In this document: positions 1 through 64,000 of the stretch, in pieces | Numbering within the stretch: position 1 is the stretch's first letter | How the letters are laid out: every line of letters begins with the position of its first letter | From: Streptomyces sp. NBC_00154 | GTDB taxonomy: Bacteria; Actinomycetota; Actinomycetes; Streptomycetales; Streptomycetaceae | Assembly (NCBI RefSeq): GCF_026342835.1 | Contig: NZ_JAPEMI010000001.1 | Span: forward strand, 744,001 to 808,000 | DNA length: 64,000 nt | Direction of reading: 5' to 3' | The notes under the pieces: model-generated | Told to the model about the DNA's origin: nothing | Database searches by the model: none | The model's input: only the letters and a program-made list of their open reading frames with translations | Translations under genes and position numbers: made by a program

Positions 1-189
1 GCCTCGTCGCCCGATCTGGGCGTGGGCCTGGGGCAGTTGCTGGAGCAGGGCCGGGAGACCAGCAGCATGTCGATGGTGTTCCTCGCCATCTTCCTGATCC
101 TGATCGTCGGCATCGCCATCGACCTGCTGATCTTCAGTCCGCTGGAGCGGTGGGTGCTGCGCAGCCGCGGCCTCCTCGTCAAGAACTGA
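1..189 (+). CDS. ABC transporter permease, C-terminal fragment (sulfonate/nitrate type)
   Basis: The open frame runs in from the left edge and ends with TGA at 187-189, giving the last 62 residues of a membrane protein. A hydrophobic helix near the end (MVFLAIFLILIVGIAIDLL) is followed by a short positively charged tail (LERWVLRSRG), which is the usual end of SsuC/TauC/NrtB-type permeases of the binding-protein-dependent family. The gene for a sirohydrochlorin chelatase starts 8 bases downstream on the same strand. That pairing is common in actinobacterial sulfate/sulfonate assimilation operons, so a sulfonate permease is the best guess. The rest of the operon is outside the window, so substrate is inferred from context only. 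Confidence 0.75.
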   Translation, partial: ASSPDLGVGLGQLLEQGRETSSMSMVFLAIFLILIVGIAIDLLIFSPLERWVLRSRGLLVKN

Positions 190-197
190 GTACTGTC

Positions 198-962
198 ATG
201 ACTTCCCCCGTTCTCCTTGTCATCGCCCACGGCAGCCGTGATCCGCGGCACGCGGCGACCGTGCACGCGCTCACCGCGCGGGTCCGGTCGCTGCGGCCGG
301 GGCTGCGGGTGGAGACCGGCTTCCTCGACTTCAACGCCCCATCGGTGCCGCAGGTCCTTCAGCGGCTGGCCACGGACGGAGCGAGGGACGTCGTCGCGCT
401 CCCCCTGCTCCTCACCCGGGCCTTCCACGCCAAGTCCGACATCCCCGCGGTGCTGCACAAGGCCCGGACCGGACTGCCGCAACTGCACATCCGACAGGCC
501 GAAGTACTCGGCCCGTCACCGCTGCTGAACTCCGCGCTGGAACAGCGCCTGTACGAAGCCGGGGTCCGTCCCGGCGACAGAAGCTCGACCGGGCTCGTCC
601 TGGCCTCGGCGGGCTCCACAGACCCGGAGGCGATCGCAGTGATCGCTGAAATCGCGCGGGAGCTGCGGCACACCGGTTGGTGTTCCGTGCGGCCTGCGTT
701 CGCCTCCGCTGCATCTCCCGCGGGGTTCCCCCGCACCGAGGACGCGGTACGGGCCCTGCGGGCCGAGGGCGTGCGCCGGGTGGTGGTGGCGCCGTACGTC
801 ATCGCGCCCGGCCGCCTCCCGGACCGTATCGCTGCGGGTGCCCGGGGGGCGGGGGCGGACGTACTGGCCGACGTACTCGGCCCTTCGCCGGAGTTGGCAC
901 GGCTGCTGCTGCGGCGCTACGACGAGGCGTGTGTGCCCCGCGTGGCGGCGCTCACCGCCTGA
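198..962 (+). CDS. Sirohydrochlorin chelatase (CbiX-type)
   Basis: This 254-residue protein inserts a metal into sirohydrochlorin, most likely iron for the siroheme of sulfite reductase. The N-terminal half opens with the family signature LLVIAHGSRDPRH, whose His is a metal ligand. The segment LPLLLTRAFHAKSDIP supplies the second conserved His. The C-terminal half repeats the fold (LVLASAGSTDPEA, then VVVAPYVIAPGRLPDRI) but lacks the first His, as usual for the two-domain form. ATG at 198 is chosen because the homologous sequence begins there; an in-frame start at 150 would add 16 unrelated residues and overlap the permease gene. It sits 8 bases after that gene and is probably cotranscribed with it. 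Confidence 0.9.
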   Translation: MTSPVLLVIAHGSRDPRHAATVHALTARVRSLRPGLRVETGFLDFNAPSVPQVLQRLATDGARDVVALPLLLTRAFHAKSDIPAVLHKARTGLPQLHIRQAEVLGPSPLLNSALEQRLYEAGVRPGDRSSTGLVLASAGSTDPEAIAVIAEIARELRHTGWCSVRPAFASAASPAGFPRTEDAVRALRAEGVRRVVVAPYVIAPGRLPDRIAAGARGAGADVLADVLGPSPELARLLLRRYDEACVPRVAALTA

Positions 963-998
963 CCGGGAACACCGAGCGCTCGGGAGAGCGGGCGACTG

Positions 999-1631
999 TC
1001 AGCTGAAGTCGAGACTGCCCGTGCGGGTGCGCTTGAGCTCGAAGAAGTCCGGGTAGCCGGCCATCACCCGGAGGCTGTCGAACAGCCTGGCCGCCTCCTC
1101 GCCGCGCGGGACGGAGTTGAGAACCGGGCCGAACCAGACGCCGCCGTCGACATGGATGGTGGGGGTGCCGACATAAGCGTCGGCCTCCGGGTCCTTGCCC
1201 GCGTCATGGCTGCGGCGCAGCGCCTCGTCGTACGCCGTGGAGTGCGCGGCGCCGGCAAGCCCGTCGGGCAGGCCCACTTCGGCGAGCGCCTGGGCGACCA
1301 CCTCGTCGAAGTCCTCGTTCTTCTGTACGTGGATACGGGTTCCCAGGGCGGTGTAGAGCTCGCGGAGCACACCGTCGCCGTGGTCCGCGGCAGCGGCGAC
1401 CGCGACCCGTACCGGGCCGATCGACCTGTCGACCAGTTCCCGGTACCAGTCGGGGAGTTCATTGCCGACGTTGTGCAGGAAGAGACTCATGACGTGGAAA
1501 CGGAGTTCGATGTCGCGCTGCTGCTCCACCTCCAGCATCCAGCGGGAGGTGATCCAGGCGAACGGGCAGGCCGGGTCGAAGTAGAAGTCGACGGCGGTCC
1601 TGCCCGTGGCCGGGGTGCGGTGAGTGGTCAT
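999..1631 (-). CDS. DsbA-family protein, mycothiol-dependent nitroreductase-like
   Basis: A 210-residue thioredoxin-fold protein with the DsbA helical insertion. The active-site region near residues 19-28 reads [13 protein letters not shown], the signature of the actinobacterial Rv2466c-like group, which uses mycothiol as cofactor. The usual second cysteine of the CxxC motif is Ala here (CPFA). The cis-Pro loop is [16 protein letters not shown]. No signal peptide is visible, so it is cytoplasmic. It is convergent with the chelatase gene. Rv2466c activates nitro-aromatic prodrugs and is oxidant-responsive; that function is inferred by family. The single-cysteine motif suggests a monothiol mechanism. 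Confidence 0.82.
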
Positions 1632-1699
1632 GCGTCGAGCCTATCCAGACATTGGCGTACAACCGCGGGCCATTCACCGTTCGTGCGACTGGGCCACTT

Positions 1700-2284
1700 T
1701 CAGGTGGCGGTCCAGTGCGGATCGCGTCCGCTGTGGGCCAGCGCCCGTTCGAACACCGGCGCCGAATCGGACACCGGGACCTCGTCGGCGAAGCCGTCGT
1801 ACTGCCGGTAGAGCGCCGCGGAGCCGTCGACGACATCGAGGACGAAGGCTGCCGCCGCGTCGGAGAGCCGGAACTCCTGCCCGGTTGCCCGAGCCACGTC
1901 CCAGCTGTGCAGGGCCGTCTCCTCGATGAGCATGGCGGCGATCTCGGACGCCGGGGACGTCGAACCTCCGAGGTCGATCTCCCCCTCCCAGACCGCCGGG
2001 TCCGACCAGGCGGCGACGGCGCGGTCCAGTTGCGCCGCGTACTTCTCCGCCCAGTCGGCGTCCGCGGTGAAGTCACGGGTGGTGAGCTCGTCGGGAAGAT
2101 CCTTGCGCAGGGCGCGGTGCTCCAGGCCGTACGAGGTGTAGAGCACCCAGTGGTTGATCAGCCCGCGCACGTCCCAGTCGCCGCAGGGCGTGGCGGAGGC
2201 GTCCAACTGTTCGGCGCGGACGGCGCGGGCGATACGGGCCGCCTCGGCGGCACATTCGGTCAGGTGAGCGTGCTCGTTCTTCAT
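1700..2284 (-). CDS. TIGR03086-family metal-binding protein (DinB/maleylpyruvate isomerase fold)
   Basis: The 194-residue product has the plan of actinobacterial DinB-like four-helix proteins: an N-terminal helix, then PCGDWDVRGLINHWV, which supplies a metal-binding His, and later ETALHSWDVARATG, which supplies another. TIGR03086 proteins relate to mycothiol-dependent maleylpyruvate isomerase and are thought to be thiol-dependent S-transferases, but the reaction of this member is unknown. ATG at 2284 is preferred to the GTG nine bases upstream. The gene follows the DsbA-like gene on the same strand with a 68-base gap, so two potential mycothiol-linked proteins lie side by side. Confidence 0.75.
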   Translation of the reverse strand: MKNEHAHLTECAAEAARIARAVRAEQLDASATPCGDWDVRGLINHWVLYTSYGLEHRALRKDLPDELTTRDFTADADWAEKYAAQLDRAVAAWSDPAVWEGEIDLGGSTSPASEIAAMLIEETALHSWDVARATGQEFRLSDAAAAFVLDVVDGSAALYRQYDGFADEVPVSDSAPVFERALAHSGRDPHWTAT

Positions 2285-2355
2285 GCACAGCACGCTAGAG
2301 CGGCCGCTGGCGCGGGTATTGAAGAAAAGCGACAGCGGCCGGGTTTCCGGCCCGG

Positions 2356-3357
2356 TCAGGAGGCCGCGTCGATCAGTGCGGTGAGTTCGGCCACCGACAT
2401 CGATCCGGGCTCCCGGCGCCCCCGCGCGAAGGCATTCGCGGTGCGCTGGAGTACGTCATTGACCGGTGTGGGCACCCCGTGCTCCCGGCCGAGCAGCACG
2501 ATCTCACCGTTGAGATAGTCGGCCTCGATGGTGCCCGTACCCCGACTGAGGCTCTGCCAGGACGAACCGGCGCCGCGCGGGGAGCCGTCGCACGGCTCGA
2601 AGCGGATCCGGTCGCCGCGCGCCTTCGTCTGTTCCTCCTGGCCGACCGCGTCGATACCGGCGGCCGCCAGCACGGCCCGGCCCTCGGCGAGCGCCCGCTT
2701 GAACAGGGCGACGGCATCCTCTCCGGTGAGCAGGCCGGTGACGGCCTCGATCGCGTTGGCGAGGTTGGACAGCAGCTTGCCGTACTTCCAGCGCATCACG
2801 TCCGGCACGACCGGGGCGAGCAGCTTCGACTTCTCCAGGTCGGCGGCGATCAGCCGGGCCGTCTCGTCGGTCCCGGTGGGGTAGCGCCCCAGGTGCAGGA
2901 TGCCGGTCAGCGGCGTTCCGGCCGCGGACACCTGGCCGGGTTCGACGAAGGTGGCGGGCAGCCAGACGCACATGCCGTACACATGCCGGAAGCGGCGCAG
3001 CGCGAGACGTTCGCTCTCCACGCCGTTCTGCGCGCAGATCAGCGGCAGCCGCTCGCCCGCGGTACCGCCGCCCGCCACCGGCCTGATGCTCCAGGTGTCG
3101 AGTGCGGCGGTGCTGTCCTGTGTCTTCACGGCGAGTACGAGTACGTCGTCCGCGATCAGGTCCAGTGCGTCGGGCCGGTCGACGACGGGGAGGGAGTGGG
3201 TACGAGGGCCGTCCGGCGTGGTGAGCCGGAGTCCGCCCGTGCGCAGCGCCTCGTACTGCGCGCCGCGCGCCACCAGGACGACGTCGTGGCCGGCCTCGGC
3301 CAGCCGTCCCCCTATGGCGCCGCCGACGGCGCCCGCTCCCACGATGATGTAGCGCAT
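2356..3357 (-). CDS. 2-dehydropantoate 2-reductase family oxidoreductase (PanE/ApbA-like)
   Basis: A 333-residue NADPH-dependent reductase of the ketopantoate reductase family. It begins directly with the Rossmann nucleotide motif IIVGAGAVGGAIGGRLAEAGHDV. LAVKTQD follows, then a conserved catalytic-region Lys/Asn area (MRWKYGKLLSNLANA) that starts the all-helical C-terminal domain, and later NGEIVLLGREHGVPTPVND, typical of the substrate-binding end. Several PanE paralogues occur in Streptomyces and not all act in pantothenate synthesis. There are no pan genes nearby, so ketopantoate is not certain as substrate. Confidence 0.82.
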   Translation of the reverse strand: MRYIIVGAGAVGGAIGGRLAEAGHDVVLVARGAQYEALRTGGLRLTTPDGPRTHSLPVVDRPDALDLIADDVLVLAVKTQDSTAALDTWSIRPVAGGGTAGERLPLICAQNGVESERLALRRFRHVYGMCVWLPATFVEPGQVSAAGTPLTGILHLGRYPTGTDETARLIAADLEKSKLLAPVVPDVMRWKYGKLLSNLANAIEAVTGLLTGEDAVALFKRALAEGRAVLAAAGIDAVGQEEQTKARGDRIRFEPCDGSPRGAGSSWQSLSRGTGTIEADYLNGEIVLLGREHGVPTPVNDVLQRTANAFARGRREPGSMSVAELTALIDAAS

Positions 3358-3485
3358 CCCGGCTCCGTTCGGTGCGGCCGCGTGTCACATATGGCGGTCA
3401 AATCCTATGCGGGGAGGCGGACGTGTCGAGGGCCGCCCACCGGGGTCGATCTCCACCGGCTGCACCGGCCGACCCGGATGTGCCC

Positions 3486-3933
3486 ATGGCCGACCAGCTG
3501 GGCGCTCGGGATGCGCTGAGGCAGGAAGGTAGGATCCGGTTCATCGGTCCGGACACGCCCTCACCGCCGACCAGCTGGAGCAGGTTCTCTCCCCGACCGG
3601 GATCGCCTCGGTGCAGAACCGCTTCTCCTCGACCGTGCGTCGGACCCGGTGCTGAAGCTCTGCCAGATCCATGGCCTCGCTTCTCCGCCCTGGTTCCCGC
3701 CGGCCGACGGCGCCCCGACCTTTGACGTCGCCGAGGCGCCCGCCGGGATCGCCGAACGGCACGGTGCCACCCGCGGGCAGATCGCCCTCGCCTGGCTGCT
3801 GCACCGCTCCCCCGCACTGTGCCCGACGCCGGGCCTGGGTTCGCCCAACCATCCGGCGGAGGCCCTCGGGGCTGCGGAGATCCGGCCGTCCGCCGAGAAC
3901 ATGAGTCGCCTGGAAGCGCTCGCGCCCGCATGA
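3486..3933 (+). pseudogene. Remnant of an aldo/keto reductase (N-terminus lost, frameshifted)
   Basis: Three successive reading frames spell one aldo/keto reductase C-terminal half. Near 3486-3560 one frame gives MADQLGARDALRQEGRIRFIG, matching the family's linker-plus-strand. From 3563 a second frame gives TADQLEQVL and SVQNRFSS. From about 3639 a third frame gives DPVLKLC, then RHGATRGQIALAWLLHRSP and AAEIRPSAENMSRLEAL, ending at 3931-3933. The first ~130 residues with the catalytic Asp, Tyr and Lys are missing. This is direct evidence for a decayed gene with at least two frameshifts. The last stretch from ATG 3649 is open for 94 codons but lacks an active site. It is followed 14 bases later by an intact ABC ATPase gene. 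Confidence 0.8.
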
Positions 3934-3947
3934 AGGAGTACCCGCCC

Positions 3948-4787
3948 ATGACCACCACCGCCGCCGCCCTCACCACCTCTGTCTCCGCGGCCCCGGTGCC
4001 GGTGATCCGGGCCGACGGGGTCCGGCTCGTCCGAGACGGCAACGTCCTGCTCGACTCGGTCTCGATGACCGTGCGCAGCGGTGAGCACTGGGCCCTGCTC
4101 GGCGCCAACGGTGCCGGAAAGAGCACGCTGCTCGGGCTGCTCGGCGCGGTCACCCACCCCACCCACGGATCGGTGGAAGTCCTGGGACGCACGATCGGAC
4201 GGGTCGACCTGCGGGAGCTGCGGACCCTGCTGGGGCACGTCAACCCGCGTCATCCGCTGCGTTCCCCGCTGTCGGTGCGCGAGGTGGTGCTCACCGGTCT
4301 GACCAACTCGGTCGAGCCGGTACCGCGTTGGTCCGCGAGCGCCGAGCAACAGGAACAGGCCGGCCGGCTGCTGAAGATGCTGGGCATGCAGGGCAGGACC
4401 GGATCGCGCTGGCCGTCGCTCTCGCAGGGCGAGCGGGGCCGTACGCTCATCGCCCGCGCTCTGATGCCGCAGCCGCGGCTGCTGCTTCTCGACGAGCCGG
4501 CCACCGGTCTGGATCTCGCTGCCCGCGAGCAGCTGCTGGACGCCCTGGACACCTTGCGCCAGGAACACCCCGAGCTGGCGACTGTCCTGGTCACGCACCA
4601 TCTCGAGGAACTGCCCGCCTCCACCACGCATGCGATGCTGCTTCGGGCGGGGCGGTGTGTGGCCTCGGGTCCGGCCGACGAGGTGCTGACCACGGCTCAG
4701 GTCAGTGACTGCTTCGGACATCCGGTGCGGATCGCCCGTACGGACGGCCGGTGGACGGCGCGGGCGCAGCGCGTCACGCGCGGCTGA
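3948..4787 (+). CDS. Orphan ABC transporter ATP-binding protein
   Basis: A 279-residue single nucleotide-binding domain. Walker A is GANGAGKSTLLGL (near residue 55), the signature motif is LSQGERGRTLIARAL, Walker B is RLLLLDEPATGLD, and the switch His lies in LVTHHLEELP. All catalytic residues are present. The Q-loop area (HVNPRHPLRSPLSVREVVLTG) resembles ModF/YlmA-like solitary ATPases rather than importer subunits. No permease is adjacent. Start at 3948 is supported by a GGAG nine bases upstream; a second ATG at 3930 exists but has poorer spacing. Substrate unknown. Confidence 0.85.
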   Translation: MTTTAAALTTSVSAAPVPVIRADGVRLVRDGNVLLDSVSMTVRSGEHWALLGANGAGKSTLLGLLGAVTHPTHGSVEVLGRTIGRVDLRELRTLLGHVNPRHPLRSPLSVREVVLTGLTNSVEPVPRWSASAEQQEQAGRLLKMLGMQGRTGSRWPSLSQGERGRTLIARALMPQPRLLLLDEPATGLDLAAREQLLDALDTLRQEHPELATVLVTHHLEELPASTTHAMLLRAGRCVASGPADEVLTTAQVSDCFGHPVRIARTDGRWTARAQRVTRG

Positions 4788-4813
4788 CGGCAGTCGACCG
4801 CCGTCGGACGCCG

Positions 4814-5194
4814 TCAGCCGTCGGACGGTTCGGCGCTGAACGACGTGGCCTGGTGGAAGTAGAGGAGCCAGCCGCGCCCGGTCAGCCGCCACAGTGAACT
4901 GCGGTGAGCCCTGAGCCCCTTGTACTCGGAGTCGAAGGTCAGATGGACGAGTTCGTCGGCGAGCTGGACACCGCGCATCCGTGACGCGGTGAGCTGTCCG
5001 GGCCGTGGGGCCTCGTCCGCGGTCAGCGAGGCGATGGTCGCGTCGCGGTCCCAGAAGCGGCCGGCGGTGTCGATCTCGCGGAACTCCGGGTGCAACACCT
5101 GGACGAGGAGATCGGCGGAGCAGCGCACCAGCGGGTCGAGGAGTCTGAGTTCGCCCTCGACGGCGGCGGCCACGCCGGGCGGCGGCTCAGTCAC
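4814..5194 (-). CDS. NTF2-like (DUF4440-type) protein
   Basis: A 126-residue protein of the SnoaL/NTF2 cone fold. The pattern ELRLLDPLVRCSADLLVQVLHPEFREIDTAGRFWDR is the usual first helix pair and strand of DUF4440 proteins, and the end (HRSSLWRLTGRGWLLYFHQAT) is the typical last two strands. It starts with GTG at 5194 and overlaps the end of the upstream DUF1697 gene by 8 bases, so the two are likely translationally coupled. Function unknown; such proteins may be small-molecule isomerases or accessory binding folds. Confidence 0.75.
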   Translation of the reverse strand: MTEPPPGVAAAVEGELRLLDPLVRCSADLLVQVLHPEFREIDTAGRFWDRDATIASLTADEAPRPGQLTASRMRGVQLADELVHLTFDSEYKGLRAHRSSLWRLTGRGWLLYFHQATSFSAEPSDG

Positions 5195-5735
5195 GCGTCA
5201 TCTCCACGAGTTTGGCGACGGTGTTCCAGTTACGTGTGGTGGCGGTGAGGCCCTTGGTGAGGGAAGGACGGTGGAGCGCCTCGGCAAGCTTGGAACGGCC
5301 CAGTCCGTCGGGGGCATAGAGGTAGAGCGCACGGTCGCCGAGCCGGAACTCCTCCGGGCGGAAGGCGTCGGCGTCGATCGCCGCGAAGCGTGTGGCGTCC
5401 ACCGGCCGGTCGAAGTAGGTGACGTGCAGCTGCTTGCCCTCGAGGGCGGCGGCCGGGAACGGGCAGGCCTCGGCGACCGATCCGAGATAAGGGCCGTTCC
5501 GGATCAGACACGGGACGGCGAAGCCGAAGCGTTCCTCGATGGCCTGCTCCAGCTGTGCGGTGAGCGCGTCCTGGTCGCCCGACGCGCTGCTGAAGACGGC
5601 ATTGCCGCTCTGCAGGTACGTACGGACATCCGCATGGCCCAGCTCCGTGAGGAGTGTGCGGAGTTCGGCCATCGGGACCTTCTTGTGGCCGCTCACATTG
5701 ATCCCGCGCAACAGCGCCGCGTACCTGGTGGTCAT
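5187..5735 (-). CDS. DUF1697 domain-containing protein
   Basis: The 182-residue product covers the full DUF1697 family, recognised by the start RYAALLRGINVSGHKKVPMAELR, the central YLQSGNAVFSS motif and a C-terminal KGLTATTRNWNTVAKLVEM. The family is widespread in bacteria and has no established biochemical role. ATG at 5735 is preferred over GTG at 5741. It forms a two-gene unit with the NTF2-like gene, whose start overlaps its stop. Confidence 0.85.
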   Translation of the reverse strand: MTTRYAALLRGINVSGHKKVPMAELRTLLTELGHADVRTYLQSGNAVFSSASGDQDALTAQLEQAIEERFGFAVPCLIRNGPYLGSVAEACPFPAAALEGKQLHVTYFDRPVDATRFAAIDADAFRPEEFRLGDRALYLYAPDGLGRSKLAEALHRPSLTKGLTATTRNWNTVAKLVEMTRD

Positions 5736-5767
5736 GGCCACACCATAGGACGATCCGCCGGGGGTGT

Positions 5768-5806
5768 GCGGCCGCCGCGCCCCGTGGGGGAGAGCGCGGC
5801 GGCCGC
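5768..5806 (-). terminator. Hairpin terminator after the S8 protease gene
   Basis: A perfect 12-base inverted repeat, gcggccgccgcg at 5768-5779 and cgcggcggccgc at 5795-5806, encloses a 15-base loop that can itself pair (cccc with gggg). It lies 18 bases past the protease stop on the minus strand. No U-tract follows, as is usual in Streptomyces. Confidence 0.65.
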
Positions 5807-5823
5807 CGTCTCGGTGGTGGCCG

Positions 5824-7026
5824 CTACTCGACGATCTTCAGCAGCTTGTTCGGCGTTCCCTCGGTCGCATTGGAGATCGCGTCGGGGGTGGCGCCGTCGG
5901 TGAGGGCCGTGGCGACCTCCGCCGGGGTGGCGTCCGGGTGTCCGGCGAGGTAGACGGCGGCGGCACCGACGACGTGCGGAGTCGCCATGGACGTACCGGA
6001 GATGGTGTTCGTCGCGTCGTCGCTGTCGTTCCAGGACGAGGTGATGTCCGAACCCGGGGCGTAGATGTCCACGACCGGGCCGTAGTTGGAGAACGACGAC
6101 TGCTCGTCGTCCACCGTGGACGAGGCGACCGTGATGGCCTCCGGGACGCGGGCCGGGGAGCCCTCGCTCGCGTCGGCGGACTCGTTTCCTGCGGCCACCG
6201 CGAAGGTGACTCCGGAGGCGATGGCCTTCTGGACCGCGGCGTCGAGAGCCGGATCGGCACTGCCGCCGAGGCTCATGTTGGCGACGGACGGACCCTCGTG
6301 GTGCGCGGTGACCCAGTCGATGCCGGCGACGACCTGCTCGGTGGTGCCCGAGCCGGAGTCGTCCAGGACCCGGACGGCGACGATCTTCGCCTTCTTGGCG
6401 ACGCCGAACGTCGCACCGGCTATGGTGCCGGCCACGTGCGTCCCGTGGCCGTTGCCGTCGTCCGCGCTGTCGTCGTTGTCCACGGCGTCGAAGCCCGAGC
6501 TCGCCCGGCCCTCGAACTCCTTGTGCGTGACGCGGACACCGGTGTCGATGACATACGCCGTGACGCCTTCGCCCGCGCTGTCCGGGTAGGTGTACGCATG
6601 GTCGCCGGCGGTCCCGGTCTGGTCGATCCGGTCGAGACCCCACGACGGCGGGTTGTCCTGGGTGGCGTCGATGTGGAACTTCTTGTTCTGGACGACCTTG
6701 GAGACGGCCGGGTCGGCCGCGAGCTGCTTGGCCTCGGCCTGCGAAAGGCCGCTGGCGGAGAAGCCGTTGATGGCGGAGCTGTAGGTGCGCTTCAGCTTGC
6801 CGCCGTACTCCTTGGCGAGCTTCGCCTTGTCGGCCTTCTGGTCCAGCATCACGATGTAGCTGCCCGAGACGGCGGTCGCCGCGTCCGCACCGTAGACCGT
6901 CCCCATCGCGGGAGCGGGTGCGGCTCCGGCGTAGGACGTGCCCAGCAGGGTGACTCCGGCAGCTGCGGCCGCCGCGGTGATCGCCGCGGTCAGCTTGGTC
7001 CGGGATGTGCGCTTGTGCATGGCCAT
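5824..7026 (-). CDS. Secreted subtilisin-like serine protease (S8, proteinase K-like)
   Basis: A 400-residue pre-pro-enzyme. After KRTSRTK a hydrophobic alanine-rich stretch ends at about residue 35 (SYAGAAPAPA), a Sec signal peptide. Residues ~55-115 form an I9 propeptide (SGSYIVMLDQKAD to VVQNKKF). The catalytic triad is intact: Asp161 in AYVIDTGVR, His194 in GNGHGTHVAGT, Ser346 in GTSMATPHV, with the oxyanion Asn in VAAGNES. Four codons at the start could initiate; ATG 7026 is chosen because GGAG lies about ten bases upstream. The mature enzyme has no C-terminal extra domain and should be released. A 265-base region separates it from the upstream ABC operon. Confidence 0.93.
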   Translation of the reverse strand: MAMHKRTSRTKLTAAITAAAAAAGVTLLGTSYAGAAPAPAMGTVYGADAATAVSGSYIVMLDQKADKAKLAKEYGGKLKRTYSSAINGFSASGLSQAEAKQLAADPAVSKVVQNKKFHIDATQDNPPSWGLDRIDQTGTAGDHAYTYPDSAGEGVTAYVIDTGVRVTHKEFEGRASSGFDAVDNDDSADDGNGHGTHVAGTIAGATFGVAKKAKIVAVRVLDDSGSGTTEQVVAGIDWVTAHHEGPSVANMSLGGSADPALDAAVQKAIASGVTFAVAAGNESADASEGSPARVPEAITVASSTVDDEQSSFSNYGPVVDIYAPGSDITSSWNDSDDATNTISGTSMATPHVVGAAAVYLAGHPDATPAEVATALTDGATPDAISNATEGTPNKLLKIVE

Positions 7027-7211
7027 GAAGAGGGGTCTCCTCGGCATTGTTTGTGGGGGGATTGACCCTCGGGCGGAAGATCTCCGGGGGCTGGCTCGAA
7101 ACCCTCGCCGATTGACACGCTCAGATCAACCCCTTCATGCAGCTGTGACTTACTCAACAAGGTTTCGTAATAAGAAATCGGCCAGCGATGGTCAAGTCGG
7201 GCGACCGGCCC

Positions 7212-7239
7212 CAACGCCCCACACACGTATGGGGCGTTG
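7212..7239 (-). terminator. Hairpin terminator after the carbohydrate ABC operon
   Basis: A perfect 10-base inverted repeat (caacgcccca at 7212-7221, tggggcgttg at 7230-7239) with an 8-base loop lies 52 bases past the stop of the substrate-binding protein gene, just upstream of the protease promoter region. It probably isolates the two transcription units. Confidence 0.65.
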
Positions 7240-7290
7240 CACGTGCGTGGGACGCACAGTGGAGAAGGACCTCGGTCGGTCCGCCGGGCC

Positions 7291-8598
7291 TCAGCGCTGG
7301 TAGCGGGCCAGTACCCGGTTCCCGTCGTCGACCAGGCGCCTGTTCAGCTCGTCCCGGCCGATCGCCCCGCTGTAGTACTCCTGCAGCGCGGGCGTGGCGA
7401 CCTTGTCCTTCCACTCGGGGTATCCGCGCACCGACTGGGCGGGCGCCGAGCGCAACCCCTTCGCCAGGGCTGCGCCGGTCGCCCAGCCGTTCTCGGTGGT
7501 GTGCAGGGCCGGGTCCGCGAGCGCGGCCGTGCCGGTCGGCAGCATCCAGTCGCCCTCTGCCAGGCGCACCATGTTCGGCGGACGCAGCAGGAAGTCGATG
7601 AACTGCGCGGCCGCCTTCTTGTGCGGGCTGGACTCGGCGACGGAGAGGGTCTGCGGGCTCACGCCCTGGGCGAGCCCGTCGCTGCCGGCCGGGGCGGGCA
7701 ACACCTTCCATTCGAAGCCCTCGGGGGCCTGCTCGACGACCTGCTGACGGTACGAGAACCCAAGCGGGACCATCGCGTACCGCCCACCGAACAGCCCGGG
7801 GAGGGTGTCGGAGCCGCCCATGCCGAGCGCGGTGCGGGCAGCGCTGTGGTCGGTGTCGACCTGGTCGCGGATGGTGCCGGGGACCACCTGGTCGCCTTCG
7901 TCGAGGCGGATGGTCACCTTGCCGTCGGCGCCGCGGTGGAAGAGCTGTCCGCCGCTGGAGAGGCCGAGGTTGAGGGTGACGGAGACGGGTTCCTTCAGCG
8001 GCCAGGCGATGCCGTACGTCGCCTTCCCCTTCCCCTTGCCCGTCAGCTCCTTGGTGACCTGCCGGAATTCGTCCCAGCTCCACGGGTTCGCCGGGGTCGG
8101 GATACGGACGCCGGAGGCCTTGAGGATCTTGGTGTTGGCGATCAGGACCCGGGACTCCTGCAGGAACGGCACCCCGTAGACACCGTCGCCGAAGGTCGTG
8201 GTCCGCCAGCTCTGCTCCGGGATGTCGGCGGTCAGCCGGTCGGGCAGGAGGGCACGCAGATCGGCGAGATAGCCGCCGTACGCGAAGTCGGCGAGGTCGT
8301 CGGAGGCGTCGTGGATGACGTCCGGAGCCTCGTCGCCCTCGAAGGAGGTGAGCAGTTGGTCGTGGACACTGTCCCAGCTGCCCTGCACGTACTCGACGTG
8401 GATGTCGGGGTGGGTGGCGTTCCACTCCTTGACCAGCTGCTTGTTGGCGTCGACGGACTCCTTCTGCCAGGCCAGCGACTGGAAGCGCAGTTCGATCTTC
8501 CCGTTGGTGTCCGTTCCGCCTCCGTCACCGCTGCAGCCGGTGAGCAGCAGGGCCAGCGCGGTGGCCGCGGCGGCCGCCGTCCGTACCAGTGGGCGCAT
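7291..8598 (-). CDS. Carbohydrate ABC transporter substrate-binding lipoprotein
   Basis: A 435-residue family-1 solute-binding protein. The N-terminus has a charged start, an alanine/leucine helix and the lipobox LLLTGC, so Cys ~22 is lipidated and the protein is held on the outer face of the membrane. The body shows family features: IELRFQSLAWQKES, EWNATHPDIHVEYVQGSWDSVHDQLLTSF, APDVIHDASDDLADFAYGGYLADL, and FIDFLLRPPNMVRLAEGDWMLPTGTAAL near the C-terminus. It is the third gene of a minus-strand operon after two permeases; its start overlaps the preceding stop by one base (TGATG). No ATPase is present, consistent with a shared MsiK-type ATPase encoded elsewhere. Sugar unknown. Confidence 0.9.
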   Translation of the reverse strand: MRPLVRTAAAAATALALLLTGCSGDGGGTDTNGKIELRFQSLAWQKESVDANKQLVKEWNATHPDIHVEYVQGSWDSVHDQLLTSFEGDEAPDVIHDASDDLADFAYGGYLADLRALLPDRLTADIPEQSWRTTTFGDGVYGVPFLQESRVLIANTKILKASGVRIPTPANPWSWDEFRQVTKELTGKGKGKATYGIAWPLKEPVSVTLNLGLSSGGQLFHRGADGKVTIRLDEGDQVVPGTIRDQVDTDHSAARTALGMGGSDTLPGLFGGRYAMVPLGFSYRQQVVEQAPEGFEWKVLPAPAGSDGLAQGVSPQTLSVAESSPHKKAAAQFIDFLLRPPNMVRLAEGDWMLPTGTAALADPALHTTENGWATGAALAKGLRSAPAQSVRGYPEWKDKVATPALQEYYSGAIGRDELNRRLVDDGNRVLARYQR

Positions 8599-9437
8599 CA
8601 GCTCTTCACCGCCCCGGCGAGCATGCCACCGGTGATCCGGCGCTGGATGACCGCGAAGAGGACGAGGGAGGGCAGGGTGGCGAGGAAAGCGGCGGCGGCG
8701 AGCGGCCCGAGTTCGGCCGCGCCCTCCGCGCCGAGGAAGTGGGTGAGTACGACCGGCAAGGTCTGCTTCTCCGGTGTCTTGAGCAGGACGAGTGCGAAGA
8801 AGAACTCGTTCCATGCGGTGATGAACGCGAAGAGTGCGGTGGCGACGATTCCTGGGGCCAGCAGCGGGACGGTGACCGAGACGAGCGTCCGCAGCCGGCT
8901 CGCGCCGTCGACCGAGGCGGCCTCTTCGAGTTCGGGCGGTACGGCACGGACGTAGCCGACCAGCATCCACAGCGCGAACGGCAGCGCCCAGACGACGTAC
9001 ACCATGATCAGCCCCCACAGGGAGTTGATCAGATGCAGATTCTTGAGAATCAGGAAGAGCGGAATGATCAGCAGCACGAAGGGGAACGCCTGGCTGACCA
9101 CGACCCAGCCGGTTGCGGCCGCCGAGAGCCTGGTGCGATGCCGGGCCATCACATAGGCCATGGGCGTCGCGATGACGACGGCGATCAGGGCGGCGGACAG
9201 TGCGGCGATCAGTGAGTTGGCTGCGGCCTGGAGCAGCGGCTGTTCGTCGAAGGCCTGCCGGAAGTTGTCCAGGGTCGGATGCTCGGGGATCCAGGTGGGG
9301 TGCAGGGAACCCAGTTCGCGGGCCGGCTTGAAGGCCGTGGAGATCAGCCAGAGGAACGGGAACGCCAGGAAGACGAGGTAGCCCAGGAGCGCGACGTACT
9401 GTCCGGTGCGGGCGGATCTGCTGGTACGGAGGCTCAC
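8598..9437 (-). CDS. Carbohydrate ABC transporter permease, MalG type
   Basis: A 279-residue membrane protein with about six transmembrane helices. The cytoplasmic EAA loop, which contacts the ATPase, is clear: LEEAASVDGASRLRTLVSVTVPLLAPG. The N-terminus (YLVFLAFPFLWLISTAFKP) and C-terminus (IQRRITGGMLAGAVKS) are diagnostic for the MalG/second permease of CUT1 sugar importers. It overlaps the first permease gene by four bases (ATGA) and the binding protein gene by one, so the three are translationally coupled. Confidence 0.92.
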   Translation of the reverse strand: MSLRTSRSARTGQYVALLGYLVFLAFPFLWLISTAFKPARELGSLHPTWIPEHPTLDNFRQAFDEQPLLQAAANSLIAALSAALIAVVIATPMAYVMARHRTRLSAAATGWVVVSQAFPFVLLIIPLFLILKNLHLINSLWGLIMVYVVWALPFALWMLVGYVRAVPPELEEAASVDGASRLRTLVSVTVPLLAPGIVATALFAFITAWNEFFFALVLLKTPEKQTLPVVLTHFLGAEGAAELGPLAAAAFLATLPSLVLFAVIQRRITGGMLAGAVKS

Positions 9438-10402
9438 TGGTCCTCGCCTCCCCTGAGCCGGCCGACGAGATGGAGGGCGAGGACGACGGAGATCACCGCG
9501 ACCATCACACAGCCCATCGCCGCGGCGTAGCCGAACTGGCCGTAGCGGAAGGCCTCCTCGTAGGCGAAGAGCATCGGCAGCCTGGTCCGGCCACCGGGGC
9601 CGCCGTTGGTCAGGACGTAGACCAGGGCGAACGAGTTGAAGTTCCAGATGAAATTGAGGGCGGTGATGGCGAGCGCGACCGGTCTCAGAGCCGGCCAGGT
9701 GACGGTACGGAACCGGCGCCAGGCTCCCGCGCCGTCCAGGGCGGCCGCTTCGTGGAGTTCGTGCGGGGTGTTCTGGAGCCCGGCCAGGAGCGCGACAGTG
9801 GTCTGCGGCATGCCCGCCCAGACACCTACGACGATCACGGCGGGCAGTGCGGTGGCCAGTCCGGTCAGCCAGTCCCGGCCGTCACCGAACCCGAGATCGC
9901 GGATGGTCTCGTTGAGGACGCCCGCGTCCGGGTTGTAGACGAGCCGCCACATGATGCCGACGACGACTTCGGGCATGGCCCAGGGGATGATCGCGAGGGC
10001 CCGCGCCAGCCAGCGCATCCGCAGGTTCTGGTTGAGCAGGAGGGCGAGGCCCAGCGCGAGCAGGAACTGCGGGACGGTGACGCCGACCGCCCAGACGAGG
10101 CCGATCCGGAACGAGTCCCAGAACAGGGTGTCGTGAAGCAGGTCCTGGAAGTTCAGGCCGCCGACCCACTGGGTGGACCGGGTGCGGCCGGACTGGGCAT
10201 CGGTGAACGCCAGGGCGACGCCGTAGAGCAGGGGACCGACGCTGAGGATCAGGATCGGGATCAGGGCGGGCAGCACCAGGAACCAGGTGCCGGCGTTCCG
10301 GTTGATCCGCGGAGCCTGTCTGCCCTGTCTGCCCCGTCGGGACAGCGGACTGCCGGGCGGACCGTGCTGTCCGGACTGTACGGTTGCATTCGCCAACGTC
10401 AT
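9434..10402 (-). CDS. Carbohydrate ABC transporter permease, MalF type
   Basis: The first gene of the sugar importer operon, 322 residues. A basic N-terminal tail of about 38 residues precedes the first helix (TWFLVLPALIPILILSVGPLLYGVALAF), the normal start of MalF-like CUT1 permeases. The EAA loop reads ELHEAAALDGAGAWRRFRTVTWPALRP. NGGPGGRTRLPMLFAYEEAF is the usual periplasmic loop before the last helices. The promoter should lie in the 125-base gap to the divergent kinase-like gene; I saw no convincing LacI-type operator there, so the inducer cannot be guessed. Confidence 0.92.
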   Translation of the reverse strand: MTLANATVQSGQHGPPGSPLSRRGRQGRQAPRINRNAGTWFLVLPALIPILILSVGPLLYGVALAFTDAQSGRTRSTQWVGGLNFQDLLHDTLFWDSFRIGLVWAVGVTVPQFLLALGLALLLNQNLRMRWLARALAIIPWAMPEVVVGIMWRLVYNPDAGVLNETIRDLGFGDGRDWLTGLATALPAVIVVGVWAGMPQTTVALLAGLQNTPHELHEAAALDGAGAWRRFRTVTWPALRPVALAITALNFIWNFNSFALVYVLTNGGPGGRTRLPMLFAYEEAFRYGQFGYAAAMGCVMVAVISVVLALHLVGRLRGGEDQ

Positions 10403-10527
10403 GAATTCGACCCCCTTGCGTCATTGGATCGCTTTCACCCAGTTCCGGCCGCTCAGGTGGCCCCCGCCATGGTGCTGACGGGTCGTCGGTTCGTCAAGGT
10501 GGCGTGCACGGATGCGAAAATCGGACC

Positions 10528-11394
10528 ATGAACGAGATGCGTGCGCGCGAGGTGCTGACCGCTGCCGGACTCTCCGGCGACACCGAGCTGATCGCGCTGG
10601 GCGAGAACGCGGTGTTCGCCGTCGGCGACCTGGTGGTCAAGGTCGGCCGGGACGCCGTACAGAACCCGGAACTGCGCAGCCGGGCCGAGCGCGAGGTGGC
10701 CGTCGCGCAGTGGCTCGCCGCTTCGGGCATCCCCGCCGTGCGGGCGGCGGAGCCGGAGGCGCGGCTTGTCGAAGGACACCCGGTGACGGTCTGGCACCGG
10801 CTCCCCGACGCGGTGCGCCCCGCCGAGCCGCGGGATCTGGCGCCGCTGCTCACCCTGGTCCACGCGCTGCCCGCCCCGGACGGACTGGCGCTGCCGCGGC
10901 GGGAGCTGCTGGGTGGGGTGGAGCGGTGGCTGCGGATCGCGGGCGACGCGATCGATCCGGCCGACGCCGCATATCTGCGGGAGCGGCGGGACGGGTTCGC
11001 CGCGGCCGCGGCCGCATTGGTGCCGCATCTGCCGCCGGGGCCGATCCACGGTGACGCACTGCCGCGCAACGTGCATGTCGGTCCGGACGGGCCGGTGCTG
11101 GTGGACCTCGAGACGTTCTCCGCGGATCTGCGGGAGCACGATCTGGTGGTTCTTGCGCTGTCCCGCGACCGGTACGGGCTGGCGGCGGAGGCGTACGACG
11201 CGTTCACCGCAGCGTACGGCTGGGACGTCCGGGAGTGGGACGGCTGCGCGGTACTGCGCGGGGCCCGGGAGACGGCCAGCTGTGCGTGGGTCTCGCAGCA
11301 TGCGCCGGGCAACCCGAAGGCGCTCGCGGAGTTCCGGCGCAGGGTTGCGTCCTTGCGTGACGGTGACCCCGAGGTGCGGTGGTATCCGTTCTAA
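10528..11394 (+). CDS. Aminoglycoside phosphotransferase-family kinase-like protein
   Basis: A 288-residue small-molecule kinase of the APH/choline-kinase fold. The nucleotide-binding lobe shows LGENAVFAVGDLVVKVGRD, with a phosphate-binding loop and an ATP-contacting Lys. The catalytic loop is GPIHGDALPRNVHV and the metal-binding Asp is in PVLVDLETFS, in place of the more usual DFE. Substrate unknown; many Streptomyces carry such stand-alone proteins with no resistance role. ATG 10528 begins the conserved region; an in-frame ATG at 10504 is less likely. The gene is divergent from the sugar ABC operon. Confidence 0.8.
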   Translation: MNEMRAREVLTAAGLSGDTELIALGENAVFAVGDLVVKVGRDAVQNPELRSRAEREVAVAQWLAASGIPAVRAAEPEARLVEGHPVTVWHRLPDAVRPAEPRDLAPLLTLVHALPAPDGLALPRRELLGGVERWLRIAGDAIDPADAAYLRERRDGFAAAAAALVPHLPPGPIHGDALPRNVHVGPDGPVLVDLETFSADLREHDLVVLALSRDRYGLAAEAYDAFTAAYGWDVREWDGCAVLRGARETASCAWVSQHAPGNPKALAEFRRRVASLRDGDPEVRWYPF

Positions 11395-11509
11395 CGGTTG
11401 TGCCGGGGTCGCCCGGCGGCCGCTTTGTCCTCAATCTCCCCTATGGCCTCCAGAGCATGGAGGACCACGGACTCGGGTCTGCGGGCGGGCTCGGGTTTGC
11501 GGGTGGGGT

Positions 11510-12238
11510 TCAGGTGGTGATCTGCGCCGGTTCCCGTACGGGCCAGTGGGGGTCGATCACTGCGTCCGGGGTGCCCTTGCGGCGCAGGAAGGACTGGAAG
11601 CCGGACGCCCAGTCCGCGTACCAGGTGATCTGACGCTCGTGCAGTTCGGCCGCCGTCAGCGCGGCCACCGAGCCGTGCCGTTCGGCTATCGCGTACGCCA
11701 CGCGCACCGCGGCCAGCGCGTCCGCGCCCGCGTCATGGGCTCCGCCGTGCACCACCCCGTACTCGACGCAGACCGCCTCCAGCGTCCGCTTGCCCTTGCG
11801 GTAGCGGTCGACCGCCCGATCGATCGTGTACGGGTCGACGACCGGACCGATCCCGCCGCCGTCGAGCCGGTCGCTCAGCGACGGCAGTCCGTGCCGGCGC
11901 AACTCCGCCGTCAGCAGCGTCAGATCGAAGGCCGCGTTGTACGCGACGACCGGCACCCCCTGGCGCCAGTAGCCCGCGAGCGTCTCGGCGATCTCGTCCG
12001 CCACCTCGCGCGCCGGCCGCCCCTCCGCCGCCGCCCGCTCGCTGCTGATGCCGTGGATCGCCGAGGCCTGTGCGGGGATGCGGATCCCCGGATCCGCCAG
12101 CCAGGTGCGCTGCCGCACCGGCTTCCCGTCCCTGCCGTCGACGCCGACGACCGCAGCCGTCACGATCCGGGCCTCCAGCGGCTCCGTACCCGTCGTCTCC
12201 AGGTCGAAGCCGACCAGCGCCTCCCGGTGCCAGCTCAT
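11510..12238 (-). CDS. DnaQ-like 3'-5' exonuclease (DNA polymerase III epsilon family)
   Basis: A 242-residue DEDDh exonuclease. Exo I is VGFDLETTGTEP, with the two acidic metal ligands. Exo II is VVAYNAAFDLTLL. Exo III has the His-Asp pair in GGAHDAGADALAAVRVA. It lacks other domains, so it is a stand-alone trimming or proofreading nuclease. Start ATG 12238 has a GGAGG seven bases upstream. Cytoplasmic. The 115 bases between this gene and the kinase-like gene hold no further gene. Confidence 0.88.
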   Translation of the reverse strand: MSWHREALVGFDLETTGTEPLEARIVTAAVVGVDGRDGKPVRQRTWLADPGIRIPAQASAIHGISSERAAAEGRPAREVADEIAETLAGYWRQGVPVVAYNAAFDLTLLTAELRRHGLPSLSDRLDGGGIGPVVDPYTIDRAVDRYRKGKRTLEAVCVEYGVVHGGAHDAGADALAAVRVAYAIAERHGSVAALTAAELHERQITWYADWASGFQSFLRRKGTPDAVIDPHWPVREPAQITT

Positions 12239-12319
12239 CCCGTACCTCCTTCGTGGTGCTCTCCCCCAGGTGATGACCACCCTGCCATGCACCACTGACA
12301 ACGGTCTCAGGCGGTTGGC

Positions 12320-13552
12320 TCAGGAGACGGGGCGGGAGTCCGTCCACACGGACTCGAACTCCTCGCGGTAGGTCTCGAACAGCCCGTGCTCGTTGTCCTG
12401 CCCCGCGCGGACCACCGCCCGGCCTCCGCCCCGCAGCACCAGCACCGGCGCCTCCATGCCGCGTGCGCGCCGCAGATACGGCTGGACGACGCCCACCGCG
12501 TCCGCCCCGTCACCGTCCACCAGATAGGCCGTGAAGCGCGGCGTCTCGTCGAAGACATGGATCTCGAAGGCGCCCGGGTCACGGAGCTTGGAACGGACCC
12601 GGCGCATATGGAGGATGTTCATCTCCACGGACCGGCTCAGCTCGCCCTTCTTGAGGCCCAGTTCGCGCTCGCGGCGCTTGACCGCACTGCTCGCAGGGTT
12701 GATGAAGAGCAGCCGGATCCGGCAGCCCGATTCGGCCAGCCGGACGAGCCTGCGGCCGGAGAAGTTCTGCACCAGCAGATTGAGGCCTATGCCGATCGCG
12801 TCGAGGCGGCGCGAGCCGCCGAAGAGGTCCTCGGCGGGGAGCTGGCGCTGCAGCCGGACCCGGTCGGGGTGGATGGAGACCACATCCGCGTAGCGGTCGC
12901 CGACCAGTTCCTCGACGGCGTCGACCGGCAGCCGGTCGGCGGACGGCACCGCCGCGCCGCTGCCGAGGATCTCCAGGAGCCGCGCCGAGGCGCGCTCGGC
13001 CTGGGCGAGAACTGCCTCGTTCAGTGCGCGGTTGCGGGAGACCACATTGCGGGCGACCTCCAGTTCGTCGAGCGCCAGCTCGACATCGCGCCGGTCGTCG
13101 AAGTACGGCTCGAAGCACGGCCAGTGCTGGATCATCAGCTCCCGCAGCTGCGGGAGCGTGAGGAAGCTGAGCACATTGTCGTCGGCCGGGTCGAGAAGAT
13201 ATCCCTTGCGGCGGGAGACCTCGCGCACGGCGACGGCGCGCTGCACCCATTCCTGCCCGGCGGGCCCCGCGGCAGCGACCACCCAGTCGTCGCCGTGCAC
13301 CGGTTCGTAGATGGGCCGCAGCACCGCGGCGACAACGGCGCGCAGCCGCTGTTCCACGAGATTCAGCCAGATGTAGGCCCGCCCGGCGCGCTGGGCCCGG
13401 GTCCGGACCTCGCTCCAGGCATCCGCGCCCCAGTCCAGTTCGGCGCCGATCTCCATGGGCTGCGCAAGCGATACCGCCCCGGGCGGGGCGTCGACGGATT
13501 CCCCCTCGTGACCTGCGTCACCTGGGGGCAGCTCGAACCCTCCCGAGCTCAC
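12320..13552 (-). CDS. SAV2148-family HEPN domain protein
   Basis: A 410-residue protein of a Streptomyces-conserved family annotated as SAV2148 HEPN. It is highly charged, with the N-terminal region GAELDWGADAWSEVRTRAQRAGRAYIWLNLVEQRLRAVVAAVL, the family hallmark. HEPN helical domains often act as ribonucleases through an RxxxxH motif or as nucleotide-binding partners; I did not find an unambiguous RxxxxH here, so catalysis is uncertain. The C-terminal half (LVQNFSGRRLVRLAESGCRIRLLFINP) resembles the phospholipase-D-like fold often attached to such proteins. GTG 13552 is chosen since homologous sequence starts there; a TTG at 13588 is an alternative. Confidence 0.75.
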   Translation of the reverse strand: MSSGGFELPPGDAGHEGESVDAPPGAVSLAQPMEIGAELDWGADAWSEVRTRAQRAGRAYIWLNLVEQRLRAVVAAVLRPIYEPVHGDDWVVAAAGPAGQEWVQRAVAVREVSRRKGYLLDPADDNVLSFLTLPQLRELMIQHWPCFEPYFDDRRDVELALDELEVARNVVSRNRALNEAVLAQAERASARLLEILGSGAAVPSADRLPVDAVEELVGDRYADVVSIHPDRVRLQRQLPAEDLFGGSRRLDAIGIGLNLLVQNFSGRRLVRLAESGCRIRLLFINPASSAVKRRERELGLKKGELSRSVEMNILHMRRVRSKLRDPGAFEIHVFDETPRFTAYLVDGDGADAVGVVQPYLRRARGMEAPVLVLRGGGRAVVRAGQDNEHGLFETYREEFESVWTDSRPVS

Positions 13553-13799
13553 CCGCGCACCGCCTTCCGCTCCCCCACCAATGATCAAGGAAGGGTACTC
13601 CGGGAGCGGGAGCCGGTGCAGCCGGATGCACAGGCTCCTTTCCCAACTCCCCCATGACTAAAGCCTGTTCCCGATGGCAAGATCTGCCGGAGTGAGCGGA
13701 TTCACGGTGATTGGGCACCCCGTCAGGTGCCGCATACCGGACGTGTGCCCCGGTCAGGTTCTCGGATTCCGGTTCCGGGCGACACCGAGAGGACCGATG

Positions 13800-13827
13800 T
13801 TGACAGGACCGGGCGACGTCCTAGGTG
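13800..13827 (+). promoter_or_regulatory. Candidate promoter for glgX
   Basis: In the 358-base gap before glgX a TTGACA (13800-13805), 16 bases, and taggtg (13822-13827) resemble -35 and -10 elements of a vegetative promoter. Predicted transcription would start near 13834 and leave a leader of about 77 bases. The rest of the gap (13553-13799) shows no gene I can support. Confidence 0.4.
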
Positions 13828-13910
13828 CGGGGCACTCTTTCGGGGAAGATCTGGCCGGGTCGGTCCCAAGTGCCCCCAGCACCCGGATCAGAAGTGGAAG
13901 AGTCATATCT

Positions 13911-16094
13911 ATGCAGGTCTGGCCGGGACAGGCGTATCCCCTCGGTGCCACGTACGACGGCGTCGGCACCAACTTCGCGGTCTTCTCGGAGGCCGCCGAC
14001 AGAATCGAGTTGTGCCTGCTGCACGACGACGGTTCCGAGACGGCGGTGGAGCTGAGAGAGACCGATGCCTTCGTCCGCCATGCCTATCTGCCCGGGGTGA
14101 TGCCCGGGCAGCGGTACGGGTTCCGGGTGCACGGACCGTACGAGCCTCAGCACGGGACCCGCTGCAACTCGGCGAAGCTGCTGCTCGATCCGTACGCGCG
14201 GGCGGTCTCCGGACAGATCCGGTGGGGCGAGGCGGTGTACGGCTATCCGTTCGGCCGCCCCGACGCACGCAACGACCTCGACTCCGCGCCGCACACCATG
14301 ACGTCGGTGGTGGTCAACCCGTACTTCGACTGGGGCGACGACCGACGGCCCCGTACGGACTACCACCGCACGGTGATCTACGAGGCCCATGTGAAGGGCC
14401 TGACCATGCTCCATCCGGGACTGCCGAAGGAGCTGCGCGGCACCTACGCGGCGCTGGCCCACCCGGAGGTCATCGCACATCTGACGGAGCTCGGTGTCAC
14501 GGCGATCGAGCTGATGCCGGTGCACCAGTTCGTCCAGGACCACCGGCTGGCGGACGCGGGGCTCGCCAATTACTGGGGCTACAACACCATCGGCTTCTTC
14601 GCCCCGCACAACGCGTACGCCTCCCGCGGCGACCGCGGTGAACAGGTGAGCGAGTTCAAGCAGGCGGTACGGGCGCTGCACCAGGCGGGTATCGAGGTCA
14701 TCCTCGACGTCGTCTACAACCACACCGCGGAGGGCAACCATCTGGGGCCGACGCTGTCGTTCCGGGGACTGGACAACGCCTCGTACTACCGGCTGGCGGA
14801 CGACCAGCGGTACTACATGGACACCACAGGCACCGGCAACTCGCTGCTGATGCGGTCGCCGCACGTGCTCCAGCTGATCATGGACTCGCTGCGGTACTGG
14901 GTGACCGAGATGCATGTGGACGGCTTCCGCTTCGATCTGGCGGCCACGCTGGCCCGGCAGTTCCACGAGGTGGACCGGCTGTCGTCGTTCTTCGACCTGG
15001 TGCAGCAGGACCCGGTGGTCAGCCAGGTGAAGCTGATCGCCGAGCCGTGGGACGTGGGTGAGGGCGGCTACCAGGTGGGGAACTTCCCGCCGCTGTGGAC
15101 CGAGTGGAACGGCAAGTACCGGGACACCGTGCGCGACCTGTGGCGCGGCGAGCCGCGGACCCTCGCCGAGTTCGCGGGGCGGCTGACCGGCTCCTCGGAC
15201 CTCTACCAGGACGACGGCCGACGGCCGCTCGCCTCGATCAACTTCACCACCTGCCACGACGGGTTCACCCTGCACGACCTGGTCTCGTACAACGACAAGC
15301 ACAACGACGCCAACGGTGAGGCCAACCGGGACGGCGAGAGCCACAACCGGTCGTGGAACTGCGGCGTGGAGGGCGAGACTGACCAGCCGGAGGTGCTGGG
15401 GCTGCGCGAGCGGCAGATGCGGAACTTCATCGCCACGCTGATGGTGTCGCAGGGGGTGCCGATGCTGAGTCACGGCGACGAGTTCGCACGCACGCAGCGC
15501 GGCAACAACAACGCGTACTGCCAGGACAACGAGCTGTCGTGGGTGCACTGGCCGGAGCCGCGCAAGGCCGGCGCCCAGGACGGGGACGGGACCGGGGACG
15601 GGGCCGAGGACGACGGCGGGGCGGGCTCCGTCTCCGCCAGCACCCTGCTGGAGTTCACCCGGGCGATGGTCTGGCTCCGTCGCGACCACCCGGTCTTCCG
15701 GCGTCGCCGGTTCTTCCACGGGCGGCCGGTGGAGGGCACGCACGACGAACTCTCCGACATCGCCTGGTTCACGCCCGAAGGCAGTGAGATGAAACAGCGG
15801 GACTGGCAGGCGGCGCACGCCAAGGCGCTGACGGTCTTTCTGAACGGGCACGCGATCTCGGAGCCGGGGCCGCGCGGTGAGCGGATCTCCGACGACTCGT
15901 TCCTGCTGATGTTCAACGCGAGCGCCGACACGCTGGAGTTCGCCGTTCCGGTGAACCATGGGCGGCAGTGGTCGATCGTGGTCGACACGGCCAGCCCGGA
16001 CGGGGTACGGCCGGGGGCGGGGCCGAAGGTGGCGGCGGGCGAGCGGGTGACGTTGGTGGGGCGGAGCATGGCGGTGCTGCAGCGTCCGGCTTAG
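13911..16094 (+). CDS. glgX: Glycogen debranching enzyme GlgX (GH13)
   Basis: A 727-residue isoamylase-type enzyme that hydrolyses alpha-1,6 branches of glycogen trimmed by phosphorylase. An N-terminal CBM48 ([32 protein letters not shown]) is followed by the catalytic barrel. Conserved GH13 regions are DVVYNHT (residues 266-272), GFRFDLA with nucleophile Asp342, IAEPWD with acid/base Glu378, and [10 protein letters not shown] with the transition-state-stabilising Asp. An aspartate/glycine-rich low-complexity insert (encoded about 15580-15635) interrupts the C-terminal part of the barrel. ATG 13911 is preceded by a GGAAGAG-like ribosome site. treY follows 161 bases downstream, so glycogen is probably routed to trehalose: debranched chains are substrate for TreY then TreZ. 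Confidence 0.95.
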
Positions 16095-16255
16095 GGCCTT
16101 TCTCCTTCCGATGCGGCATGATCCGAACGAGAGCCCCTGGGGGGATGAGAGAGCGGTGACGGGGGCACCCGGGCCGCTCCGTGATGACCGCTCATCCGGA
16201 TGGATGGGGCGGGTGCGGTGTCACAGTCGGCGTCAGGCTGGGTACGTACGTTCGT

Positions 16256-18655
16256 ATGACGCCTACCGCCACGTACCGGCTTCAGCTCCAGCCCGACTTC
16301 CCGTTCTCGGCCGCCGGGCACGCGGTGCCGTATCTCGCCGCGCTCGGCGTCTCCCATCTGCATCTGTCCCCGGTTCTCGAAGCCGTGCCCGGCTCCACAC
16401 ACGGCTATGACGTCGTCGACCACAGCCGTGTCCGGGCCGAGCTCGGCGGTGAGGAGGGGCTGCGGCAGCTGGCTCGCACGGCGCGGGAGCACGGGCTCGG
16501 GCTGGTGCTGGACATCGTGCCGAACCATATGGCCGCTGCTCCCCGGCACAACCGCGCGCTGTGGGAGGTCCTGCGCGAGGGCCCCGGGTCCCCCTACGCC
16601 CGCTGGTTCGACATCGACTGGGCGGCGGGCGGCGGCAAGGTGCTGCTGCCGGTGCTCGGCGGCCGGATCAACGACGAGAGGGACCGGTTCCGGGTCGACG
16701 GGGAGGTGCTGCACTACGGCGAGCAGGAGTTCCCGCTCCGGGCCGGCACCGCCGGTATGCCGCTGACGAAGCTGCTGGATGCGCAGCACTACCGGCTCGG
16801 CTGGTGGCGGCTGGCCCGTACCGAGCTGAACTACCGGCGGTTCTTCACCATCTCCGACCTCATCGGGGTGCGGGTCGAGGACCCCGAGGTCTTCGCCGCC
16901 ACCCATGACAAGATCCTCGAACTGGTCCGGGACGGTGTGGTCGACGGGCTGCGCGTCGACCATCCGGACGGACTCGCCGATCCCGCCGCCTATCTGGAGC
17001 GGCTCGGCGAGGCGACCGGTGGCCGGTGGACGGTCGTGGAGAAGATCCTCACCGGCGCCGAGCCGCTGCCGGCGGGCTGGGCCGTCGCCGGGACGACCGG
17101 GTACGACTCCCTGCACCGGGTCGACGGGCTGTTCATCGATCCGGTGGGCGCCGCCGAGCTGGCCGGCAGGTACCGGGAGTTCGCGAGTCCGGCCGGGGAC
17201 CGCGGCGGCTACTGGGCGGCGACGGTCCGCCGGGCCGCGTACCGAGTGGTGACGCATGAGCTGGCCGCCGAGACCGAACACCTGACCAGGCTCGCCGTAC
17301 GCATCTGCGCCGAGGACCCCGCGCTGCGCGACCACGCCCCCTGGGCGCTGCACACCGCCGTGCGCGAACTGCTCGTCCGGGTTCCGGTCTACCGTCCGTA
17401 CGTCACCGCCGGCGGGCCCTGCACGGCGGCGGCGGAGGCGACGCTGCCGGACACGGCCGTACGGGAGGCCAGAGCGGTGTTCTCCGTGCCGCAGGAGGCG
17501 ACGGCCGTCGATGTGGTGCGGGATCTGGCGCTCGGGCGGCTCGGTGACGGGCCGGACCGGGCGGCGTTCTGCGCGCGGTTCGCGCAGACCGCGTCCGCGC
17601 TGCGGGCCAAGTCGGTCGAGGACACGGCGTTCTACCGGTACGCGCCACTGATCTCGGCGACCGAGGTGGGCGGTGATCCCGGGTCCCCGGCGGTGGCCCC
17701 GGAGGAGTTCCATGCGTTCTCTGCCCGGCTGGCGCGCGACTGGCCCGCCACCGGTACGGCGCTGACGACCCATGACACCAAGCGCAGTGCGGATGTGCGG
17801 GCCCGCATCGCGGTGCTGTCGGAGTGCCCGGAGCAGTGGTCGGAGCTGCTGGCGGAGCTCGGGCGGGCGGCGCCGACGGCGACCGCACCCGATCCGCAGC
17901 TGGCCTGGCAGGCCTGGCAGACGGCGTTCGGCTGCGCGGGGCTGCCGGTCGCGGAAAGAGCGGGCAGGCTCGAACCCGCACTGCTCAAGGCGGTTCGGGA
18001 GGCGGGACTTTTCACCAGCTGGACCGAGCCCGATCCGGTGTACGAGCGTGCGGTGACGGATTTCGTCGCGGCGGGACCGGCCGCCGGCACCGGCCCGGCG
18101 CGGGCGGTGCTGGAGCGGTTCGCGGCCGCGCTCGAACCGTTCGCACGGGCCAACATCGCCGGCGCGGCGCTGGTGCAGCTGACGATGCCGGGGGTGCCGG
18201 ACCTGTACCAGGGGACGGAGCTGGAGTACGCCGCCCTGGTCGACCCGGACAACCGGCAACCGTTCCGGCGGCCGCCCGAGGACGGGCCCGTCAGTGAGAA
18301 GGCCGCGCTCACGGTGGCGGCGCTCCGGCTGCGGCGCGAGCGGCCGGAGCTTTTCGGCGAATCGGGAACGTACACCCCGCTGACCGCGAAGGGTCCGGCG
18401 GCCGCGCACTGTCTGGCCTTCTGCCGCTCGGGCGAGGTGGTCACGGCAGTGACCCGGCTGTCGCTGCGGCTGGCCGGGGCGGGCGGCTGGCGCGGGACGG
18501 AGCTGACGCTGCCGGACGACGGCACGTGGACCGATCTGCTGACGCCGGGCCGGGAGTTCTCCAGGGGTGCGGTCGCGGTGGCCGAACTGTTCGCCGAGCG
18601 GCCGGTGGCACTCCTCAGCCGGGCCGGACGAGAAGGATCCGCGGACCGCGGGTGA
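16256..18655 (+). CDS. treY: Malto-oligosyltrehalose synthase TreY (GH13)
   Basis: A 799-residue enzyme that isomerises the reducing-end alpha-1,4 bond of maltodextrins into an alpha,alpha-1,1 bond, giving maltooligosyl trehalose. The N-terminus PTATYRLQLQPDFPF is diagnostic. Catalytic regions are LDIVPNHMA, GLRVDHPDGL with nucleophile Asp235, and VVEKIL with acid/base Glu. The motif AKSVEDTAFYRY is specific to TreY, and the C-terminal barrel end has GVPDLYQGTELE. Its partner treZ lies 8 kb downstream rather than adjacent. The last 41 bases overlap the convergent P450-like gene. Confidence 0.95.
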   Translation: MTPTATYRLQLQPDFPFSAAGHAVPYLAALGVSHLHLSPVLEAVPGSTHGYDVVDHSRVRAELGGEEGLRQLARTAREHGLGLVLDIVPNHMAAAPRHNRALWEVLREGPGSPYARWFDIDWAAGGGKVLLPVLGGRINDERDRFRVDGEVLHYGEQEFPLRAGTAGMPLTKLLDAQHYRLGWWRLARTELNYRRFFTISDLIGVRVEDPEVFAATHDKILELVRDGVVDGLRVDHPDGLADPAAYLERLGEATGGRWTVVEKILTGAEPLPAGWAVAGTTGYDSLHRVDGLFIDPVGAAELAGRYREFASPAGDRGGYWAATVRRAAYRVVTHELAAETEHLTRLAVRICAEDPALRDHAPWALHTAVRELLVRVPVYRPYVTAGGPCTAAAEATLPDTAVREARAVFSVPQEATAVDVVRDLALGRLGDGPDRAAFCARFAQTASALRAKSVEDTAFYRYAPLISATEVGGDPGSPAVAPEEFHAFSARLARDWPATGTALTTHDTKRSADVRARIAVLSECPEQWSELLAELGRAAPTATAPDPQLAWQAWQTAFGCAGLPVAERAGRLEPALLKAVREAGLFTSWTEPDPVYERAVTDFVAAGPAAGTGPARAVLERFAAALEPFARANIAGAALVQLTMPGVPDLYQGTELEYAALVDPDNRQPFRRPPEDGPVSEKAALTVAALRLRRERPELFGESGTYTPLTAKGPAAAHCLAFCRSGEVVTAVTRLSLRLAGAGGWRGTELTLPDDGTWTDLLTPGREFSRGAVAVAELFAERPVALLSRAGREGSADRG

Positions 18656-19628
18656 TCAGGCCGGTGCCGGCCGGGCGGAACCCGTCCGCCCAGCGGAGCC
18701 GGGGCATGGCGTTGAGCAGGGCGCCCAGTCCCTGCTCGGCCTCCAGCCGGCCGAGCAGGACGGCCGGGCAGGACTCCGGTCCGGCCGTGGACGTGCCCTG
18801 GTCACGGCGGAAGGGGTCGAAGAGGTCGGGTGAGGCGTACCGCTCCGGGTCGCGGCCCGCCGCACCGATCAGACAGGCGACGGGTGCACCGGCGGGGAGC
18901 GTGCCGCCGCTGACCCGGACCTCGGCGACGGTGCGGCGCAGCACGAACTGCACGGGAGGGTCGCGGCGCAGCGATTCGGTCCAGGCACGGTGGGTGAGGG
19001 CGGGTTCGACCCGCAGGGCGGCCAGGAGGTCGGGGTCGTCCAGCACATTGGCGAGGAAAGAGGCGAGCGCGGTTTCGCGGAGGCCGGTCTGCCGGGTGCA
19101 GGGGGCTGTTGCGGCGTTGCGGGGAAGCGGGCCCAGGTCCGGGTACGCACCGGCGCCGACGGGTAGCCAGCGGCAGAACTCCTCGACGAGGTCCGCCTGT
19201 TGCCGCCCGGCGATGCGGCGGGCGAGGACGTAGGCGGTCCGCTCGACGCGCTCGGTGAGGTGACGGGGGGCGGTCGCTGCCGCCCTCGCGATGTCCTGCG
19301 GCCGGGGCTGGCAGAGCATGCTGCCGTGGCAGAGCCCGCGCGGCGCGGGTCCGCCGCGGGGTGCCCCGTCGTGCGGGAAGCCGGTGAACCGCGGGTCGGT
19401 GAGGGCGGTGGTCACATCGGCGTGCCGGCTGAGCAGCCAGGCGCCGAGGAGTGCGTCGTAGCTGAGCGGGTACTCCTCGCGCAGCACGCGGTAGAGCCGG
19501 TACGGATCGTGCGCGGCGCCGGGGGCGAGGAGGCTCGGGCCGGTGCCGGGCCGGGCGGCGCGGCGGCCGCGGCCCGCTGCGGGCACGGGCGTGGGCACGG
19601 GTATGCCGTCGGGGGCATCAGCCGGCAT
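18615..19628 (-). CDS. Short, degenerate cytochrome P450-like protein
   Basis: A 337-residue protein resembling bacterial P450s but about 60-70 residues short. The substrate-side N-terminal part is recognisable (HDPYRLYRVLREEYPLSYDALLGAWLLSRHADVTTALTDPRF). The K-helix ExxR is kept (ESLR, residues 218-221), and so is the meander (DPERYASPDLFDPFRRD). The haem region reads GPESCPAVLLGRLEAE: the thiolate Cys287 is kept but the usual FGxGxHxCxG residues before it are lost. The I-helix oxygen-binding AGxxT motif is missing, with a proline-rich linker in its place. It may bind haem without normal turnover, or not at all. It overlaps treY by 41 bases tail to tail. No ferredoxin is nearby. Confidence 0.7.
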   Translation of the reverse strand: MPADAPDGIPVPTPVPAAGRGRRAARPGTGPSLLAPGAAHDPYRLYRVLREEYPLSYDALLGAWLLSRHADVTTALTDPRFTGFPHDGAPRGGPAPRGLCHGSMLCQPRPQDIARAAATAPRHLTERVERTAYVLARRIAGRQQADLVEEFCRWLPVGAGAYPDLGPLPRNAATAPCTRQTGLRETALASFLANVLDDPDLLAALRVEPALTHRAWTESLRRDPPVQFVLRRTVAEVRVSGGTLPAGAPVACLIGAAGRDPERYASPDLFDPFRRDQGTSTAGPESCPAVLLGRLEAEQGLGALLNAMPRLRWADGFRPAGTGLITRGPRILLVRPG

Positions 19629-19942
19629 CCGTACCCCCTGGATCGGTGCGCCGCGGTACGGCGCGGATGAATTCAGGGGACCATCGCGGCGTACTCACTG
19701 CAGTGGCGGTGCGGCCATTCGGGTGAAGGAGGGGCCGGGAGCGGTTACCGACCGTGCCCCCATCCGCAATGGTGGGAGCCGGCTTTCGCCGGGTGCACCC
19801 AGCCCGCCCGCAGCAGCTCCGTGAACGAGGAAGGAGTACCGATGTGCGGCCCGCGAGGCGGTCGTCGAACGGGATCACCAAGACGATCAACGCCGGACGC
19901 GGCCTCCACCAACAGGCCTGATCCGCGGCTGCCCCGTCGACG
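19629..19942. other. Intergenic stretch with one possible micro-ORF
   Basis: This 314-base gap separates the P450-like gene from the FHA gene, both on the minus strand. On the plus strand an AAGGAG at 19831-19836 sits seven bases before GTG 19844, which opens a 25-codon frame ending at 19919-19921. A longer plus-strand frame from ATG 19842 runs antisense through the FHA gene and is rejected as a shadow. I see no other coding or RNA signal. Confidence 0.35.
19844..19921 (+). CDS. Possible 25-residue micro-ORF
   Basis: A GTG with a well-placed AAGGAG opens a basic 25-residue frame ending in GRGLHQQA. No family recognised. Support rests on the ribosome site only; it could be a relic of a larger gene. 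Confidence 0.25.
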   Translation: MRPARRSSNGITKTINAGRGLHQQA

Positions 19943-20536
19943 TCAGACCGGACGCCCGGGAATCCCCGGGGACTCGGGCGGCTTGAGTACGGGCGCGGAG
20001 AGCCGGAAGGTGATCCGGCCGAAGCTCACCTGGTCCCCGTCGCGCACCGACACCGCCCCGGTCACCCGCTGCCCGTTCACACACGTACCGTTGGTCGAGC
20101 CGAGGTCGCGCAGGATCCATCGGCCGCCCTGCACCGTGAGTTCGGCGTGCATCCGCGAGACGGTCTCGTGGGTGAGCCGCAGTCCGTTCGCCGGGTCGCG
20201 CCCGATGAGCACGGGGTACGGGGTGGGCGCGGGCAGCAGCAGCTTCGGCAGCCGCTCGGCCTGCCAGGCCCTGCGCACCCGGGCTGGGAACCCGGAGACC
20301 GCGCCCACCACCTGGAACAGCCCTCGTGTCCAACGGCCTTCGGTCCGCAGGTCGGCGGTGAGTGCCTCCAGCTCCTCCGAGCGGTGGGCGGACAGGGCCA
20401 GTTCCATGCGCCGCATGAACGTGTCATGGGACAGCTTGCCCTGGGCCGCGCCTTCTCTGAGCACACCGAGAACACGGTCGCGCTGGGCGTCGGAGACCCG
20501 CGCGGGATACGTGTGGAACTCGAAGGAGGACGTCAC
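19943..20536 (-). CDS. DUF1707 and FHA domain protein
   Basis: A 197-residue protein in two parts. Residues ~12-65 are DUF1707 (RVSDAQRDRVLGVLREGAAQGKLSHDTFMRRMELALSAHRSEELEALTADL), a short actinobacterial helical domain often fused to membrane or signalling parts. Residues ~105-190 are an FHA phosphothreonine-binding domain with its signature residues: IGRDPANGLRLTHETVSRMHAEL and LRDLGSTNGTCVNGQRV. It probably docks onto targets of a Ser/Thr kinase encoded elsewhere. GTG 20536 starts the homologous region. No signal peptide or membrane helix seen. Confidence 0.88.
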   Translation of the reverse strand: MTSSFEFHTYPARVSDAQRDRVLGVLREGAAQGKLSHDTFMRRMELALSAHRSEELEALTADLRTEGRWTRGLFQVVGAVSGFPARVRRAWQAERLPKLLLPAPTPYPVLIGRDPANGLRLTHETVSRMHAELTVQGGRWILRDLGSTNGTCVNGQRVTGAVSVRDGDQVSFGRITFRLSAPVLKPPESPGIPGRPV

Positions 20537-20735
20537 AGGACCGATTGTCGGGCCGACCGCCCCGGAGTGTCCAGAAGAAGCCTGCTTTCCGCCCGCCTGA
20601 CCTGCGCGGAACGGCTGCGTGGAACGCCCGTGCCGAAAAAGTCGGGGGCGGTGTCCGGTGAACGTTGGTACTGTCTGCCGCCGCGTGCCGTGAGCGCCGA
20701 ATGGCCGGCACGCCTCAAACAGATGTGGAGACTTG

Positions 20736-21695
20736 GTGACCCCTGCACCACTGGAGCTGACCGTCCGTCCGCTCACCGGGCCCGACGAACTCGGGCTCTT
20801 CCGCCGCCTGTCGTACGTCCTCGACCACGAACTGGCCGACGACCTCGCCGCAGGGCGCCGCCGCCCGGAGTGGCTGTGGGTGGCGCTGCGCGGCGACCGG
20901 GTGGTGGCGCGGGCCGGCTGGTGGAGCCAGGGCGGAGACGTACCGCTGGCGCTCGACTTCTTCGACGTCGACGACGCGCTGCCCGAGCCCGAGCGGACCG
21001 AGACAGGTCTGCGGCTGCTGGAGGCGGCGACGGCGGCCGTCGTTCCCGCCGGGGTCACGCGGCCGGAGTACGGACGTTTCGTACCGCCGGACTGGCACGA
21101 GGACCCGGTGGCCCGCGACATCGTCGAGGCCCGGATCCGGGTGATGGAGCGCACCGGTGCGCGGATGCTGGTCGAGCGGCTGCGCCTGGAGTGGCGGGCG
21201 GGTACGCCGGTCCCGGCCGACACCGGCCGGCTGCGCTTCCGTCCGGTGGCCGGGCGCGAGGATCTGCTCGCGCTGATGACCCCGGTGATGGAGGGCACCC
21301 TCGACGCACACGGTCAGGAGGACCTCGCGTCGGGGCTGTCCGCGCGCAAGGCGGCGGAGAAGCACTACGACGAGGAGCTCGCGGAGTACACCACCCCGCG
21401 GGAGTGGTGGCGGATCGCCGAACTCCCCGGCGGTGAGCCGGTCGGGTTCGTGATCCCGGCTCGCAACAGCTACAACCCGATCATCGCGTACATCGGTGTG
21501 GTGCCGGCGCAGCGCGGTCGCGGCCATATCGACGAGCTGCTCGCCGAGGGCACCCGGGTGCTCGCCGCGCAGGACGGCGTGGAGCGGATCCGGGCCGCGA
21601 CGGACCTCGGCAATGTGCCGATGGCGAAGTCGTTCGAGCGCCTGGGGTACGTCAACTTCGAGCGCGCGTTCAACATGATCTGGGACCCGGCATAA
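20736..21695 (+). CDS. GNAT-family N-acetyltransferase (tandem copy 1)
   Basis: A 319-residue protein with GNAT character in both halves. The acetyl-CoA-binding motif A is GVVPAQRGRGHIDELLAEG near the C-terminus, followed by ATDLGNVPMAKSFERLGYV, the motif-B region typical of the fold. The N-terminal half (PEWLWVALRGDRVVARAGWWS) looks like a second, degenerate GNAT lobe with no CoA loop. It starts at GTG 20736, five bases after GGAG. It resembles the next plus-strand gene closely in order and motifs, so the two are tandem paralogues. Substrate unknown. Confidence 0.82.
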   Translation: MTPAPLELTVRPLTGPDELGLFRRLSYVLDHELADDLAAGRRRPEWLWVALRGDRVVARAGWWSQGGDVPLALDFFDVDDALPEPERTETGLRLLEAATAAVVPAGVTRPEYGRFVPPDWHEDPVARDIVEARIRVMERTGARMLVERLRLEWRAGTPVPADTGRLRFRPVAGREDLLALMTPVMEGTLDAHGQEDLASGLSARKAAEKHYDEELAEYTTPREWWRIAELPGGEPVGFVIPARNSYNPIIAYIGVVPAQRGRGHIDELLAEGTRVLAAQDGVERIRAATDLGNVPMAKSFERLGYVNFERAFNMIWDPA

Positions 21696-21768
21696 ATCGG
21701 TGGACCGTGCGCCGCGGCGCCGGTTACGTTGGTCACCCGCCCGAGGATCGAGGAAGGAGGCGAGAACA

Positions 21769-21837
21769 GTGCGTACCAGTACCACTTCATTCCCGCGCTC
21801 CCGTCCCGTTCGCCGGGCGGTTTCGGTTTCGGTCTGA
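21769..21837 (+). CDS. Possible 22-residue leader ORF before the second GNAT gene
   Basis: AAGGAGG at 21754-21760, eight bases, then GTG 21769 form an excellent initiation site for a 22-codon frame ending TGA at 21835-21837, 36 bases before the second GNAT gene. The peptide is rich in Ser, Arg and Val (ends RRAVSVSV). It may be a leader or a coupling ORF, or a relic. No recognised family. Confidence 0.35.
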   Translation: MRTSTTSFPRSRPVRRAVSVSV

Positions 21838-21873
21838 CCGGGAGCGCATCGCTTCTTCCGGAGGACTTTTTCC

Positions 21874-22785
21874 ATGACCGATCTGGTCGTTCGCGCGCTC
21901 ACCGAGAGCGACGCACATCTTTTCCACACCCTGCAGGACCCCGGTCTCGTCGGCCGCGCCGCCTTCGGCCACAGCTATGCCACGGTGGGCGAGGGCGGCG
22001 AGTACCGCCCCGAGTGGACCTGGATCGCGCTGCGCGACGGTGTCGTCGTGGCCAGGGCGGCCTGGTGGTCGGGGCCCGACGACACCGAGCCGGTGCTCCT
22101 CAACTGGTTCGACTTCGCCGACGGCGAGGACGAGGCGGGCAGCGAACTGCTGCGCCGTGCGGCGCTGTACGCCGAGTACGAGCTGATGCTGCCCGCCGAC
22201 TGGCGGGAGCGGCCCGATGTCACGGCCGCCGCCGGGGCGAGGATCGCCGCCGCGCGCGCGGCCGGTATGGAGCCGCTGGTGGAGCGGTACCGGTACGAGT
22301 GGACGCCGGAGTGCGGGCTGCCCGAGCGGCCCGGGCGGCTCACGTTCCGCCCGGAGCCGGACGACACAGTGATCCTCGATGTGTTGCGCCGGGTCCACTC
22401 CGTCACGCTGGACGCGCACGCCCGGCGGGCCATCGAGGGCCCCGGCGGACTGGAGCAGGCGGCCCAGGAGGAGCTCGACTTCTTCCACTGGTGCCCCTCG
22501 CCGCGCTCCTGGTGGCAGCTGGCGTACACCCCCGACGGCGAGGTGGCCGGCATCCATGTGCCGGCCCGTAACCCGGGCGGTCCGTGCATCGGCTTCATCG
22601 GCGTCGTACCCGAACAGCGCGGCCACGGCTACGGGTACGACCTGCTCGTCGAGTGCACGCACTTCCTGGCGGCCGAGGGCGCCGAGTTCATCGCGGGCGC
22701 CACCGACCTGGGTAATGCGCCGATGGCGGCCGCGTTCGCCCGGGCCGGCCATCGGCTCATACAGGAACGCATCCATCTGGTGTGA
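21874..22785 (+). CDS. GNAT-family N-acetyltransferase (tandem copy 2)
   Basis: A 303-residue paralogue of the upstream gene. Motif A is GVVPEQRGHGYGYDLLVEC and motif B is GATDLGNAPMAAAFARAGH. The N-terminal lobe PEWTWIALRDGVVVARAAWWSGPDD aligns with the same part of copy 1. TLDAHARRAIEGPGGLEQAAQEELDFF parallels TLDAHGQEDLASG of copy 1. The ATG follows a GGAGG-like site. Its 3' end overlaps the convergent fucosidase gene by 29 bases. Probably arose by duplication, with enough divergence to suggest distinct substrates. Confidence 0.82.
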   Translation: MTDLVVRALTESDAHLFHTLQDPGLVGRAAFGHSYATVGEGGEYRPEWTWIALRDGVVVARAAWWSGPDDTEPVLLNWFDFADGEDEAGSELLRRAALYAEYELMLPADWRERPDVTAAAGARIAAARAAGMEPLVERYRYEWTPECGLPERPGRLTFRPEPDDTVILDVLRRVHSVTLDAHARRAIEGPGGLEQAAQEELDFFHWCPSPRSWWQLAYTPDGEVAGIHVPARNPGGPCIGFIGVVPEQRGHGYGYDLLVECTHFLAAEGAEFIAGATDLGNAPMAAAFARAGHRLIQERIHLV

Positions 22786-23887
22786 GGTCCGGGGTGAGTT
22801 CCGCCAGCCAGTCGAGGCGGAGCTGCTGCGCGGCGGGGATGGTCGCATCCTCGCCGCGCGGCCCCACATTGAGCAGCAGGTTGCCGCCCGCGGCCGCCGT
22901 CCCGGTCACCAGCGCGGTCAGCGCGGTGCGGCTGAGGAAGGCGTCGGGCGGCGAGTTGCGGTTGTAGCCGAAGCTGTGGTCGATGCCCCGGGTGATCTCG
23001 TACGGGTCCGGCCCGATGTAGCGGGCGAATTCGGGTGTACGGAAGTCGTAGTACGGGGGCTTGCGCGGCACGAAGCCCTCGCCCTGTGCGATCGTGCGGC
23101 GCTCCCACCGGTTGTACAGGGGCTTGGCGCCGGGCAGTCGCAACGCGCTCCACAGCGGTGCGCGGGGGAACAGCCGGTCGTTGACGACGCCGTTCGGGAC
23201 GGTGAAGCGGTAGTACTCGATGAGCCGCTGCACATCGGCGCGCGACCCCGGCCAGGCGATGTCGTTCCACAGGATGTCGGGCCGGTAGCGGCGGATCAGT
23301 TCGCGCATCTGGGCGGCGGCGTACGCGGGGTAGCTGCCGCGCGGCACGGCAGAGACCATGTCCGCACCGGTGCCGATGGGCCGGTCGTCGAAGGTCCAGT
23401 CGAGTCCGCCGGAGTAGTAGACCCCGAACCGCAGGCCCTCGGCCCGGGCCGCTTCGGCGAACTCGCCGACCACATCGCGAGTGGTGTGCCAGCCGGTCCG
23501 GTGCGGGTTGCGGACCTCGGACGGCCAGAGACAGAAGCCGTCGTGGTGCTTGGTGACGAGGACGGCGTAGCGGGCGCCCGCGGCGCGGAAGCTGCGAGCC
23601 CAGGCCGCCGGGTCCCAGCCCTCCATGGCGTCGTTGAAGTCCTGGCCGAAGGCGGTGTACGGGCGGGTCCCGTAGGTCGCCCGGTGATGGGCGGAGACGG
23701 GGCTGCCGGGGAAGCGGAGCGCGTTCTCGTACCACTCGGCGTACGACGTCCAGCCGAGCGGCGTACGGCGGCCCGCAAGGGGCAATCGGTCCGCGGGAAC
23801 GTACGGCGGGGCCCAGCCCGGTACGGACGCGGGTGTCCAGTGCACAAAGATCCCCAGCTGGGCCCGGGACCACCACGAAGCAACCAT
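22757..23887 (-). CDS. Alpha-L-fucosidase (GH29), cytoplasmic
   Basis: A 376-residue GH29 enzyme. It starts with WWSRAQLGIFVHWTPASVPGW, the family N-terminal motif, then YAVLVTKHHDGFCLWPSEV, which carries the conserved His pair. DILWNDIAWPG contains the region with the nucleophile Asp, and GGNLLLNVGPRGEDATIP is the end of the barrel. No signal peptide, so it should act on imported fucosides. It is divergent from the MFS sugar transporter with a 108-base gap, which suggests joint regulation. It lacks the C-terminal beta-sandwich of longer members. It overlaps the second GNAT gene by 29 bases at its 3' end. Confidence 0.88.
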   Translation of the reverse strand: MVASWWSRAQLGIFVHWTPASVPGWAPPYVPADRLPLAGRRTPLGWTSYAEWYENALRFPGSPVSAHHRATYGTRPYTAFGQDFNDAMEGWDPAAWARSFRAAGARYAVLVTKHHDGFCLWPSEVRNPHRTGWHTTRDVVGEFAEAARAEGLRFGVYYSGGLDWTFDDRPIGTGADMVSAVPRGSYPAYAAAQMRELIRRYRPDILWNDIAWPGSRADVQRLIEYYRFTVPNGVVNDRLFPRAPLWSALRLPGAKPLYNRWERRTIAQGEGFVPRKPPYYDFRTPEFARYIGPDPYEITRGIDHSFGYNRNSPPDAFLSRTALTALVTGTAAAGGNLLLNVGPRGEDATIPAAQQLRLDWLAELTPDLTPDGCVPV

Positions 23888-23995
23888 GGCGCGAAGTATT
23901 GATCACTCAGGGGGGCGTTCGTAAGATCCGGGCACCTCCGGGGCACCTCCGACCGTGATGGCTACGCGCACGACCGAGCTGATGGCGAGCGGCCG

Positions 23996-25222
23996 ATGAC
24001 CGTGGACGACACCCGAACGGAACCGCAGTCCCGCGTCGGCGGCGGCTGGATCAGTGGTCTGGTGCTGGCCAACCTGGGCCTGTACATGGCTTTCCTCACC
24101 CCGATCCAGGTACTGCTCGCCGAGCAGATCGACGATCTGACGACGTCCGGCAAAGAGGTGTCGCTCGGCTGGGCGACCGGTGTCGGGGCGTTGGTCGCGG
24201 TGGTCGCCAACCCGGTCGCCGGTGCGCTGTCGGACCGGACCGGCGGGAGGTTCGGGCGCCGTCACCCGTGGATCGTGGGCGGGGCGCTGGTGGGTGCGGT
24301 CGGTCTGGTGGTCACGGCGGCGCAGACCACCGTGGTCGGGGTGGCCCTCGGCTGGTGTCTGGCGCAGCTGGGGCTGAACGCGATGCTGGCGGGCACGAAC
24401 GCGGTGGTGCCGGACCAGGTGCCGGTGCGGCAGCGGGCGGCGGTGTCCGGGTTCATCGGGATACCGCAGACACTGGGACTGGTCCTCGGCGTGCTCCTGG
24501 TGTCGGTGGTGGTGACCGGAATCGCCTCGGGGTATCTGATGCTGGCGGGTCTGGTGGTCCTGTGTGCGGTGCCGTTCGTGCTGCTGACCCGCGATCCGGC
24601 GGTGCCCGGGATTCCGGGGCCGGCGGTGCGGCTGAAGGACTTCTGGGTGAGTCCGCGGCTGCATCCGGACTTCGGCTGGGCGTGGCTGACCCGGTTCCTC
24701 GTCCAGCTGGGCAATGCGATCGGCACGCTGTATCTGCTGTATTTCCTCAAGGACGCGGTGCATTACCCGGACCCGGACATGGGTGTGCTGTATCTGACGC
24801 TGCTCTACACCGGCGGTGTGGTGCTGACGGCGGTGGCGGGCGGCATCGTCTCGGACCGGCTGGGCAAGCGGAAGATGATGGTCAGCGTCTGTTCGATGGT
24901 GATGGCGGTGGGTTCGCTGCTGCTGACGTTCTGGCACACCTGGCCGGCGGCGATGGGCGCGGCGGTGCTGCTCGGGCTCGGCTACGGGATCTATGTGGCG
25001 GTCGACCAGGCGCTGATCACCCAGGTCCTGCCGGCGGCCGAGGACCGGGCCAAGGACCTGGGGGTGATCAATGTCGCCAACTCGGCTCCCCAGGTGCTCG
25101 GTCCGGCGCTGGCCGCGCCGATGGTGGCGTACGCGGGTGGCTACGCGGGGCTGTACCTGGCGTCCACCGTGGTGACGGTGGTGGGCGGGGTGCTGGTGTG
25201 GCGGATCAGGTCAGTCCGCTGA
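23996..25222 (+). CDS. MFS transporter, probably sugar or glycoside
   Basis: A 408-residue, 12-helix major facilitator. The loop 2-3 motif is DRTGGRFGRRHPWIVGG and the equivalent in the second half is DRLGKRKMMV, both in the GPH/oligosaccharide MFS style. It begins LANLGLYMAFLTPIQVLLAEQI. It lies between a divergent fucosidase and a convergent beta-glucosidase, so import of a glycoside for these cytoplasmic enzymes is likely. Its last 12 bases overlap the beta-glucosidase end. A 13-codon frame (ATG 23958, ending TGA at 23997-23999) overlaps its ATG as ATGA and may couple translation, though this could be chance. Confidence 0.85.
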   Translation: MTVDDTRTEPQSRVGGGWISGLVLANLGLYMAFLTPIQVLLAEQIDDLTTSGKEVSLGWATGVGALVAVVANPVAGALSDRTGGRFGRRHPWIVGGALVGAVGLVVTAAQTTVVGVALGWCLAQLGLNAMLAGTNAVVPDQVPVRQRAAVSGFIGIPQTLGLVLGVLLVSVVVTGIASGYLMLAGLVVLCAVPFVLLTRDPAVPGIPGPAVRLKDFWVSPRLHPDFGWAWLTRFLVQLGNAIGTLYLLYFLKDAVHYPDPDMGVLYLTLLYTGGVVLTAVAGGIVSDRLGKRKMMVSVCSMVMAVGSLLLTFWHTWPAAMGAAVLLGLGYGIYVAVDQALITQVLPAAEDRAKDLGVINVANSAPQVLGPALAAPMVAYAGGYAGLYLASTVVTVVGGVLVWRIRSVR

Positions 25223-26581
25223 CTCCGCGGGCCGTGCGGCCTTCTGGCTGCGGATGACGTCGCGGTACCAGGCGTACGACTCCTTGGGGGTCCGGCGCAG
25301 CGTCTCGTAGTCGATGTGGACGAGGCCGAAGCGCTTGCTGGCGCCCTCGATCCACTCGACGTTGTCGGTCAGTGACCAGGTGAAGTAGCCGCGGACGTCG
25401 ACGCCTGCGTCGATCGCGGTGCGCAGCGCGCCCAGGTGGCCTTCGAGGAAGGCGATCCGGCGGGTGTCGGTGACGGCCTCGTCGACGGCGCAGCCGTTCT
25501 CGGTGATGTACAGGGGAGGGAGCCGGTCGCCGTAGCGGGCCTGCAGCTGGACGAGGGTTTCGCGCAGTCCGTCGGGGACGACGGGCCAGCCGAAGTCGGT
25601 CTTTTCGTATCCCTCGATCTCCCGGATGCCGAAGGGGAGTTCGGCGGGCATCCCGAAGCCGGAGAACGTTTCGAGGGCGTCCGCCCTGGGGGCGCCGACG
25701 AGGGTGGGGTTGTAGTAGTTGACCCCGTACCAGTCGAGCGGGGTGGAGATGGTCCTGAGGTCGTCCTCGACCGGTCCGGGCATCAGCGCGGCGAAGTTCT
25801 CGTCGGGGTAGCGGCCGGTGAGGATCGGGTCGGCGAACATCCAGTTGGTGAGGGTGTCGTACAGCTCGGCGCCGAACCGGTCCTCCTCCGACTCCCCCGC
25901 GGTCCAGACGGGGGTGTGCGAGACGGCGACGCCGATCTCGGTGGCGCCGGCCGCCCGCAGCGCGCGGACGCCCAGACCGTGGGCGAGGAGCTGGTGGTGG
26001 GCGGCGGGCAGCGCGTCGAAGAGGAGCGTGCGGCCCGGGGCGTGCTCGCCCAACGCGTAGCCGAGCATGGTCACTTCAGCGGGTTCGTTGATGGTGATCC
26101 ACATGGGTACGCGGTCGGCGAGCCGCTCGGCGACGATGCCCGCGTACTCGGCGAAGCGGTAGGCGGTGTCCCGGTTCAGCCAGCCGCCCGCCTCGTCGAG
26201 CGGCAGCGGGGTGTCCCAGTGGTAGAGGGTGGGGGCCGGGGTGATGCCGTGGGCACAGAGTTCGTCGACGAGCCGGTCGTAGAAGTCGAGCCCTGCCGGG
26301 TTGACGGCTCCGCTGCCGCCCGGCACCACGCGCGGCCAGCTGACGGAGAACCGGAAGGCGTCGGCGCCGAGGCCGGCCAGCAGGGCGACGTCCTCGCGGT
26401 AACGCTCGTGGAAGCCGGTGCCGCGGCTGGTGTCGGTGCCGTCCTTGATCCGTCCCGGCTGGGCGGCGAAGGCGTCCCAGCCCGAGGGGCCCTTGCCGTC
26501 GGCGTCGGCCGCTCCTTCGGTCTGGAAGGCGGAGGCGGAGGCTCCCCAGAGGAATCCCGGCGGGAACGTCGGCACAGTCAT
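25211..26581 (-). CDS. Beta-glucosidase family enzyme (GH1)
   Basis: A 456-residue GH1 enzyme. The N-terminus is FPPGFLWGASASAFQTEGA, with the sugar-contacting Gln. The acid/base Glu is in ITINEPAEV, the nucleophile Glu is in YITENGCAVDE, and the terminal aglycone loop is FTWSLTDNVEWIEGASKRFGLVHIDYET. All key residues are intact. No signal peptide, so it acts on imported beta-glycosides. It is convergent with and overlaps the MFS gene by 12 bases. The 157-base gap to treZ should hold its promoter. Confidence 0.93.
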   Translation of the reverse strand: MTVPTFPPGFLWGASASAFQTEGAADADGKGPSGWDAFAAQPGRIKDGTDTSRGTGFHERYREDVALLAGLGADAFRFSVSWPRVVPGGSGAVNPAGLDFYDRLVDELCAHGITPAPTLYHWDTPLPLDEAGGWLNRDTAYRFAEYAGIVAERLADRVPMWITINEPAEVTMLGYALGEHAPGRTLLFDALPAAHHQLLAHGLGVRALRAAGATEIGVAVSHTPVWTAGESEEDRFGAELYDTLTNWMFADPILTGRYPDENFAALMPGPVEDDLRTISTPLDWYGVNYYNPTLVGAPRADALETFSGFGMPAELPFGIREIEGYEKTDFGWPVVPDGLRETLVQLQARYGDRLPPLYITENGCAVDEAVTDTRRIAFLEGHLGALRTAIDAGVDVRGYFTWSLTDNVEWIEGASKRFGLVHIDYETLRRTPKESYAWYRDVIRSQKAARPAESAD

Positions 26582-26738
26582 CTCGGCCTCCAGCAGCCGT
26601 ACGTATGAGCAGAACCTGGCAGGGCAATGATCAGAACCAGACCTTAATCGCCAGTAATGGGCTCGATCCAGTGTCGCGGGCCGGTGATCGCGACTTCTGC
26701 CGACCATGGGGCCGAGGCGACGAGACGAGGAGCGATGC

Positions 26739-28499
26739 ATGCTGTTCGAGGTATGGGCACCTGAGGCGGACTCGGTCGGCCTGCGACTGGCCGGCGCGCT
26801 GCGGCCGATGACGCGTGACGGAGTACGAACGGGCTGGTGGACGGCCGATGCGGAGGCCGCGGACGGCGACCGGTACGGCTTCGTCCTCGACGACGGCCCC
26901 GTGCTGCCCGACCCGCGTTCGCGCCGCCAGCCCGACGGCCCGGACGGCGAGAGCGCCGTCGTCGACCAGGAGGCGTACCCCTGGCGCGCCGCGTGGACGG
27001 GGCGCGGGCTACCGGGCGCCGTCCTGTACGAGCTGCACATCGGTACGTACACCGGGGAGGGCACCTTCGACGCCGCCGCGGCGCGCCTGCCGCACCTCGC
27101 CGAGCTGGGCATCACACATGTGTCCCTGATGCCCGTCTGCCCGTTCCCCGGCACTCACGGGTGGGGGTACGAGGGGGTGTCGCTGTGGGCCGTGCACGAA
27201 CCGTACGGCGGCCCGGAGGGACTGAAGCGCTTTGTCGACACGGCGCACGGGCTCGGTCTCGCGGTGGTCCTCGACGTGGTCCACAACCACCTGGGCCCGT
27301 CCGGCAACTACCTCCCGGCGTTCGGCCCGTACTTCACCGAGACCCATCACACGCCGTGGGGCGCCGCGGTCAACCTCGACGCCGCCGGCTCGGACGAGGT
27401 CCGCGCGTATCTGCTCGGCAGTGCGCTCGGCTGGCTGCGCGACTACCGGCTCGACGGGCTGCGGCTCGACGCCGTCCACGCACTCGCCGACACCCGGGCC
27501 CTCACCTTCCTGGAGGAGCTGTCCACGGCGGTCGACGCACTCGCCGCGGAACTCAGCCGTCCGCTGACCCTGATCGCCGAGTCCGACCTCTGTGACCCGC
27601 GCACCACGACGCCGCGCGCGGAGGGCGGGATCGGTCTGCACGCCCAGTGGAACGACGACTTCCACCACGCCCTGCACACGGCCCTGACCGGCGAGTCCCA
27701 GGGCTACTACGCCGACTTCGCCACCGCCCCGCTGGCCGCCCTCGCCAAGACCGCGACCAGCGCCTTCTTCCACAACGGCACGTACTCCGGCTTCCGCGGC
27801 CGCACGCACGGCCGCCCCGTCGACACCGTCCGCACCCCGGCCACCCGCTTCGTCGGCTATGCGCAGACCCATGACCAGATCGGCAACCGGGCGCTCGGCG
27901 ACCGGCTCTCCGCCACGCTCTCCCCCGGTCTGCTGGCCTGCGCGGCGGCACTGGTACTGACCGGCCCGTTCACCCCGATGCTGTTCATGGGAGAGGAGTG
28001 GGGTGCCCGCACACCCTGGCAGTTCTTCACCGACCACACCGATCCGGCGCTCGCCGAGGCGGTACGCAACGGCAGGCGGCGGGAGTTCGCGGCGCACGGC
28101 TGGGCGGCGGACGACATCCCGGACCCGCAGGACCCGGCCACCCGCAACCGCTCCTGCCTGGACTGGACCGAACCGGAACGCGAACCGCATGCCCGCCTCC
28201 ACGCCTGGTACCGCGAACTGATCGCGCTGCGCCGCACCGTGCCCGATCTGTCGGATCCGGATCTGGCCGCGGTGAAGACCGCCCACGACGAGCAGGGACG
28301 CTGGCTGGCGTACCGCAGGGGCGACCTGCGGATCGCGGTCAACCTCGACGAGAAGCCGGCCACGATCCCGCTCGGCGGTGGACGGAACCGGACCGGCATG
28401 GGCAGGGTGCTGGCGGCCTGGGAACCGGTGGCGGCGCCGGACGCGGACGGGCTGCTGCATCTGCCGCCGGAGTCGAGCGTGGTACTCGCCGACGACTGA
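26739..28499 (+). CDS. treZ: Malto-oligosyltrehalose trehalohydrolase TreZ (GH13)
   Basis: A 586-residue enzyme that releases free trehalose from maltooligosyl trehalose made by TreY. A short N-terminal CBM48-like lobe starts [17 protein letters not shown]13 regions: [25 protein letters not shown] with nucleophile Asp244, LIAESDL with acid/base Glu281, and [11 protein letters not shown] with the third acid. [18 protein letters not shown] is TreZ-specific. ATG 26739 follows GAGGAG. It stands 8 kb from treY with eight unrelated genes between; no glgB, treS or glgE is in the window. Confidence 0.95.
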
Positions 28500-28589
28500 C
28501 GCGGCCCGCACCACGGGACACGGAACGAGACACGTGGGCCGTCGAGACGTCTTGCCTTCGTGTGCGCTCCACCTCGTACGGTCGGTGCC

Positions 28590-29601
28590 ATGAAGCAGCG
28601 ATTTCTCGGCAGGACCGGACTCCAGGTCAGCGAACTGTGCCTGGGCACCATGACGTTCACCAGGGCGGGCGACGAAGCGGCCGCCCACCACGTTCTCGAC
28701 ACCTTCACCGAGGCGGGCGGCACCTTCATCGACACCGCGGACATGTACGACCGCGGCGGCTCGGAGGAGGTGCTCGGCCGCTGGCTGAAGGGCCGCAACC
28801 GCGACGATCTCGTCATCGCGACCAAGGTGTGGGGTCAGATGGGCGACGGCGCGAACGACGGGGGGCTGAGCCGCAAGCACATCCTCTCCGCCGTCGAGGC
28901 AAGTCTGCGCCGCCTGAACACGGAGTACATCGACCTGTACCAGACCCATCTGTGGGACGCGACGACGCCGATCGAGGAGACCCTCGCCACGCTCGACACA
29001 CTGGTGAAGGCCGGCAAGGTCCGCTATCTCGGCGCGAGCAATCTCGCCCCCTCCCAGCTCCAGAAGTCCCTGGACCTCGCGAGCCGGCGCGACTGGACGC
29101 CGTACGTGTGCCTCCAGCCGCTCTACAACCTGCTGCACCGCGAGGTGGAGTGGGAGCTGGCCCCGCTGAGCGTCCAGGAGGGCGTCGGAATCATCCCGTG
29201 GTCCCCGCTGGACGGCGGCTGGCTGTCCGGCAAGTACCGGCGCGGCATGACCGAGGCGCCCGCCGGCTCCCGCGCCGCCGTCCGGCAGGAGAACGGGAGC
29301 GACGACTGGCGGCTCCGGGACAACGAGGAGACCTGGGGCGTCGTGGACGCCGTCGTCGCCGTCGCCGAGGAGGCCGGCCGCACACCCGGCCCAGGTCGCG
29401 CTGCGCTGGCTGCTCGGACGGCCGGGGGTCACCGCCCCGATCATCGGGGCCCGTACGGTCGAGCAGCTGACCGACAATCTCGGCGCCGTGGGCTGGGAAC
29501 TGACGGCAGAGCAGGCGGCGCGGCTCGACGGGGCGAGCGCGCGCCCGCTGCCGTATCCGTACGCGACCCTGGAGCGTCTCAGCAACCGCGGCGGCTCGTG
29601 A
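28590..29601 (+). pseudogene. Aldo/keto reductase disrupted by a +1 frameshift
   Basis: Residues from ATG 28590 read as a complete aldo/keto reductase: [27 protein letters not shown] (Asp and Tyr of the tetrad), VIATKVWG (Lys), YQTHLW (His). At about 29384-29386 (cacacccggcc) one extra C shifts the frame; the family C-terminus then continues in another frame as [30 protein letters not shown] and [10 protein letters not shown], ending TGA at 29599-29601. The total length, 1012 bases, is three times 337 plus one. The downstream part carries the NADPH-binding loop, so the product is probably inactive unless this is a sequencing error. Confidence 0.85.
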
Positions 29602-29602
29602 A

Positions 29603-30730
29603 CTACTCGACGACTGCCATTTCGCGCGCGGTGGTGTTCAGCCGCCGCCCGCCGTCGTCGGTGACGGTCACGATGTCCTCGATGCGCACGCCGAACCGGC
29701 CCGGCAGATAGATCCCGGGCTCCACGGAGAAGCACATCCCGGGCACCAGCAGCTGCTCCTCGCCCTCGATCATGTACGGGGGTTCATGGGTGGTTACGCC
29801 GATGCCGTGGCCGGTGCGGTGGATGAAGCGCTCGCCGTAACCGAACTCGGTGATGACGGCGCGGGCCGCCCGGTCGATCTCCTGGCAGGCGATGCCGGGC
29901 CGGACGGCGCGGCAGCCGGCCTCCTGCGCCTCCCGCACGATGTCGTGCACCCGCTGCTCCTCGGCGGTGGGTTCGCCGACATGGACCGTGCGGGAGGTGT
30001 CGGAGCCGTAGCCGTGCTTGAGGCCGCCGAAGTCGAGCACCACCATGTCGCCGCGCTCGATGGTGCGGTCGCCCGCCTCGTGGTGCGGGTTGGCGCCGTT
30101 CGGGCCGGAGCCGACGACGGTGAAGTCGACCTGCGAGTGTCCGAACTGCTTGAGCAATGCGGCGAGATCGGCGGCGACGTCGGTCTCCTTGCGGCCGGAG
30201 AAGCGGACCTTCAGGATCTCCTCGTACGTGGCGTCCGCGGCGGCCCCCGCCGCGGCGAGCCGTTCCAGCTCGGCCGCGTCCTTGACCGCCCGCAGCATCG
30301 GCAGGGCCTCGGTGAGTGAGACGTACGAGGTGCCGGGGAGGAACTGCTGCAGCCCGAGCAGATGCATCGCCCAGGCGTTGTCGCTGATCCCGAACCGGCC
30401 GTCCGCGTCGAGCAGCGGGGCGGCCACGGCGTACGGGTCCTTGCCGTCGGTCCAGTCGCACAGGGTCAGGGCCGGGGAGCCGACCGCCCGCTCGGCGTCC
30501 GGCGCCTCCAGGGTGGGGACGACGAGCACCGGGTCCTCGCCCGCCCTGAGGACGAGGAGAGTGAGGCGTTCGGTGTTCACGGGCCGGTAGCCGGTGAGGT
30601 GGACGAGGTCCGGGCCCGGTGCGACGAGGACGCCTGCGAGCCCGGCTTCGGCGGCGGACTCGGCGGCCCGCGCCATCCTCGCCCGATAGTCGTCGGCGGT
30701 GAACGGCACGGGCTGGTTCGGGCTGGACAT
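29603..30730 (-). CDS. M24 metallopeptidase, aminopeptidase P/Xaa-Pro dipeptidase type
   Basis: A 375-residue two-domain enzyme. The N-terminal creatinase-like domain ([27 protein letters not shown]) is followed by the pita-bread catalytic domain. All five metal ligands are visible: Asp in VVLDFGG, Asp in [11 protein letters not shown], His in [14 protein letters not shown], Glu in [11 protein letters not shown], and Glu in [10 protein letters not shown]. It cleaves Xaa-Pro bonds with two metal ions in the cytoplasm. ATG 30730 is supported by AGGAGG just upstream. It is convergent with the frameshifted reductase, with one base between. Confidence 0.92.
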
Positions 30731-30801
30731 GCGGAACCTCCTGGCGAAGCGATACGGCACACAGCATCCTGCCCGGCGGCGGGGACGGGCGCGAGTGCGG
30801 G

Positions 30802-31446
30802 TCAGACGGCGGGGCGCAGACGCACGACGAGGTCGGCGCGGTCCCGGCCACGGTCGACGAGCCGGGCATTGGTCTCGTCCGACTCGGCGACCCAGCGCTC
30901 GGCGTACGGCCGGGGCTTGCCGAACCGCACATGGCGGTCGACGAGTCGGCGGACCCTGACGTCCGGGTCGAGATCCAGGAACCAGACCTCGTCGAGCAGC
31001 CGGCGCACCGGCGCCCACGGCCCGTCGTCATGGAGGAGGTAGTTGCCCTCGGTGACGACGAGCGGGATGTCCGGGGGGACGGGAATGGCCCCGGCGATCG
31101 GCTCCTCCAGGGCTCGGTCGAAGACGGGGGCGTAGACGGGCCCCTGATCCCCGGGCGTGCGCAGGCGTCGGAGCAGGGCGGCGTATCCGGCGGCGTCGAA
31201 GGTGTCGGGGGCGCCCTTGCGACCGGCGCGGCCGAGGCGGTCCAGTTCGGCCTGCGCGAGATGGAAGCCGTCCATCGGGACGAGGACGGCGAGCCCGCCG
31301 AGCCCGCCGACCAGCCGCTCGGCGAGCGTGGACTTCCCGGCGCCGGGCGGCCCCGCGATGCCGAGGATGCGGCGGCGGCCGGGGACGGCGAGCCGGCGGG
31401 CGCGGGCCGACAGTTCACCGACGTCACTCGTCTGCATGCGGCGCAT
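30802..31446 (-). CDS. Nucleoside/nucleotide kinase family protein (P-loop)
   Basis: A 214-residue P-loop kinase like uridine or pantothenate kinases. Walker A is GIAGPPGAGKSTLAERL. MDGFHLAQAELDRLG is the substrate-binding acidic motif typical of this group, and VVTEGNYLLHDDGPW is Walker B. RHVRFGKPRPYAERWVAESDETNARLV carries the lid arginines. Substrate not known; homologues are annotated as fructose or nucleoside kinases without proof. Start could be ATG 31446 or ATG 31437; neither has a clear ribosome site. Confidence 0.82.
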   Translation of the reverse strand: MRRMQTSDVGELSARARRLAVPGRRRILGIAGPPGAGKSTLAERLVGGLGGLAVLVPMDGFHLAQAELDRLGRAGRKGAPDTFDAAGYAALLRRLRTPGDQGPVYAPVFDRALEEPIAGAIPVPPDIPLVVTEGNYLLHDDGPWAPVRRLLDEVWFLDLDPDVRVRRLVDRHVRFGKPRPYAERWVAESDETNARLVDRGRDRADLVVRLRPAV

Positions 31447-31515
31447 TGTTCCGGCACGAGCGGCACCCTCGGTAGTGTTACGTATAACTGACCCACGTAC
31501 CCTCGAGGAACCGCC

Positions 31516-31905
31516 ATGTCACACATCGCCCTGGTCACCCTGGTCGTCCGCGACTACGACGAGGCCATCTCCTTCTACACGGACGCCCTCGGCTTCGAGC
31601 TCCTGGAGGACACCGACCGCGGGGACGGCTCCCGCTGGGTCGTCGTCCGGCCGCGCGGCGCGGCGGAGGGGACGGGGCTGCTGCTGGCCCGCGCGAAGGA
31701 CGACGACCAGCAAAGCCGCGTCGGCACACAGACCGGCGGCCGGGTCGGCTTCTTCCTGCACACCGAGGACTTCGCGGCCGACCATGCGCGGATGCAGGCA
31801 GCCGGAGTGCGCTTCCTGGAGGAGCCGCGCCACGAACCGTACGGCTCGGTCGCGGTCTTCGAGGACCTGTACGGCAACCGCTGGGACCTGCTGCAGCCCG
31901 CGTGA
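31516..31905 (+). CDS. VOC-family (glyoxalase/dioxygenase fold) protein
   Basis: A 129-residue single vicinal-oxygen-chelate protein with two beta-alpha-beta modules: HIALVTLVVRDYDEAISFYTDALGFELLED at the start and FFLHTEDFAADHARMQAAGVRFLEEPRHEPYGSVAVFEDLYGNRWDLLQ at the end. The metal positions His3 and the Glu of VFEDLYGN fit a glyoxalase-I-like site. Substrate unknown. It is divergent from the small kinase gene with a 69-base gap. The 185 bases after it (31906-32090) show nothing I can support. Confidence 0.85.
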   Translation: MSHIALVTLVVRDYDEAISFYTDALGFELLEDTDRGDGSRWVVVRPRGAAEGTGLLLARAKDDDQQSRVGTQTGGRVGFFLHTEDFAADHARMQAAGVRFLEEPRHEPYGSVAVFEDLYGNRWDLLQPA

Positions 31906-32090
31906 GCCGGCCTGGAGGACGATGTCGCTCGTGCCGGTGCGGCGACAGAAGGACGGGCGACCGCCACCCCGGGAGGTGTTGCTGCCGCCCGCGGACTCCG
32001 GCGACATGGGATCGAGCCCTTGCGAGGACCGGCCCCTCGGAATGCAGGCGCCTTCGACCGCCACGAAGGGATCAGCCCGCTTGCAGGTAC

Positions 32091-32558
32091 TCAGTCGTGA
32101 GGCCTGGCCGCAGGTCCGGGCAGGACCGTGACCTCGGCCGGGGTGAGCGCGCCGTGCTCACCGGAGCACTCGACCACGACCTGCACCGGGGCGCCGCAAT
32201 CGCTGTGCCGGATGTCCAGGACCGGCCCCTCGGCGTCGGCGACGTAGGCCTCGCCCCACTGCCTGAGCGCCACGAGAACGGGCCACAGGTCCCGGCCCTT
32301 GCGGGTCAGGCGATATTCGTGCCGGGTCCGGCTGCCCTGCTCCTGATACGGGACGGTGTGCAGGACCCCGGCCGCGACCAGCTTGCGGAGCCGGCCGGCC
32401 AGGACCGCCTCCGAGAGCCCCACATGCCGGCGGAAGTCGTCGAAGCGGCGCACTCCGTTGAAGGCGTCACGCAGGATCAGCAGCGTCCACTTCTCGCCGA
32501 CCACGTCGAGGGTGCGCTGGACCGTGCAGTTCTCCGTGCTCATCTCCAGCCACTTCAT
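32091..32558 (-). CDS. HxlR-family transcriptional regulator
   Basis: A 155-residue winged-helix protein. The HxlR signature is plain: ENCTVQRTLDVVGEKWTLLILRDAFNGVRRFDDFRRHVGLSEAVLAGRLRKLVAAGVL. The N-terminal Cys is the possible redox sensor in many members. An extra ~50-residue C-terminal tail contains two more cysteines (DCGAPVQVVVECSGEHG) in a zinc-ribbon-like arrangement. It diverges from a thioesterase gene with a shared 94-base region and probably controls both. ATG 32558 is taken; ATG 32543 is an alternative. Confidence 0.85.
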   Translation of the reverse strand: MKWLEMSTENCTVQRTLDVVGEKWTLLILRDAFNGVRRFDDFRRHVGLSEAVLAGRLRKLVAAGVLHTVPYQEQGSRTRHEYRLTRKGRDLWPVLVALRQWGEAYVADAEGPVLDIRHSDCGAPVQVVVECSGEHGALTPAEVTVLPGPAARPHD

Positions 32559-32581
32559 CCCGTCATGGTAGCCCGCCTGGC

Positions 32582-32625
32582 TTCGATATTGACAGTCAGC
32601 TGCACCGAGAGCTAGCTTCATCGAA
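32582..32625 (+). promoter_or_regulatory. Promoter and candidate operator between HxlR regulator and thioesterase
   Basis: TTGACA at 32589-32594, 18 bases, then tagctt at 32613-32618 form a plausible plus-strand promoter about 35 bases before the thioesterase ATG. It is bracketed by the inverted pair ttcgat (32582-32587) and atcgaa (32620-32625), which a dimeric regulator such as the adjacent HxlR protein could bind. Confidence 0.45.
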
Positions 32626-32652
32626 CAAAGCCAGACGAGGAGGAGCAGCCGC

Positions 32653-33147
32653 ATGGGACGGTCACGTACATACGAATGGGAAGATCCGGCGGTCTCGGCG
32701 GCCGCCGTCGGACAGACCACGGGTCTGGAGTTCGTGCGCGAGATCGCCACCGGACGGCTGCCCGGCCCTCCGATCGCCGCCACCCTGGACTTCACTCTGG
32801 ACGAAGCCGAGCACGGGCGTGTGGTGTTCTCGCTGGTCCCGGGCGAGGAGCACTACAACCCCATCGGCAGCGTGCACGGCGGGGTCTACGCCACACTGCT
32901 GGACTCGGCCGCCGGCTGCGCAGTCCAGTCCACCCTGCCGCAAGGCATGGGGTACACCTCGCTCGACCTGACCGTGAAGTTCCTGCGCCCCGTCACCGTC
33001 GACACCGGCAGGATCCGGGCCGTCGGCACGGTCATCAGCAGCGGCCGCCGCACCGCCCTCGCCGAAGCCCGACTCCTCGACGAGAAGGACCGTCTCCTCG
33101 CTCACGCCACCAGTACATGCATGCTGTTTCCGCTGCCGGCGTCCTGA
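32653..33147 (+). CDS. PaaI-family hotdog thioesterase
   Basis: A 164-residue hotdog-fold acyl-CoA thioesterase. The PaaI core is present: EEHYNPIGSVHGGVYATLLDSAAGCAVQSTL, with the HGG turn and catalytic Asp, then YTSLDLTVKFLRPVTVDTGRIRAVGTVISSGRRTALAEARLLD. A GAGGAGG ribosome site is strong. It diverges from the HxlR gene. Natural substrate unknown; the family hydrolyses aryl- or medium-chain acyl-CoA esters. Confidence 0.88.
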   Translation: MGRSRTYEWEDPAVSAAAVGQTTGLEFVREIATGRLPGPPIAATLDFTLDEAEHGRVVFSLVPGEEHYNPIGSVHGGVYATLLDSAAGCAVQSTLPQGMGYTSLDLTVKFLRPVTVDTGRIRAVGTVISSGRRTALAEARLLDEKDRLLAHATSTCMLFPLPAS

Positions 33148-33314
33148 CCCCCTGAGGGCTTCAGAGGCCTTGGCCGAGTCCTGCGCGGCGAGGCTAAGAC
33201 TGCGACGCAGCGCGCGAAGTGGCGGGCCTGCAAGTCGGCGGCCGACTACGCTGACGACGCGATGGGAGCCCGTCCGGCGATCGAGGGCAGAGCCCGCCGC
33301 AGGCGGACCCCCAC

Positions 33315-34238
33315 TCAGCCCGCGGGCAACCGCACCGCCGCCCCCCGCAAGGCATCGAGCACCGGTCTGATCAGTGGGTGGCCCTCCGCCCCGTGCCGTA
33401 CCGCTGCGAACACCCGTCGGGTCGGTGCGCTGCCCTCCACCGGCCGCACCACCACGCCCGCAAGGTCCATGCCGCGCAGTGCCCACCTCGGCACCAGTGC
33501 CACTCCGGCCCCCGCGCCGGCCAGCGCCACCACCGCCCGGAAGTCGTCCGAGGAGTGCTCGAGTCTCGGCTGGAAGCCGGCGAATTCGCAGGCCAGGACC
33601 ACCACGTCATGGCACGGGTTGCCGGGATACTGACCGATCCACGGGTCCTTCTCCAGGTCCGCGATCGTCACCTGGTCCTGGCCGGCCAGCCGGTGGCCCA
33701 CCGGCAGCACCGCGTCGAACGGCTCCGAGTACAGCGGTACCCGGGTCAGCCGCCGGTCGTCCTCGTCGGGCGCGCCCCGGTATTCGACGGCGACCGCCAC
33801 ATCCACCTGCCGGTCGAGCACCATCGGCACGCTCGCGTCGCCCTCCGCGTCCTGGACTCGGACCCGGATGCCGGGGGCGGTCCGCGTCAGCTCGGCGATC
33901 GCGGGGGCGAGCACCAGGCCGATGCCCGTGGCGAACGCGGCGACCGTGATCGTACCGGCGTCCCCCGCGCTGTACGCGGCGAGCTCGGCCTCAGCCCGTT
34001 CCAGTTGGGCGAGGACCGCGTTGGTATGGGTCAGCAGGATCTCGCCGGCGGCGGTGAGCCGGACGCCCCGGGCGCTGCGGTCGACCAGCCGGTGGCCGGT
34101 CTCCTGTTCCAGCGCGGCGAGCTGCTGGGAGACGGCGGAAGGGGTCAGATACAGCGCGGCGGCTGCCGCGGTCACGGTGCGGTGGTCGGCCACCGCACGG
34201 AGAATACGCAGCCGCCGTGCATCGATCATGCGATCCAT
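33315..34238 (-). CDS. LysR-family transcriptional regulator
   Basis: A 307-residue LTTR. The N-terminal helix-turn-helix is LRILRAVADHRTVTAAAAALYLTPSAVSQQLAALEQETGHRLVDRSARGVRLTAAGEILL. The effector domain has the typical periplasmic-binding fold. It lies 84 bases downstream of kbl on the same strand, beyond a strong hairpin, so it is a separate unit and need not regulate threonine breakdown. Start could be 34238 or ATG 34229. The 167 bases between the thioesterase and this gene contain no supported feature. Confidence 0.9.
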   Translation of the reverse strand: MDRMIDARRLRILRAVADHRTVTAAAAALYLTPSAVSQQLAALEQETGHRLVDRSARGVRLTAAGEILLTHTNAVLAQLERAEAELAAYSAGDAGTITVAAFATGIGLVLAPAIAELTRTAPGIRVRVQDAEGDASVPMVLDRQVDVAVAVEYRGAPDEDDRRLTRVPLYSEPFDAVLPVGHRLAGQDQVTIADLEKDPWIGQYPGNPCHDVVVLACEFAGFQPRLEHSSDDFRAVVALAGAGAGVALVPRWALRGMDLAGVVVRPVEGSAPTRRVFAAVRHGAEGHPLIRPVLDALRGAAVRLPAG

Positions 34239-34281
34239 TGTCCCAGGTCCCGCGGGATGTCCGGGCTCTGGGACCGGGCGG

Positions 34282-34313
34282 GGAGGCCCGGGACTGTCCG
34301 GTCCCGGGCCTCC
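34282..34313 (-). terminator. Hairpin terminator after tdh-kbl
   Basis: A perfect 13-base inverted repeat (ggaggcccgggac at 34282-34294, gtcccgggcctcc at 34301-34313) with a six-base loop lies 9 bases beyond the kbl stop on the minus strand and before the LysR gene. It should end the tdh-kbl transcript. Confidence 0.75.
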
Positions 34314-34322
34314 GGCGCGGTC

Positions 34323-35516
<1,194 letters not shown>

Positions 35517-35554
35517 GAGGGGTGTCTCCCGGCTCGATAGCTGGATACGGGTGG

Positions 35555-36583
35555 TCAGGAGGTCCAGTCGAGGATGACCTTGCCGCCGAGTCCGCTCGCC
35601 GCGTCGTCGAAGGCCGCCTCGAAGTCGCGGTAGCCGTACCGTCCGGTGATCACCGGGGCGAGGTCGAGGCCGCCCTCCAGCAGCACGGACATGGCGTACC
35701 AGGTCTCGTACATCTCGCGGCCGTAGATCCCCTTGATCGTGATCATCGAGGTGACGATGCGCGACCAGTCGACGGCGAACTCCTCGGACGGCAGTCCGAG
35801 CATGGCGATCCGTCCGCCGTGCGTCATGTTCGCGATCATGTCGCGCATGGCCTCGGGGCGGCCGGACATCTCCAGGCCGATGTCGAAGCCCTCGCGCAGG
35901 CCGAGCTTCTGCTGACCGTCGGCGATGGTCTGCTCGCCGACGTTGAGGGCGAGGCTGACGCCGACCCTCCGGGCCAGGTCGAGCCGGGCCTCGCTGACGT
36001 CGGTGATGACGACGTTGCGGGCGCCCGCGTGCTTGGCGACGGCGGCGGCCATGATGCCGATCGGGCCGGCGCCGGTGATCAGGACGTCCTCGCCGACCAG
36101 CGGGAACGACAGCGCGGTGTGCACGGCGTTGCCGAACGGGTCGAAGATCGCGGCGATGTCGAGGTCGACGGGGACCCGGTGCACCCACACGTTGGAGGCG
36201 GGCAGCGCGACGTACTCGGCGAATGCCCCGTCTCGGCCCACGCCGAGTCCCAGGGTGGAGCGGCACAGGTGGCGGCGTCCGGCCAGACAGTTGCGGCACT
36301 TTCCGCAGACCAGGTGGCCTTCGCCGCTGACCAGGTCGCCGACGGTGATGTCGACGACGTCGGCGCCGATCGCGGCGACCTCGCCGACGAACTCGTGGCC
36401 GAGGACGAGCGGCGTCTTCACAGCCTGCTGGGCCCAGCCGTCGTAGTTGCGGATGTGCAGGTCGGTCCCGCAGATACCGGTACGGAGCACCTTGATCAGC
36501 ACGTCCGAGGGGCCGATCTCCGGCTCGGGAACATCCATCAGCCAGAGCCCGGGCTCGGCCTTCTGCTTCACGAGTGCCTTCAC
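35555..36583 (-). CDS. tdh: L-threonine 3-dehydrogenase
   Basis: A 342-residue zinc-dependent medium-chain dehydrogenase that oxidises threonine to 2-amino-3-ketobutyrate with NAD+. The catalytic zinc site has Cys in [15 protein letters not shown] and His in LGHEFVGEV. The structural zinc motif is [15 protein letters not shown]. The Rossmann loop is [45 protein letters not shown] is TDH-specific. It starts at GTG 36583 with AGGGAG nine bases upstream. First gene of the tdh-kbl operon; its promoter lies in the 459-base gap upstream. Confidence 0.95.
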
Positions 36584-37042
36584 GGCTGCGGCTCCCTGTA
36601 CGTGGTACGTGGTGATTGCCCCGGGCCGGGGGCATGCCTGAGGCAGCCTGCGGCCCGGGGAAGAAGGAGGGACGGCATGGGCAGCGCGCGCGGTGATCGG
36701 CTGCCGCGCACCATCCTCTGCCGTCACGGAGAAATCTGCCGTACCCCGCGCCCCAGGTCCATCGAGGTTTTCTTAAGCGCAGCCGCAGCTCCGCTTCATG
36801 CCCGCCCCGGACGGAGGGTCCGGCCGCCCTGTGGAACGGGCGACCGGCCCCCTGGAACCGAGCGGGCGATCAGTCGCCGATCGCCCGCGGCGGGTTGTCG
36901 CGGCCCGGCACCTCATCGGGTGAGGGGACCCGGTCGTCCCCCGGTTGCGGCTTGGCCCATCCGGTGGACGCGGGGGCGCGGCCCCGGCTGTACGCCTCGC
37001 CGGCATCACCGCCGCTGGAGCAGCCGCAAGGTCGAGCGGAAC
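36584..37042. other. 459-base gap between tdh and an ArsR-type gene
   Basis: The gap holds the tdh promoter region and a terminator-like inverted repeat listed separately. A 43-codon minus-strand frame beginning near 36711 ends in a TGA that overlaps the tdh GTG; it is Pro/Arg-rich and not recognised. No other gene is supported. Confidence 0.5.
36862..36888 (-). terminator. Inverted repeat, probable terminator of the ArsR-type gene
   Basis: gcgggcgatc (36862-36871) and gatcgcccgc (36879-36888) form a perfect 10-base stem with a 7-base loop, about 155 bases past the stop of the minus-strand ArsR-type gene and upstream of tdh. Role as terminator is likely but an operator is possible. Confidence 0.45.
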
Positions 37043-38041
37043 TCACCCTCCCTCCGGGGTGTTGAGGAGTGCCAGGCCGAGGGGGGTGAGGCTGTGGAGT
37101 ACGGAATTTCGGTGACGGAGAGAGTGGATCAATCCGGCTTCGCGAAGAACGGATGCGTGTTCGCTTGCGCTCGCAGGTGCGATACCTGCACGAGCGGCCA
37201 ATTCCTTGGTTGAACAGCCTTGGTGCTCCGCGATGGTGGTGAGCACCGTGGTACGCGTGCGGCCCAGAAGCGTCGACACACCGGGGGAGCGAGCCTGACC
37301 GGGCGCGGAAGCAGGGGTGGTGAGCTCACGGGGGCGGTGGTCCTGGCCGGCGGGATAGCTCACGGAAACGGGCCGGCCATCGGTGACGATGGCGCGTGTG
37401 CAGAACATCGACGGAACGAACAGGAAGCCTTCCCCTTCCAGGTAGAGGTCACGATCGGCTCCGTTCACCATCCGGACTTCCAGAACCGGCGGGTTCCACC
37501 GCATCCACTGGGGGTTGGCCTGGGTCAGCAGCTGCTCGACACCGCCGGTGAGCAACTGCTGCAAACGCAGGGTTCGATCGACCGCCAGGTGTTCCGTGAA
37601 CTGGTCCCAGTGCGGACCGAGCAGGCATGCGTGCAGATGGCTGAGTCCTGTGCAGAGCTCAGCGAACAAAGATGCATCGTCTGCCAGGTGGCGAGTCCAC
37701 TCGGGGAGGGAGGGATGATGATGCGCCGTTTCCAGCAGACTCGCCCTCACCCGCTCGCGAGGTGTGCTGCGTACCTGTTCCAAAAGGTCTTCGACAGCGC
37801 CCACTTTGGTGGGGCTGAGGAAGCCTGGCGAATATCCCACAGCAGGCATGAGAGTCAGGACCATGCGCGCTTGGGCAGACAGCTGCGCGCGAGCATGGTG
37901 CCGCCAGGCGTCGAGTCGGGCGGGCTGGCTGCGGCTCTGCAGGGCTCGCGCTGCAAGTTCCAGCTCGTGCAGCGGCATCGGCGCCTCAGCCACACGAGTC
38001 CGGGCCAGATCCTGAACCGTGAAGTGTATGCGGTAGACCAT
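37043..38041 (-). CDS. ArsR/SmtB-type regulator with N-terminal DUF5937-like region
   Basis: A 332-residue regulator. The N-terminal ~240 residues begin VYRIHFTVQDLARTRVAEAPMPLHELELAARALQ, characteristic of a family of actinobacterial regulators with DUF5937. The C-terminal ~80 residues are a winged helix: GRTRTTVLTTIAEHQGCSTKELAARAGIAPASASEHASVLREAGLIHSLRHRNSVLHSLTPLG. No metal-binding ELCVCDL motif, so it is unlikely to sense metals. It diverges from the large S8 protease gene across 533 bases and may regulate it; this is inference. Confidence 0.82.
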   Translation of the reverse strand: MVYRIHFTVQDLARTRVAEAPMPLHELELAARALQSRSQPARLDAWRHHARAQLSAQARMVLTLMPAVGYSPGFLSPTKVGAVEDLLEQVRSTPRERVRASLLETAHHHPSLPEWTRHLADDASLFAELCTGLSHLHACLLGPHWDQFTEHLAVDRTLRLQQLLTGGVEQLLTQANPQWMRWNPPVLEVRMVNGADRDLYLEGEGFLFVPSMFCTRAIVTDGRPVSVSYPAGQDHRPRELTTPASAPGQARSPGVSTLLGRTRTTVLTTIAEHQGCSTKELAARAGIAPASASEHASVLREAGLIHSLRHRNSVLHSLTPLGLALLNTPEGG

Positions 38042-38574
38042 GACAGCCTGAGGCGATCCTTCCGGAATGTCGTTCTTCGGTCCAGGCCGAATCACATCGA
38101 GTTCGTAGCGTTCGCAGGTGATGCTGAGCCCGCAGTCAGCAGGAGTCGACGGCGCACGGGCACCTGAGCAGCCACGAGTTGGTCATGCAGTCAAATGACC
38201 GACGCAACCCTGGGCCCGGCACACGGTCGACACACGCACTCCCAGGTGGTGGTGACGGAGGACGCCCGACAACGTACGCGCTCTTGCTTTCTCACCTCAC
38301 TCGAGGGGTCTCCTTGCGCAGCATTCCCATGCCCCGACCAGGGGCGGGCCGCGCGGCGACGCCGCTCCGGTGGAGATCACCGACACGGTCGGCCTCGTCG
38401 GCCGGCCGCAGGGGCCACGGATCGTCGTGCGCCCCGAGCCGGCGTACCCCAAGTACGCCAAGGATCTGAAGTCGAGCCGAAAAACACCATAACGAGATCA
38501 GGCTTCATCTGGCGCAACCTGACGATGTGTAACACATCGGAAAAAATGGTTGCCATGCCCATAAAGGAATCAGT
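38042..38574. other. 533-base region upstream of the large S8 protease, with a possible coding relic
   Basis: The region should contain promoters for the divergent regulator and protease. At 38370-38492 a plus-strand frame starts GTG and reads a protein-like 40 residues (DTVGLVGRPQGPRIVVRPEP onward, ending SSRKTP). It has no recognised family and may be the tail of a lost gene. The last 60 bases before the protease are notably AT-rich for this window (acatcggaaaaaatgg), fitting a promoter. No RNA gene or operator identified. Confidence 0.4.
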
Positions 38575-41500
38575 ATGCCCTCCATACCCGCCCGCAGACG
38601 GGCGGCGCTGGCTATCGGTGTCGTGCTGGCCGTGTTCACGGCTCAGCAGGCGGTGCCTGCCACCGCAGCACCGGGTACCAACACACCGGACCGGTCCTCC
38701 GCCAGCACTGCGACACACCAGCCGACCTCACGTACCGTCACCTTGCTGACCGGCGACAAAGTCACCGTCAACACTGCCGCCGACGGCAGGGTCACCCGTT
38801 CCGTACAGGGTGCGGACGGTCAGCTCACCGGCGCCACGACCTACAAGGTCGGCAAGAACACCTACGTATACCCGGACGCCGCCGTTCCGTACCTCGCCGC
38901 CGGGAAGCTGGACCGCGAGCTCTTCAACGTCACCAAGCTGCTGGCGGACGGCTACGGGGACGAGCAGAGCAGCAGCCTGCCCCTGATCGTCACCTACACC
39001 GACGCTGCCGTCCGCGCGCGGACCCAGGCCGTGCCCTCCGGCGCCTCCAGGACCCTCGCCCTGAGCAGCATTCAGGGCGCGGCGCTGTCGGAGCACCGGA
39101 CGAAGGCCGCAGACTTCTGGTCCTCGCTCACCGGCGGGACCGCGGCGGCGACTGGTCGCAGCGCAGGGGCCAAGCCCCAGCTGCGCAACGGGATCGCGAA
39201 GGTCTGGCTGGACGGGAAGGTCAAGGCCGACCTGGCCGACACCACCGCGCAGATCGGCGCACCGCAGGTGTGGGCGGGTGGTGACACCGGACAGGGTGTC
39301 GACGTGGCCGTGCTGGACACCGGTGTGGACACCCAGCACCCCGACATCGTCGGCCAGGTGGCCGAAAGCACGAGCTTCGTGCCCGACCAGGACGTCGAGG
39401 ACCACAACGGTCACGGCACTCACGTCGCCTCGACCATCGCCGGCACCGGCGCCGCCTCCGACGGCAAGGAGAAGGGCGTCGCCCCCGGCGCGCGCCTGCA
39501 CATCGGCAAGGTGCTGGACAATGACGGCTCCGGCCAGGAGTCCTGGGTGCTGGCGGGCATGGAGTGGGCCGCCCGCGACCAGCACGCCAAGGTCATCAGC
39601 ATGAGCCTGGGCGCCGGGCCCACCGACGGCCACGACCCGATGAGCGAGGCCGTCAACCAGCTCAGCGCCGAGACCGGCGCGCTGTTCACCATCGCGGCCG
39701 GCAACGGCGGCTCGCACACCGTCTCGACGCCCAGCGTCGCCGACGCCGCGCTGTCCGTCGGCGCGGTGGACACCTCCGACCGGCTCGCCGAGTTCTCCAG
39801 CACCGGCCCTCGCCAGGGCGACGCCGGGCTGAAGCCGGAGCTGACCGCACCGGGCGTGGACGTGCTGGCGGCCCGCTCGCAGTACGCCGCCGACGGCGAG
39901 GGCTACTACCAGACGCTGAGCGGGACCTCGATGGCCACCCCGCATGTGGCCGGCGCCGCCGCGCTGCTCGCCGAGGCCCATCCGGACTGGACCGGGCAGC
40001 AGCTCAAGGACGGCCTGGTCAGCACCACCAAAAAGACCTCCCAGTACTCGTCGTACGAGGGCGGCAGCGGCCGGCTCGACGTCGCCGCCGCCGTCAAGGG
40101 CACGGTGTTCGCCACCGACAGCGTGTACGGCGGCTACCGAGCCTCCACGGCGCCGGCCGACGACAAGTCCGACAAGCAGGTGACCTACACGAACACCGGG
40201 GACAGTCCGGTCACCCTCGACCTGGCGGTCCAGGTTCCCGGTGCCGCCACCGGCGCGTTCACCCTGTCGGCACCTCAGGTCACCGTCCCCGCGCACGGCA
40301 GCAGCAAGGTAACCCTCACGACCGACTTCGGCCTCGTGAAGGCCGACACCATGACCTCGGGGCAGATCCTCGCCACCGATGCGTCCGGTGCGCTGCTCGC
40401 CCATACCATTACCGGCGCCTACAAGCAGGCCCCGCGCCACACCCTCACGCTCAACGGCAAGGACCGCAGCGGCCGCCCGATGGCCGGCGATGTGTACCTG
40501 ATCAGCGACAAGGTCTTCATGGGGCCGCTGCAGCTGGACGACTCGGGCACCGGCACGGTCGAGGTGCCCGCCGGCACCTACCTCGTGACCCTGGAGAGCG
40601 ATGTCGAGGGTGCGCACGGGCCGCACTCCAAGGGCAAGGCGATCCTGACTGTTCCCGAGGTGGCCGTCGACCAGGACACCACGGTGGACCTGGACGCCTC
40701 CAAGGCCAAGCAGGTGTCCGCCCAGGCCCCACAGGAGACCACCCTCGCCGAGACCCGCATCGACCTCTACCGCGGGTTCGACAGCGGGAACTGGCTGTCC
40801 TTGCAGCGGTGGCCCAACAACGGGTACGACAGCGTCTGGGCCCTGCCCACCAAGCCGGTCACCACGGGCACCTTCGGGTTCGGCGGTAACTGGCGCCTGA
40901 CAGAGCCGGCCCTGAAGGTCGTGTCCGGCACGCGCAACTTCGACGACCTGATCGTCGCGCGCGGACAGACCCCGCTCCAGGAGGGCACGCGCCAGTACAC
41001 GGCCGTCTATGCCGGGGAGGGCGGCGGCGCCGCCTACGCCGGTATCGACGCCGTGGGCAAGGCCGTCGTGGTCCGGCGCAGCGATGCAGTCGGGCCGGCC
41101 GAGCAGGCCGAGCAGGCAGCCAAGGCCGGAGCGAAGGTGCTGCTCGTCGTCAACGACGGTGACGGACGCCTGGACCCGTGGGGCACCGACCTGGATAATC
41201 CCTGGGCCGAGACCGGGAACCCGCCGCCCCTGACGGTGGCCTCGCTGACCGCGGACGAGGGCGACGAGCTGATCGCCCGGATCCAGAAGGGCGGGAGCAC
41301 GGCGCTCAAGGTGACCTCCCACCCGACCACGGACTACCTCTACGACATCAGCCACCACGAGGCCGTCATCCCGGCGGACCCGACCTACCGGCCGCAGAGC
41401 GGTGACCTCAACCGGGTGGATGTCTCCTTCCGCAACAACCGGCCTGCGCGGGGCATGGAGTTCCGTTCCGCCGTGTGGCTGGGCTTCTCCGGAGCCAACC

Positions 41501-42333
41501 TGTTGCCCACCCCCGCCCAGGCCGAGCGCACCGACTGGGTGTCGCGCGACACGGACTGGGTGGAAGAGGCCGATGTCAATCAGCAGCTTCAGATCAGCAG
41601 TGACTCCGTGAAGCGGTACCCGACCGGCACGACCTCCCACCTGGAGTACTTCGGGCCGATCCAGCGTCCCCGGTCGAACGCCAACTACGTGCCTGTGCGT
41701 GTGGGCGACGATGTCCTGGCAGTGATCCCGGGCTGGGCCGACTCCGGATCCGGACACGTCGGCAGGACCCTCAACAACACCGGTGTGCGTAACAGTGTGC
41801 AGATGTACCAGGGCGACCTCATGCTCAGGTACTCCACGACCGACACCATCGGCAGCCCTCGGTACCCCCTCACGCTGGACAGTCCCGACAAGCAGTCCTA
41901 CCGCCTGGTCTCGGAGAACATGCGGGGCTTCTGGGACAACGACTACTCGGTCACGACCAGGACCGAGTGGGGCTTCACCTCCCAGCGGCCCGACCCCGGT
42001 ACCTACGCTGTTCTGCCGCTGATCCAGCTCGACTACGCGGTCGAGGGTATGAACGCCGCCGGCAAGACAGGCCGGCGAGCCGCTATCACCGTCACGCCCT
42101 CGCACATTCCGGGCGGCCCCAGCTCCGACACCATCAAAACGGTGAACGTGGACGTCTCCTACGATGACGGCGTCACGTGGCAGCACCCGGCCCTGACCCA
42201 CACCGCCCAGGGCTGGAGCACCCAGCTGAACGCCCCCGCCAAGGCGCGGTACGTGACGCTGCGCACCAGCGCCGGCGACACCGAGGGCAACACTGTCAAG
42301 CAGAACATCACCCGGGCCTTCGGCCTGAAGTGA
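38575..42333 (+). CDS. Large secreted S8 serine protease with PA-like insert
   Basis: A 1252-residue secreted protease. The signal peptide is ARRRAALAIGVVLAVFTAQQAVPATAAPG (cleavage near residue 32). A ~180-residue propeptide follows, with RTVTLLTGDKVTVNT near residue 53, a start shared by large actinobacterial subtilases. Catalytic residues: Asp248 (AVLDTGVD), His280 (NGHGTHVAS), Asn377 (AAGNGGS), Ser452 (SGTSMATPHV). Residues ~830-935 (TAVYAGEGGGAAYAGIDAVGKAVVVRR, then AAKAGAKVLLVVNDG) look like a protease-associated domain placed after the catalytic part, and beta-rich segments make up the rest. No sortase signal or C-terminal helix. AAAGGAA upstream of ATG 38575. The end is followed by a strong terminator. 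Confidence 0.92.
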   Translation: MPSIPARRRAALAIGVVLAVFTAQQAVPATAAPGTNTPDRSSASTATHQPTSRTVTLLTGDKVTVNTAADGRVTRSVQGADGQLTGATTYKVGKNTYVYPDAAVPYLAAGKLDRELFNVTKLLADGYGDEQSSSLPLIVTYTDAAVRARTQAVPSGASRTLALSSIQGAALSEHRTKAADFWSSLTGGTAAATGRSAGAKPQLRNGIAKVWLDGKVKADLADTTAQIGAPQVWAGGDTGQGVDVAVLDTGVDTQHPDIVGQVAESTSFVPDQDVEDHNGHGTHVASTIAGTGAASDGKEKGVAPGARLHIGKVLDNDGSGQESWVLAGMEWAARDQHAKVISMSLGAGPTDGHDPMSEAVNQLSAETGALFTIAAGNGGSHTVSTPSVADAALSVGAVDTSDRLAEFSSTGPRQGDAGLKPELTAPGVDVLAARSQYAADGEGYYQTLSGTSMATPHVAGAAALLAEAHPDWTGQQLKDGLVSTTKKTSQYSSYEGGSGRLDVAAAVKGTVFATDSVYGGYRASTAPADDKSDKQVTYTNTGDSPVTLDLAVQVPGAATGAFTLSAPQVTVPAHGSSKVTLTTDFGLVKADTMTSGQILATDASGALLAHTITGAYKQAPRHTLTLNGKDRSGRPMAGDVYLISDKVFMGPLQLDDSGTGTVEVPAGTYLVTLESDVEGAHGPHSKGKAILTVPEVAVDQDTTVDLDASKAKQVSAQAPQETTLAETRIDLYRGFDSGNWLSLQRWPNNGYDSVWALPTKPVTTGTFGFGGNWRLTEPALKVVSGTRNFDDLIVARGQTPLQEGTRQYTAVYAGEGGGAAYAGIDAVGKAVVVRRSDAVGPAEQAEQAAKAGAKVLLVVNDGDGRLDPWGTDLDNPWAETGNPPPLTVASLTADEGDELIARIQKGGSTALKVTSHPTTDYLYDISHHEAVIPADPTYRPQSGDLNRVDVSFRNNRPARGMEFRSAVWLGFSGANLLPTPAQAERTDWVSRDTDWVEEADVNQQLQISSDSVKRYPTGTTSHLEYFGPIQRPRSNANYVPVRVGDDVLAVIPGWADSGSGHVGRTLNNTGVRNSVQMYQGDLMLRYSTTDTIGSPRYPLTLDSPDKQSYRLVSENMRGFWDNDYSVTTRTEWGFTSQRPDPGTYAVLPLIQLDYAVEGMNAAGKTGRRAAITVTPSHIPGGPSSDTIKTVNVDVSYDDGVTWQHPALTHTAQGWSTQLNAPAKARYVTLRTSAGDTEGNTVKQNITRAFGLK

Positions 42334-42366
42334 GTGTCCACCCGGTCAGCTCTCGCTGACCGGCAC

Positions 42367-42399
42367 GGGGGCGGGGCCGCATCCAGCGGCCTCGCCCCC
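42367..42399 (+). terminator. Strong hairpin terminator after the large S8 protease
   Basis: gggggcggggccgc (42367-42380) and gcggcctcgccccc (42386-42399) form a 14-base stem with one G-U pair and a 5-base loop, then tcttcgtt. It starts 34 bases after the stop. Confidence 0.85.
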
Positions 42400-42479
42400 T
42401 CTTCGTTGCCGTTGCGGAGAGACCGAACACTCGCGCCGGTCCGCCAGGCCGCGACAACACCCCGGAGTCACCGCGACCT

Positions 42480-42895
42480 CGATGCGGTGCGCCGGGGGCG
42501 GCCGGCGTGGGAGCGCGTACAGGAGTCCTTCGACGGTGTCCGGCGGCGGCGTGTCCACCCCCTGGTGCCGGATCGTGCCGAGGGCCGTGGCCCCGAAGGC
42601 GTACCCCTTGCCGAGCTAGGCGCTCACCAGCGCACCGGCTCCACCACTCCAGCGGCATCCCGCCCATCCGCATCGTGCTCCTCTCCCGCTGGAGATGGGA
42701 GTTGTGGGCGTGGATGAGTGCCGGGCCACGGGTGGCGACGGCGAGGAGGTTGTGGGCCATCATCTGGTCCCGCACGCCCACCAGCTGGGTCATGCGGGCC
42801 GGTGAGGTGGCGGCCATCCAGTGTGGTAGCGCAGCAGACCGAGGGCGGTGCGCCCGTACAGTCGCGCCCGGTCCCAGTCGTCCCGCGAGCTCGCA
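42480..42895 (-). pseudogene. Broken erythromycin-esterase-like gene
   Basis: On the minus strand the pieces of an erythromycin esterase family protein appear in order but in different frames: DWDRARLYGRTALGLLRYH near 42890-42828, then SPARMTQLVGVRDQMMAHNLLAVATRGPALIHAHNSHLQRERSTMRMGGMPLEWW at about 42810-42645 (with the family His in AHNSHLQ), then GYAFGATALGTIRHQGVDTPPPDTVEGLLYALP to about 42510. At least two frameshifts (near 42820 and 42645) and an amber stop (cta at 42616-42618) break it, and the N-terminal ~200 residues are absent. The family hydrolyses macrolide lactones or related esters. Clearly inactive. Confidence 0.8.
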
Positions 42896-43109
42896 GCCGC
42901 AGTTGGCCGGCCTGGGCCGATCAATACAGTCGAAGTCCGTCGTCACGCCGTCATGTTTGTCAAGCAGATCTGGGCAGGTCTCTCACCACCGTTAGGATTC
43001 TTACGGCGAACGAGCGTTGCCCCTTGGCGCGAGGCGGGCATCGGCCCTCTCCGCCGACAGCGCCCGGTCGGCACGTCCCATCGGCCAGATCCGAGCAGGT
43101 GAACTTCCC

Positions 43110-45563
43110 ATGGGCGACGCCTTTGGTTCCAACAGCCCCCTGCACCTCGTTGGTCCTCGTGCGTCTCGCAGACCGGTTGCCCCGGACAGTAACGACGGGC
43201 CGGACGGGTCCGATCCGGTCGGATGGTTGCGGAGTCTGGGGGCGCAGCAGCTGCGACGACTCCTCGATGCACGACCCGACGCAGCGGTGGCACCGGACCC
43301 GCGGTCGCTCGGCGAGCTCGCGGAGCGCCTTCAGCGGATCGGGTCGGTGGTGGATAGCCTGAACAAGCTGCCGCTCCCTTGTCTGCAGCTGGCCCAGGCG
43401 CTTGCGGCCCTGCCGCAGCCGGCCTCCCGCACGGCCTCGGAGACGCTGCTCGGCACGGACGCCCAGGGCATCTCCGCCGCGCTGGATACCCTCACCGCCC
43501 ATGCCCTCGTCTGGCCGGACCTGGCAGGCCGACTGCATATGACTCCGGCGCTGCGGGGCGCGTGGGAGTCCCCGCTCGGTCTCGGTCAGGGCGTGGCCGA
43601 GCTGTTGGCCGCTGTCCCGTCGGCAGAGCTCGGTAAGACCGCCGCCAGGCTGGGACTCAAGCCCGGTACTCGGCGGCAGGACCGTCTCGACGCAATCGTG
43701 GCGCATCACCAGGACCCGCAGATCATGCTTGCCCTTCTGGCCTCGGCGCCGCCGAGTGCCCGCGAGGCGCTGACCCGGTTCCTCGACCCAGAGGAGTATC
43801 ACGGAGCCGGCCGGTCGGGGGCCGGCGAACGCTGGCTGCTGGAGCGGGCGTTGATTGTGATGGACCAACGGGGGTACGGCCCCGTTCACGTGCCCGCCGA
43901 AGTGAGAATCGCGCAGTACGGTCCGGACTGGCACGCCTCGTTCGACCCGCAGCCGCCGAAACCGGCCCTTGCAAAGGTGACCGAAGGCGAGATCGAGCGT
44001 GAGGCCGCAGCCGCGAGCACCTCCTTCGCCGGCCAGGCCGCGGTACTTCTCGCCCGGTGCGCGGAGCGCCCTGTGGCGGCCCTCAAGTCCGGAGGCGTCG
44101 GCGCACGTGAACTGGCCAGTCTGGGCAAGGACAGCGGGTCCGAGGAAGTGGTGGTGCGGCTGGTGCTGGAGTGTGCGTACGCGGCCGGCCTGGTCGAGTA
44201 CGAGGGCACGGTCCTGGCCGTGACCGATGCGTATGACGTGTGGGCCTCATGGGAGCCCGCGGAACGGTTCGTCCTGCTGCTGCGTGCCTGGTGGCTGCTC
44301 GGACTCACCCCGACCGGATCCCGCGACGAGGACGGCAAGGCGCTGCCCGCGGTACGCCGGGCGGCACACTGTACCGGGTGTGCGACGGCACGGCAGGGAG
44401 TGCTGGACGCCGCGGCTTCCCTTCCGCCCGGCCATGGCGCGCGGGCGGTTGTCGACCTCGGCTCGTCGGTATCCTGGTTCCGTCCGCTCGCCGACGAACT
44501 CCCTGATGATGCCACCCCGTTTGCCTCTGTGACCCGGGAGACCGAACTGCTCGGGACCGTCGCCCGGGGCGCGCTGACCCCGCTGGGCGCGGCCCTGCTG
44601 GGCCAGGACCCGGCGGCCCTTCGCGACCACGCCCGACGGCTGCTGCCCGACGCAACCGACCGCGCCCGCATGGGCGCCGACCTCACCGCCGTGGTGACCG
44701 GCACTCCAACTGCCCGGCTGGCGACACTCCTGGACTCCCTTGCCGACCGGGAAACCCGGTCGGCCGCCTCGGTCTGGCGGTTCAGCCCTGCATCGCTGCG
44801 TCGAGCGCTGGACGCGGGACACACCCCTGACCGGATCGAGGCAGATCTCCGCAAGGTGACGGACGCCGCTCTGCCCCAGGCACTGAGCTACCTGATCACG
44901 GACGCAGCCCGACGCCACGGCCGCATCCGGCTCGCCCCGGCCGCCTGTGTCCTGGTCAGCGAGGACACAGCGCTGCTCGTCGAGGTGGCCGCACATCGCG
45001 AGCTGACCCACCTGGGGCTGCGTTCCGTCGCCCCGACCGTGCTTCTGTGCCGCGCGGAGCCCGACGCAGCACTGGCAGCCCTGCGCGCTACCGGATACTC
45101 GCCGGTGGCAACGGCCGACGACGGATCCGTTCGGGTGGAGCGGCCGGGGCGGCGGCGCGTGTCCCAGCCCGCCGCCGCGACCGTCAGCCCGACCGTGCCT
45201 GCATCCCGCAGAAGGCCGCCGGACGCGGGCCGGACCGCCGATCTGGCGGCCCGGCTGCTGGCGGCCCCCGACCATGCGCCGCGGCCGTGCCCCGGTACGG
45301 GAGTCCCCTACGGGACCGACACCGAGGAGATCCTGGACGGCAGTACCGATGCGCTGACCCTGGCTGACGTGCGCCAGCTCGCGTACGCCATCGACGAGGG
45401 CGAGCCCATCACCATCGAGTACATCGCGGCGTCCGGGGGCCGGACCGTCCGCACCGTGAGCGAACTCGACTTCGATCCGCCCTATCTCTACGGCTACTGC
45501 CATCTGCGCCAGGACAACCGGGTATTCACCATCTCCCGCATCCAGGCCGTCCTGCCGGCCTGA
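43110..45563 (+). CDS. Helicase-associated domain protein with C-terminal WYL-like module
   Basis: An 817-residue cytoplasmic protein of the actinobacterial helicase C-terminal-associated (Helicase_C_3-type) family, related to the N-terminal part of XPB-like helicases. No Walker A or DEAD-box motif is present, so it is not a helicase itself. The N-terminal part (VGWLRSLGAQQLRRLLDARPDAA) and several winged-helix-like repeats come first. Residues ~600-700 (WRFSPASLRRALDAGHTPDRIEADLRKVTDAALPQALSYLITDAARRHGRI) are the family signature. The last ~70 residues (LAYAIDEGEPITIEYIAASGGRTVRTVSELDFDPPYLYGYCHLRQDNRVFTISRIQAV) are a WYL-like domain, which binds nucleic acid or nucleotide ligands in defence and DNA-damage regulators. 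Role unknown, perhaps in DNA transactions. Confidence 0.75.
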   Translation: MGDAFGSNSPLHLVGPRASRRPVAPDSNDGPDGSDPVGWLRSLGAQQLRRLLDARPDAAVAPDPRSLGELAERLQRIGSVVDSLNKLPLPCLQLAQALAALPQPASRTASETLLGTDAQGISAALDTLTAHALVWPDLAGRLHMTPALRGAWESPLGLGQGVAELLAAVPSAELGKTAARLGLKPGTRRQDRLDAIVAHHQDPQIMLALLASAPPSAREALTRFLDPEEYHGAGRSGAGERWLLERALIVMDQRGYGPVHVPAEVRIAQYGPDWHASFDPQPPKPALAKVTEGEIEREAAAASTSFAGQAAVLLARCAERPVAALKSGGVGARELASLGKDSGSEEVVVRLVLECAYAAGLVEYEGTVLAVTDAYDVWASWEPAERFVLLLRAWWLLGLTPTGSRDEDGKALPAVRRAAHCTGCATARQGVLDAAASLPPGHGARAVVDLGSSVSWFRPLADELPDDATPFASVTRETELLGTVARGALTPLGAALLGQDPAALRDHARRLLPDATDRARMGADLTAVVTGTPTARLATLLDSLADRETRSAASVWRFSPASLRRALDAGHTPDRIEADLRKVTDAALPQALSYLITDAARRHGRIRLAPAACVLVSEDTALLVEVAAHRELTHLGLRSVAPTVLLCRAEPDAALAALRATGYSPVATADDGSVRVERPGRRRVSQPAAATVSPTVPASRRRPPDAGRTADLAARLLAAPDHAPRPCPGTGVPYGTDTEEILDGSTDALTLADVRQLAYAIDEGEPITIEYIAASGGRTVRTVSELDFDPPYLYGYCHLRQDNRVFTISRIQAVLPA

Positions 45564-45585
45564 GTGCGGAACGCCGCCGCCTCGG

Positions 45586-46050
45586 TCAGTACAGCAGGTC
45601 CAGTTCGGCGCGGACCGTCTTGCCCGGCTGTACGCGGTCCAGCACCGCCCACCGGTCGGCCAGCGCCTCGACCAGGATCAGCCCGTGCCCGTTGCCGGAA
45701 CCGGGCGGTGGCGCCACCAGCTCCCCCGGCCCCGGCGGGCGCCGCTCGCCCCGGGTGTCCGTGACCTCGATCCGCAGGACGCCGAGCGTGCGTCCGTCGC
45801 CCGCAGCGTGGACGATCCTCAACTCGAAGTCCCGGCCCGGCACCCGGCCGTGCGTGACCGCGTTCGCCGCCAGCTCGGCGACGATCAGCGCAGCGGTCTC
45901 GGACGCGTCACCGCCGTACGGGACGCCCCAGTCGTTCAGTTGGTGCAGGGCAAGCTTTCGAGCGAGCCGCGCGCCGCGCGGCGTGGAGCTGAAGCGCTGC
46001 ACGAACACACGGACGGTAACGGGAAGCTGGGGGGCCGAGGGTGCATCCAT
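45586..46050 (-). CDS. Histidine-kinase-like ATPase (anti-sigma/RsbW-like, AbaA-type)
   Basis: A 154-residue GHKL ATPase with no receiver or sensor parts. N box: AALIVAELAANAVTHGR, with the Asn that binds Mg-ATP. G1/G2 region: IEVTDTRGE, then GSGNGHGLILVEALADRWAV. It ends QPGKTVRAELDLLY. Such small ATPases are often anti-sigma factors or members of WhiJ/BldB-associated clusters. Divergently placed 157 bases from an XRE-DUF5753 gene which is followed by DUF397, completing the well-known Streptomyces triad, so it is likely part of that module. Confidence 0.88.
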   Translation of the reverse strand: MDAPSAPQLPVTVRVFVQRFSSTPRGARLARKLALHQLNDWGVPYGGDASETAALIVAELAANAVTHGRVPGRDFELRIVHAAGDGRTLGVLRIEVTDTRGERRPPGPGELVAPPPGSGNGHGLILVEALADRWAVLDRVQPGKTVRAELDLLY

Positions 46051-46207
46051 GCGCCCACCGTGACGGACGTCAGACCCCTCCCACCAGCTCACGAACTCGT
46101 ACGCTGAGTCGGCGTACGAGTGCAACGGGTCGACAGTACGCGTAACAGTCAGTGACCATAGGTGAGTTGCTGACCGGGAACAGGCGGGCACGGGAGGTGG
46201 CCGGGAC

Positions 46208-47059
46208 ATGACGGACGGCGCGGGTGGCACGGGCGGCACGACGGGTGCGGACGGGGAGCCGGAGCCTTCGGACGGTCTGAAGGCGTTCGGCGAGGTGGTC
46301 AAGGTCTTCCGTAAGCGGGCGCGGCTCACGCAGGAGGAGTTCGCCCCCAGGGTGCGGTACTCGGTGCCGACGGTCGCCTCGATCGAACAGGGGCGCCGGT
46401 TCCCACCGCCCGCGTTCGTGGACCGGGCGGAGGAGGTATTGGATGCGTTCGGCGTGATCAAGGCTGCGGCGAAGCACTTGTCGCGGCAGCGGGGGTTGGC
46501 GAAGTGGTTCCACCACTGGGCGCAGTTGGAGACGGATGCGATCAGTCTCAGCACATACGAATGCCGAGTGGTCCCGGGGCTGTTGCAATCCGATACCTAC
46601 GTCAGGGCGGTCTTCGAAAACCGCGTGCCAGCATTGAGCGATGACCAGATCGAGGTGCAGCTCTTAGCTCGCACTGAGCGCCAGCGGCTCCTGCGGGAGG
46701 GACGTCACACTGAGTACAGCTTCATCATCGAAGAGGCCCTGTTCCTGCGCCGCACAGGCGGCAAGGAGACCACCAAGGACCTCATCGACCACGTACTGCA
46801 GTGTGCAGAACTGCGTAACGTCGAGCTTCAGGTGATGCCTCTACAACGGGAGAACCACGCCGGGCTGGAGGGTCCCATTCAGCTTCTTGAGACGACGGAC
46901 CACAGACTTCTCGCATACTCCGAGGGGCAGCGCACCGGCCACCTGATCTCTGATCCGGATGTAAGTGTGCTGCAGAGGCGGTATGCCAAGATGCGCTCGC
47001 AGGCTCTCACCCATGAGGACACGGTGAGTCTGCTCGAGCGAATGCGAGGAGCGCTATGA
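46208..47059 (+). CDS. XRE-family regulator with DUF5753 (WhiJ-like), TTA-codon containing
   Basis: A 283-residue regulator. After a Gly-rich tail, the helix-turn-helix is FGEVVKVFRKRARLTQEEFAPRVRYSVPTVASIEQGRRFPPPAFVDRAEEVLDAFG. The rest is DUF5753, from LAKWFHHWAQLETDAISLSTYECRVVPGLLQSDTYVRAVF to QLLETTDHRLLAYSEGQRTGHLISDPDVSVLQRRYAKMRSQAL. Leucine codon 153 is TTA (46664-46666), rare in this GC-rich genome and read by the developmentally regulated bldA tRNA. It overlaps the DUF397 gene by four bases (ATGA). The family includes WhiJ and Scr-type regulators of development and antibiotic production; the exact role here is inferred. Confidence 0.92.
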   Translation: MTDGAGGTGGTTGADGEPEPSDGLKAFGEVVKVFRKRARLTQEEFAPRVRYSVPTVASIEQGRRFPPPAFVDRAEEVLDAFGVIKAAAKHLSRQRGLAKWFHHWAQLETDAISLSTYECRVVPGLLQSDTYVRAVFENRVPALSDDQIEVQLLARTERQRLLREGRHTEYSFIIEEALFLRRTGGKETTKDLIDHVLQCAELRNVELQVMPLQRENHAGLEGPIQLLETTDHRLLAYSEGQRTGHLISDPDVSVLQRRYAKMRSQALTHEDTVSLLERMRGAL

Positions 47060-47241
47060 GCACGTCCGAACCGGCCTGGTTCAAGAGCACCTACAGCGGT
47101 GGAGACGGCGACTCCTGCGTAGAGATCGCCACCTGCCCCGACACCGTCCACGTCCGGGATTCCAAGAACGAAGAAGGACCACAGCTCACCCTCTCTCCCG
47201 CCGCCTGGACCGGCTTCGTCGCCTACGCCGCCCGAGCCTGA
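47056..47241 (+). CDS. DUF397 domain protein
   Basis: A 61-residue complete DUF397 protein: WFKSTYSGGDGDSCVEIATCPDTVHVRDSKNEEGPQLTLSPAAWTGFVAYA. It starts inside the last codons of the XRE-DUF5753 gene (ATGA overlap), so the two are made together. DUF397 proteins interact genetically with the partner regulator, and in S. coelicolor one such pair has been proposed to act like a toxin-antitoxin module. It has no catalytic motif visible. Confidence 0.92.
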   Translation: MSTSEPAWFKSTYSGGDGDSCVEIATCPDTVHVRDSKNEEGPQLTLSPAAWTGFVAYAARA

Positions 47242-47484
47242 GGTTACCTACGGCAGGTACCTCGTCCCGCTGGACCGACCGGCCCGGGACAGTTGCACAG
47301 ATCACGTTTCGGCAGCGTGCCTGCGGCCCCGCCGCACCTTGATAGCGTCGCTCCCGCGATTGCGGACCGTTCCCCGCCGGGGTCGTCGCCGCGCCCGTAC
47401 GGCCGGTCCATGACGGACGGCCGACGAGGGCGGGGCGTGCTGACGCACGGGGACGTACGTGGCAAGGACGAAGAGGGCCGACGC

Positions 47485-49905
47485 ATGAGCCTCGCGCAGT
47501 TGCACTACACCTCTGCCTCCGCGGGGGAAGACGGGGTCGGCGCACGGTTCACGGCGGTCGGTGGCGGCATACCCACGCCGGTGCTGACCGAGGCGGAGCA
47601 GCTGCTCGGTTACGAGCCTCCGGCCGGGGCGCCGTACCGTCCGACCGCCGCTGAACTCCGTTCCTTTCCCGAGACGTTCAGCTTCAGCGCGCTCTCCGAC
47701 GGCAGCCATCTGCTGAGCCGCACCGTGGCACTCGGAGGTTCCGGCGCCGGTCACTTCCACGCGCATGCGGTGCATCTTCCGGCCGGCACGCGCCTGCCGG
47801 GCGACGCGCTCCCCATCACGGCGTGGCGGTCGCCGAGCTGGGCATCGACCACGCCCGACGGCGGTACACCGGACCGCATATCGGCCCTCCCCGCCTCTGC
47901 CGTCTTCGGGCAGGAGGCGCTCAACGACTTCGCGGTCTCCCGCAGCCCCTGGCTCGCGACGGTCTTCGCCGATCTGCGCCGGGTGAGCGAGAAACGGTCG
48001 TCGGCGCAGATCGTCCTCGTGGAACGGCAGAGCGCGGACGTGGCCCGGTGGATCGCGCTGGCCGGAGCCGTACTCCCGCCGGAGGACGCACACCGGCTGA
48101 CGTTCACCACGTACACCCGCCGCCCGGCGCACTCCCCGCACCAGGTGATCGGCGTAATGCCGGACGACGCACACGAGCTGACCGGCCCGGGCTTCCGTGT
48201 GCACGCATGCGCCGGCCGCGCTCCGGAGGGGCCGGCGGACGATGCCTGGGCGGAGACGGTGGCCCGGATCTGGCGCAGCCGCGCACCGGAACTTTTCCGG
48301 GCAGCTGCCGGGCTGCCCGGCGAACCCTTCGCCGCCGGACCGCTCGCCTTCACCGCACTGCACGCGGGCATCGCGCTCGGCCCCAACGGGCGTGCTGCGG
48401 CCGCCGATTGGGCTGCCGAGAGGCCGTACGCGCTGGACGAGCAGCAGGCGCACCGGCTGACCACCGCACTCGCGGCACCGGCCGACGACCGTACCGCCGC
48501 CGAGTCGGCGTCGGTCGCCCGGCTGCTGGCGGCGCTCGAAGGACGTGCCCCTGCCACCGCCACGGCACCGCTCGCCGCACTACTGGTGACGGAGGCGGTG
48601 CGGCGCAGCGACATCGTGCTCGCACTACCGCCCCGCTCGGCGTTCGCCGAACCCGCCGCCGTGAAGCAGCTGGCCTCGGATCTCGGTCCGGCCCTGCTCG
48701 CCGAGCTCACCTCGGAAACGACGGAATCCACGGTCGGGGAGACCATCGGGCGCCAGGTGCAGCTGCTCCGGATCGCCCGGCTGCTCGACATGGATCTGAT
48801 GGACCAACTTCCTTCCGTCGCCCGGCACATGGCTCGGACTCTGCTTGCTGCTCCGGCGCCGGACAGAGGCCACGCACTGCTCGATCTCCTGGACGAACAG
48901 TTCGACGTCCGCACGGCGCTCCTCGGCGAACTCGACCAACTCGCCCTGACCGCCCCCTCCGCCGCCGAAGAACTCCTCACCCGCGTCGCCCTCCCCTTCA
49001 CCGGCGCGCAGGCACTGCCGCATCTGCGGATGTGCGCCGAGGCGCCCCGCGCGAAGGAGCAGGGCTCCGACCGCATCATGGCGCTGCACACGGTGCTGCG
49101 AGCCGCCGGGTTCTCGCCCTTCGCCGAGCCGCTGGTACTGCGTACCGCCGTCGGGCTGATCTGGGGCGATGCCACCCCGACGGCGGGCGAGGCACGGCTC
49201 CTCCTCGGCGAGTCCGGCTCCGACTCCCACCGGACGGCCGGTACGTGGTCACATCTCGTCGCCGCCGCACTCTCCGCGCCTTCCGACGACGCGGAGGCCG
49301 CCGAACTCTCCCACGATCTGCTGCGCTGCTTCCCCCAGGAGATCGACGCACGGGGCCGCGGTGCACTGCAGCTGCTGGAGTTCGCCCGCGACATCAGGTC
49401 CGGCGAGTCGGCGCCCGGCTGGCCCGACCGAGCAAAGGCTCTGCGCGCCCGCGCCGAGCCGGTGGAACTCACTGTGCTGGAGCACGCCTACGGCACCCTT
49501 GCGCACAGCCTGCTTGCGCCGGACCGCCCTGAGGCGGAGCTGTACGCATTCGTGCACAGCGACGACCTGGATCTGATCGCGGCCTACGGCAGGGCCGCCC
49601 GCCACGACACCGTCCTGGCCCGGCTGCGGACCGAACCGGCGTACGTGGCCGACTGTTTCACCGTCTGGACCTCCCACCCGCACGCGGGCCGGGCCTGGAG
49701 CGAAACCCGGGCCGCACTGCTGGAGGAGGTGCTGCGCCCCGTGGTACGCGACCTGTCGGGCAGCGAGATCGCGGCGGTGGAGAAGGCCGCCGAACGCACG
49801 GGCAGCAGCCGCACAGCGGAGGCGTTCCGGGCCTGGCGCCGCCGCCCAGGCACCCTCGGCAGGCGACTGGGAAGCCGGCTGGCGGCACGAGTGCGACGGT
49901 TCTAG
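47485..49905 (+). CDS. GTPase-associated protein 1 (GAP1-like), orphan
   Basis: An 806-residue cytoplasmic protein. The N-terminal ~250 residues match the GAP1 N-terminal module: SLAQLHYTSASAGEDGVGARFTAV, LLGYEPPAGAPYRPTAAELRSFPETFSFSALSDGSHLLSRTVALGGSGAGHFHAHAVHLP, and later VFGQEALNDFAVSR and LTFTTYTRRPAHSPHQVIGVMPDD. The rest is alpha-helical, with no ATP/GTP motif. In actinobacteria this protein normally accompanies a GTPase and a vWA/GAP2-type protein predicted to work in conflict or vesicle-like systems; none is in the window. ATG 47485 is the start of the conserved region; upstream 64 codons are unrelated. Confidence 0.78.
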   Translation: MSLAQLHYTSASAGEDGVGARFTAVGGGIPTPVLTEAEQLLGYEPPAGAPYRPTAAELRSFPETFSFSALSDGSHLLSRTVALGGSGAGHFHAHAVHLPAGTRLPGDALPITAWRSPSWASTTPDGGTPDRISALPASAVFGQEALNDFAVSRSPWLATVFADLRRVSEKRSSAQIVLVERQSADVARWIALAGAVLPPEDAHRLTFTTYTRRPAHSPHQVIGVMPDDAHELTGPGFRVHACAGRAPEGPADDAWAETVARIWRSRAPELFRAAAGLPGEPFAAGPLAFTALHAGIALGPNGRAAAADWAAERPYALDEQQAHRLTTALAAPADDRTAAESASVARLLAALEGRAPATATAPLAALLVTEAVRRSDIVLALPPRSAFAEPAAVKQLASDLGPALLAELTSETTESTVGETIGRQVQLLRIARLLDMDLMDQLPSVARHMARTLLAAPAPDRGHALLDLLDEQFDVRTALLGELDQLALTAPSAAEELLTRVALPFTGAQALPHLRMCAEAPRAKEQGSDRIMALHTVLRAAGFSPFAEPLVLRTAVGLIWGDATPTAGEARLLLGESGSDSHRTAGTWSHLVAAALSAPSDDAEAAELSHDLLRCFPQEIDARGRGALQLLEFARDIRSGESAPGWPDRAKALRARAEPVELTVLEHAYGTLAHSLLAPDRPEAELYAFVHSDDLDLIAAYGRAARHDTVLARLRTEPAYVADCFTVWTSHPHAGRAWSETRAALLEEVLRPVVRDLSGSEIAAVEKAAERTGSSRTAEAFRAWRRRPGTLGRRLGSRLAARVRRF

Positions 49906-49940
49906 CCGGGTCCCGGCCTCGCTCGCTGCGCATCCCCCGG

Positions 49941-50465
49941 CTACCCCTCGTCGTCCTCGTCGTCCTCGTCGGAGTCGCCCAGCACGTCGGAGAGGTGCTG
50001 GACGATGGAGTTGCCCAGCTCGTCTTCGGTGGTGAACAGTCCGTGCACGGCGCCCATCGGATAGATGGCCTCCTCCGTGTCCTCTCCGGGCAACCCCACG
50101 CAGGGGTCGTCGATGACCCCTGACGGATCCGCCTCCCCGAACAGGGACGGCAGTTCGGCGCCCTTCACGGCGAACGGCTCGAACTTCCACACCGCTCCCT
50201 GGGTGCGGCAGACCACTTCCCCGATGTACCAGCACGCCCCCTGAAGAAATGCGTCGCGTCGCGCGGTGAGGGTCTCAGCGTCGTTGTCGTACCGGCTGCG
50301 GATGAGATCTTCCAGCGCGTCCAGGGACCGGGGGGAGAAGTCCCATGCCTCGGGGGTGCTGGTGGCCTCGGCCCAGTGCTCGAAGCCCTGGGCGCGTTCG
50401 GTCAGCCACGCCGACAGGTCGGGGTGGGTCTGCGGGTCGATGCTGTGGTCTGCGCGATCAGCCAT
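49941..50465 (-). CDS. Acidic hypothetical protein
   Basis: A 174-residue very acidic protein with no recognised domain. It has a globular part (DLSAWLTERAQGFEHWAEATSTPEAWDFSPRSLDALEDLIRSRY, then GACWYIGEVVCRTQGAVWKFEPFAVKGAELPSLFGE) and a run of Asp/Glu at the C-terminus (DSDEDDEDDEG). The YIGEVV...G..W pattern resembles immunity-like or DUF6278-type Streptomyces proteins, weakly. ATG 50465. It is convergent with the GAP1 gene and divergent from the surface nuclease-like gene by 197 bases. A role as immunity protein to that neighbour is pure speculation. Confidence 0.65.
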   Translation of the reverse strand: MADRADHSIDPQTHPDLSAWLTERAQGFEHWAEATSTPEAWDFSPRSLDALEDLIRSRYDNDAETLTARRDAFLQGACWYIGEVVCRTQGAVWKFEPFAVKGAELPSLFGEADPSGVIDDPCVGLPGEDTEEAIYPMGAVHGLFTTEDELGNSIVQHLSDVLGDSDEDDEDDEG

Positions 50466-50662
50466 GCCGCCCACTGTAGACAGCCACTCGGACAGTGGAA
50501 TGAACTGTCCTTCCTGTCACACCAGTTGACACGCCGAACCTCAACAACCCGTTGTATCAGCCGGCACATGAAGCTCTAGGGTGTGGGGCTGGACGGTGGC
50601 AAGCACGGGGGCCCCACCGTCCAACTCCATGTCCCATGAGCCCCCCACAGGGACAGACACAC

Positions 50663-53044
50663 GTGAGTACCTCCATACGATCACGCTTACGGCTCCGGCT
50701 GGCCGCCTGCTTCGCCACGGCAGCCGCAGCCGGACTCATCGTCACCGGCCTGCCCGCCCTACAGGGCACGGCCGACGCCGCACCGGGCAAGATCCGCTGC
50801 GACGAGAAGTTCCTCGGCCGCAAATACAACATGGACGAGGCCCGCGGCGTCCAGGGCAAGAACACCCCTTACAGCCAGAACCCCGAAGACACCTGGGGCG
50901 ACTACTTCTTCGACAACCCCTCCCACGCCTTCGACGGGATGTCCACGCCGGACCAGGCGAAGCTGGACGCCGCCGGCAAGACCGAAGATGACGTCCAGAA
51001 GTGGAAGAAGAAGTACGGCCAGACCGGTGACCCGCAGTACCGGGCCCTGGAGATCTACGCCCGCTACAACAAGCAGCTGGTCGGCGACGGCCCTCGGAAG
51101 ATGACGGACTTCCGCCTCTGGCTCGACCAGAGGGTCATCGGCAACGAGGCCAACCAGCGCAAGGGCGACGGCTTCGAATCCCGCGTCGTCAAGCAGTTCA
51201 AGCTCGTCGGACCGGACTGGATCTGCCAGAAGGAAGTGCCGGTCTTCGACAAGAACGGCAAGGCGGTCATCAACCCCAGGACCGGCGAGCAGGCGGTCCG
51301 CAAGTACGACGCCTACAACGCCAAGACCAAAGAGTTCGTCGAGTTCAAGTCCAACGGCAAGCACATCGCCGAACAGCTCCGCTGGGACAAGCACATCCTG
51401 CGCAACAAGGAGTACGCCGACCACAAGCTCCGCCTGATCACCGGCGACGAGACCACGGGCAACACCAAGCGCCAGTACGCCTCCCTGAACCGGCAACTCC
51501 AGAGCGAACGCGGCACGAACCTCCCCCAGGCCACCATCCGCGAGCAGCGCGCCAACGGCCATGCCCGCTGGACGCCGAACAGGTACACCCGCTACGACAA
51601 GGTCTTCAACCCCGATCCGCGCCGCATCGGCTCCTACGGCCCGCTGCACGACGACGTGTGGCGCTCGGCGAAGAGCCCTGAGCAGGCACGCAAGCTCCAG
51701 CACCAGTACAACCAGGTCAACACCCGTGGCGGCTTCGGGCGGCCCGGGGGCATCGACTTCTCCACCCTGGAGCTCCAGTACGTCGGCAACCCGACCAAGG
51801 GCAAGGGTCTCGACTACTCCTTCAAGGCCGACATGGTCGAGGACGAGGACAAGAACCCCGGCTGGGGCGGTGAGCAGCGCCTTCAGCTCTCCTCCGATGC
51901 GATGTTCGCCTGGCTGGCGCTGACGCCGGACAAGTTCTGGGTCAACCTCAACCCGGACCAGCCCGACAAGATCATGGACAAGACGTTCGGGAAGACCGAC
52001 GCCGGACGTGTCCTGCTTCAGGCCGACCTGGAGATGAAGCACGACTACGCGCGTGACATGGACCCGCGCAGCGGCATCGGCAAGCAGTACTGGGATGCCA
52101 TGACGGCCGCGAACATCCCCTGCGGGCACCAGATCCGGCTGTGGATCGTACCCAGGACCGCCAAGGTCCGCGCCGACAACAAGGGCCTGTACATCCTGGA
52201 TGCGCCACTGAAGGTCAACGCCGAACCCCAGAAGGTCAACTACCCCAGCCCCAACGGCAAGTGCGACCTGACCGAGGCCCAGATCGACACCTCACAGCGC
52301 CTGGTCGAGCAGTACGTGATCCCCGACGTCGAGAAGAAGGTCAACAGCGGGAGCGCGTACGCCGACCTGCGCCGCGTCTACAACGCCCGCGTCGCGGCCG
52401 AGTACGTCCGCACCCAGGACAAGGACCACGTCACCGACTTCCGGCCCATCATCAACAGCAACGACGTGGCCCGGTGGCCGCTGCGGGGCAAGGCCAGGAC
52501 CTGGACCCCGAAGCAGACGTGGGACGACTACATGAAGTCGTACACGCAGGGCGACTACAGCTACCCCTGCCAGGTCGACGGCCAGAACAAGACCTGCATC
52601 ATGGGCGGCGTCGACTTCTCCAAGGCCCCGAAGCGCAACATCTCCAAGGTGGAGTTCAACCTCCAGCACCCCAGGACGGACACCACCACCAAGACCTCCA
52701 GGACCACCACGGTCACCTACCGCAACAGCAACACCGTCATGTTCGGCGGCTCCAGCTCCGGCCAGGTCGACAACGGCGGCGGGGGCAACACCCCGGGCCC
52801 GAAGCCGACCGACACGGGCAAACCCACCAGCAAGCCGACCCATACGCCCACCACCCCGGCACCGGAACCTTCCGACAGCCACACCCCCGCCCACACCGGC
52901 GCTCCGAAGGACCCGGACGGCGACCTCGCCGACACCGGCTCCGACACCCCCATCGGTCCGATCGCCTCCCTCGCCGCGGCACTCGCCGTCGGCGGAGCGG
53001 GCCTGACCTGGTGGATGCGCCGCCGTAGGGCCGCCGGCAGCTGA
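50663..53044 (+). CDS. Secreted sortase-anchored protein with PD-(D/E)XK-like N-terminal region
   Basis: A 793-residue secreted protein. A Sec signal (RSRLRLRLAACFATAAAAGLIVTG, cleavage near residue 40) starts it. The C-terminus is a Pro/Thr-rich stalk (~700-750), the sortase-E signal LADTG (755-759), a hydrophobic helix and RRRR. Residues ~168-265 contain GFESRVVKQF, then YDAYNAKTKEFVEFKSNGKHIAEQLRWDKHIL, a PD-(D/E)XK-nuclease-like order with candidate residues Glu172, Asp216, Glu227 and Lys229. The remaining ~400 residues contain ILDAPLKVN, YADLRRVYNARVAAEYVR and a late GGVDFS, seen in other actinobacterial secreted proteins of unknown function. GTG 50663 fits the signal peptide. It has its own terminator. 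Nuclease activity is inference. Confidence 0.75.
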   Translation: MSTSIRSRLRLRLAACFATAAAAGLIVTGLPALQGTADAAPGKIRCDEKFLGRKYNMDEARGVQGKNTPYSQNPEDTWGDYFFDNPSHAFDGMSTPDQAKLDAAGKTEDDVQKWKKKYGQTGDPQYRALEIYARYNKQLVGDGPRKMTDFRLWLDQRVIGNEANQRKGDGFESRVVKQFKLVGPDWICQKEVPVFDKNGKAVINPRTGEQAVRKYDAYNAKTKEFVEFKSNGKHIAEQLRWDKHILRNKEYADHKLRLITGDETTGNTKRQYASLNRQLQSERGTNLPQATIREQRANGHARWTPNRYTRYDKVFNPDPRRIGSYGPLHDDVWRSAKSPEQARKLQHQYNQVNTRGGFGRPGGIDFSTLELQYVGNPTKGKGLDYSFKADMVEDEDKNPGWGGEQRLQLSSDAMFAWLALTPDKFWVNLNPDQPDKIMDKTFGKTDAGRVLLQADLEMKHDYARDMDPRSGIGKQYWDAMTAANIPCGHQIRLWIVPRTAKVRADNKGLYILDAPLKVNAEPQKVNYPSPNGKCDLTEAQIDTSQRLVEQYVIPDVEKKVNSGSAYADLRRVYNARVAAEYVRTQDKDHVTDFRPIINSNDVARWPLRGKARTWTPKQTWDDYMKSYTQGDYSYPCQVDGQNKTCIMGGVDFSKAPKRNISKVEFNLQHPRTDTTTKTSRTTTVTYRNSNTVMFGGSSSGQVDNGGGGNTPGPKPTDTGKPTSKPTHTPTTPAPEPSDSHTPAHTGAPKDPDGDLADTGSDTPIGPIASLAAALAVGGAGLTWWMRRRRAAGS

Positions 53045-53076
53045 CGGTCGCACCCCACGCCGGACCCGCACAGCAG

Positions 53077-53113
53077 AGGCCCCGACCCCTCCATCCAGGA
53101 GAGGTCGGGGCCT
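53077..53113 (+). terminator. Hairpin terminator after the sortase-anchored protein gene
   Basis: aggccccgacc (53077-53087) pairs with ggtcggggcct (53103-53113), extended inward by cctcc/ggaga with one mismatch; followed by a T/C-rich tail (tcctcc). It starts 32 bases after the stop. Confidence 0.75.
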
Positions 53114-53254
53114 TCCTCCTGGCCGGCTCAGTGACGTCGGCAGCTGTCCGGTCACGGTTGGTGGTCGACGGTGCGCCATCTCTGTGAGGGCCGATCGTGG
53201 AGCCCGGGCCCAATTCGGTTGGCAGCAGCGCGCCCATGCCGTGAACTTCAGCCC

Positions 53255-54022
53255 ATGACATTCACAACTGAGGTGCGACGCACGGCAATTGTCACCGGCG
53301 CGGCACGCGGCATCGGTGCCGCGGTGGCCAGGCAGCTGGCCCGTGACGGCCTGGCGGTCGGCGTGATCGACCTGGACGAGGCGGACTGCGAAGGGACGGT
53401 GGAGGCCATCAGGAGCGACGGCGGGTCGGCGGTGGCGGTCGCCGCCGATGTCGCGGACGAGGCCGCGGTGACCGCCGCCGTCGCCCGGGTCACCACCGAG
53501 CTGGGTCCACCGACAGTACTGGTCAACAACGCCGGTGTCGGTCCCCGTGCCGACCTCGTGGAGATGACCACGGAGCAGTGGGACACGGTCCTGGGGGTCA
53601 ATCTGCGCGGCCCGTTCTTCTTCACCCGGGCCGTCACCCCACACATGATCGCGGCCGGCTGGGGGCGGATCGTCACCATGTCGAGCATCTCCGCGGTCGG
53701 CGACGCCGCGCGTGTCGACTACGCCAGCGCGAAGGCTGGCCTGCTCGGTTTCACCAAGTCGCTCGCCCTGCAGCTCGGCCGGCACGGCATCACGGCCAAC
53801 GCCATCGCCCCGGGCTTCGTGGTGAGCGACATGACCAGGACCTCGGCCCGCCGGCTGGGTCTCGGCTTCGAGGAGTTCCAGCGCAACGCGGCGCAGTCCA
53901 TTCCGGTCGGGCGAGTGGGTCAGCCGGAGGACATCGCCCATACGGCGTCCTACCTTGTGAGCCCCGGGGCGGGGTTCGTCTCCGGCCAGGTGATCTACGT
54001 GGCGGGCGGGCCGGTGGACTGA
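53255..54022 (+). CDS. Short-chain dehydrogenase/reductase (FabG-like)
   Basis: A 255-residue classical SDR. NAD(P) loop TGAARGIGAAV, NNAG at NNAGVG, catalytic Ser in MSSISAVGD, Tyr and Lys in YASAKAGLLGF, and the C-terminal GQVIYVAGGPVD. The Asp-rich IDLDEADCE after strand 2 favours NAD(H). Homologues are annotated 3-oxoacyl-ACP reductase; the true substrate is unknown because no other fatty-acid genes are near. ATG 53255. Confidence 0.9.
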   Translation: MTFTTEVRRTAIVTGAARGIGAAVARQLARDGLAVGVIDLDEADCEGTVEAIRSDGGSAVAVAADVADEAAVTAAVARVTTELGPPTVLVNNAGVGPRADLVEMTTEQWDTVLGVNLRGPFFFTRAVTPHMIAAGWGRIVTMSSISAVGDAARVDYASAKAGLLGFTKSLALQLGRHGITANAIAPGFVVSDMTRTSARRLGLGFEEFQRNAAQSIPVGRVGQPEDIAHTASYLVSPGAGFVSGQVIYVAGGPVD

Positions 54023-54124
54023 GACGGCCGGGCGTGTGTCACGCGCCGCCCGGGGCGCCGGGTACCGTGGGACGTACCGATTTCGTGGGCCTCCTGGCGG
54101 GCTGCGTATACCCAGGAGGAGCTC

Positions 54125-54586
54125 ATGACGACGAACCGCGGACGCAAGGACGTCATCCGCGACCGGATGGCCGCCACCGGCGAGTCGTACAACGTCGCCG
54201 CCCGCAATCTCAAGGCGATGAAGGACATGGGCGCCACCCGTGACGCCGTCCTCACCCAGCGCTGGCACCCGGCGGACTCGCTCGATGTGCCGTGCCCCTG
54301 CGGCGGGATGTGCGAGCCGGGCGAGAGGTGCGAGCGCTGTCACGCCCGGCACCGGCACGTGGCGCGCTACCCCGGCAGCGTCACCGACGTGGAGACGTGG
54401 GTGGACCGGTACGACTGCCTGGGCTGCTCGTCCTCGTACACGCTGACCGTCGTCCTGCGCGGCCGCCCCTGGGGCGTCGCCGAGACAGTGGTTCAGGGCG
54501 GGGCGGCGGAGCCGGTGGTCAGGGCGCGGGTGTTCCCCGGCGTCGCCCACCCCCTGCTGCGCCCCGAGACCTCCGAGGACGACTGA
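54125..54586 (+). CDS. Hypothetical protein with zinc-binding cysteine motif
   Basis: A 153-residue protein. The N-terminal segment RKDVIRDRMAATGESYNVAARNLKAM resembles the short actinobacterial N-terminal motif seen in plasmid/transposon-linked proteins (RxYMxxTGExYxxAxR). The middle has CPCGGMCEPGERCERCHARHRH and later CLGC, giving six cysteines and several histidines that could bind zinc. AGGAGG precedes ATG 54125. No known function. The 102-base gap upstream has nothing notable. Confidence 0.75.
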   Translation: MTTNRGRKDVIRDRMAATGESYNVAARNLKAMKDMGATRDAVLTQRWHPADSLDVPCPCGGMCEPGERCERCHARHRHVARYPGSVTDVETWVDRYDCLGCSSSYTLTVVLRGRPWGVAETVVQGGAAEPVVRARVFPGVAHPLLRPETSEDD

Positions 54587-54625
54587 CCGGCTGCGGGCGG
54601 ATGCGCCCCGCGGCCGGGCGTCGCG

Positions 54626-55033
54626 TCAGCTCTCGTCCGGTGCCAGGCGCAGCGAGATCGAGTTGATGCAGTACCGCTGGTCGGTCGGCGTGGGGTACCC
54701 CTCGCCCTCGAAGACGTGCCCCAGGTGCGAGCCGCAGCGCGCGCACCGCACCTCGGTGCGGACCATGCCGAGGCTGCGGTCCTGGATCAGCTCGACCGCG
54801 TCCGTGTCCTTCGGGTCGTAGAAGGACGGCCAGCCGCAGTGCGACTCGAACTTCGTGTCCGAGCGGAACAGCTCGGTGCCACAGGCCCGGCAGGAGTAGA
54901 CGCCGGCCGTCTTGGTGTCGGTGTACTCACCTACGAAGGCCGGTTCGGTGCCGGCCTGGCGCAGGACCGCGTACTCCGCGGGCGTCAGCTCCGCCCGCCA
55001 TTCCTCGTCCGGCTTCTCGATGTCGTACGACAC
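54626..55033 (-). CDS. msrB: Peptide-methionine (R)-S-oxide reductase MsrB
   Basis: A 135-residue MsrB. Two CxxC zinc motifs are CRACGTELF and CARCGSHLG. The catalytic Cys is in RYCINSISLRL, and HCGWPSFYDP is the family signature. It reduces R-methionine sulfoxide in oxidised proteins with thioredoxin in the cytoplasm. It starts with GTG 55033, ten bases after the murC stop on the same strand, so murC and msrB are likely one transcript. Confidence 0.95.
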   Translation of the reverse strand: MSYDIEKPDEEWRAELTPAEYAVLRQAGTEPAFVGEYTDTKTAGVYSCRACGTELFRSDTKFESHCGWPSFYDPKDTDAVELIQDRSLGMVRTEVRCARCGSHLGHVFEGEGYPTPTDQRYCINSISLRLAPDES

Positions 55034-55043
55034 GGTGGCTCCC

Positions 55044-56438
55044 TCAGCTCGACAGGTGGTCCAGGATCTGCGGGCCGAGGTCCGTGACGTCGCCCGCGCC
55101 CATGGTGAGAACGAGGTCACCGGGCTTCGCCATTCCCGCGACGACCTCGGGGACCGCCGCCTTGTCGTGGACGGCGGTGACGTCGGCGCCGGCCGCCTTC
55201 GCCGCGTCGATGATCAGGGTGCTGGTGACGCCCGGGATCGGGTCCTCACGGGCCGGGTAGATGTCCAGGACCACGGAGGCGTCGGCGAGGGCGAGGGCTT
55301 GGCCCATCTCCGTACCGAGCTCCTGGGTGCGGGAGAAGAGGTGCGGCTGGAAGACGACCAGGAGGCGCGCGTCGGAAGCGGCGCCGCGCATCGCTTCGAG
55401 GTCGGCGGTCATCTCCGTCGGGTGGTGCGCGTACGAGTCGATGACCTGGACGCCCGCCGCCTCGCCCTTGAGCTGGAGGCGGCGCTTGACCCCGGTGTAC
55501 TTGCCGAGCGCGGAGGCCAGATTGTGGGCCGGGATGCCCAGTGCGACACCGGCGGCCAGGGCGGCGACCGCGTTGTGGGCGTAGTGGCTGCCCGGGACGG
55601 AGACCGTGAACGTGAGGAACTTGCCGTTCAGGACGACCGTGACTTCGCTGGTCAGACCGCGCGGGGTGATCTTGTGGACGCGTACGTCGGCGGTCTCGGC
55701 CTCACCGTACGTGACGATGTTGAGGGAGGAGAGGTCGCGTACGCGCCTCGTCAGCTCGACGGCGCCGGACTGGTCCGCGGAGACGACCAGGGTGCCACCG
55801 GGGACGATCTTCCCGACGAACGTCTCGAAGGAGTCGTAGATCTCGTCCATCGAGGCGTAATTCGCGTGGTGGTCCAGCTCCACGTTGAGGACGATCGCGA
55901 CCTCGGGGTCGTACTTCTGGAAGCTGCGGTCGCTCTCGTCGGCCTCGGCGACGAAGATGTCGCCCTCACCGTGCGTCGCGTTGGTGCCGGGGCCCGCCAG
56001 GTCGCCGCCGATGGCGTACGACGGGTCGAGGCCCAGCTCGGAGAGGGCGACGGCCAGCATCGACGTGGTGGTCGTCTTGCCGTGGGTGCCGGCGACGGCG
56101 ATGGCGCGCAGGCCCTGCATCAGCGAGGCGAGCGCGTCCGATCGGTGCACGACGGGGACCGACCGCTCGGCGGCGCGCAGCAGCTCCGGGTTGTCGGCGC
56201 GGATGGCGCTGGAAACGACCACGCAGGACGCGTCGTCCGCCAGATGACCGGCGGCGTGCCCGATGTGGACGGTCGCGCCCAGTGCCCGCAGGGCCTCGGC
56301 CGTGCCGGACTCCTTGGCGTCGCTGCCAGCGACCTTCGCGCCGCGCCGGGCGAGGATCTTCGCGATGCCCGACATTCCGGCGCCGCCGATGCCGATGAAG
56401 TGCGGTCGTTCCATGGCGGCAGGAATACCGGGTGCCAT
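55044..56438 (-). CDS. murC: UDP-N-acetylmuramate--L-alanine ligase MurC
   Basis: A 464-residue cytoplasmic Mur ligase that adds L-Ala to UDP-MurNAc in peptidoglycan synthesis. N-terminal Rossmann domain: PHFIGIGGAGMSGIAKILARRGAKVAGSDAKES. ATP loop: AVAGTHGKTTTTSM. ADESDRSF and NVELDHHANY hold the Mg and substrate contacts; SYAHHPTEMTADLEAMR and VFQPHLFSRTQEL close the C-terminal domain. In Streptomyces murC is usually outside the main division-cell-wall cluster, as here. ATG 56438. Confidence 0.97.
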   Translation of the reverse strand: MAPGIPAAMERPHFIGIGGAGMSGIAKILARRGAKVAGSDAKESGTAEALRALGATVHIGHAAGHLADDASCVVVSSAIRADNPELLRAAERSVPVVHRSDALASLMQGLRAIAVAGTHGKTTTTSMLAVALSELGLDPSYAIGGDLAGPGTNATHGEGDIFVAEADESDRSFQKYDPEVAIVLNVELDHHANYASMDEIYDSFETFVGKIVPGGTLVVSADQSGAVELTRRVRDLSSLNIVTYGEAETADVRVHKITPRGLTSEVTVVLNGKFLTFTVSVPGSHYAHNAVAALAAGVALGIPAHNLASALGKYTGVKRRLQLKGEAAGVQVIDSYAHHPTEMTADLEAMRGAASDARLLVVFQPHLFSRTQELGTEMGQALALADASVVLDIYPAREDPIPGVTSTLIIDAAKAAGADVTAVHDKAAVPEVVAGMAKPGDLVLTMGAGDVTDLGPQILDHLSS

Positions 56439-56477
56439 GCGCGTATCTCCCAAAAGTTGTGGTGCGACGCCCCCAGC

Positions 56478-56948
56478 CTATTCGCTGTGCGCGAAGAGTT
56501 TGAGCACAGGTACGCCGACCTTGTGCCGGGCCCTGGACGCCCAGTCACGGTGGAAGAACTCCTCCACGTAGTGCGGGGCGGTCAGCACGATGACCTCGTC
56601 GGCCCCCGCCTCGTCGACCACGGATTTCAGCTTGTCCAGCGGGTGGTCCTCGACCACTTGTCCGACCGCTTCGGAGCCCGCCTTGCGCAGCGCGGCGAGC
56701 GAGACCTCGAGGGCCAGCTCGGCGGACTGCCTGGCGTCCTTGCCCTCGGGCTCCCCGAGCTCGCGGGCCGCTTCCTTCAGCTCGCCGATCGCCACGTCGT
56801 CGATGGCGCGCAGCAGTACGTCGGCCTGGTCACCGCGCGGCTGCATCAGTACGACGAACGAGGTCCCCTCGTCCCCGTGGAGGGTGGTGACGAACTCGAC
56901 GTCCTCGGAAGTGAGGGGCTTCTCGATCATCAAAACGCTGGTGAACAC
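56478..56948 (-). CDS. Universal-stress-like (UspA-fold) protein, sometimes labelled indole-3-glycerol phosphate synthase
   Basis: A 156-residue protein conserved next to murC in Streptomyces. It is predicted as an alpha/beta fold ending ADEVIVLTAPHYVEEFFHRDWASRARHKVGVPVLKLF, similar to the last half of UspA-fold proteins. No ATP-binding G-loop is complete. Public annotations call it indole-3-glycerol phosphate synthase, which nothing in the sequence supports. GTG 56948 begins the conserved VFTSVLMIEKPLTSEDVEF. Function unknown. Confidence 0.75.
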   Translation of the reverse strand: MFTSVLMIEKPLTSEDVEFVTTLHGDEGTSFVVLMQPRGDQADVLLRAIDDVAIGELKEAARELGEPEGKDARQSAELALEVSLAALRKAGSEAVGQVVEDHPLDKLKSVVDEAGADEVIVLTAPHYVEEFFHRDWASRARHKVGVPVLKLFAHSE

Positions 56949-57079
56949 CACAGGCGCCCTTCTGTTCCATCGACCGTCGCAGGCCGCTGCCGAAACCGTC
57001 CTTCCCCGTGCCGGCACGGGGACTGCGAGAGCTATTGTGCCCACCGGAAGCTAACCGGAACGGGATATTCCGCTTATTG

Positions 57080-57844
57080 TCAGATCCGACGGTACCGAGT
57101 GAAGAGGAACCCGGCCTCCTCCAGCAGCGACGCCAGGGTGAATCGTTCCGGCACCGCCACCGCCGGACCTCCGGCGATCCGCTGGGCGTCCCCGGCCGTC
57201 AGCATCGGCGAGAGGGTCAGACACAGCTCGTCCAGCACCCCGGCAGCGATGAACTGACCGAGCAGCCGGGGTCCGCCCTCCGCCAGCTGCCGCTTGAGCC
57301 CGCGGTCCGCGAGTTCCCGTACGGCCCTGGCGGGGTCCACCCGGGAGCCCTCCCCCGCGGTCACCACCTCGGCGCCCGCCTTCCGGGCCGCTTCGATCCG
57401 ATCCGGCGGCGCGCCGTTGCCGGTGAGGACGAGGGTCGGGACGAGCGGCGAGACGAACAGCGGAAGCGAGAAGTCCAGATCCAGGCTGCCGCTGACCACG
57501 GCGATCGCCGGGGCGGGCCCTTGCCCGGCCGCCGCCCGCCGCGCGGCGAAGGCCTCCCGGGCCCGGGCCGGCCGGTATCCCTCCATGCGCACGGTCTCCG
57601 CACCCACCACGACGACATCGGCCAGGCCGCGCAACGTACCGAAGATCCGCATGTCCGTCTCGCAGGAGATCGGCTGCGAGCGGCCGTCGTGCTGGGCGGC
57701 GCCGTCGAGCGTGGAGACCATGTTGGCGCGCAGCCACGGGCCGTCCCCTGCGGGGTACGCATAGGCGTCGGCCAGCTCGTCCAGACTCCACTCCCCTGCT
57801 TCGGCAGCCGGTGTCTGGTCGGTCACAGGGAAGAGGCGTCGCAT
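57080..57844 (-). CDS. Pyrimidine reductase family protein (RibD C-terminal-like)
   Basis: A 254-residue dihydrofolate-reductase-fold protein matching the RibD reductase domain. WLRANMVSTLDGAAQHDGRSQPISCETDMRIFGTLRGLADVVVVGAETVRMEGY is the NADPH/substrate region. LKRQLAEGGPRLLGQFIAAGVLDELCLTLSPMLTAG is the conserved C-terminal part. It has no deaminase domain, so it may be a stand-alone riboflavin-pathway reductase or a related enzyme. It diverges from zapE with 36 bases between starts. Confidence 0.88.
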   Translation of the reverse strand: MRRLFPVTDQTPAAEAGEWSLDELADAYAYPAGDGPWLRANMVSTLDGAAQHDGRSQPISCETDMRIFGTLRGLADVVVVGAETVRMEGYRPARAREAFAARRAAAGQGPAPAIAVVSGSLDLDFSLPLFVSPLVPTLVLTGNGAPPDRIEAARKAGAEVVTAGEGSRVDPARAVRELADRGLKRQLAEGGPRLLGQFIAAGVLDELCLTLSPMLTAGDAQRIAGGPAVAVPERFTLASLLEEAGFLFTRYRRI

Positions 57845-57880
57845 TCGTGCAGTCTCGCACGGCGCTTAAGCTTGACAGCT

Positions 57881-58972
57881 GTGTCGTCCTCCACCGCCGT
57901 GCCTGGGCAGAGTCCCATAGCCGAAACGGCCCCGCTGTCCCTGTGCGCCCTTGAGCCGCACGTCCCTGCCGACCGTCTGGTCGCCGAGATGGTGCCGCCG
58001 CCGCGCTTCGACACGGTGCGCTTCGACACGTACGTCCCCGACCCCGACCAGCCCAGTCAGGTCGAGGCGGTCAAGGTCCTCAGCGAGTTCGCGACCGGGC
58101 TCGGCGGTGCGCACGCCACAGGTGTGGGCAAGCGCAAGTGGTTCAGCAGGAAGGCTGCGCCGGTGGCCGGGCCGCTCGGTGTGTATCTCGACGGTGGTTA
58201 CGGCGTCGGCAAGACGCACCTGCTGGCCTCGCTCTGGCACGCCACGCCCGCCGCCCCGTCGCTCAAGGCGTTCGGCACCTTCGTGGAGCTGACAAACCTG
58301 GTGGGCGCCCTGGGCTTCCAGCAGACCGTGCAGACACTCAGCGGGCACCGGCTGCTCTGCATCGACGAGTTCGAACTCGACGACCCGGGCGACACCGTCC
58401 TCGTGTCGTCGCTGCTCAGCAGGCTGGTCGAGGCGGGGGTCGCGCTGGCCGCCACCTCCAACACGCTGCCCGGCAAGCTCGGCGAGGGGCGCTTCGCCGC
58501 CGCCGACTTCCTGCGGGAGATCCAGGGCCTGTCCTCGCACTTCCGCCCGCTGCGGATCGATGGCGAGGACTACCGGCACCGCGGGCTGCCCGAGGCCCCC
58601 GCGCCGTACTCCGACGAGCAGGTCACCAGGGCGGCGTACGCCACCGAGGGCGCGAGCCTGGACGACTTCCCGTCGCTGCTCGACCATCTGGCCCGTGTCC
58701 ATCCGAGCCGGTACGGCGCGCTGACGGACGGCATCCGGGCGGTCTGCCTCACCGACGTGCAGCCGGTGCCGGACCAGTCGACGGCGCTGCGGCTCGTGGT
58801 GCTCGCCGACCGGCTGTACGACCGCGAGATACCGGTGCTCGCCTCCGGGCTCCCGTTCGACCGGCTGTTCAGCGACGAGATGCTGAACGGGGGGTACCGG
58901 AAGAAGTACTTCCGGGCGATCTCCCGGCTGACGGCGCTGGCGCGCGACGCAAAGGGACTGGTGGCGCAGTAG
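57881..58972 (+). CDS. zapE: Cell division protein ZapE (AFG1-like ATPase)
   Basis: A 363-residue P-loop ATPase. Walker A is YLDGGYGVGKTHLLASLWHA, Walker B is RLLCIDEFELDDPGDT, sensor 1 is LAATSNTLPGKLGEGRFAAADFLREIQ, and the C-terminal end is LPFDRLFSDEMLNGGYRKKYFRAISRLTAL. In E. coli ZapE acts at the FtsZ ring under stress; in Streptomyces the role is untested. GTG 57881 is taken. A TTGACA lies just before the start (57872-57877) but has no -10 in a suitable place. Confidence 0.93.
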   Translation: MSSSTAVPGQSPIAETAPLSLCALEPHVPADRLVAEMVPPPRFDTVRFDTYVPDPDQPSQVEAVKVLSEFATGLGGAHATGVGKRKWFSRKAAPVAGPLGVYLDGGYGVGKTHLLASLWHATPAAPSLKAFGTFVELTNLVGALGFQQTVQTLSGHRLLCIDEFELDDPGDTVLVSSLLSRLVEAGVALAATSNTLPGKLGEGRFAAADFLREIQGLSSHFRPLRIDGEDYRHRGLPEAPAPYSDEQVTRAAYATEGASLDDFPSLLDHLARVHPSRYGALTDGIRAVCLTDVQPVPDQSTALRLVVLADRLYDREIPVLASGLPFDRLFSDEMLNGGYRKKYFRAISRLTALARDAKGLVAQ

Positions 58973-58973
58973 G

Positions 58974-59001
58974 TTCGGATGCGGTAACTCCATCATCCGA
59001 A
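58974..59001 (+). promoter_or_regulatory. Inverted repeat before the OsmC gene
   Basis: ttcggatg (58974-58981) and catccgaa (58994-59001), an 8-base perfect repeat with 12 bases between, begins right after the zapE stop and ends 10 bases before the OsmC ATG, touching its ribosome site (aaggga). It may be an operator for a peroxide sensor or an RNA hairpin controlling translation. Confidence 0.4.
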
Positions 59002-59011
59002 GGGAACCAGC

Positions 59012-59437
59012 ATGGCAACCACGCGTCAGGCGCACACGGTCTGGGAAGGCAACCTGATCGAGGGCGAGGGCGTTGTCACCTTCGACTCCTCCGGCATCGG
59101 GGAGTACGCGGTGTCGTGGCCGTCCCGCGCGGAAAAGGCGAACGGCAAGACCAGCCCGGAGGAGCTCATCGCGGCGGCGCACTCCAGCTGCTTCTCGATG
59201 GCGCTGTCCAACGGTCTGACCACGGCCGGCAACGCGCCGACCCGGCTGAACACCCAGGCCGAGGTCACCTTCCAGCCCGGCACCGGCATCACCGGCATCC
59301 ACCTCACCGTGCAGGGCGAGGTGCCCGGTCTCGACGAGGCGGGCTTCGTCAAGGCGGCCGAGGACGCCAAGGCGAACTGCCCGGTCAGCCAGGCGCTCAC
59401 GGGCACGACGATCACGTTGACCGCTTCGCTCGTCTGA
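59012..59437 (+). CDS. OsmC-family peroxiredoxin
   Basis: A 141-residue OsmC protein. TSPEELIAAAHSSCFSMALS holds the first redox Cys and NCPVSQAL holds the second; Glu at SPEELIAA fits the active site. It reduces organic hydroperoxides in the cytoplasm. The gene follows zapE by 39 bases, with an inverted repeat between. Confidence 0.93.
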   Translation: MATTRQAHTVWEGNLIEGEGVVTFDSSGIGEYAVSWPSRAEKANGKTSPEELIAAAHSSCFSMALSNGLTTAGNAPTRLNTQAEVTFQPGTGITGIHLTVQGEVPGLDEAGFVKAAEDAKANCPVSQALTGTTITLTASLV

Positions 59438-59563
59438 TCCCACGGGCCACGGCAGGCCCGCGACGCGCCACCAGGCACAGTGGCCCGCATGGTTCCCGTG
59501 CGGCGATACGCGTGGTACACACATGCGGGTCACTTCTCCTGTCCGCCAGCAGGGAGTTGCCTC

Positions 59564-60943
59564 ATGTCATCTGCACCAGCACGACGACTCGCAACACGAC
59601 GACAGGTCCTGGCCGGCAGCGGTGCGACCGCTGTCTCGATCGCCTTCGCCGGGGCCTTCTCCGAACTCTTCGCGGGCACCGCCGCCGCCCGTGGCCACAG
59701 CGGCTACGGACCGCTGGTCCCCGACCCGGACGGCCTGCTCGATCTGCCGAAGGGCTTCCGCTACCGGGTGCTGTCCCGAGAGGGCGACCGGCTCCGCTCC
59801 GGCGAGGGCCCGGTCCCCAGCAACCACGACGGCATGGCTGCCTTCGCCGGCCACCGGGGCCGCGTCCATCTCGTCCGCAACCACGAGAACCGGGTCACCG
59901 CGAAGATCGCGGTCCCGGCCGTCGAAGGCCTCACCTACGACCCGATGGGCAAGGGCGGCTGCACAGCACTGGAGCTCGACAGCCGCGGCGCCGTCCTCGG
60001 CGAACGCGTGGCCATCGCCGGCACGGCGGTGAACTGCGCGGGCGGCCGCACCCCTTGGAACACCTGGCTGACCTGCGAGGAGACCGAGGACCGAGCCGGC
60101 ACCAACGGCTACACCAAGGACCACGGCTTCATCTTCGAGGTGGACGGCGCCGACCCGCACCGCACCGGAGCCGTGCCGCTCACCGCGATGGGCCGGTTCC
60201 AGCACGAGGCGATCGCGATCGATCCGAACAACGGGATCGTCTACGAGACGGAGGACGCGTTCGAGAAGCCGTTCGGGCTCTTCTACCGCTTCCTGCCGGA
60301 GAAACCACTGGGCGGCACGGGCTCCTTGCGGGCCGGCGGCGAACTGCAGGCCATGCGGGTGCCCGGCGTCCCCGACCTCTCCGTCATCCAGGAGACCGGT
60401 GCGAGCTTCGACCGGATCGAGTGGGTCCCCGTACCGGATCCGCAGGCCGCGGGGACGCCCATCCGGCTGCAGGACTTCGGTCCGAAGGGCATCACACACG
60501 CCCAGAAGCTGGAGGGCTGCTACTGGGGCGGCTCGTCGGTCTACTTCGTCTCCAGCTTCGCGCAGAGTGCGGCGGGCTCGGCAGCCGACCACTTCGGCCA
60601 GGTGTGGCGGTACGAACCGAAGCGCCGCCGCCTCACCCTGGTGGTCGTCTTCGGCCCCGGTACGGATGTTCAGCTGCCCGGCGAGTCCCCCGACAACATC
60701 TGCCTGTCGTCCGACGGCGGGCTGATGGTGTGCGAGGACGGCAACGGCGCCCAGCATGTGTTCGGTGTGACGCGGAGCGGCGAGGTGTACGCGATGGCGC
60801 GCGGCCGCCAGAACATCGGTACGCCCCAGGAGCCGGAGTGGGGCGAGTTCGCCGGGGTCACGTTCGCGCCGGACGGCGGAACGATGTTCGTGAACTGCTA
60901 CACGCCCGGGACGACGTTCGCCGTGACGGGCCCTTGGCGCTGA
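59564..60943 (+). CDS. DUF839/PhoX-family phosphatase-like protein with TAT signal
   Basis: A 459-residue secreted protein. The N-terminus TRRQVLAGSGATAVSIAFAGAFS is a twin-arginine signal. The body is a beta-propeller of the PhoX/DUF839 family: SNHDGMAAFAGHRGRVHLVRNHENR, TPWNTWLTCEETE, RFQHEAIAIDP, EDAFEKPFGLFYRFLP, QLPGESPDNICLSSDGGLMVCEDG and the end FAGVTFAPDGGTMFVNCYTPGTTFAV. The metal-binding residues of PhoX alkaline phosphatase (Glu in CEETED, Glu in FQHEA, Asp in SPDN) are kept. Calcium-dependent phosphatase is likely. AGGGAG precedes ATG 59564. Confidence 0.88.
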   Translation: MSSAPARRLATRRQVLAGSGATAVSIAFAGAFSELFAGTAAARGHSGYGPLVPDPDGLLDLPKGFRYRVLSREGDRLRSGEGPVPSNHDGMAAFAGHRGRVHLVRNHENRVTAKIAVPAVEGLTYDPMGKGGCTALELDSRGAVLGERVAIAGTAVNCAGGRTPWNTWLTCEETEDRAGTNGYTKDHGFIFEVDGADPHRTGAVPLTAMGRFQHEAIAIDPNNGIVYETEDAFEKPFGLFYRFLPEKPLGGTGSLRAGGELQAMRVPGVPDLSVIQETGASFDRIEWVPVPDPQAAGTPIRLQDFGPKGITHAQKLEGCYWGGSSVYFVSSFAQSAAGSAADHFGQVWRYEPKRRRLTLVVVFGPGTDVQLPGESPDNICLSSDGGLMVCEDGNGAQHVFGVTRSGEVYAMARGRQNIGTPQEPEWGEFAGVTFAPDGGTMFVNCYTPGTTFAVTGPWR

Positions 60944-60963
60944 TGCGACTGATGCGCTGAGCA

Positions 60964-61003
60964 GTACGGGGGCGGCGGGCGGCACCGTCCGCCGCCCCCG
61001 TAC
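60964..61003 (+). terminator. Hairpin terminator after the PhoX-like gene
   Basis: A perfect 15-base inverted repeat (gtacgggggcggcgg at 60964-60978, ccgccgcccccgtac at 60989-61003) with a ten-base loop begins 20 bases past the PhoX-like stop; it could also serve the minus-strand gene that ends at 61134. Confidence 0.8.
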
Positions 61004-61133
61004 CGGATCGGTCCGCGGCGCCCACCAGTTGGTGAAGGGCCCTCGAGGTCTCCCGTGGCCGGGTCGGCCGGCGCCGGGGAGGAGCGGCTGTCGATGTCGC
61101 CCGCGGTGTTCTTCTGCACCCGCTCCCGGCTCG

Positions 61134-61328
61134 TCAGCCCGAGCAGGCCGTGCGCTGCGCCTCCTGCCACTCGCAGACCGGGCAGAGCGTGATCCCCTTG
61201 ACCGACTCCGGATACTCGGTCGGCTCCCGGCACAGCACGCACTCGGCGTACGGAGGTCCCGATTCCGGTGCGTCGGAAGCCACCGGCACGGGCCTCGCGC
61301 CGGGCGTCTCGCAGTACGACTCGTCCAT
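61134..61328 (-). CDS. Small zinc-ribbon-like hypothetical protein
   Basis: A 64-residue protein with two CxxC pairs: CVLCREPTEYPESVKGITLCPVCEWQEAQRTACSG. It looks like a zinc ribbon. The start MDESYCETPG is chosen over a codon six bases upstream. Homologues are common in Streptomyces and have no assigned function. It is 40 bases downstream of the ABC permease gene on the same strand. Confidence 0.75.
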   Translation of the reverse strand: MDESYCETPGARPVPVASDAPESGPPYAECVLCREPTEYPESVKGITLCPVCEWQEAQRTACSG

Positions 61329-61368
61329 GCGCACAAGCCTAAGGGCTGTCCCGTAGGACAGCCCTTGG

Positions 61369-62037
61369 TCACCCGCGCAGCGAAGTGAGCCGGCAGACCA
61401 CCGTCCCCACCGCGGCGGCCACGGCAGCGGCGCAGATCAGCGGCAGGACGGGAATGTGGACCGCCCCGGTCAGCGATCCGGTGACCAGCCCCGTGACCGC
61501 GTACTTCGCCGGCGAGCCGCTGGTCACCAGGGACAGCAGGGCGGCGAGCGCGGTGGCCGCGACCGACCAGCCGCGGCGGTGCAGCACCGGGCGCGTGCAC
61601 AGCGCGCCGACCGCCGCTCCGAGCAACGCGCAGCAGGCGGCGGCGAGCAGCCCGGCGAGTCCGGCGGGCAGCAGCGGGACGCGGACGGTGTGGTCGGCGT
61701 TGGCCGGATCGCTGATCAGCAGCACGATCGCGGTGGCCGCAGTGCCCAGCAGTCCGGCGCAGCCCACAGCGGTGAGCAGCGACGCCAGATGGACCTTCGG
61801 CTGCCCGGTCACGGCGGCGGCGACGGTCCGGGCGGCGGGCGGTTCCTGGGTGGCGCAGAGCTGGACGAGCCAGGCGCTGACGGGCAGGAGAGCGGCGGCG
61901 GCGTAACCGAGCGAGTCGAGCACGGGCTGCCCCGACTGGACTCCCACGGCGAGGAAGACCGCGTACAGGAGGACGGGGGCGAGCCAGCGCTGGGAGCGGA
62001 GCAGCAGGGCGGCCTGGTAGCGGATCAGCGCGGTCAT
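61369..62037 (-). CDS. ABC transporter permease (membrane subunit)
   Basis: A 222-residue membrane protein with about six helices (IRYQAALLLRSQRWLAPVLLYAVFLAVGV; SLLTAVGCAGLLGTAATAIVLLI; LLPAGLAGLLAAACCALLGAAVGAL; and others). It has no known substrate motif. Its start lies inside the end of the ATPase gene (four-base overlap, ATGA), so the two are a pair. Confidence 0.8.
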   Translation of the reverse strand: MTALIRYQAALLLRSQRWLAPVLLYAVFLAVGVQSGQPVLDSLGYAAAALLPVSAWLVQLCATQEPPAARTVAAAVTGQPKVHLASLLTAVGCAGLLGTAATAIVLLISDPANADHTVRVPLLPAGLAGLLAAACCALLGAAVGALCTRPVLHRRGWSVAATALAALLSLVTSGSPAKYAVTGLVTGSLTGAVHIPVLPLICAAAVAAAVGTVVCRLTSLRG

Positions 62038-62903
62038 GGGATCCGGGACGGTTCGGTCCGGGGCGTCGGTTCCGGTGCTGCCGCTGCCGACAGCTGCCGG
62101 ATGTGCCACGGCGGGCGGGCCGTCAGCAGGGCACGCAGGAGTGCGTCCGAGTACACGGCCGCGACCGTGAGCCGCACGGTGCCGTCGGGTCCGGGTTCCT
62201 GCGCGGGGGCACCCGGCAGCCCAGCCGGAAGGGTGGCCCCGGAGGCACCCGTGACCTCGATCCGTACCCGCGGCCCGGTCTCGGTCTCGGACGCCGCCTC
62301 CCGCGGCGCTACGGGGACGAGCCCGAGCCCCTCGACCCGGTGGGTGGCGTCGATCACGCCCGCCAGCCGGCGCGGATCATGGTCGACGAAGACGACGGTG
62401 GCTCCGGCCGTGACCCGTTCCGCGACGGCGCGATCCAGTTCGTCGCGGGCCGCGATGTCCAGGCCGGTCCATGCCTCGTCCAGGACCAGGAGTTCCGGTT
62501 CGGCCAGGAGGGCCTGGGCCACGGCGACCTTCTGGCTGGTGCCCTTGGAGAGTTCCGACAGCGGTGTACGGGCGTGGTCGGCGGCCCCGAACCGGGCCAG
62601 CCATGCCTGCGCCCGCCCGGTCGCCTCGGCGGTGCCCAGGCCGTGGATCCGGCCCAGGTGGACGAGGTACCGGGCCGCGGTGAAGGGCAGCGCCGCCGGG
62701 AAGCGCTCGGGGACGTAGGCCGTACGCGGCCTGCGGCCGGTGATCCGCCCCTCGGTCGGGGTGTCGATCCCCGCGAGCAGCCTCAGCAGGGTTGATTTGC
62801 CCGATCCGTTGGCCCCCTCGATCCGGACCAGGGCGTGCGCGGGCAGGTCGAGGTCGACCCCGCGCAGCACCCACGGTCCGCCGAGGCCGTAGCGACGGCC
62901 CAC
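62034..62903 (-). CDS. ABC transporter ATP-binding protein
   Basis: A 289-residue ATPase: Walker A GANGSGKSTLLRLLAG, signature LSKGTSQKVAVAQALL (an LSKGT variant), Walker B LLVLDEAWTGLD, switch His in VVFVDHDPRRLAG. The last ~90 residues are a Pro-rich tail with a weak beta pattern. The start is uncertain: GTG 62903 is the first usual start codon, but upstream reading (QLNLTG before it) matches the family and the frame stays open from a TGA at 62946-62948. A rare start such as CTG 62918 or 62912 is possible. It overlaps or abuts the AIM24 stop. Confidence 0.82.
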   Translation of the reverse strand: MGRRYGLGGPWVLRGVDLDLPAHALVRIEGANGSGKSTLLRLLAGIDTPTEGRITGRRPRTAYVPERFPAALPFTAARYLVHLGRIHGLGTAEATGRAQAWLARFGAADHARTPLSELSKGTSQKVAVAQALLAEPELLVLDEAWTGLDIAARDELDRAVAERVTAGATVVFVDHDPRRLAGVIDATHRVEGLGLVPVAPREAASETETGPRVRIEVTGASGATLPAGLPGAPAQEPGPDGTVRLTVAAVYSDALLRALLTARPPWHIRQLSAAAAPEPTPRTEPSRIP

Positions 62904-62914
62904 CCCGGTCAGGT

Positions 62915-63592
62915 TCAGTTGGCCGATGCCTTCTCGGGCTTGAGCTCACTGGGCCGTACGATCACGAACCCCTCGCCGTCCAGCCTCAGTTGGACGGCCT
63001 CCCCGGAGCCCCCGCGGATCATCGAGCCGAAGCTCTGCGAGCGGTGCAGCGACGTGGCCAGTTGGCTGCTCCAGCCGACCACGGCGTCCGTGTCGACGCA
63101 CACCGGCTGATGGGCTGTGACCGGGATCACTATGGGATGCCCCTCACACATCAGGCCGAGCTTGCCGTAGCCGCTGAAGACGCTGTTGAAGATTCCGCCG
63201 CCGGTCATTCCGGCACCCTTCACCGTCTTGATCTCGTACGAGAGCGTGGCGTCGAAACACAGGACGTTGCGACCGTTGATGGTGAGGACGTCGCCCTGTT
63301 CCATCTCCACGATGAAGCAGTTGGCGGCCTCGTGGGCGAACCACGCCTCACCCTGACCGCGGACCGCCATCAGCGGCAGCCCCTCTCCGGTGACGGCGCG
63401 CTTGAGCATGCCGCCGAGGCCCTGGCCCTTGCGCTCGAACTGCAGATCGCCGCGGAAGGCGACCATCGATCCCTGGCGTGCGTGCATCTCGCCGTTGACG
63501 GCGTACTTGATGGACTTGGTGTTCTGCAGGGTCATTCCGGGGGCGGTTGCCGGCTTGACCATGTTCTCGCTGGAAAAGAGATCGCTCTTCAT
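62915..63592 (-). CDS. AIM24-family protein
   Basis: A 225-residue beta-rich AIM24 (TIGR00266-like) protein. KYAVNGEMHARQGSMVAFRGDLQFERKGQGLGGMLKRAVTGEGLPLMAVRGQGEAWFAH is the family core. GYGKLGLMCEGHPIVIPV and QPVCVDTDAVVGW follow. Bacterial members are uncharacterised; the name comes from a mitochondrial protein needed for respiratory chain organisation. ATG 63592 has GAGG nine bases upstream; ATG 63601 is an alternative. Confidence 0.9.
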   Translation of the reverse strand: MKSDLFSSENMVKPATAPGMTLQNTKSIKYAVNGEMHARQGSMVAFRGDLQFERKGQGLGGMLKRAVTGEGLPLMAVRGQGEAWFAHEAANCFIVEMEQGDVLTINGRNVLCFDATLSYEIKTVKGAGMTGGGIFNSVFSGYGKLGLMCEGHPIVIPVTAHQPVCVDTDAVVGWSSQLATSLHRSQSFGSMIRGGSGEAVQLRLDGEGFVIVRPSELKPEKASAN

Positions 63593-63674
63593 GCGGTGCA
63601 TCCTCACCCGGAGCGATTCATTCCGCCAAGGAGCCGGGAAACCCGGGAGAGGGACGGCTGGCAGACTTGGACGA

Positions 63675-64000
63675 GTGAGCAGCAACGACACCTCCCCTCC
63701 CCTGTCCCAGCCGGACTCCTCGGCCCGGTCGGACACCCCGGCCCGGTCGGGCGCCACGACCACGTCCGTCTCCCCCTTCCAGTCCGAGCGGAACAGCCGG
63801 GACGACGCCCCGCAGTACGTACTGCCGCTGGTCGTGCACATCGAGAAGACCGACCCCCCGGCCCGCACCGACGCACTGCGCACCGCCGCCCGCGCCGTCC
63901 TCGTGATGCTCTCCGACGAGCGGTCCGTCGGCGAGGGCGAGTGGGCGCAGGCCATCCACGACTGGCAGGACGCCCGGATCCGCAAGGTCGTGCGCCGGGC
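63675..64000 (+). CDS. Peptidyl-tRNA hydrolase (Pth2-type), 5' part
   Basis: The frame opens at GTG 63675 and leaves the window after 108 codons. After a disordered Ser/Pro-rich N-terminus of about 45 residues comes QYVLPLVVHIEKTDPPARTDALRTAARAVLVMLSDERS, then GEWAQAIHDWQDARIRKVVRRA, which matches the start of an actinobacterial Pth2-like peptidyl-tRNA hydrolase. It frees tRNA from stalled peptides. Divergent from the AIM24 gene, 82 bases apart. The catalytic Lys/Asp region is only partly visible. Confidence 0.72.
   Translation, partial: MSSNDTSPPLSQPDSSARSDTPARSGATTTSVSPFQSERNSRDDAPQYVLPLVVHIEKTDPPARTDALRTAARAVLVMLSDERSVGEGEWAQAIHDWQDARIRKVVRR

What the first reader, a model, noticed from the sequence alone, without database searches (positions are those of the whole stretch)
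50663..53044. Cell-wall-anchored protein with a PD-(D/E)XK-like signature
Seen: Sec signal, Pro/Thr stalk, LADTG, hydrophobic helix, RRRR tail, and an ordered set GFE...DAY...VEFKS...QLRWDKHIL in residues 168-246. Known: LAxTG is the sorting signal of class E sortases in Streptomyces; PD-(D/E)XK nucleases need an acid, then (D/E)xK. Together these would make a surface nuclease, an unusual location for this fold. The remaining 400 residues are a family of unknown role. Possible uses: extracellular DNA processing, contact-dependent antagonism or phage defence at the wall.
Basis: partly seen in the sequence, partly recalled or inferred. Interest (0 to 1): 0.75.

Follow-up and report, generated by a model that had tools for sequence, protein, structure and literature searches.

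The report
Wall-anchored nuclease toxin with immunity gene
A soil bacterium (Streptomyces) carries a gene for a nuclease-like protein that it probably displays on its cell wall as a weapon against neighbours, with a partner gene beside it that probably protects its own cells; the weapon sits at the opposite end of the protein from where such weapons usually sit.

Summary
In detail: 793 aa, Sec-like leader, Pro/Thr stalk, LADTG, hydrophobic helix, RRRR. The genome has class E sortases (3 of 3 scanned).

The larger finding is a polymorphic-toxin-like system turned round. The C-terminal module is constant and the N-terminal domain is exchanged: of 87 loci, 67 carry this nuclease domain, 17 a deaminase-like domain and 3 something else. 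The divergent neighbour 49941-50474(-) is the probable immunity gene: its family or DUF6333 lies upstream in 66 of 67 nuclease loci and in 0 of 20 others, co-diverges with the toxin domain more than with the C-module and occurs in polyimmunity-like fusions. The same toxin domain ends two eCIS_core proteins with the same immunity family just downstream.

Toxicity, anchoring, release and delivery are inferred. New variant of a known kind.

The parts
50663..53044 (+). Toxin gene, 793 aa, GTG start
50663..50782 (+). Sec-like signal peptide, residues 1-40
   Evidence: judged by eye from the translation; no predictor run
50786..51571 (+). N-terminal toxin region, residues 42-303; PD-(D/E)XK core about residues 150-303 (51110-51571)
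   Evidence: AlphaFold model pLDDT 83.7; fold rows
51308..51310 (+). Codon of D216, predicted metal ligand
   Evidence: invariant in 63 of 63
51341..51349 (+). Codons 227-229, E-x-K motif (E227, K229)
   Evidence: invariant in 63 of 63
51572..51733 (+). Linker between toxin region and C-module, residues 304-357; possible release region (inferred)
   Evidence: model blocks from residue 261 (protein 302) on have mean pLDDT 52-57
51734..52762 (+). Constant C-terminal module, residues 358-700, fold unknown
   Evidence: shared by loci with different N-domains; model pLDDT only 56.6
52763..52924 (+). Pro/Thr-rich stalk, residues 701-754
   Evidence: sequence
52925..53041 (+). Sorting signal: LADTG 755-759, hydrophobic helix, RRRR tail
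49941..50474 (-). Candidate immunity gene (family c1), 177 aa from this GTG; an ATG three codons in is an alternative start

Best explanation
The locus is a toxin-immunity pair. The protein is exported by Sec (inferred) and fixed to the wall by a class E sortase at LADTG (inferred). Its N-terminal PD-(D/E)XK domain is the toxin, presented outward on the C-module and stalk. By contact or at short range the toxin domain enters a competing cell, probably another actinomycete, and cuts nucleic acid through D216, E227 and K229 (inferred). The divergent neighbour encodes a soluble acidic protein that binds and blocks the nuclease in the producer and its kin (inferred). Shown here: invariant catalytic residues, predicted fold order, exchange of the N-domain on a constant C-module, near-obligate linkage and co-divergence of the partner family, polyimmunity-like fusions, and the same toxin-partner pair in eCIS_core proteins. 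Not shown: toxicity, binding, anchoring, release, entry, target.
For: D216/E227/K229 invariant in 63 of 63. Predicted fold order. N-domain exchange: 67 nuclease, 17 deaminase-like, 3 other of 87 loci. Partner family c1 in 44 and DUF6333 in 22 of 67 nuclease loci, 0 of 20 others; the 67th, L123, has a remote relative in the same divergent place. No other family is shared by more than 7 of 63 loci within four genes either side. Toxin-partner partial Mantel 0.66 (40 loci) and 0.78 (22 loci), C-module-partner about 0.20 in both; rank-based 0.51 and 0.72 against 0.28 and 0.08. Two-c1-plus-DUF6333 frame of 858 aa. Toxin domain at the end of two eCIS_core proteins with a c1 gene immediately downstream. 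LAxTG in 65 of 67; class E sortases in the genome.
Against: No activity is shown. Structural matches are weak by themselves (Foldseek none at E <= 0.001; VIA best Z 7.0). The toxin is at the N-terminus, unlike canonical polymorphic toxins. No releasing protease or entry factor was identified for the nuclease class. The C-module model is poor. Toxin domain and partner both evolve faster than the C-module, which can inflate the partial correlations, and a weaker C-module-partner correlation remains (0 and 3 of 2000 permutations). Some c1 and DUF6333 genes lie without such a toxin in the fetched 9-14 kb.
Confidence: 0.8

Rival explanations
1. A surface nuclease that degrades extracellular DNA for nutrition or matrix turnover; the neighbour is regulatory or unrelated.
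For: Outside location (inferred) and nuclease-type residues.
Against: Does not explain the exchange for deaminase-like domains on the same module, the near-obligate co-diverging acidic partner, polyimmunity-like fusions or the same domain in eCIS_core proteins.
Confidence: 0.07
2. The same toxin-immunity pair serves inside the colony (kin discrimination between hyphae, or programmed death in development) and not against other species, or the protein is shed and acts as a diffusible toxin.
For: Toxin and partner diverge even among close relatives; wall proteins of Streptomyces can be tied to development (titles and abstracts in the listing).
Against: Patchy presence, 63 of 295 genomes, and single partner genes without the toxin fit warfare better than development; diffusion cannot be excluded.
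Confidence: 0.08
3. A phage-defence device at the wall that attacks incoming DNA.
For: Location outside the membrane (inferred) and nuclease-type residues.
Against: Does not explain the co-diverging partner, the polyimmunity-like fusions or the eCIS_core versions. PADLOC was not searched.
Confidence: 0.03

Closest known systems
Polymorphic toxin systems with Tox-REase domains (Zhang et al. 2012, PMC3482391; abstract and passages seen)
   Same: Exchangeable nuclease or deaminase toxin domains on a constant part, a linked immunity gene, polyimmunity proteins; the motif listed there for Tox-REase-7 (GxxxE, IxD, ExK, Q) resembles this one.
   Different: Their toxin domain is C-terminal; here it is N-terminal with the constant part behind it. 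Sortase is not mentioned in the held text. The partner families c1 and DUF6333 were not recognised in the passages seen.
eCIS (PVC-type) toxins with eCIS_core, PF13699
   Same: Two Streptomyces eCIS_core proteins end in the same nuclease domain with a c1 gene downstream.
   Different: There the toxin is C-terminal in a protein of over 2000 aa; here it is N-terminal in a wall-type protein without eCIS_core.
Streptomyces umbrella (Umb) toxins (PMC11062931; passages seen)
   Same: Streptomyces polymorphic toxins with immunity genes, active against other Streptomyces.
   Different: Secreted ALF-repeat particles with lectins and C-terminal toxins; no wall anchor.
Streptococcus suis WapA with SrtB (PMC12704120; passages seen)
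   Same: Sec-exported, wall-associated polymorphic toxin with a sortase contributing to delivery.
   Different: N-terminal wall-binding (LysM) part, Rhs shell, C-terminal toxin; sortase catalysis on WapA is not established there.
CdiA-CT nuclease toxins 4g6u and 4zqu
   Same: Among the VIA rows for the N-domain, both Z 5.1.
   Different: Outer-membrane CDI delivery (recalled); low identity (14% and 11%).

Membership tests
PD-(D/E)XK nuclease superfamily | Conserved acidic residue followed by (D/E)xK | tested here: met
   D216, E227, K229 in 63 of 63
PD-(D/E)XK nuclease superfamily | alpha-beta-beta-beta-alpha-beta core | tested here: met
   AlphaFold model, blocks of the core at pLDDT 86-95; solved-structure matches modest
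PD-(D/E)XK nuclease superfamily | Metal-dependent nuclease activity | not testable with these tools
   needs an assay
Polymorphic toxin systems (Zhang et al. 2012) | Exchangeable toxin domains on a constant module | tested here: met
Polymorphic toxin systems (Zhang et al. 2012) | Linked immunity gene of a toxin-specific family | tested here: met
   linkage and co-divergence only; neutralisation not tested
Polymorphic toxin systems (Zhang et al. 2012) | Toxin domain at the C-terminus | tested here: not met
   toxin domain is N-terminal here; C-terminal only in the eCIS_core relatives
Polymorphic toxin systems (Zhang et al. 2012) | A recognised delivery system or releasing peptidase | tested here: inconclusive
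   Pfam finds none in the window protein; PrsW only beside 7 of 20 other-type loci
Tox-REase-7 (PF15649) | Pfam score above gathering | tested here: not met
   0 families for the window protein at E <= 10; 2 of 24 members match at best E 0.021
Class E sortase substrates | LAxTG, hydrophobic helix, basic tail | tested here: met
   NCBIfam models match below cut-off
Class E sortase substrates | Class E sortase in the genome | tested here: met
   3 of 3 scanned above cut-off, of 9 sortase-family matches
Class E sortase substrates | Covalent attachment to the wall | not testable with these tools
   needs wall fractionation of a sortase deletion strain

The most novel reading that the evidence does not exclude
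A previously undescribed class of polymorphic toxins in Streptomyces with reversed polarity: exchangeable nuclease or deaminase toxins sit at the N-terminus directly behind a Sec signal, on a shared C-terminal presentation module. It has two display formats, sortase-E wall-anchored nucleases and membrane-anchored deaminases, some of the latter with a linked PrsW protease for release. Two new immunity families (c1 and DUF6333) serve the nucleases, and the nuclease-c1 cassette is shared with eCIS_core proteins.
Probability: 0.6. Interest if true: 0.82.

Novelty: new variant of a known kind. Interest (0 to 1): 0.75.

Why it matters
The umbrella-toxin paper states that polymorphic toxin delivery systems had not been identified in Streptomyces before it (passage). 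This would be a differently built one, whose constant module occurs in 63 of 295 sampled Streptomyces genomes, using the wall itself as the platform. It gives DUF6333 and an unnamed acidic family a testable role as immunity proteins, suggests that toxin polarity can be reversed, and offers a compact pair for studying nuclease-immunity recognition.

Tried and rejected
C-module structure: the model had pLDDT 56.6; Foldseek gave nothing at E <= 0.001 and VIA no Z above 3.9, so I draw nothing from it. I recalled an FWVNL-type family in other phyla. I made no search outside the phylum by profile; within it the module is in 4 of 396 genomes, three Streptomyces (one the window's own) and one other genus. 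The recollection is untested.

Pfam (E up to 10) found nothing in the window protein, and PDB by sequence only one match at E 0.074. Weak Pfam hits of single family members: Tox-REase-7 in 2 of 24 (best 0.021), Tox-REase-9 in 1 (0.0011), AHJR-like REase in 1 (0.097), and unrelated ones such as sCache_2 in 2 (0.043). PF15649 was sought in 121 Streptomyces genomes: 0 hits, but no control rang, so absence is not shown. c1 against c2 by profile comparison: probability 1.3, so treated as unrelated.

My greedy gene finder missed the partner in 12 of 67 loci; a six-frame profile search recovered 11 and the counts use that search. A search for conserved neighbours of the 20 other-type loci was swamped by antisense frames, so no immunity family is proposed for them; some of those loci are cut by contig ends (for example L091, L099, L100). 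With default filters my script missed the toxin domain of L189 and L190; with filters off it was found, as the genome search had found it.

Rows dropped: L009 from the nuclease alignments (other N-domain); L048/L191 (N-domain fragment without C-module); L010/G016 pieces (broken copy); four loci met twice (L127, L128, L133, L134) in the 63-locus counts. Counts of 67 keep them. The 24-row alignment used only the first two searches; one search uses all 63.

What is not in print rests, in open-licence PMC papers only. PMC13392607 was searched by terms. PMC5148588, PMC10318531, PMC8213781, PMC11297309, PMC13274773 and others were seen in listings only.

Full report
What is there. The frame 50663-53044(+) encodes 793 aa as described. 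The genome is a Streptomyces by its relatives: the closest of 18 named loci found, 94% identical, is in Streptomyces sp. NBC_01669. It has nine sortase-family matches; the three scanned are class E by NCBIfam. The Sec leader is judged by eye.

The nuclease domain. In an alignment of 63 non-redundant members, the window's own included, G168, D216, N219, E227 and K229 are invariant and E172 is kept in 50. An earlier 24-row alignment gave the same three catalytic residues. AlphaFold2 on 18 sequences gives mean pLDDT 83.7, with helix 109-137, strands 145-152, 171-178 and 183-188, helix 195-206 and strand 214-219 in model numbering (add 41), the PD-(D/E)XK order. Foldseek ranks the CRISPR nuclease Can2 first, at E 4e-3, with none at E <= 0.001. 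VIA gives Z 7.0 (rmsd 3.1, 95 aligned) for the P. abyssi repair endonuclease 2vld and Z 5.1 for two CdiA-CT toxins; that most top rows belong to this superfamily is recalled. Z under 8 alone would not convince; with the invariant D, E and K it does. Distant members read RKPD...YEMKS, LKPD...YELKS and RRPD...VEIKT.

An exchanged domain on a constant module. Residues 358-700 are matched in 63 of 295 Streptomyces genomes and, in a phylum-wide sample, in 4 of 396 genomes, one outside the genus. Six plasmid records, all Streptomyces, hold it. Of 87 loci examined, 67 carry the nuclease domain and 20 do not. Seventeen of the 20 share an invariant H, E, R, C, C in an HxE...C...C arrangement, the zinc motif of deaminases (recalled); 7 of the 17 match Pfam XOO_2897-deam at E <= 0.1, best 3e-10. 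The other three are L104, with a different PD/ExK-like stretch, and L097 and L100, unidentified. LAxTG is present in 65 of 67 nuclease-type proteins and 0 of 20 others, which mostly end in a hydrophobic helix with a basic tail. A PrsW-like gene lies within 7 of the 20 other-type loci (six deaminase-like and L104) and none of the 67; two were confirmed as Pfam PF13367.

The partner gene. Window gene 49941-50474(-) belongs to a family I call c1; its best Pfam match is DUF6278 at 17.1 bits, below the cut-off of 26.4. c1 occurs in 44 and DUF6333 (PF19859; one member checked, E 5e-92) in 22 of 67 nuclease-type loci, always upstream of the toxin, never both in the fetched stretch, and in 0 of 20 other-type loci. 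Without repeated loci this is 40 and 22 of 63. The exception, L123, has a divergent 185-aa gene that scores only 7.9 bits with the c1 model but resembles the first domain of a two-c1 protein (E 2.9e-21 against nine sequences). Within four genes either side, no other family is shared by more than 7 of 63 loci, and those lie at scattered positions. The members examined are acidic (median excess of acidic residues 22 for c1, 20 for DUF6333), and 1 of 32 and 0 of 19 exceed a 19-residue hydropathy of 1.6, so they look soluble.

Co-divergence. Mean identities are 0.35 (toxin domain), 0.56 (C-module) and 0.35 (partner) among 40 c1 loci, and 0.43, 0.62 and 0.40 among 22 DUF6333 loci. Partial Mantel correlations are 0.66 and 0.78 for toxin-partner given C-module (0 of 2000 permutations reach either), against 0.20 and 0.20 for C-module-partner given toxin (0 and 3 of 2000). 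Rank-based values are 0.51 and 0.72 against 0.28 and 0.08. Both fast regions evolve alike, so this is support and not proof.

Polyimmunity. c1 was found in 57 of 295 genomes at E <= 0.001, short weak matches included, DUF6333 in 31 of 295. One 858-aa frame (L161) holds two c1 stretches and most of a DUF6333 domain, whose last part lies in another frame. Nine further loci hold two c1 stretches, eight in a single frame and L168 in two; in several the second stretch is weak (19-40 bits). In the one relative outside the genus, L181, a frame with two c1 stretches lies directly upstream of a nuclease-plus-C-module gene on the same strand. This resembles what Zhang et al. call polyimmunity proteins (PMC3482391, passages). 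Single c1 or DUF6333 genes without such a toxin in the fetched 9-14 kb also occur (L170, L171, L173-L178, L180): expected of orphan immunity genes, but compatible with other roles.

The same pair elsewhere. The nuclease domain ends two giant frames, 2657 aa (L189) and 2254 aa (L190), whose N-terminal parts match eCIS_core PF13699 at 4e-25 and 2e-27. A c1 gene follows at once on the same strand, overlapping by about 23 bases in L189 and after about 45 bases in L190 if the first Met is the start.

Mechanism. I infer Sec export, sortase-E anchoring, outward display of the N-terminal nuclease, delivery by an unknown route into nearby competitors, nucleic-acid cleavage, and neutralisation by the soluble partner. 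Release and entry are the least certain steps.

Against what is known. It works like a polymorphic toxin but with the opposite polarity, so I file it as a new variant and not as a canonical member. Zhang et al. list at least eight delivery systems, with PrsW fused to toxins; sortase is not mentioned in the held text. S. suis WapA is the nearest wall-associated precedent seen (passages). Searches for an N-terminal toxin domain with polymorphic toxin and for DUF6333 returned no paper.

Noticed in passing
window 47293-49905(+): Next gene upstream of the partner is a GTPase-associated protein 1 homologue (GAP1-N2, GAP1-M, GAP1-C), after a regulator-like gene at 46208-47059; the neighbours beyond the partner are not conserved with the toxin.
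   Followed up: no
L087, L089, L098, L101, L103, L104, L106: PrsW-family genes lie beside 7 of 20 other-type loci and none of 67 nuclease loci: a possible releasing protease for the membrane-anchored class.
   Followed up: partly
L104:3780-5000; L097 and L100 N-terminal regions: N-domains on the same C-module that are neither this nuclease nor the deaminase-like type: L104 has another PD/ExK-like stretch, L097 and L100 are unidentified.
   Followed up: partly
G278:C1:52492-53508(-) and 11487326-11488342(+): Two equally scoring C-module copies of one genome lie equally far from the two ends of an 11.54-Mb contig, as if in terminal inverted repeats.
   Followed up: no
six Streptomyces plasmid records: The C-module occurs on large plasmids, two of them typed as mobilizable, so the system may move.
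   Followed up: no
L005, L010, L048/L191: Interrupted or truncated copies: L005 has an internal TGA, L010 is in pieces, L048/L191 keep only the N-domain.
   Followed up: no
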